From: Campylobacterota bacterium
Lineage (GTDB): Bacteria; Campylobacterota; Campylobacteria; Campylobacterales; Sulfurovaceae
Assembly (NCBI GenBank): GCA_013153345.1
Contig: JAADEQ010000059.1
Location: forward strand, 1-15,244
DNA: 15,244 nt
Direction: 5' to 3'
This document shows, one piece after another, positions 1 to 15,244 of the stretch (positions within the stretch are counted from its first letter, which is position 1; each line of letters begins with the position of its first letter). The notes under the pieces are model-generated. The model was not told where the DNA came from, ran no database searches, and saw only the letters and a program-made list of their open reading frames with translations. The position numbers and the translations under genes are program-made.

Positions 1-1
1 T

Positions 2-1039
2 TTTAAAGATACTACCAAAGATGATAATGATGAGACAATTCAGATTGCCCCAAAGCTCCATTTTCATATGCCACTGCAAAATTTAATATATAATAATTTT
101 TCATATAGCTTTGATACTTCATTAACAAACTATACTAGAGATAGTGGTACAAAGGCTTTAAAGATAAAGAGTAAGCTCCCTTTAAATATGCATTTCTCTT
201 TATTTGGGGGATTTTTAAATCTAAATATCTCTCCAGAATTGGATATGACAGGGTATGATTTTTATAATGTTCCAATAGACCAAAAAAAGTATAGCTCTAT
301 TGTGGCCAATTCAAATATTGAGTTATCTTCAGAGCTTGTTAAGAAGTATGAGAGTGGTTTGCATATTGCCTTTTTTAGTGCAGCTTTTACTAAAAGTACT
401 ATATTGTCTGAAGAGTGGATGGAGTATGAAGAGATTCCAGAGGATTTAAAGATAAATTTTGTAGATGATATTCCATTTGAGTCAAAGATTACCTTTAGGA
501 CCCATCAATATTGGAATAGTAAAGATTTAAATATTAATTATATTTTGGAGAGCCACTACTATCCAAGTGAGAATAAGTTTAGAGATTTAGACCAAGAGAT
601 TGATTTAAAATATAAAAATTTCTCATTCTACTCCAAGATTGGATATTCATTTATTCATAAGCAAACTACTGATATATATAATACTATAGGGTTTAATACT
701 AATAAATATGGATTTTCGCTTGGTTATCTTTGGAAGAAAGATTATCTTAGCTTGGAGACCATATCAAAAGAGCTTAGTTGGAAGGGTTATTATAACTACT
801 CATCAGATTTGAAGTTTAATGGTAAAGTGGCTTATGATTTAAAGGAGAAGGGGTTAAAGAATTGGGAGAGTGGGATATTTTATAGAAGAAAATGTTGGAG
901 TATAAACTTTGCAGTGGGGCAAAATATTACCCCAGTAATTAAAGAGGATGGAGATAGGGGCTCTATTAAGAATAATTATGTAAAATTGTATCTTACAATC
1001 TTACCTTTTGGATTTGGGATTAAGAATAATGGAGATTAA
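2..1039 (+). CDS. lptD: LPS-assembly protein LptD, C-terminal part (5' end outside window)
   Basis: The reading frame is open from the first complete codon at base 2, with no stop before 1037-1039, so the gene begins outside the window. The visible ~345 residues are rich in alternating aromatic/polar beta-strand patterns (for example YNNFSYSFDTSL near the left end), as in the C-terminal half of an outer-membrane beta-barrel. The run QIAPKLHFHMPLQN followed by repeated strands fits LptD, which with LptE inserts lipopolysaccharide into the outer leaflet of the outer membrane. The family is inferred from these patterns; the N-terminal OstA/jellyroll domain, which would settle it, is not visible. 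The ATG at 68 is internal to the barrel and is not a credible start. The stop overlaps the next gene by 11 bases, so the two are probably cotranscribed. Confidence 0.75.
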   Translation, partial: FKDTTKDDNDETIQIAPKLHFHMPLQNLIYNNFSYSFDTSLTNYTRDSGTKALKIKSKLPLNMHFSLFGGFLNLNISPELDMTGYDFYNVPIDQKKYSSIVANSNIELSSELVKKYESGLHIAFFSAAFTKSTILSEEWMEYEEIPEDLKINFVDDIPFESKITFRTHQYWNSKDLNINYILESHYYPSENKFRDLDQEIDLKYKNFSFYSKIGYSFIHKQTTDIYNTIGFNTNKYGFSLGYLWKKDYLSLETISKELSWKGYYNYSSDLKFNGKVAYDLKEKGLKNWESGIFYRRKCWSINFAVGQNITPVIKEDGDRGSIKNNYVKLYLTILPFGFGIKNNGD

Positions 1040-1283
1040 AGAGGCATTAGAGATTTTGGAGCTTCCCCCATTTATTACTAAAGATGACATAAAAGTTCAA
1101 TATAAAAAGCTGGTAAAGAGATACCATCCAGATATTGCCAAAGATAGTAGTAAAATAGTTTTAGTTAATGAAGCATATAAGACCTTAATGAGCTATATTG
1201 AGAATTATAAATACTCATTTGATGATGAGGAGATTAATAGGCAGCTTCCAACAATTTCACACAATAAAAAATTTAAGCTTTAA
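1029..1283 (+). CDS. Small J-domain (DnaJ-like, type III) protein
   Basis: This 84-residue protein consists of little more than a J domain. Residues 4-12 form helix I, residues 18-31 (KDDIKVQYKKLVKR) helix II, His33-Pro34-Asp35 is the invariant loop that stimulates DnaK ATPase, and VNEAYKTLM is helix III. There is no Gly/Phe region, zinc finger or substrate-binding domain. The chosen ATG at 1029 starts directly at the J domain and overlaps the lptD stop by 11 bases; a TTG at 1008 would add seven residues from lptD-coding sequence and is less likely. There is no strong ribosome binding site, so translation may be coupled to lptD. It presumably recruits Hsp70 to a specific site or client, but the client cannot be read from the sequence. 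The C-terminal 25 residues are polar and unremarkable. Confidence 0.75.
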   Translation: MEIKEALEILELPPFITKDDIKVQYKKLVKRYHPDIAKDSSKIVLVNEAYKTLMSYIENYKYSFDDEEINRQLPTISHNKKFKL

Positions 1284-1329
1284 TTTAGATTTTTTCTCTT
1301 TTTTCATAAAGCATAAAAAAATTATTGGA

Positions 1330-1335
1330 TAAAAT
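1330..1335 (+). promoter_or_regulatory. Candidate -10 element for pnp
   Basis: TAAAAT at 1330-1335 is the best -10 match in the gap before pnp. No convincing -35 is visible, which is usual for Campylobacterota sigma-70 promoters. A start near 1342 would give a leader of about 60 nt containing the hairpin at 1349-1388. Confidence 0.35.
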
Positions 1336-1348
1336 TACAAATTACAAA

Positions 1349-1388
1349 AGATATTTTTAAATTTTTCTCCTAAGATTTAGAAATATTT
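1349..1388 (+). promoter_or_regulatory. Leader hairpin just upstream of pnp ribosome binding site
   Basis: Bases 1349-1362 (AGATATTTTTAAAT) pair over 14 positions with 1375-1388 (ATTTAGAAATATTT), with two G-U wobbles and no mismatch, around a 12-base loop. The loop contains TCCT (1368-1371), which could pair with AGGA (1394-1397) of the pnp ribosome binding site TAAGGA. There is no T-run, so it is not a terminator. In E. coli, pnp is autoregulated through a leader stem-loop cut by RNase III; a similar role here is inference. Confidence 0.45.
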
Positions 1389-1403
1389 TATTAAGGAATA
1401 GAT

Positions 1404-3293
1404 ATGAGTGATATCGTCAAAATTGATGTGAACAATTTAAGTGAGAGTTATGAGTTTAATAAGGTGGCAAGACAGGCTGATGGGGCTGTGCTTTATAGAC
1501 AAGGAAAAGCAGTATTATTAGCTGCAGTAGTAATTGATAAAGAGAGCTCAACAGAAGACTTTTTGCCTTTAACGGTTCAATATATTGAAAAATCTTATGC
1601 TGCAGCAAAGATTCCAGGAGGATTTGTAAAAAGAGAGTCAAAGCCAGGAGATTTTGAGACTCTAACAGCTAGAATTGTAGATAGGGCTCTGCGACCTTTG
1701 TTTCCTAAAGATTTTGCAAATGGGGTTGTAATTACTATTATGGTTTTAAGTAGTGATGAGAATGTAGATTTTCAAATAGCAGCTTTACATGCGGCAAATG
1801 CAGCATTGATTGTATCAAATCTTCCTACTCAAAAATCGATTGCTGGAGTTAGAGTAGCAAAGATTGATGGAGAGATTGTAATTAATCCTAAATTAAAAGA
1901 TTTAAATAGAAGCACTCTTGATTTATTAGTAGTTGGTAGTGGCAAAGATATTGCAATGATTGAGATGAGAGTCCAATCAACTAAAAATGAGGATGAGTTT
2001 AGGGTAAATGAGATTGATAATAAAGAATTAGTATCAATTATTGAATCAGTTATTCCAAAGATTGATGAGGCTTCTAAAAGATATTTTGAGGGATTTATAC
2101 CTTATAAATCAAAAAATATAATTGAGGTCTCTTATAAAGAGATTCCTAAGGAGCTGATTGATTTTATCTCTTCTTATTATAATGATGAGATAAATAGAGC
2201 AATTGCTGCAATGAGCAAAAGTGAGAGGATGGATGAGTTAGAGAATATTTTGATTGAGATTAAATATGAGATTGAGGCTAAAGGTTTGGGGTATGAAGAG
2301 GATATTGTTAAGTTAGCTTTTAATCAAATTATAAAAAATAAAGTAAGAGCATTGCTTCTTGAGGGTAAAAGGTTGGATGGAAGAGCGTTTGATGAGGTTA
2401 GACCAATATGGATAGAGACTAATCTTTTGCCTTCAGTGCATGGCTCAACACTATTTACTAGAGGAGAGACCCAAGCTTTAGTTACTGGAACCTTGGGAGA
2501 TAAAAAAGATGCTCAGATGTATGAGCTATTAACTAGTAATATTGCCCAAAATGAGAACTTTATGGTTCATTATAACTTTCCTCCATTTTGTGTTGGAGAG
2601 GCAAAGCCAATAGGAGCTCCTAGTAGAAGAGAGCTTGGGCATGGAAATTTGGCAAAGAGAGCTTTGGAGCCAACTTTAAATTTAGATAGCAATCAAACAA
2701 TAAGACTTGTTTCAGAGATTTTAGAGAGTAATGGCTCCTCTTCAATGGCAACAGTTTGTGGAGGTAGCTTAACTCTTTATTGTATGAATGTAGATGTTAA
2801 GAAGTTATGTGCTGGGGTTGCTATGGGAGTAATTGTTAAAGATAATAGTAATTATGCTATCTTAACAGATATTGTTGGAGCAGAGGACCACTATGGTGAT
2901 ATGGATTTTAAAGTGGCTGGAACAAAAGATGGTCTAACAGCGCTGCAGCTTGATATAAAACTAGATGGGTTAAATATTAATATTTTAGATGAGGCTTTAA
3001 CTCAAGCTAGAAAAGCCTTAGATTATATATTAGATATAATGGAAGAAGCCAGAAAAAATATTGTTCCAAGTGCAGCACTTCCTACTACAATGGAGTTTAA
3101 AGTTACTCAAGGTGATATTCCAGTTATTATTGGAAAGGGTGGTAGCACCATAAAAAGTATTATAGAGAGATTTGGAGTCTCAATTGATATAGATAGAGAT
3201 AAGGGGGTAGTAAAGCTAAGTGGGGAGTCAATTGAGAAGCTTAAAGAGACTAAAGAGCATATTATTGAATTAATAAAAAACTTTATTAGGTAG
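1404..3293 (+). CDS. pnp: Polyribonucleotide nucleotidyltransferase (PNPase) lacking the S1 domain
   Basis: PNPase is a phosphorolytic 3'-5' exoribonuclease that forms trimers and degrades mRNA in the cytoplasm. The 629 residues contain the first RNase PH domain (about 1-140), an all-helical linker, the second, catalytic RNase PH domain (about 322-555) and a KH RNA-binding domain (about 566-625). Diagnostic motifs are FFTRGETQ-like FTRGETQ (352-358), RRELGHG (408-414), NGSSSMA (443-449) and DHYGDMDF with Asp495 and Asp501 matching the catalytic aspartates. The KH GxxG loop is GKGG (577-580). The protein stops four residues after the KH domain, whereas the usual ~690-720-residue enzyme continues into an S1 domain. 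No S1 coding sequence follows in any frame before the convergent gene. Start: ATG with TAAGGA at 1392-1397, 6 bases upstream. Confidence 0.97.
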   Translation: MSDIVKIDVNNLSESYEFNKVARQADGAVLYRQGKAVLLAAVVIDKESSTEDFLPLTVQYIEKSYAAAKIPGGFVKRESKPGDFETLTARIVDRALRPLFPKDFANGVVITIMVLSSDENVDFQIAALHAANAALIVSNLPTQKSIAGVRVAKIDGEIVINPKLKDLNRSTLDLLVVGSGKDIAMIEMRVQSTKNEDEFRVNEIDNKELVSIIESVIPKIDEASKRYFEGFIPYKSKNIIEVSYKEIPKELIDFISSYYNDEINRAIAAMSKSERMDELENILIEIKYEIEAKGLGYEEDIVKLAFNQIIKNKVRALLLEGKRLDGRAFDEVRPIWIETNLLPSVHGSTLFTRGETQALVTGTLGDKKDAQMYELLTSNIAQNENFMVHYNFPPFCVGEAKPIGAPSRRELGHGNLAKRALEPTLNLDSNQTIRLVSEILESNGSSSMATVCGGSLTLYCMNVDVKKLCAGVAMGVIVKDNSNYAILTDIVGAEDHYGDMDFKVAGTKDGLTALQLDIKLDGLNINILDEALTQARKALDYILDIMEEARKNIVPSAALPTTMEFKVTQGDIPVIIGKGGSTIKSIIERFGVSIDIDRDKGVVKLSGESIEKLKETKEHIIELIKNFIR

Positions 3294-3304
3294 TTTTTAC
3301 CTAA
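3286..3304 (-). terminator. Possible hairpin spanning the two convergent stop codons
   Basis: TTAGGTA (3286-3292) and TACCTAA (3298-3304) form a 7-bp stem with a 5-base loop covering the stop codons of pnp and the convergent transpeptidase gene. On the minus strand a T6 run follows four bases after the stem, so it may help end the transpeptidase transcript. On the plus strand there is no T-run. Weak candidate. Confidence 0.3.
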
Positions 3305-3848
3305 ATCCAAATAGGATTAAATCATCTTTTGCAAATGGCATATATGATTTTCTTGTAATTACAATTTTGGTATCTCCCACCTTTGCCCAGTGGTAAATTA
3401 CTGGAATATCTTTTGGGGCAATATGGATACATCCATGGGACATCCAGTTGATACTTCCCATATGTAAAGCGTGCCCTCTATTAGTAAAGAATATACTAAA
3501 GTCCATATTATTTACGCCATTTTCTTCTGGATATGCACTTGACATATGGTATCTTTTTTTTCTAAGAACCGTATATATCCCACTTGGAGTCTTATAGTCA
3601 TCAGCTCCTGAAGTAATAACTCCTGTCCACCATACCACTCCATCTCTATCAACTGCATAAAATCTTCCATCACTTCCTGGTTCTCTAACTGAGACCACAA
3701 TAAACTCTTGACCCTTTAGGTCAACCTCTTTAATTAAATTACCATTATCATCTAGCACTTTAAACTTTGTTTTGCTAACTGGTACAATCACTTTACCATA
3801 AGAAAATGAGAATATAAATAAAAAAATTAATATTAAAACTCTCTTCAT
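3297..3848 (-). CDS. Secreted L,D-transpeptidase (YkuD-fold) family protein
   Basis: The 183-residue product starts with a signal peptide (MKRVLILIFLFIFSFSYG, cleavage near residue 18), so it should act in the periplasm. The remainder carries YkuD/ErfK hallmarks: KTPSGIYTV (86-94) and His129 followed by SHGCIH (137-142), where Cys140 would be the nucleophile that attacks meso-diaminopimelate in peptidoglycan stem peptides. The usual motif is SHGC(I/V)(R/N); here the last position is His142. Family members make 3-3 cross-links, attach proteins or trim peptides; which of these applies cannot be said. At 183 residues it is a single domain without a LysM or peptidoglycan-binding module, and much smaller than the Csd6/Pgp2 carboxypeptidases of Helicobacter and Campylobacter. 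It converges on pnp with three bases between stops. The ribosome binding site is weak (GGAACG). Confidence 0.85.
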   Translation of the reverse strand: MKRVLILIFLFIFSFSYGKVIVPVSKTKFKVLDDNGNLIKEVDLKGQEFIVVSVREPGSDGRFYAVDRDGVVWWTGVITSGADDYKTPSGIYTVLRKKRYHMSSAYPEENGVNNMDFSIFFTNRGHALHMGSINWMSHGCIHIAPKDIPVIYHWAKVGDTKIVITRKSYMPFAKDDLILFGFR

Positions 3849-3881
3849 TTTTTCGTTCCATTTAAGTGGTTTTGGTAATAG

Positions 3882-3910
3882 ATTGTAGCAAAAAAAATTT
3901 AATTTTTCAA
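3882..3910 (-). promoter_or_regulatory. Promoter of the L,D-transpeptidase gene
   Basis: Reading the minus strand, TTGAAA (3910-3905) is followed after 17 bases by TACAAT (3887-3882), which is preceded by TGC as an extended -10. The -35 abuts the oppositely oriented -35 of the atpE promoter. The predicted leader is about 28 nt. Confidence 0.65.
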
Positions 3911-3938
3911 TTGAAATTAACTAAAGTTTGAGTATAAT
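3911..3938 (+). promoter_or_regulatory. Strong sigma-70 promoter of atpE
   Basis: TTGAAA (3911-3916), a 16-base spacer and a perfect TATAAT (3933-3938) form the best promoter in the window, fitting a gene that must be highly expressed. The start site should fall near 3944-3946, at the first base of the leader stem described next. Confidence 0.75.
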
Positions 3939-3944
3939 TTTGCA

Positions 3945-3988
3945 CCTTAGATGATAAGTAGGGATACGCAAGCCGAACGGGTCTAAGG
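3945..3988 (+). ncRNA. Structured, GC-rich leader element of atpE, class unknown
   Basis: CCTTAGA (3945-3951) pairs perfectly with TCTAAGG (3982-3988), enclosing 30 bases that include GGGATACGCAAGCC and AACGGG. The enclosed 3' half is far richer in G+C than the surrounding AT-rich DNA and uses triplets (ACG, CGG, GCC) rare in the neighbouring genes, so it looks like conserved RNA rather than spacer. The predicted transcript would start right at the 5' strand of the stem. It could be a stabilising 5' hairpin, a protein-binding site or a ligand-binding leader. The stretch also reads as an 11-codon ORF from ATG 3951 to TAA 3986. I do not recognise a named family. Confidence 0.5.
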
Positions 3989-4016
3989 AGAGAAAAAATT
4001 AAATAAAGGATTGGGA

Positions 4017-4328
4017 ATGAAGAAGTTTTTCTTACTATTTTTAGCGCTTGGTGCTTTTGCTTTTGCTGGTGAAGCTGGCGGAGAAGATATGATTAAAGCA
4101 TACTCAGTAGTAGCAGCTGGAGTTGGTCTTGGACTTGCAGCACTTGGTGGAGCTATTGGTATGGGTCATACTGCAGCAGCTACAATTGCAGGAACTGCAA
4201 GAAATCCAGGTCTTGGTAGTAAATTAATGACTACAATGTTTATTGCACTAGCAATGATTGAGGCGCAAGTTATCTATACATTAGTTATTGCTCTAATTGC
4301 ACTATACTCAAATCCTTTCTTAGGATAA
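4017..4328 (+). CDS. atpE: F0F1 ATP synthase subunit c
   Basis: This membrane subunit forms the rotating c-ring that carries protons through F0. The 103 residues comprise a signal-like hydrophobic N-terminus (1-18, ending AFAFAG), helix 1 with the glycine-rich GVGLGLAALGGAIGMG (35-50), the cytoplasmic loop Arg62-Asn63-Pro64 that contacts F1, and helix 2 with the ion-carrying Glu82. The Na+-type signature (a Gln in helix 1 and Glu-Ser in helix 2) is absent: Met and Glu-Ala stand there, suggesting proton coupling. The start is ATG 4017 with AAAGGA (4005-4010) six bases upstream; a TTG at 4011 would add only Met-Gly. The gene stands alone between its own promoter and terminator, away from the other atp genes, as in other Campylobacterota. 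Confidence 0.95.
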   Translation: MKKFFLLFLALGAFAFAGEAGGEDMIKAYSVVAAGVGLGLAALGGAIGMGHTAAATIAGTARNPGLGSKLMTTMFIALAMIEAQVIYTLVIALIALYSNPFLG

Positions 4329-4353
4329 AAATAGGCTCTTTGGCCTATTTTTT
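4328..4353 (+). terminator. Rho-independent terminator of atpE
   Basis: AAAATAGGC (4328-4336) and GCCTATTTT (4343-4351) form a perfect 9-bp stem with loop TCTTTG, followed by T residues to 4353. The stem begins at the last base of the atpE stop codon. The tRNA-Leu gene starts at 4356, so the hairpin may allow partial read-through or serve as a processing boundary. Confidence 0.85.
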
Positions 4354-4355
4354 AG

Positions 4356-4440
4356 GCGCTGGTGGCGGAATTGGTAGACGCGTACGGTTGAGGGCCGTAT
4401 GAGGCAACTCGTGAGGGTTCAAGTCCCTCCCAGCGCACCA
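4356..4440 (+). tRNA. tRNA-Leu (anticodon GAG)
   Basis: The acceptor strands GCGCTGG (4356-4362) and CCAGCGC (4431-4437 with discriminator A next) pair fully, and CCA is encoded at 4438-4440. The anticodon stem TACGG/CCGTA encloses the loop TTGAGGG, giving anticodon GAG, which reads CUC and CUU. A long class II variable arm (GAG-GCAA-CTC) and the T-arm GGGTTCAAGTCCC confirm leucine. No promoter can lie between it and the atpE terminator two bases upstream; it probably depends on read-through from atpE or an internal promoter. Confidence 0.95.
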
Positions 4441-4722
4441 TTATTTGCTTTCCATTTTCCATATATTCGCGATTTTAAAAATAACTCCACTATTTTAAAT
4501 TTAACTATCTTTATTCTCTATTAAATAATTTTATTAATATCTTCTAAAGCTGGACAACTCTATTATTTAAAATCATCTCAAAAACTAGTCTCTTATATTA
4601 ATTCTTGCTTACTTTGACTCCCTTTAAATAAAATAGTTATTTTGTTACCTCCTAATATTAGCTTGGCTATTAATGTTTAATTTGTGGGGGCTAAAAAAGT
4701 GTTAATATCTCTTTGGTTATTT

Positions 4723-4739
4723 TTAATAATGATTATTAA
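4723..4739. promoter_or_regulatory. 17-bp palindrome, possible operator (Fur-like)
   Basis: TTAATAAT and ATTATTAA flank a central G as a perfect inverted repeat. The core AATAATGATTATTA resembles the A/T-rich palindromes bound by Fur-family repressors, but such sequences also arise by chance in AT-rich spacers. It lies about 100 bases upstream of the HU -10 element, too far for simple promoter occlusion. Confidence 0.35.
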
Positions 4740-4742
4740 TTT

Positions 4743-4809
4743 GCCAAAAAAGTTGCTATCTTATAGACAATATGGACTACTTTTATACATTTTTTTATAC
4801 TTTTTTGGC
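4743..4809. repeat. 11-bp inverted repeat with 45-base spacer upstream of HU
   Basis: GCCAAAAAAGT (4743-4753) and ACTTTTTTGGC (4799-4809) are perfect reverse complements. A related unit, GCTAAAAAAGT, sits at 4690-4700 in the same orientation as the left arm. The spacer contains no hairpin of note. As RNA it would form an 11-bp stem with a large loop; as DNA the A-tracts would bend the region and could be a paired protein site. Confidence 0.5.
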
Positions 4810-4840
4810 TAAAAATCAACTCTATATAAGATTGGTTACT

Positions 4841-4846
4841 TATAAT
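4841..4846 (+). promoter_or_regulatory. -10 element of the HU gene
   Basis: A perfect TATAAT lies 35 bases upstream of the HU start codon; no -35 match is seen at the right distance. The expected leader is about 28 nt with AAGGA at 4869-4873. Confidence 0.6.
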
Positions 4847-4880
4847 TAAAATATATTAAAACCATTTTAAGGATGAATAT

Positions 4881-5165
4881 ATGACAAAAGCTGAATTTGT
4901 TGAATTAATGAAAGAGAAAGGTAATTTTCCTAGCAAAGCTGCAGCGGAAAATGCCTTAAAAGCTTTTTTAGATAGTATAACAGAAGTTTTATCAAAAGGG
5001 GATAGTGTAACATTTGTGGGATTTGGAACCTTTAGTGCAGTAGATGTTCCAGAAAAGAGAGGAAAAGTGCCAGGTAGTAATAAAGAGTATTTAAAGCCTG
5101 CTCATAAGGCTCCAAAATTTAAGCCTGGAAAACTACTAAAAGAGGCAGTTGCAGCTGGAAAGTAG
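4881..5165 (+). CDS. hup: DNA-binding protein HU
   Basis: The 94-residue product is a full-length HU/IHF-fold protein: N-terminal helix-turn-helix dimer body (1-40), the signature VTFVGFGTFSAV (43-54), a basic beta-arm (58-75) and the C-terminal KPGKLLKEAV helix. Dimers bind and bend DNA with little sequence preference and package the nucleoid. The arm tip reads GKVPGSNKEY rather than the common GRNPQTGKEI; Pro64 keeps the position of the intercalating proline, but the Asn before it and the Thr-Gly after it are changed. ATG 4881 has AAGGA seven bases upstream. It is monocistronic, with its own promoter and a terminator right after the stop. Confidence 0.95.
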   Translation: MTKAEFVELMKEKGNFPSKAAAENALKAFLDSITEVLSKGDSVTFVGFGTFSAVDVPEKRGKVPGSNKEYLKPAHKAPKFKPGKLLKEAVAAGK

Positions 5166-5170
5166 GTAAT

Positions 5171-5191
5171 ATAGCCTTTTTGGGCTATTTT
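5171..5191 (+). terminator. Rho-independent terminator of the HU gene
   Basis: ATAGCC (5171-5176) pairs with GGCTAT (5183-5188) around TTTTTG, followed by TTTT. The convergent dnaJ stop codon (5185-5187) lies inside the right arm, so both genes may share the hairpin, though the minus-strand side lacks a T-run. Confidence 0.7.
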
Positions 5192-6312
5192 ATCCAGCTT
5201 TTGATTTTTTCAAAAGCACTCTCAAATATACTTTTATGAGGTTTACTCTCAATTCCAAAACTCTCTTGGAGTTTTCTAACTAACTCTTTTTGCTCACTAT
5301 TTAACTTAGTAGGATATATAATTTTTATTTGAGCAATAAATCTTCCTCTTTGGGAAGGGTTATTAACATTAAAAGCCCCCTTATTTGGAAAGACAAACTG
5401 CTCCTTATCTCTTACTTTTGGATTTAATTTGATTGTTAACTCTCCATCTAAAGATGGAACTTTTATCTCTTCAGAGAGTAAAATTTGAGTAAAAAAGACT
5501 GGCACTTCAATATATATATCCATTCCATCTCTAATAAAGTGTTCATCCTCTTTTATATCAAAATGGATATAGAGGTCTCCTCGATTTCCTCTATTATCCA
5601 TATTTCCTTTTGCTGGGACTCTTAGACGATGCCCCATATCAACTCCAGCTGGAATATTGACATTTATCTTCTCTTTTTTAAGCTGGGCTCCACTTCCTTG
5701 ACACTCACTACATATCTCAATTGGAGTCTTCCCTTTTCCATCACACTTTGGACACTCTTGAGCAAATGTCATAAATCCTTGACGCATAACAATTTGGCCA
5801 GCTCCTTTGCAGTAGTTACATGTTTGAAATTTTGCATCTTTTGCTCCAGTCCCTTTGCAAGCACTACAAGGAGTTTTATATTCAATCTCTATCTCTTTAG
5901 TTGTTCCAAAGATTGCTTCATTAAAATCTAACTCTATTTGAATCTCTAAGTCTAAAGGGTAGGGCATAGAGTTTGAGTAGCGACTATATGATTTTCTTCC
6001 AAAACCAAAACTATCTCCAAAGATTGAGTTAAAAATCTCCATAAAGTCATCCATATCCATACTACTGCTAAAGCCCATATTCTCGCTTAGACCCTCTTTT
6101 CCATACATATCATATACTCTTCTTTTCTCTTCGTCACTTAAAACTGCATAAGCTTCATTGATTAACTTAAACTTCTCTTCAGCCTCTTTATCTCCTGGGT
6201 TCTTATCTGGATGATACTTTAGAGCTAATTTTCTATATGCTTTTTTAATTTCTGCTATTGATGCATTAGTACTAACTTCTAATATCTCATAATAGCTTAG
6301 CTCTTTACTCAT
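5185..6312 (-). CDS. dnaJ: Chaperone DnaJ (class A Hsp40)
   Basis: DnaJ delivers unfolded clients to DnaK and stimulates its ATPase in the cytoplasm. The 375 residues show the complete class A layout: J domain (5-70) with His34-Pro35-Asp36, a short Gly/Phe/Met-rich linker (75-115), a zinc domain with all four CxxCxGxG repeats (Cys149/152, 165/168, 187/190, 201/204), and the two C-terminal beta domains with a dimerisation helix. The length is normal for the family. The GF linker is unusually rich in Met, Ser and Asp rather than Gly. The ATG has AAGG eight bases upstream and a nearby -10. The gene stands alone and is not next to dnaK or grpE here; in Campylobacter jejuni, too, dnaJ lies near recR. 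Confidence 0.97.
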
Positions 6313-6344
6313 TTACAATCCTTATATAAAATAATTTGAGTGTA

Positions 6345-6350
6345 ATTTTA
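6345..6350 (-). promoter_or_regulatory. -10 element of dnaJ
   Basis: On the minus strand TGATAAAAT provides TAAAAT with an upstream TG, about 33 bases before the dnaJ ATG. No heat-shock CIRCE repeat or HspR inverted repeat is visible in the 91-base divergent gap. Confidence 0.45.
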
Positions 6351-6361
6351 TCATATTATTA

Positions 6362-6367
6362 TATAAT
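6362..6367 (+). promoter_or_regulatory. -10 element of the Dabb-recR pair
   Basis: A perfect TATAAT lies 36 bases upstream of the Dabb gene ATG, with AAAGGA at 6391-6396 as ribosome binding site. It should drive both the Dabb gene and recR. Confidence 0.55.
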
Positions 6368-6403
6368 TATAGAAAAATTTTTGGGAAGAAAAAGGATTTT
6401 GTA

Positions 6404-6700
6404 ATGATAATACATGTTGTTATGATTAAGTTTAAAGATGGAGTTAAAAGAGATAAAATATTAGAGATTAAAAAGGATATAGAAGAGTTAAAACTTTATA
6501 TTCCTCAACTCAAGAATATGGAGGTTGGATTAAATTTTGCGAAAGAGGATAGAGCAATGGATTTGGTTTTAATTGCCTCTTTTGATTCAAAGGAGGATTT
6601 AGAGATTTATGCAAAAGATAAAACTCACCAAAAGGTGATTGAGAAGATAAAAGAGGTAGCCTCTTATAGTAAGGTTGTAGATTATGAGAAAGTCACTTGA
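6404..6700 (+). CDS. Dabb (stress-responsive alpha/beta-barrel) domain protein
   Basis: The 98 residues match the ferredoxin-like Dabb fold: the opening strand MIIHVVMIKFK with His4, a charged helix (14-30), the central VGLNFAKEDRAMDLVLIASFDSKEDLEIY, and the late HQKVIEKIKEV helix. Dabb proteins form small dimeric barrels; some are monooxygenase-like or polyketide cyclases, and many are uncharacterised. No catalytic set beyond the conserved histidines can be proposed. Its 3' end overlaps recR by 17 bases, so the two are an operon, but a shared function is not implied. ATG 6404 with AAAGGA seven bases upstream is a clear start. Confidence 0.85.
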   Translation: MIIHVVMIKFKDGVKRDKILEIKKDIEELKLYIPQLKNMEVGLNFAKEDRAMDLVLIASFDSKEDLEIYAKDKTHQKVIEKIKEVASYSKVVDYEKVT

Positions 6701-7256
6701 TTCATTTAAGAATTTAGTGGAGGCTTTTAATGCGCTTCCTGGGATTGGTCAAAAGAGTGCTATGAAGTTAGCTTACCATATTGTAACTGACTCTAAGTAT
6801 GAGGGAATCAAGCTAGCCCATGCTATTGAGGATGCAATTAGAAATATTAAAAAGTGTAAAAGGTGTAATAGTTTGAGTGAAGATGAGTTGTGTCCAATAT
6901 GTAGTGATGAGCTAAGAGATAAAACAAAATTGTGTATTGTGGAGTCTCCTAAAGATATCTTTACAATTGAGAAAATAGGGCAGTATGATGGATTATATTA
7001 TGTGGTTGAAAAAGATGAGGAGATTGATATAGAGCATCTAAAAGAGGCAATAAAAGATGGAGTAAAAGAGGTTATTTTTGCATTTTCTCCCTCAATTGCA
7101 ACTGATACAATGATGCTTTATATTGAATCTAAACTAGAGGGGCTAGGGGTTAAGTTTAGTAAAATTGCCCAAGGAGTTCCTACTGGTATCTCTTTGGAGA
7201 ATGTTGACTCTTTATCTTTAGCAAGGGCAATAGAAGATAGAGTCTTTATTAAATAA
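6684..7256 (+). CDS. recR: Recombination mediator RecR
   Basis: RecR acts with RecO (and RecF where present) to load RecA on single-stranded DNA at gaps and stalled forks. The 190 residues contain a helix-hairpin-helix (about 8-30, FNALPGIGQKSAMKLA), the four-cysteine zinc site Cys58, Cys61, Cys70, Cys73, a Toprim domain beginning CIVESPKDI (84-92), and a C-terminal IAQGVPTG...LARAIEDR segment close to the usual RecR signature. The usual TRIARGLPVG is changed to SKIAQGVPTG. The start overlaps the Dabb gene by 17 bases; AAGG lies about nine bases upstream. The stop overlaps the convergent hydrolase gene by 8 bases. Confidence 0.95.
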   Translation: MRKSLDSFKNLVEAFNALPGIGQKSAMKLAYHIVTDSKYEGIKLAHAIEDAIRNIKKCKRCNSLSEDELCPICSDELRDKTKLCIVESPKDIFTIEKIGQYDGLYYVVEKDEEIDIEHLKEAIKDGVKEVIFAFSPSIATDTMMLYIESKLEGLGVKFSKIAQGVPTGISLENVDSLSLARAIEDRVFIK

Positions 7257-8454
7257 CCCTCTGGCCATCTATAAATACTGCCTCTACTTTAGAGTTTATA
7301 ATTGAGTGAAGCGGTATATCTTCTTTATCTTTTAAATCATCTGGTACTCTTAATATTGCAAAATCTGCAAAATAGCCCTTTTGGATTTTTCCAACTTTAA
7401 GCTCTAGGGCATTTGCTGCATTTGTAGTTATGCTATTTATTAAGTTAAGTGCCAAGCTATTTGGCTCAATATTAGAATGGAGAAAAAGAGCCGCTTTTAA
7501 CTCATCTAAAATTGATAAAGAGTAGTTTGAGCTAAGACCATCAGTTGCTAATAGTAGATTTTTAACCTCTTTAATATCCAATACTCCACAATTTAATAAT
7601 CTATTAGAGCGTGGGCAGTGGATTATTGAGTGGTTATGGTTATTTATAAACTCTAACTCATCTTTTGTTGCTTGGGTGCAGTGGGTAAATAGAGTCTTTA
7701 TATTTTTAAAGTGATTTAAGAACTCTTGTATAGTTGTAACTGGTGTTGAGGTATTAAAGAATCTTTGAAAAAACTCTCTAAAAGCCCCTTTGCCACTCTC
7801 AAGCCACTCTCTCTCATAAGGGCTTTCTAAAAAGTGGGTTGATATTAAAAGATTCTCTTTTTTTGCAATATTTAATACCTCTCTAATTAAAAAGGGGTGG
7901 ACTGCATAAGGGGAGTGTATGGCAACTGCTGGATAAAACTTTTGGCTCTTATACTCCATAGACTCTTGAAGTCTAATTTTAAAATCGCTAAATAGAGCAT
8001 CTACCATTGCTGGATTTGAGCCAATTACTTCATTAAAAAATATTACTCTTTGTTTTGCCTCTGCACACGCTTTTAAATCTGCTCCAAAGCTAGAGATTGC
8101 TCCAAAAGTTGTTACTCCACTCTTTAACATCTCATTTATTGCAAACTCTATTATGTTATTATCTAGCTCTTTAATTAACTCTTCTCTATTTTCTATTACA
8201 CTATATAGCCATTTTATAAAATCTCCAAGTTTAAGAGTTGCTTTATTTGCACTAAACTCCAAATGGGTATGGAGGTTAATAAAGCCAGGATATATTACAA
8301 CTTCTCCTTGAAACTCTATAATTTGAGCATCATTAAAATCTTTTTTTAAGATATCTAGTTTATCAATTCTTCCAATTTTTCGGTTAAAAGCAATAGCCAT
8401 ATTCTCTTTGTATTCATTGTCTATAAAAATATATTTAGCAGTAATTATTCTCAC
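7249..8454 (-). CDS. mqnF: COG0402 amidohydrolase, probable aminofutalosine deaminase
   Basis: The 401-residue metal-dependent hydrolase has an N-terminal beta-sandwich strand, the His62-x-His64 motif in INLHTHLEFS, His207 and Glu210 in STHFLES, His258, HCPRSN (279-284) and the metal-binding Asp305 in ATDGLSSN. This is the COG0402 deaminase set. A Nitratiruptor member of this branch (Nis0429) was shown experimentally to deaminate 6-aminodeoxyfutalosine in the futalosine route to menaquinone, and Campylobacter has a homologue beside aroQ as here. I therefore infer that activity; older annotation calls such genes chlorohydrolase or adenosine deaminase. The start is GTG with AAGGA five bases upstream. 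The gene symbol follows database usage I recall. Confidence 0.8.
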   Translation of the reverse strand: MRIITAKYIFIDNEYKENMAIAFNRKIGRIDKLDILKKDFNDAQIIEFQGEVVIYPGFINLHTHLEFSANKATLKLGDFIKWLYSVIENREELIKELDNNIIEFAINEMLKSGVTTFGAISSFGADLKACAEAKQRVIFFNEVIGSNPAMVDALFSDFKIRLQESMEYKSQKFYPAVAIHSPYAVHPFLIREVLNIAKKENLLISTHFLESPYEREWLESGKGAFREFFQRFFNTSTPVTTIQEFLNHFKNIKTLFTHCTQATKDELEFINNHNHSIIHCPRSNRLLNCGVLDIKEVKNLLLATDGLSSNYSLSILDELKAALFLHSNIEPNSLALNLINSITTNAANALELKVGKIQKGYFADFAILRVPDDLKDKEDIPLHSIINSKVEAVFIDGQRVI

Positions 8455-8474
8455 TTATATCCTTTTTTAAAGAG

Positions 8475-8480
8475 TTTATA
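8475..8480 (-). promoter_or_regulatory. -10 element of the amidohydrolase gene
   Basis: TATAAA on the minus strand, preceded by TGT, lies 20 bases before the GTG start. This gives a leader of about 14 nt that still holds the AAGGA site. Confidence 0.4.
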
Positions 8481-8491
8481 ACAACACTTTT

Positions 8492-8497
8492 TATAAA
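8492..8497 (+). promoter_or_regulatory. -10 element of the aroQ operon
   Basis: TATAAA lies 32 bases upstream of the aroQ ATG, followed by AAAGGA at 8519-8524. It is the only obvious plus-strand promoter before the six-gene array to 13503. Confidence 0.45.
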
Positions 8498-8529
8498 ATG
8501 ATACCAAATTTTTTTAAAAAAGGAAGAGT

Positions 8530-9000
8530 ATGAAAGTGGTAGTGATTCAAGGACCAAACTTAAATATGTTAGGGGTTAGAGAGCGACATATCTATGGCCC
8601 AATGAAGCTTGAAGAGATTCATCAGCAGATGAAAAATTTTGCTGAGCAAAATGGGATTGAGATTGAGTTTTTTCAAAGCAATTTAGAAGGGGAGATTATT
8701 GATAGGATTCAAGAGTGTCTTGGAGATGCAGATGGAATTATTATAAATCCAGCAGCTTACTCTCATACCTCAATTGCAATAAGAGATGCAATTGCAGCAG
8801 TTGAGATTCCAACTATTGAGGTGCATTTGAGTAATATTCATGCAAGAGAGGAGTTTAGAAAAAAATCTATTACTGCTGAAGTTTGTGCGGGAGTAATTAC
8901 TGGTGTTGGACCTTTTGGGTACCATTTAGCAATGATTGCAATAATGCAGATAATGAATGAGATAAAAGCGATTAAAGAAGCAGAAAAACAGAAAAAATAA
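8530..9000 (+). CDS. aroQ: Type II 3-dehydroquinate dehydratase
   Basis: The enzyme dehydrates 3-dehydroquinate to 3-dehydroshikimate, the third step of the shikimate pathway, as a cytoplasmic dodecamer. The 156 residues carry the family landmarks: GPNLNMLG (8-15), catalytic Tyr22 in IYG, Asn73-Pro-Ala-Ala-Tyr-Ser-His79, and [14 protein letters not shown] (97-110) with catalytic His99. The length is typical, with a short Lys-rich tail. ATG 8530 has AAAGGA five bases upstream. Its stop overlaps the next start as TAATG, the first joint in a co-directional array. Chorismate from this pathway feeds both folate (folK downstream) and futalosine-route menaquinone (the divergent hydrolase), so the neighbourhood is metabolically coherent. 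Confidence 0.97.
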
Positions 9001-10019
9001 TGAACTATATTATATTTAAAAATGAAAGTGCCCTATATTATGAAGTGGGGTATAGTTGTGATAATGGAATATTTTTAGCTTTAGGGGATGAGAAGTTTTT
9101 TATTACAGATGGAAGATATGAGATTGAGGCAAAAAAGAGTATTAAAGATGCTAAAGTTGTAATAGCAAGAGATATATTAAAAGAGGCAATTGATATATTA
9201 AAAAAATCCTCTATTAAAAAGCTGGTTATTGACCCTAAAGAGTGGGATATATTAAGCTTTAATAGAGTTAAAGATAAGCTAAAAGTAGAGTTTAAGTTTA
9301 TGCCAGACTTTTCTCATAAAAAGAGAATTATAAAGAGTAGTGAGGAGATAGAGCTAATAAAAAAGGCTGTTAAGATTGGAAAAAAATCTTTTAAGAAGAT
9401 GGCAAAAGAGTTAGAGACTCTAATTGGAGCAAGAGAGTGGGAGCTAAACTTTTGGGCTGAATCTATCTTTAGAGGTTTTGGAAAGAGAGAGGTTAGTTTT
9501 ATGCCAATTTTGGCAATTAATGAAAATGCGGCTAAGCCCCATGCTACTCCTACTAAAAAGAGACTAAAAGATAAGAGTTTAATCTTATTGGATGGGGGAG
9601 TAAAATATAAGCGCTACTGCTCTGATAGAACCAGAACAGCCTTTTTGGATGGGAGTATAGATTTTGGTCTGAAGCAAAAATTTCCTTCAAAAAAGATGCA
9701 AAAGGCTTATGATTTAGTCTTGAAGGCTCATGATAGGGCAATTAAGAAGGCTCGAAGTGGAATGAGAGGCAAGGATATTGATAAAATTGCTAGAGAGGTT
9801 ATTGAAAAGGGTGGATTTGGAAAATACTTTGTCCACTCAACAGGTCATGGAGTTGGTTTAGATATTCATGAGATGCCCTATATCTCTTCAAAGAGTAAAG
9901 ATATTATAGAAGATGGAATGGTATTTACTATTGAGCCAGGAATCTATATTGAGGGTGAGTTTGGGATAAGAATTGAAGATATGGTTGTAATGAAAGATTC
10001 AAGAGCTGAAGTTTTATAG
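9000..10019 (+). CDS. Xaa-Pro peptidase, M24B family (PepP/PepQ-like)
   Basis: This 339-residue cytoplasmic metallopeptidase should cleave peptides at Xaa-Pro bonds. A creatinase-type N-terminal domain (about 1-105) precedes the pita-bread catalytic domain. All five metal ligands are visible: Asp198 (LLDGGV), Asp209 (CSDRTR), His283 (STGHGVG), Glu312 (TIEPGIY) and Glu326 (RIEDMVV), with His181 in KPHATP as the usual shuttle residue. It is shorter than E. coli PepP, matching the compact enzyme found next to aroQ and folK in Helicobacter. Aminopeptidase P and prolidase cannot be told apart from sequence alone. Translation is probably coupled to aroQ through TAATG; no separate ribosome binding site is evident. 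Confidence 0.92.
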   Translation: MNYIIFKNESALYYEVGYSCDNGIFLALGDEKFFITDGRYEIEAKKSIKDAKVVIARDILKEAIDILKKSSIKKLVIDPKEWDILSFNRVKDKLKVEFKFMPDFSHKKRIIKSSEEIELIKKAVKIGKKSFKKMAKELETLIGAREWELNFWAESIFRGFGKREVSFMPILAINENAAKPHATPTKKRLKDKSLILLDGGVKYKRYCSDRTRTAFLDGSIDFGLKQKFPSKKMQKAYDLVLKAHDRAIKKARSGMRGKDIDKIAREVIEKGGFGKYFVHSTGHGVGLDIHEMPYISSKSKDIIEDGMVFTIEPGIYIEGEFGIRIEDMVVMKDSRAEVL

Positions 10020-10022
10020 GAT

Positions 10023-10547
10023 ATGTTTTTATATAAAAAAGATATTATTAAAAGTAGAGCTTTTCCTTTTACAAGAGAGGGTGAATGCAAAAATAGTATT
10101 GCTCTAATTGGAATAGGGGGAAATGTTGGGGATAGTAAAAGAAGGTTTATAAAGCTTTTAGTAAAGCTAAGAAGAGATAAATTGCTAAAAGTATTATCAA
10201 CCTCTATTATTTTTAAAAATCCTCCCTTTGGTTATTTGGAGCAAGATGACTTTTATAATAGTGTAATATTGGTCTCTACTTCACTTTCTCCTTTTGAGCT
10301 ATTAAGATATCTTCAAAGAGTAGAGAGATATTTTAGAAGAAAAAGGGAGTTTAAAAACTCCCCTAGAACATTAGATTTAGATATTATATTTTATAATAAG
10401 CAAAGAATAGATAAGAGAAATTTAAAGATTCCTCATTATGATTGGCAAAATAGAAAGAGCGTATTAATACCTATTAAATATCTAAAAGGAAAGAGATGCT
10501 TAAAGAGAGTTTTATCGCCCCAACACCTGAAGAGGCTTATAAGTTAG
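10023..10547 (+). CDS. folK: 2-amino-4-hydroxy-6-hydroxymethyldihydropteridine pyrophosphokinase (HPPK)
   Basis: HPPK transfers pyrophosphate from ATP to 6-hydroxymethyl-7,8-dihydropterin in folate synthesis. In the 174 residues, GIGGNVGDSKRRF (31-43) matches the opening G-x-N-x-G loop, FKNPPFGYLEQDDFYN the pterin-binding segment, and PRTLDLDIIFYN carries the Mg-binding aspartate pair; PHYDWQNRKSVLIP is the C-terminal signature. About 25 basic residues precede the core (MFLYKKDIIKSRAFPF...), an extension also present in Helicobacter FolK. The start is three bases after the peptidase stop; AGGA lies too close for a normal ribosome binding site, so coupling is likely. The last 52 bases overlap flhF in another frame. 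Confidence 0.92.
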   Translation: MFLYKKDIIKSRAFPFTREGECKNSIALIGIGGNVGDSKRRFIKLLVKLRRDKLLKVLSTSIIFKNPPFGYLEQDDFYNSVILVSTSLSPFELLRYLQRVERYFRRKREFKNSPRTLDLDIIFYNKQRIDKRNLKIPHYDWQNRKSVLIPIKYLKGKRCLKRVLSPQHLKRLIS

Positions 10548-11554
10548 CTATAAAAAAGTATGGCTCTATTGATAATTTTAAGGTGGTAGCAGCAAGGCAA
10601 TATATGAAAGATAATGAGTTTGTTAGTGAGATTACTATTGAGGTTGATGAGAACTCTTACTATGCAAGTATTGGGGTTGATGAAGAGGATGCATTAATTA
10701 ATGAGATAAATATCTTAAAAGAGAAGATGGCAAGGATGAAGAGCACTCTTACCACCCCAAAAGATACTCAAGTAATAGAGGCAGTAAAAGAGGTATTAGT
10801 GGATAGAGGATTGCAAGATAGGTGGGTTAGTAATATGTTAGACCCATTTGTTGGGACTCAAGTTGCGCAAGATAAGGATTTGTTACTATCTTTTATATTA
10901 GAGGAGATAGAGGAGGCTTTGGTAATCTCTAAATATCCTATTGATAAAAAACGAGTCCTTTTTGTTGGGCCAACTGGGGTTGGAAAGAGTACGACTATTG
11001 CTAAGATAGCTGGATTTAGCATGCAAAGAGGGATAAAAGCAAATGATATTGCCTTTCTTAATTTAGATACCTTTAAGGCTGGAGCTTATGAGCAGTTAGA
11101 TTTTTATGCTAAAAGGATGAATATTGCTCATTATCATCCAACTAACTTAAAAGAGTTAAAGTTTTATTTGGAGACTTTGCGCGATAAGAAGCTTATATTA
11201 ATAGATACAACAGGTAGCTCTCCATATGACTTTGAGAAGATTTTTAATACGATTGAGTTTTCAAATGATATTAAAGATGTAAGCTCTTATTTGGTGGTCT
11301 CTACTACTTCTAAATATGAAGATTTAATGGAGAGTTATAATAACTTCTCTTTTTTGAATTTAAAGAGTGTGATTATTACCAAGGTGGATGAGACAAAGAC
11401 AATAGGAAATATTATTGCTTTTTTAATTGATACTAAATTGCCTCTATCTTTTATTACCACTGGCCAAGAGGTGCCAAGAGATTTGGAGATTGCTACTAAA
11501 AGAAAGATTTTAGATATGTTTATAGGAGAGATTGAAAATAGTAAAGAGGAGTAG
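10496..11554 (+). CDS. flhF: Flagellar biosynthesis SRP-family GTPase FlhF
   Basis: FlhF is an SRP-type GTPase that sets the position and number of polar flagella. The 352 residues comprise an N-terminal B region (1-100), the N helices (about 105-148) and the G domain: GPTGVGKST (158-166), LDTFKAGAYEQL (190-201), DTTG (237-240), TKVDE (295-299) and TTGQEVP (321-327). DTFKAGA replaces the commoner DTYRIGA. It is about the size of Bacillus FlhF and clearly shorter than Campylobacter FlhF, mainly through a short B region. ATG 10496 has AAAGGA five bases upstream but lies 52 bases inside folK. FlhG, its usual partner and next neighbour in Campylobacter and Helicobacter, is replaced here by mnmA. 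Confidence 0.95.
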   Translation: MLKESFIAPTPEEAYKLAIKKYGSIDNFKVVAARQYMKDNEFVSEITIEVDENSYYASIGVDEEDALINEINILKEKMARMKSTLTTPKDTQVIEAVKEVLVDRGLQDRWVSNMLDPFVGTQVAQDKDLLLSFILEEIEEALVISKYPIDKKRVLFVGPTGVGKSTTIAKIAGFSMQRGIKANDIAFLNLDTFKAGAYEQLDFYAKRMNIAHYHPTNLKELKFYLETLRDKKLILIDTTGSSPYDFEKIFNTIEFSNDIKDVSSYLVVSTTSKYEDLMESYNNFSFLNLKSVIITKVDETKTIGNIIAFLIDTKLPLSFITTGQEVPRDLEIATKRKILDMFIGEIENSKEE

Positions 11555-11557
11555 AAC

Positions 11558-12577
11558 ATCAAAAAGGTATTAATAGGTCTAAGTGGAGGAGTGGACTCAA
11601 CAGTTAGTGCGGTGTTGTTAAAAGAGATGGGTTATGAGGTTGAGGGTGTATATATGATAATGCATAACCTTGAGCATATTCACCACTTTAATATTAAAAA
11701 AGCCAAGAAGGTAGCTGATTATTTGGGAATAAAGCTCCATATAGAAGATATTCAGCAAAACTTTCAAGATGAGGTATATAACTATTTTGTTAACTCCTAT
11801 AAAAAGGGTCTGACTCCAAATCCTTGTGTTGTTTGTAATAGGGAGATAAAGTTTGGGGAGATGGTAAGATTTGCTGATTCGTTAGGAATTGAGTATATTG
11901 CTACTGGACACTATGCTAGAGTAAAAGATGGCTTTTTTTATAAAGGTAGAGATAAAAATAAGGACCAGAGCTACTTTTTAGCTAGGGTTAAAAAAGATAT
12001 AGTAGATAAAGTGATTTTTCCTTTGGGAGATTGGCTAAAAGAGGATGTTAAGGAGTATGCTAAAAATATAGAGGTGTTAAGGGAGTTTGCAACACAAAGT
12101 GAGAGTAGTGAAATATGTTTTGTGGAAAATAGCTATATTGATATTTTAAAAGAGCACTTTAATCCCAATAGACCGGGTCCAATAAAGAATAGTAGGGGTA
12201 AGATTATAGGCAAACATAAAGGGTATATGCACTATACAATTGGTAAGAGAAGAGGGCTTTTTATTAGAGGAGCTCAAGAGCCCCACTATGTAGTAGATAT
12301 TAATGCTAAGACCAATACCTTAATTGTTGGAAAAAAAGAGGATTTGGCAAAAGATTTAGTTAGAATTAAAAATATTAATCTCTTTGAGCCAAAGAGTAGT
12401 TTTGAGGCTGAAGTTAAGGTTAGATATAGAACTAAAGGGGTAAAGGGGAGAGTTACTATTATAGATGATAAAGGGGTAATAGAGCTTAAAGAGCCGGTTT
12501 ATGGAGTGGCTAGAGGCCAGTTTGCAGTATTTTATGATGGTGAGAAGCTGTTGGGAGGAGGGGAGATTGTTGGGTAG
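11558..12577 (+). CDS. mnmA: tRNA-specific 2-thiouridylase MnmA, apparent ATC start
   Basis: MnmA thiolates U34 of tRNA-Lys, -Glu and -Gln using sulfur relayed to its catalytic cysteine. Translation from 11558 gives 339 residues: (M)KKVLIGLSGGVDS with the PP-loop at 9-14, NPCVVCNREIKFG with the nucleophile Cys93, ATGHYAR, and SSEICFV with the second catalytic Cys187. The frame runs back from SGGVDS to a TAG at 11552-11554, which is also the flhF stop, and contains no ATG, GTG or TTG before the PP-loop. A GTG at 11591 would fall inside SGGVDS and remove the ATP site. ATC at 11558 sits six bases after GAGGAG (11546-11551), exactly where the family methionine belongs, so I place the start there. 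A sequencing error or stop read-through from flhF are alternatives. Confidence 0.9.
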   Translation: MKKVLIGLSGGVDSTVSAVLLKEMGYEVEGVYMIMHNLEHIHHFNIKKAKKVADYLGIKLHIEDIQQNFQDEVYNYFVNSYKKGLTPNPCVVCNREIKFGEMVRFADSLGIEYIATGHYARVKDGFFYKGRDKNKDQSYFLARVKKDIVDKVIFPLGDWLKEDVKEYAKNIEVLREFATQSESSEICFVENSYIDILKEHFNPNRPGPIKNSRGKIIGKHKGYMHYTIGKRRGLFIRGAQEPHYVVDINAKTNTLIVGKKEDLAKDLVRIKNINLFEPKSSFEAEVKVRYRTKGVKGRVTIIDDKGVIELKEPVYGVARGQFAVFYDGEKLLGGGEIVG

Positions 12578-12585
12578 GAGAGTAG

Positions 12586-13503
12586 ATGGCTAAAAGAGCA
12601 ACGCTAGAGGATTTAAAGAGTAGATTAGATGCAATTGATAAGGATATATACCCTTTATTAGAGGCTCCTAAAGAGGTTTTTAGCTTTAGAGTAAATCTTC
12701 ATAAAGCTTCAGTTAAAGAGGTTTTGGAGCTTCTTAAAAAAGAGGGCTTAGAGCCTAAGGCTACTATATTTGAAGATAGTTTTACTCTTCCTTTGGAAGA
12801 TAAATCGAAATTGACTCATACATTAGCTTATAGTAAAAATTATATCTATATTCAAAACCTCTCTTCTATTTTTGCGGCCAATGCATTAGATATTAATCCA
12901 ACAGATTGGGTATTAGATTTAGCAGCAGCTCCTGGGGGAAAGAGTTTAATCTTTTCTCAAAAGGCTAAAAAGGTTAGTGCCGTAGAGCCAAATAGGAGTA
13001 GATTTTTTGCGATGATTAGAAATTTTAAGGAGATGGGGGCAAAAAATATTTTAACCTTTAATAAAGATGGGAGGTTTGTATATAAAGCGACTCCAAAATG
13101 GTTTGATAAGGTATTTTTAGATGCCCCTTGTAGTAGTGAGTCTCATATAGATATTAAAGAGGGGATTACTTGGTGGAGTCAAAGAAGAATTTATAAATTT
13201 GCTAAGTTGCAAAAGCAGTTAATTATCTCTGCTTTTGAGTCTTTAAAAGATGGAGGGGAGATGATATATGCAACTTGCACATTTGCTCCTGAGGAGAATG
13301 AGGCTGTTTTGGATTTTCTATTAAAAAAATATCCAACTGCTAAGATTGTTCCAATTGAGCATAATCTATCTAATATAAAGGGTGGGATTAGTAGTTGGCA
13401 AGGGGAGGAGTATAGTAAAGAGGTAGAAAATAGTTTGCGCATCCTTCCAAAAGATGGATTTAGTGGATTTTTTTTAGCAAAGATTGTGAAAGATATTAAT
13501 TAG
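12586..13503 (+). CDS. RsmB/RsmF (NOL1/NOP2/Sun) family rRNA cytosine-C5 methyltransferase
   Basis: The 305-residue SAM-dependent enzyme has LDLAAAPGGKS (110-120) as the SAM motif, LDAPCSSE (178-185) with Cys182, and YATCTFAPEENE (228-239) with Cys231, the two-cysteine pair of RNA m5C methyltransferases: the TC-motif cysteine attacks C6 of cytosine and the PC-motif cysteine helps release the product. The N-terminal ~90 residues are a short RNA-binding region; the NusB-like domain of E. coli RsmB is absent. Which rRNA position is modified cannot be decided. The gene follows mnmA after eight bases, with AGGAG (12576-12580) overlapping the mnmA stop, so both RNA-modifying genes are cotranscribed. 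Confidence 0.9.
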   Translation: MAKRATLEDLKSRLDAIDKDIYPLLEAPKEVFSFRVNLHKASVKEVLELLKKEGLEPKATIFEDSFTLPLEDKSKLTHTLAYSKNYIYIQNLSSIFAANALDINPTDWVLDLAAAPGGKSLIFSQKAKKVSAVEPNRSRFFAMIRNFKEMGAKNILTFNKDGRFVYKATPKWFDKVFLDAPCSSESHIDIKEGITWWSQRRIYKFAKLQKQLIISAFESLKDGGEMIYATCTFAPEENEAVLDFLLKKYPTAKIVPIEHNLSNIKGGISSWQGEEYSKEVENSLRILPKDGFSGFFLAKIVKDIN

Positions 13504-13529
13504 AGGGGTTGAGGTCTATACTCTGCTCC

Positions 13530-13565
13530 CTAAAATATCCTAAATTGATCTATTTTTAGTTTTTT
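13530..13565 (+). terminator. Probable terminator of the aroQ-methyltransferase array
   Basis: CTAAAATA (13530-13537) pairs with TATTTTTAG (13551-13559) with one bulged T, followed by T6. The stem is AT-rich and therefore weak. It is the first such structure after the methyltransferase stop. Confidence 0.45.
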
Positions 13566-13617
13566 AATAAAATTCTTATTAGATTTTATGGGATTTTTTT
13601 AGTAAAGAAGGTATAAA

Positions 13618-13694
13618 TGGTGGGTCCTCGGGGACTCGAACCCCGGACCGCCCGGTTATGAGCCGGGAGCTCTAACCAGCTGAGCTAAAGACCC
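13618..13694 (-). tRNA. CAU-anticodon tRNA (tRNA-Met or tRNA-Ile2)
   Basis: On the minus strand the gene opens GGGTCTT and closes AGGACCC-A-CCA, with one G-U pair in the acceptor stem. It has D-arm AGCTCAGCTGGTTAGAGCT, anticodon stem CCCGG/CCGGG around CTCATAA (anticodon CAT) and T-arm CCGGGGTTCGAGTCCCCG. A 1-72 G-C pair argues against initiator tRNA. Elongator Met and lysidine-modified Ile2 both carry CAU and I cannot separate them by eye. CCA is encoded. It follows rodA on the same strand with only a hairpin between them. Confidence 0.93.
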
Positions 13695-13701
13695 GCATAA
13701 G

Positions 13702-13721
13702 AAGAGCTTAATGCTCTTTTT
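13702..13721 (+). terminator. Hairpin between tRNA-CAU and rodA
   Basis: AAGAGC (13702-13707) pairs with GCTCTT (13713-13718) around TTAAT, followed by a short T-run on the plus strand. It would stop plus-strand transcripts before they run antisense through rodA. On the minus strand it overlaps the rodA stop codon and precedes the tRNA by 7 bases, with a poorer tail (CTTCTTAT). Confidence 0.45.
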
Positions 13722-14886
13722 CTATCATTTCCAATTTGGTGTCGGAATTATAGTGTTTGTAACCTTTAAAAGAGATTAAATTTTCTAAAATTCCTAATAA
13801 AAAGGCAAAAATAATAAAAGATGTCCCTCCATGGCTAAACATTGGTAGAGGTGCTCCAACTACTGGTGCTAATCCTATTACCATATATATATTTACTCCC
13901 ATATATACAAAAAATAAAAATGCTAGTCCTGTCGCAATTACTACAATATGGTAATCATCACTATATATTTTGGAGATAATTAGAAGATGAATAATTAATA
14001 AGATATATAATCCAACCACTATTACCATCCCTTTAAATCCATATCTCTCTCCCAAATAGGCAAATATAAAATCTGTTGTAGCAACTGGTAGAAATTTTAA
14101 TTGGGTTTGAGTTGCCTCCTCTTTTGGTTTGCCTTCAATTCCTCCACTACCTATTGCAATTAGGGCTTGTTGAACTTGGTAGCTTGGCTCTCCAAGAAAG
14201 TTTTCTATCCTTTTTTTTTGGTATGGCTTTAGAGCATATTTATATCCCAACGGAGCTACTACTGCTAAGGCTGTAACAATAATAGCAACTATTTTCCAAT
14301 TTATTCCAACTAGATAGAGAACTCCAAATGATGCAATGACTAAAAGAAGAGTAGTTCCTAAATCTGGCTCTCTTAATATTAAATAAGAGGGAAGAAGAAT
14401 AATTAAACTATATAGACTAAATTGTAAAAATCCATACCCTTTATCTTTATCGGGGGGGTATTTGGAGATTAAAAAGGCTAAAAAGAGTAAAATACTTAGT
14501 TTCATAAACTCTGATGGCTGAATAGTAAATCCTCCTGGAAGAACTAGCCATCTCTTTGCTCCACCAATAGTCTTTCCAGCAACTTCAACAGCAATTAAGA
14601 GCAAAATATTCATTATATACATAAAAGGAGCAAAGAGCCAAAGGATATATTTCCAAGGGATATATGCTGCTACTATAAATACAATAAAAGAGATAAAATA
14701 GTATGTCATCTGTTTTTTATATAGGTCTGGGTCCATCTCTTTAATTAACATTGAAGAGATGATTAAAAGAGGAATAATTTGAATAATTAAAAGATAGTTA
14801 AAATTTTTAGTAATTTGTATAAAATAGTTACTTAGAGTCTTAATTCCCAATCTATAAACCTTATAAAAATATTTTTTGGATATCAT
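13708..14886 (-). CDS. rodA: Rod-shape SEDS peptidoglycan glycosyltransferase RodA
   Basis: RodA polymerises lipid II into glycan strands during cell elongation, together with a class B penicillin-binding protein. The 392 residues contain about ten hydrophobic segments and the SEDS signatures: GAKRWLVLPGGFTIQPSEFMKL (109-130), REPDLGT (172-178), LPVATTDFIFAYLGE (266-280) with Asp272 at the catalytic position, and APLPMFSHGGTSF (345-357). QPSE...K plus the REPDLGT form fit RodA better than FtsW, but this is a family judgement. The start is uncertain: the ATG at 14886 has no ribosome binding site, while a TTG at codon 13 (14850) has AAGG upstream and still leaves about 18 residues before the first membrane segment. 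Confidence 0.88.
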   Translation of the reverse strand: MISKKYFYKVYRLGIKTLSNYFIQITKNFNYLLIIQIIPLLIISSMLIKEMDPDLYKKQMTYYFISFIVFIVAAYIPWKYILWLFAPFMYIMNILLLIAVEVAGKTIGGAKRWLVLPGGFTIQPSEFMKLSILLFLAFLISKYPPDKDKGYGFLQFSLYSLIILLPSYLILREPDLGTTLLLVIASFGVLYLVGINWKIVAIIVTALAVVAPLGYKYALKPYQKKRIENFLGEPSYQVQQALIAIGSGGIEGKPKEEATQTQLKFLPVATTDFIFAYLGERYGFKGMVIVVGLYILLIIHLLIISKIYSDDYHIVVIATGLAFLFFVYMGVNIYMVIGLAPVVGAPLPMFSHGGTSFIIFAFLLGILENLISFKGYKHYNSDTKLEMIEKEH

Positions 14887-14919
14887 TATATCTAAAAAAG
14901 ATTTATTAATGGAAGAATA

Positions 14920-15244
14920 ATGAAAAAATGGGCAATTTATAGCAAATTTAGGGATAAAAACGATATTGTAGCAGGCACTACTTTAAAAGACTCTAACTAC
15001 TTTTGTGATTTCTCTTTGGCTTTGCATACTGGTCAAGATAGAGAGGGAATTTTAAAAAATAGAGAAGAGTTTATGAAGAGGTTCAATAAGAGCTTTAAGT
15101 TTGTCTCTTTACATCAAATTCATAGTAGTAGAGTTGTGGATATAGATGATATAGAGCTAAAAGAGAGATGGAGTGAGTTAAATTTGGAGGCTGATGGATT
15201 TGTTACTTCAAAGCCAAATCTTATTTTAAATATTTTAACTGCTG
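14920..15244 (+). CDS. pgeF: Peptidoglycan editing factor PgeF (YfiH/DUF152), N-terminal part
   Basis: The first 108 codons are visible and the gene runs off the window. Motifs LHQIHSSRV (64-72) with metal-ligand His68, LEADGFVTSKP (89-99) and NILTA (104-108, expected to continue ADC) are those of the YfiH/laccase-domain family. E. coli PgeF removes wrongly incorporated L-Ser from UDP-MurNAc-L-Ser intermediates; others of the family have been described as polyphenol oxidases or purine nucleoside phosphorylases, so the exact reaction is uncertain. It diverges from rodA with only 33 bases between annotated starts. ATG 14920 has GGAAG (14911-14915) five bases upstream. Pairing with rodA fits a wall-synthesis theme. 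Confidence 0.85.
   Translation, partial: MKKWAIYSKFRDKNDIVAGTTLKDSNYFCDFSLALHTGQDREGILKNREEFMKRFNKSFKFVSLHQIHSSRVVDIDDIELKERWSELNLEADGFVTSKPNLILNILTA

Follow-up and report, generated by a model that had tools for sequence, protein, structure and literature searches.

Among bacterial genes that begin with neither ATG, GTG nor TTG, Escherichia coli pcnB is reportedly initiated at AUU. According to two studies, infC, the gene for initiation factor IF3, starts with AUU in E. coli, with ATC in Streptomyces and with AUA in Staphylococcus aureus (PMC5472188, PMC13009471). One of them describes AUU and AUA starts of S. aureus that lie behind extended Shine-Dalgarno (SD) sequences and attain about 10% of the AUG level in poor medium, and an expression of ccpN that responded to the medium (PMC13009471). 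In the same study, start mapping and reporters assign an AUA start to ccpN of S. aureus and Bacillus subtilis and an AUU start to the staphylococcal cvfC1 gene (PMC13009471). The Streptomyces sigR gene, according to the other study, is translated from a GTC that is repressed by IF3 (PMC5472188).

The ATC that we propose here as the start codon of mnmA, the gene for the tRNA 2-thiouridine synthase, appears to be a start of the infC, pcnB and ccpN kind, present on genes for which no such report was found: titles and abstracts of the open literature searched contain no mention of AUN starts of mnmA or recO, which is weak evidence of absence. In comparison with infC, the AUN start and the failure of canonical annotation are common to both cases. 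The genes concerned are different, being here mnmA, recO and a ThiE-like gene, whereas the earliest canonical codon of infC in Campylobacterales is TTG in each of the 20 loci read (L214-L233), a weak but canonical codon, so that an IF3 loop of the infC type acting at AUN is not visible. The likeness to pcnB lies in a weak AUN start on a housekeeping RNA-processing gene, although the gene and the bacterial group are others and the present case is known from sequence alone. The ccpN and cvfC1 genes share with ours the recurrence of non-canonical starts behind strong SDs across species, but were established by start mapping and reporters and not, as here, by comparison only. The sigR gene likewise has a non-canonical start that is misannotated in public genomes, with GTC in place of AUN and a stress regulator in place of an enzyme.

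The window, that is, the whole stretch of 15,244 nucleotides analysed (contig JAADEQ010000059.1), comes from a draft genome of 161 contigs and 82.55% completeness, in which mnmA is present in a single copy. It belongs to the Sulfurovaceae, which we take to be marine bacteria related to Sulfurovum; the family includes Sulfurovum and Nitratifractor. The features of the junction are collected in Table 1, where genomes are designated by G numbers.

Table 1. Features around the beginning of mnmA, in window positions
Feature	Position	Strand	Remarks
flhF-like gene, stop TAG 11552-11554 between SD and ATC	10496..11554	+	ORF list; TIGR03499 122 bits, cut-off 174
mnmA Shine-Dalgarno GAGGAG	11546..11551	+	6 bases before ATC; anti-SD duplex -8.5 kcal/mol
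mnmA candidate start codon ATC	11558..11560	+	sole start-like codon from TAG 11552-11554 to first conserved residue; AUN at equivalent place in G004, G007, G008, G011
remainder of mnmA (tRNA 2-thiouridine synthase), incl. stop TAG	11561..12577	+	NCBIfam equivalogs above cut-off
GTG, earliest canonical codon of mnmA frame	11591..11593	+	inside PP-loop, unusable as start; P0121 begins here

The preliminary description of this DNA had placed the beginning of mnmA at an ATC six bases behind GAGGAG, at the position of the family's start, in the frame of an flhF gene whose stop lies immediately upstream, and had stated that no ATG, GTG or TTG precedes the PP-loop. The window sequence bears out each of these points, and relatives start at the equivalent place. 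GAGGAG is directly followed by the flhF stop, by a single AAC (11555-11557) and by the ATC, and the codons from 11561 onwards (AAA AAG GTA TTA ATA GGT CTA AGT GGA GGA GTG GAC TCA) read KKVLIGLSGGVDS. In the mnmA frame no ATG, GTG or TTG lies between the flhF stop and the GTG at 11591, a codon within the SGGVDS motif. Translated from 11561, the frame yields an MnmA protein with its N-terminal PP-loop SGGVDS (NCBIfam PRK00143.1, 385 bits against a cut-off of 284; trmU, 360 bits against 237), the profile matches beginning at residue 1-2 and covering residues 1-336. MnmA has its full N-terminus only on condition that translation begins before the PP-loop. The mechanical ORF and the database prediction for this gene (P0121, 328 aa, first residues VDSTVSAV) both begin at the GTG and hence lack the PP-loop. 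With this arrangement, the ATC at 11558 is very probably the true start codon of mnmA. The protein encoded by the upstream flhF-like gene is a divergent member, with a score below the NCBIfam FlhF cut-off.

Comparison of the flhF-mnmA junction across relatives, as the preliminary description had suggested, reveals that this start is recurrent in the window's genus without being conserved. The survey comprised 72 distinct mnmA loci, each at least 45% identical, after 7 duplicate contigs had been dropped and a second, partial mnmA of G003 (L211; ATG) left out. From the upstream stop to the start region, 67 of the 72 contain a canonical codon and five do not. These five all belong to the window's genus, in which they account for 5 of 12 genomes, versus none of the 60 loci outside it. 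All 12 genomes of the genus have an mnmA, whose start is ATC in the window and G004, ATT in G007, ATA in G008 and G011, ATG in G001, G002, G005 and G010, and GTG in G003, G006 and G009; the five AUN genes carry GAGGAG, AAGGA or AAGGAG at 5-6 bases upstream. An ATG in close relatives had been named as evidence against the ATC, and it does occur in four of the 12, with GTG in three more, but AUN in four genomes besides the window makes the mnmA start variable rather than refuted. Protein predictions display a similar pattern. In the best 62 of 120 listed MnmA proteins (2791 found), each at least 65% identical, SGGVDS is preceded by eight residues in 35 and by nine or eighteen in 7, and the other 20, P0121 among them, are predicted to start no earlier than the end of the first strand (11 at MSGG, 3 four residues before MSGG and 6 later). 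Such late predictions are the expected outcome of gene callers faced with a start other than ATG, GTG or TTG; contig ends may explain some of them.

A comparable start habit is found in recO. A family-wide search detected a recO match in 151 of 175 genomes. The genes were aligned at their invariant N-terminus, x-K-G-F-(I/V) or close variants of this motif. In a first sample, AUN or CUG stands at this start in 10 of the 22 genomes read from the family and in none of the 9 read from other families; three more genomes outside the family had a recO match but no locus and are not among these nine. The codons are ATT in the window's genome and G032, ATA in G006, ATC in G012, G013, G016, G017 and G022, and CTG in G002 and G011. 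A second sample consisted of the 30 loci most like the G032 protein, all from a single genus (g3), with ATC in 23, ATT in one (G032 again) and ATG in six. Both samples joined, AUN or CUG stands at the invariant recO start in 33 of 51 distinct family genomes, a figure weighted towards g3. Five of the 24 g3 AUN genes have a canonical codon in frame 4-32 codons before this start, which leaves 28 strict cases among the 33. In the downstream direction, the AUN/CUG genes examined reach their next canonical codon after 7-77 codons. The third base of the ATC is kept in 23 of the 24 g3 AUN genes, which puts this codon among the 7 most constant of 96 codons at invariant residues, where the commonest codon has a median share of 0.67; codon 5 (ATA) is equally constant (23/24), so that the beginning of the gene may be under some other constraint. 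In G032, a complete genome that matches Sulfurovum lithotrophicum, recO has AUU at this position; the NCBI annotation of the S. lithotrophicum RecO (P0001, beginning MSVRK) starts inside the gene and counts against this AUU. Annotation loses the PP-loop of MnmA in P0121 and, in genes whose next canonical codon lies 7-77 codons downstream, part of RecO, and further genes may be shortened likewise.

The third gene is ThiE-like (TMP-TENI by Pfam) and has a match in 9 of the 12 genomes of the genus, the window's own genome being without one. Seventeen of 24 loci were examined, nine in the genus and eight outside. The nine start with ATA (7), ATC (1) or TTG (1), and the earliest canonical codon of the eight AUA/AUC genes is found at open-frame residues 33-186, G009 having none before residue 186. 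Outside the genus several of the eight loci have an ATG near the start, and in G014 no canonical codon occurs before residue 26 of the frame. Three housekeeping-type genes in one family, together with the nearly constant AUC of recO in one genus, could make selection for start weakness accessible to comparative work and to study in cultured species. In G011, recO (L121:4369, - strand) and the ThiE-like gene (L121:5995, + strand) are divergent, lie about 1.6 kb apart and both have non-canonical starts; an accD-like and a phosphatase-like gene, identified by reading and not by search, separate them. The stop of the gene upstream of the G011 ThiE-like gene lies one base before its ATA.

At the genome level, the ortholog-aligned starts of 166 ORFs from five genomes included nine in which no canonical codon lies 3 codons or less from the expected start, three of them mnmA (window, G004, G011). 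Judged by eye, five of the other six do contain a canonical codon, either upstream or farther downstream, so that it is the reference start that is doubtful, and one is DnaJ-like, leaving mnmA as the only gene of this set clearly devoid of a canonical start. Since the reference ORFs had been given internal starts, recO and the ThiE-like gene escaped this test, which hence sets no tight bound on the frequency of such genes. A looser test returned 8 of 345 ORFs in five genomes, two of them mnmA; in the other six the alignment was weak or displaced. An SD scan, run on six genomes and agreeing in tendency with these tests, recovered mnmA (G011, G004), recO (G011, G032) and the ThiE-like gene (G011) among mostly unconvincing codons, placed the window's mnmA at the wrong codon and missed the recO of G013. 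In a wider homology scan the three genes ranked high, and 76 further ORFs were mostly taken for over-long upstream frames.

The SD of the window's mnmA is strong and properly spaced, and the five AUN mnmA genes have SD-anti-SD energies of -5.6 to -8.5 kcal/mol (median -7.7). AUN recO genes range from -3.8 to -9.6 kcal/mol, mostly -5.7 to -9.6, and AUN ThiE-like genes only from -5.0 to -5.9; genome medians are -4.8 kcal/mol in G011, the genus member sampled (201 genes), and -4.6 in G032 (268 genes). A stronger, compensating SD as the trait that separates AUN genes from their ATG orthologs was considered but is not borne out by these values. ATG/GTG mnmA genes (-2.9 to -8.8 kcal/mol) overlap the AUN range, the AUN mnmA group is not clearly stronger, and five of six ATG recO genes have -8.3 kcal/mol; given this overlap, compensation is not proven.

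These data are best explained by a model in which near-cognate starts, AUN and sometimes CUG, are probably used by a small recurring set of genes comprising mnmA, recO and the ThiE-like gene. The SD six bases upstream would set the ATC at 11558 in the P site and so allow the ordinary initiator fMet-tRNA to read it, and initiation with fMet at the other AUN starts plausibly follows the same course. A start of this weakness would impose translational attenuation, little protein being made per mRNA, and the protein level would follow the strictness with which IF3 rejects near-cognate codons. By analogy with the S. aureus and Streptomyces cases, MnmA, RecO and the ThiE-like protein would be scarce and IF3-sensitive. 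We give attenuation with IF3 dependence at these starts an even chance; in mnmA it is not conserved in the genus, as seven of the 12 members have ATG or GTG. A more doubtful, and on balance unlikely, extension is that mnmA, recO, the TMP-TENI gene and probably more form a weak-start regulon whose products increase jointly when IF3 becomes less active or initiation less faithful. If true, it would tie recombination repair, tRNA modification and cofactor metabolism to the supply of ribosomes.

The strongest alternative is that AUN starts have no regulatory role and arose by drift in proteins of low demand, a good SD making a weak start enough. The lability of the mnmA start in the genus, where ATG, GTG, ATC, ATA and ATT are scattered over a poorly resolved tree, speaks for it, as does the variation of recO and ThiE-like starts; the deep nodes of the genus in the MnmA plus RecO tree have support of 20-64. 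On the other hand, the recO ATC is retained within one genus across species that differ at synonymous sites, AUA or AUC begins eight of nine ThiE-like genes, and mnmA is the sole clear case among the aligned ORFs, in an insensitive test that missed the two other genes. Neutral drift, the probability of which falls a little short of even, is a serious rival for mnmA but a weaker one for recO, where the AUC hardly varies.

A dedicated initiator tRNA or a relaxed initiation factor that turned AUN into an ordinary start throughout the family would account for the use of several AUN codons by several genes, but it is quite improbable. The IF3 C-terminal domain scores above its cut-off in 34 of 37 genomes searched (the exceptions being the window's genome, with a fragment below the cut-off, and two genomes of 80-82% completeness without a match), and no tRNA with an unusual anticodon was seen in 60 loci scanned, which cover part of each genome. 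Moreover, in the portions of six genomes that were sampled, most other genes have canonical starts, which also led us to reject a genome-wide change of the code. An assembly or sequencing error, with C for G at 11560, would suit a single-copy gene in a draft genome. The preliminary description had nevertheless favoured a genuine non-canonical ATC, and this reading is supported by AUN at the equivalent place in four further species, by shortened MnmA predictions in other collections and by the same habit in the ThiE-like gene and in recO, the latter in complete or near-complete genomes. Two other genes with this start habit are more than a single base error can explain, and such recurrence across species and genes makes an error very unlikely. 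Read-through of the flhF TAG into an FlhF-MnmA fusion, which had also been raised and would make a separate start needless, is barely credible: a shared frame with six bases from the stop to the first aligned MnmA residue occurs in the window and G007 only, whereas in the other 9 of the 11 genus genomes with flhF (G008 excluded) this gap measures 13 to 613 bases (613 in G004 and 87 in G011, both AUN), the mnmA frame is interrupted by a TAA 11, 5 and 10 codons before the first aligned residue in G004, G011 and G008, and recO and the ThiE-like gene share the start habit without requiring such a junction. Termination-reinitiation coupling was likewise discarded as a common cause; an upstream stop falls inside the SD-start spacer of mnmA in the window and in G007, and just before the ThiE-like start in G011, but all three recO loci viewed show this gene divergent from its neighbour, and the mnmA genes of G004 and G011 do not lie close to flhF.

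Some further genes were encountered along with these. The DnaJ-like gene of G004 (L187, reverse complement, base 718) has its expected start near an ATT that follows GGAGG; a TTG is present five codons upstream. In G003, a folK-like ORF (L211, reverse complement, 108-608) contains no ATG, GTG or TTG before codon 95; L211 is the second mnmA-bearing contig of that genome, resembles another genus and may be contamination. Outside the family, a signal-peptide-like protein of G042 (L260, reverse complement, base 446) has an apparent ATT start behind AAGGAG. Finally, a lipoprotein-like gene of G009 (L225, reverse complement, base 852) appears to start at an ATA behind AGAGGAGG, its ortholog in G001 (L220) starting at ATG.
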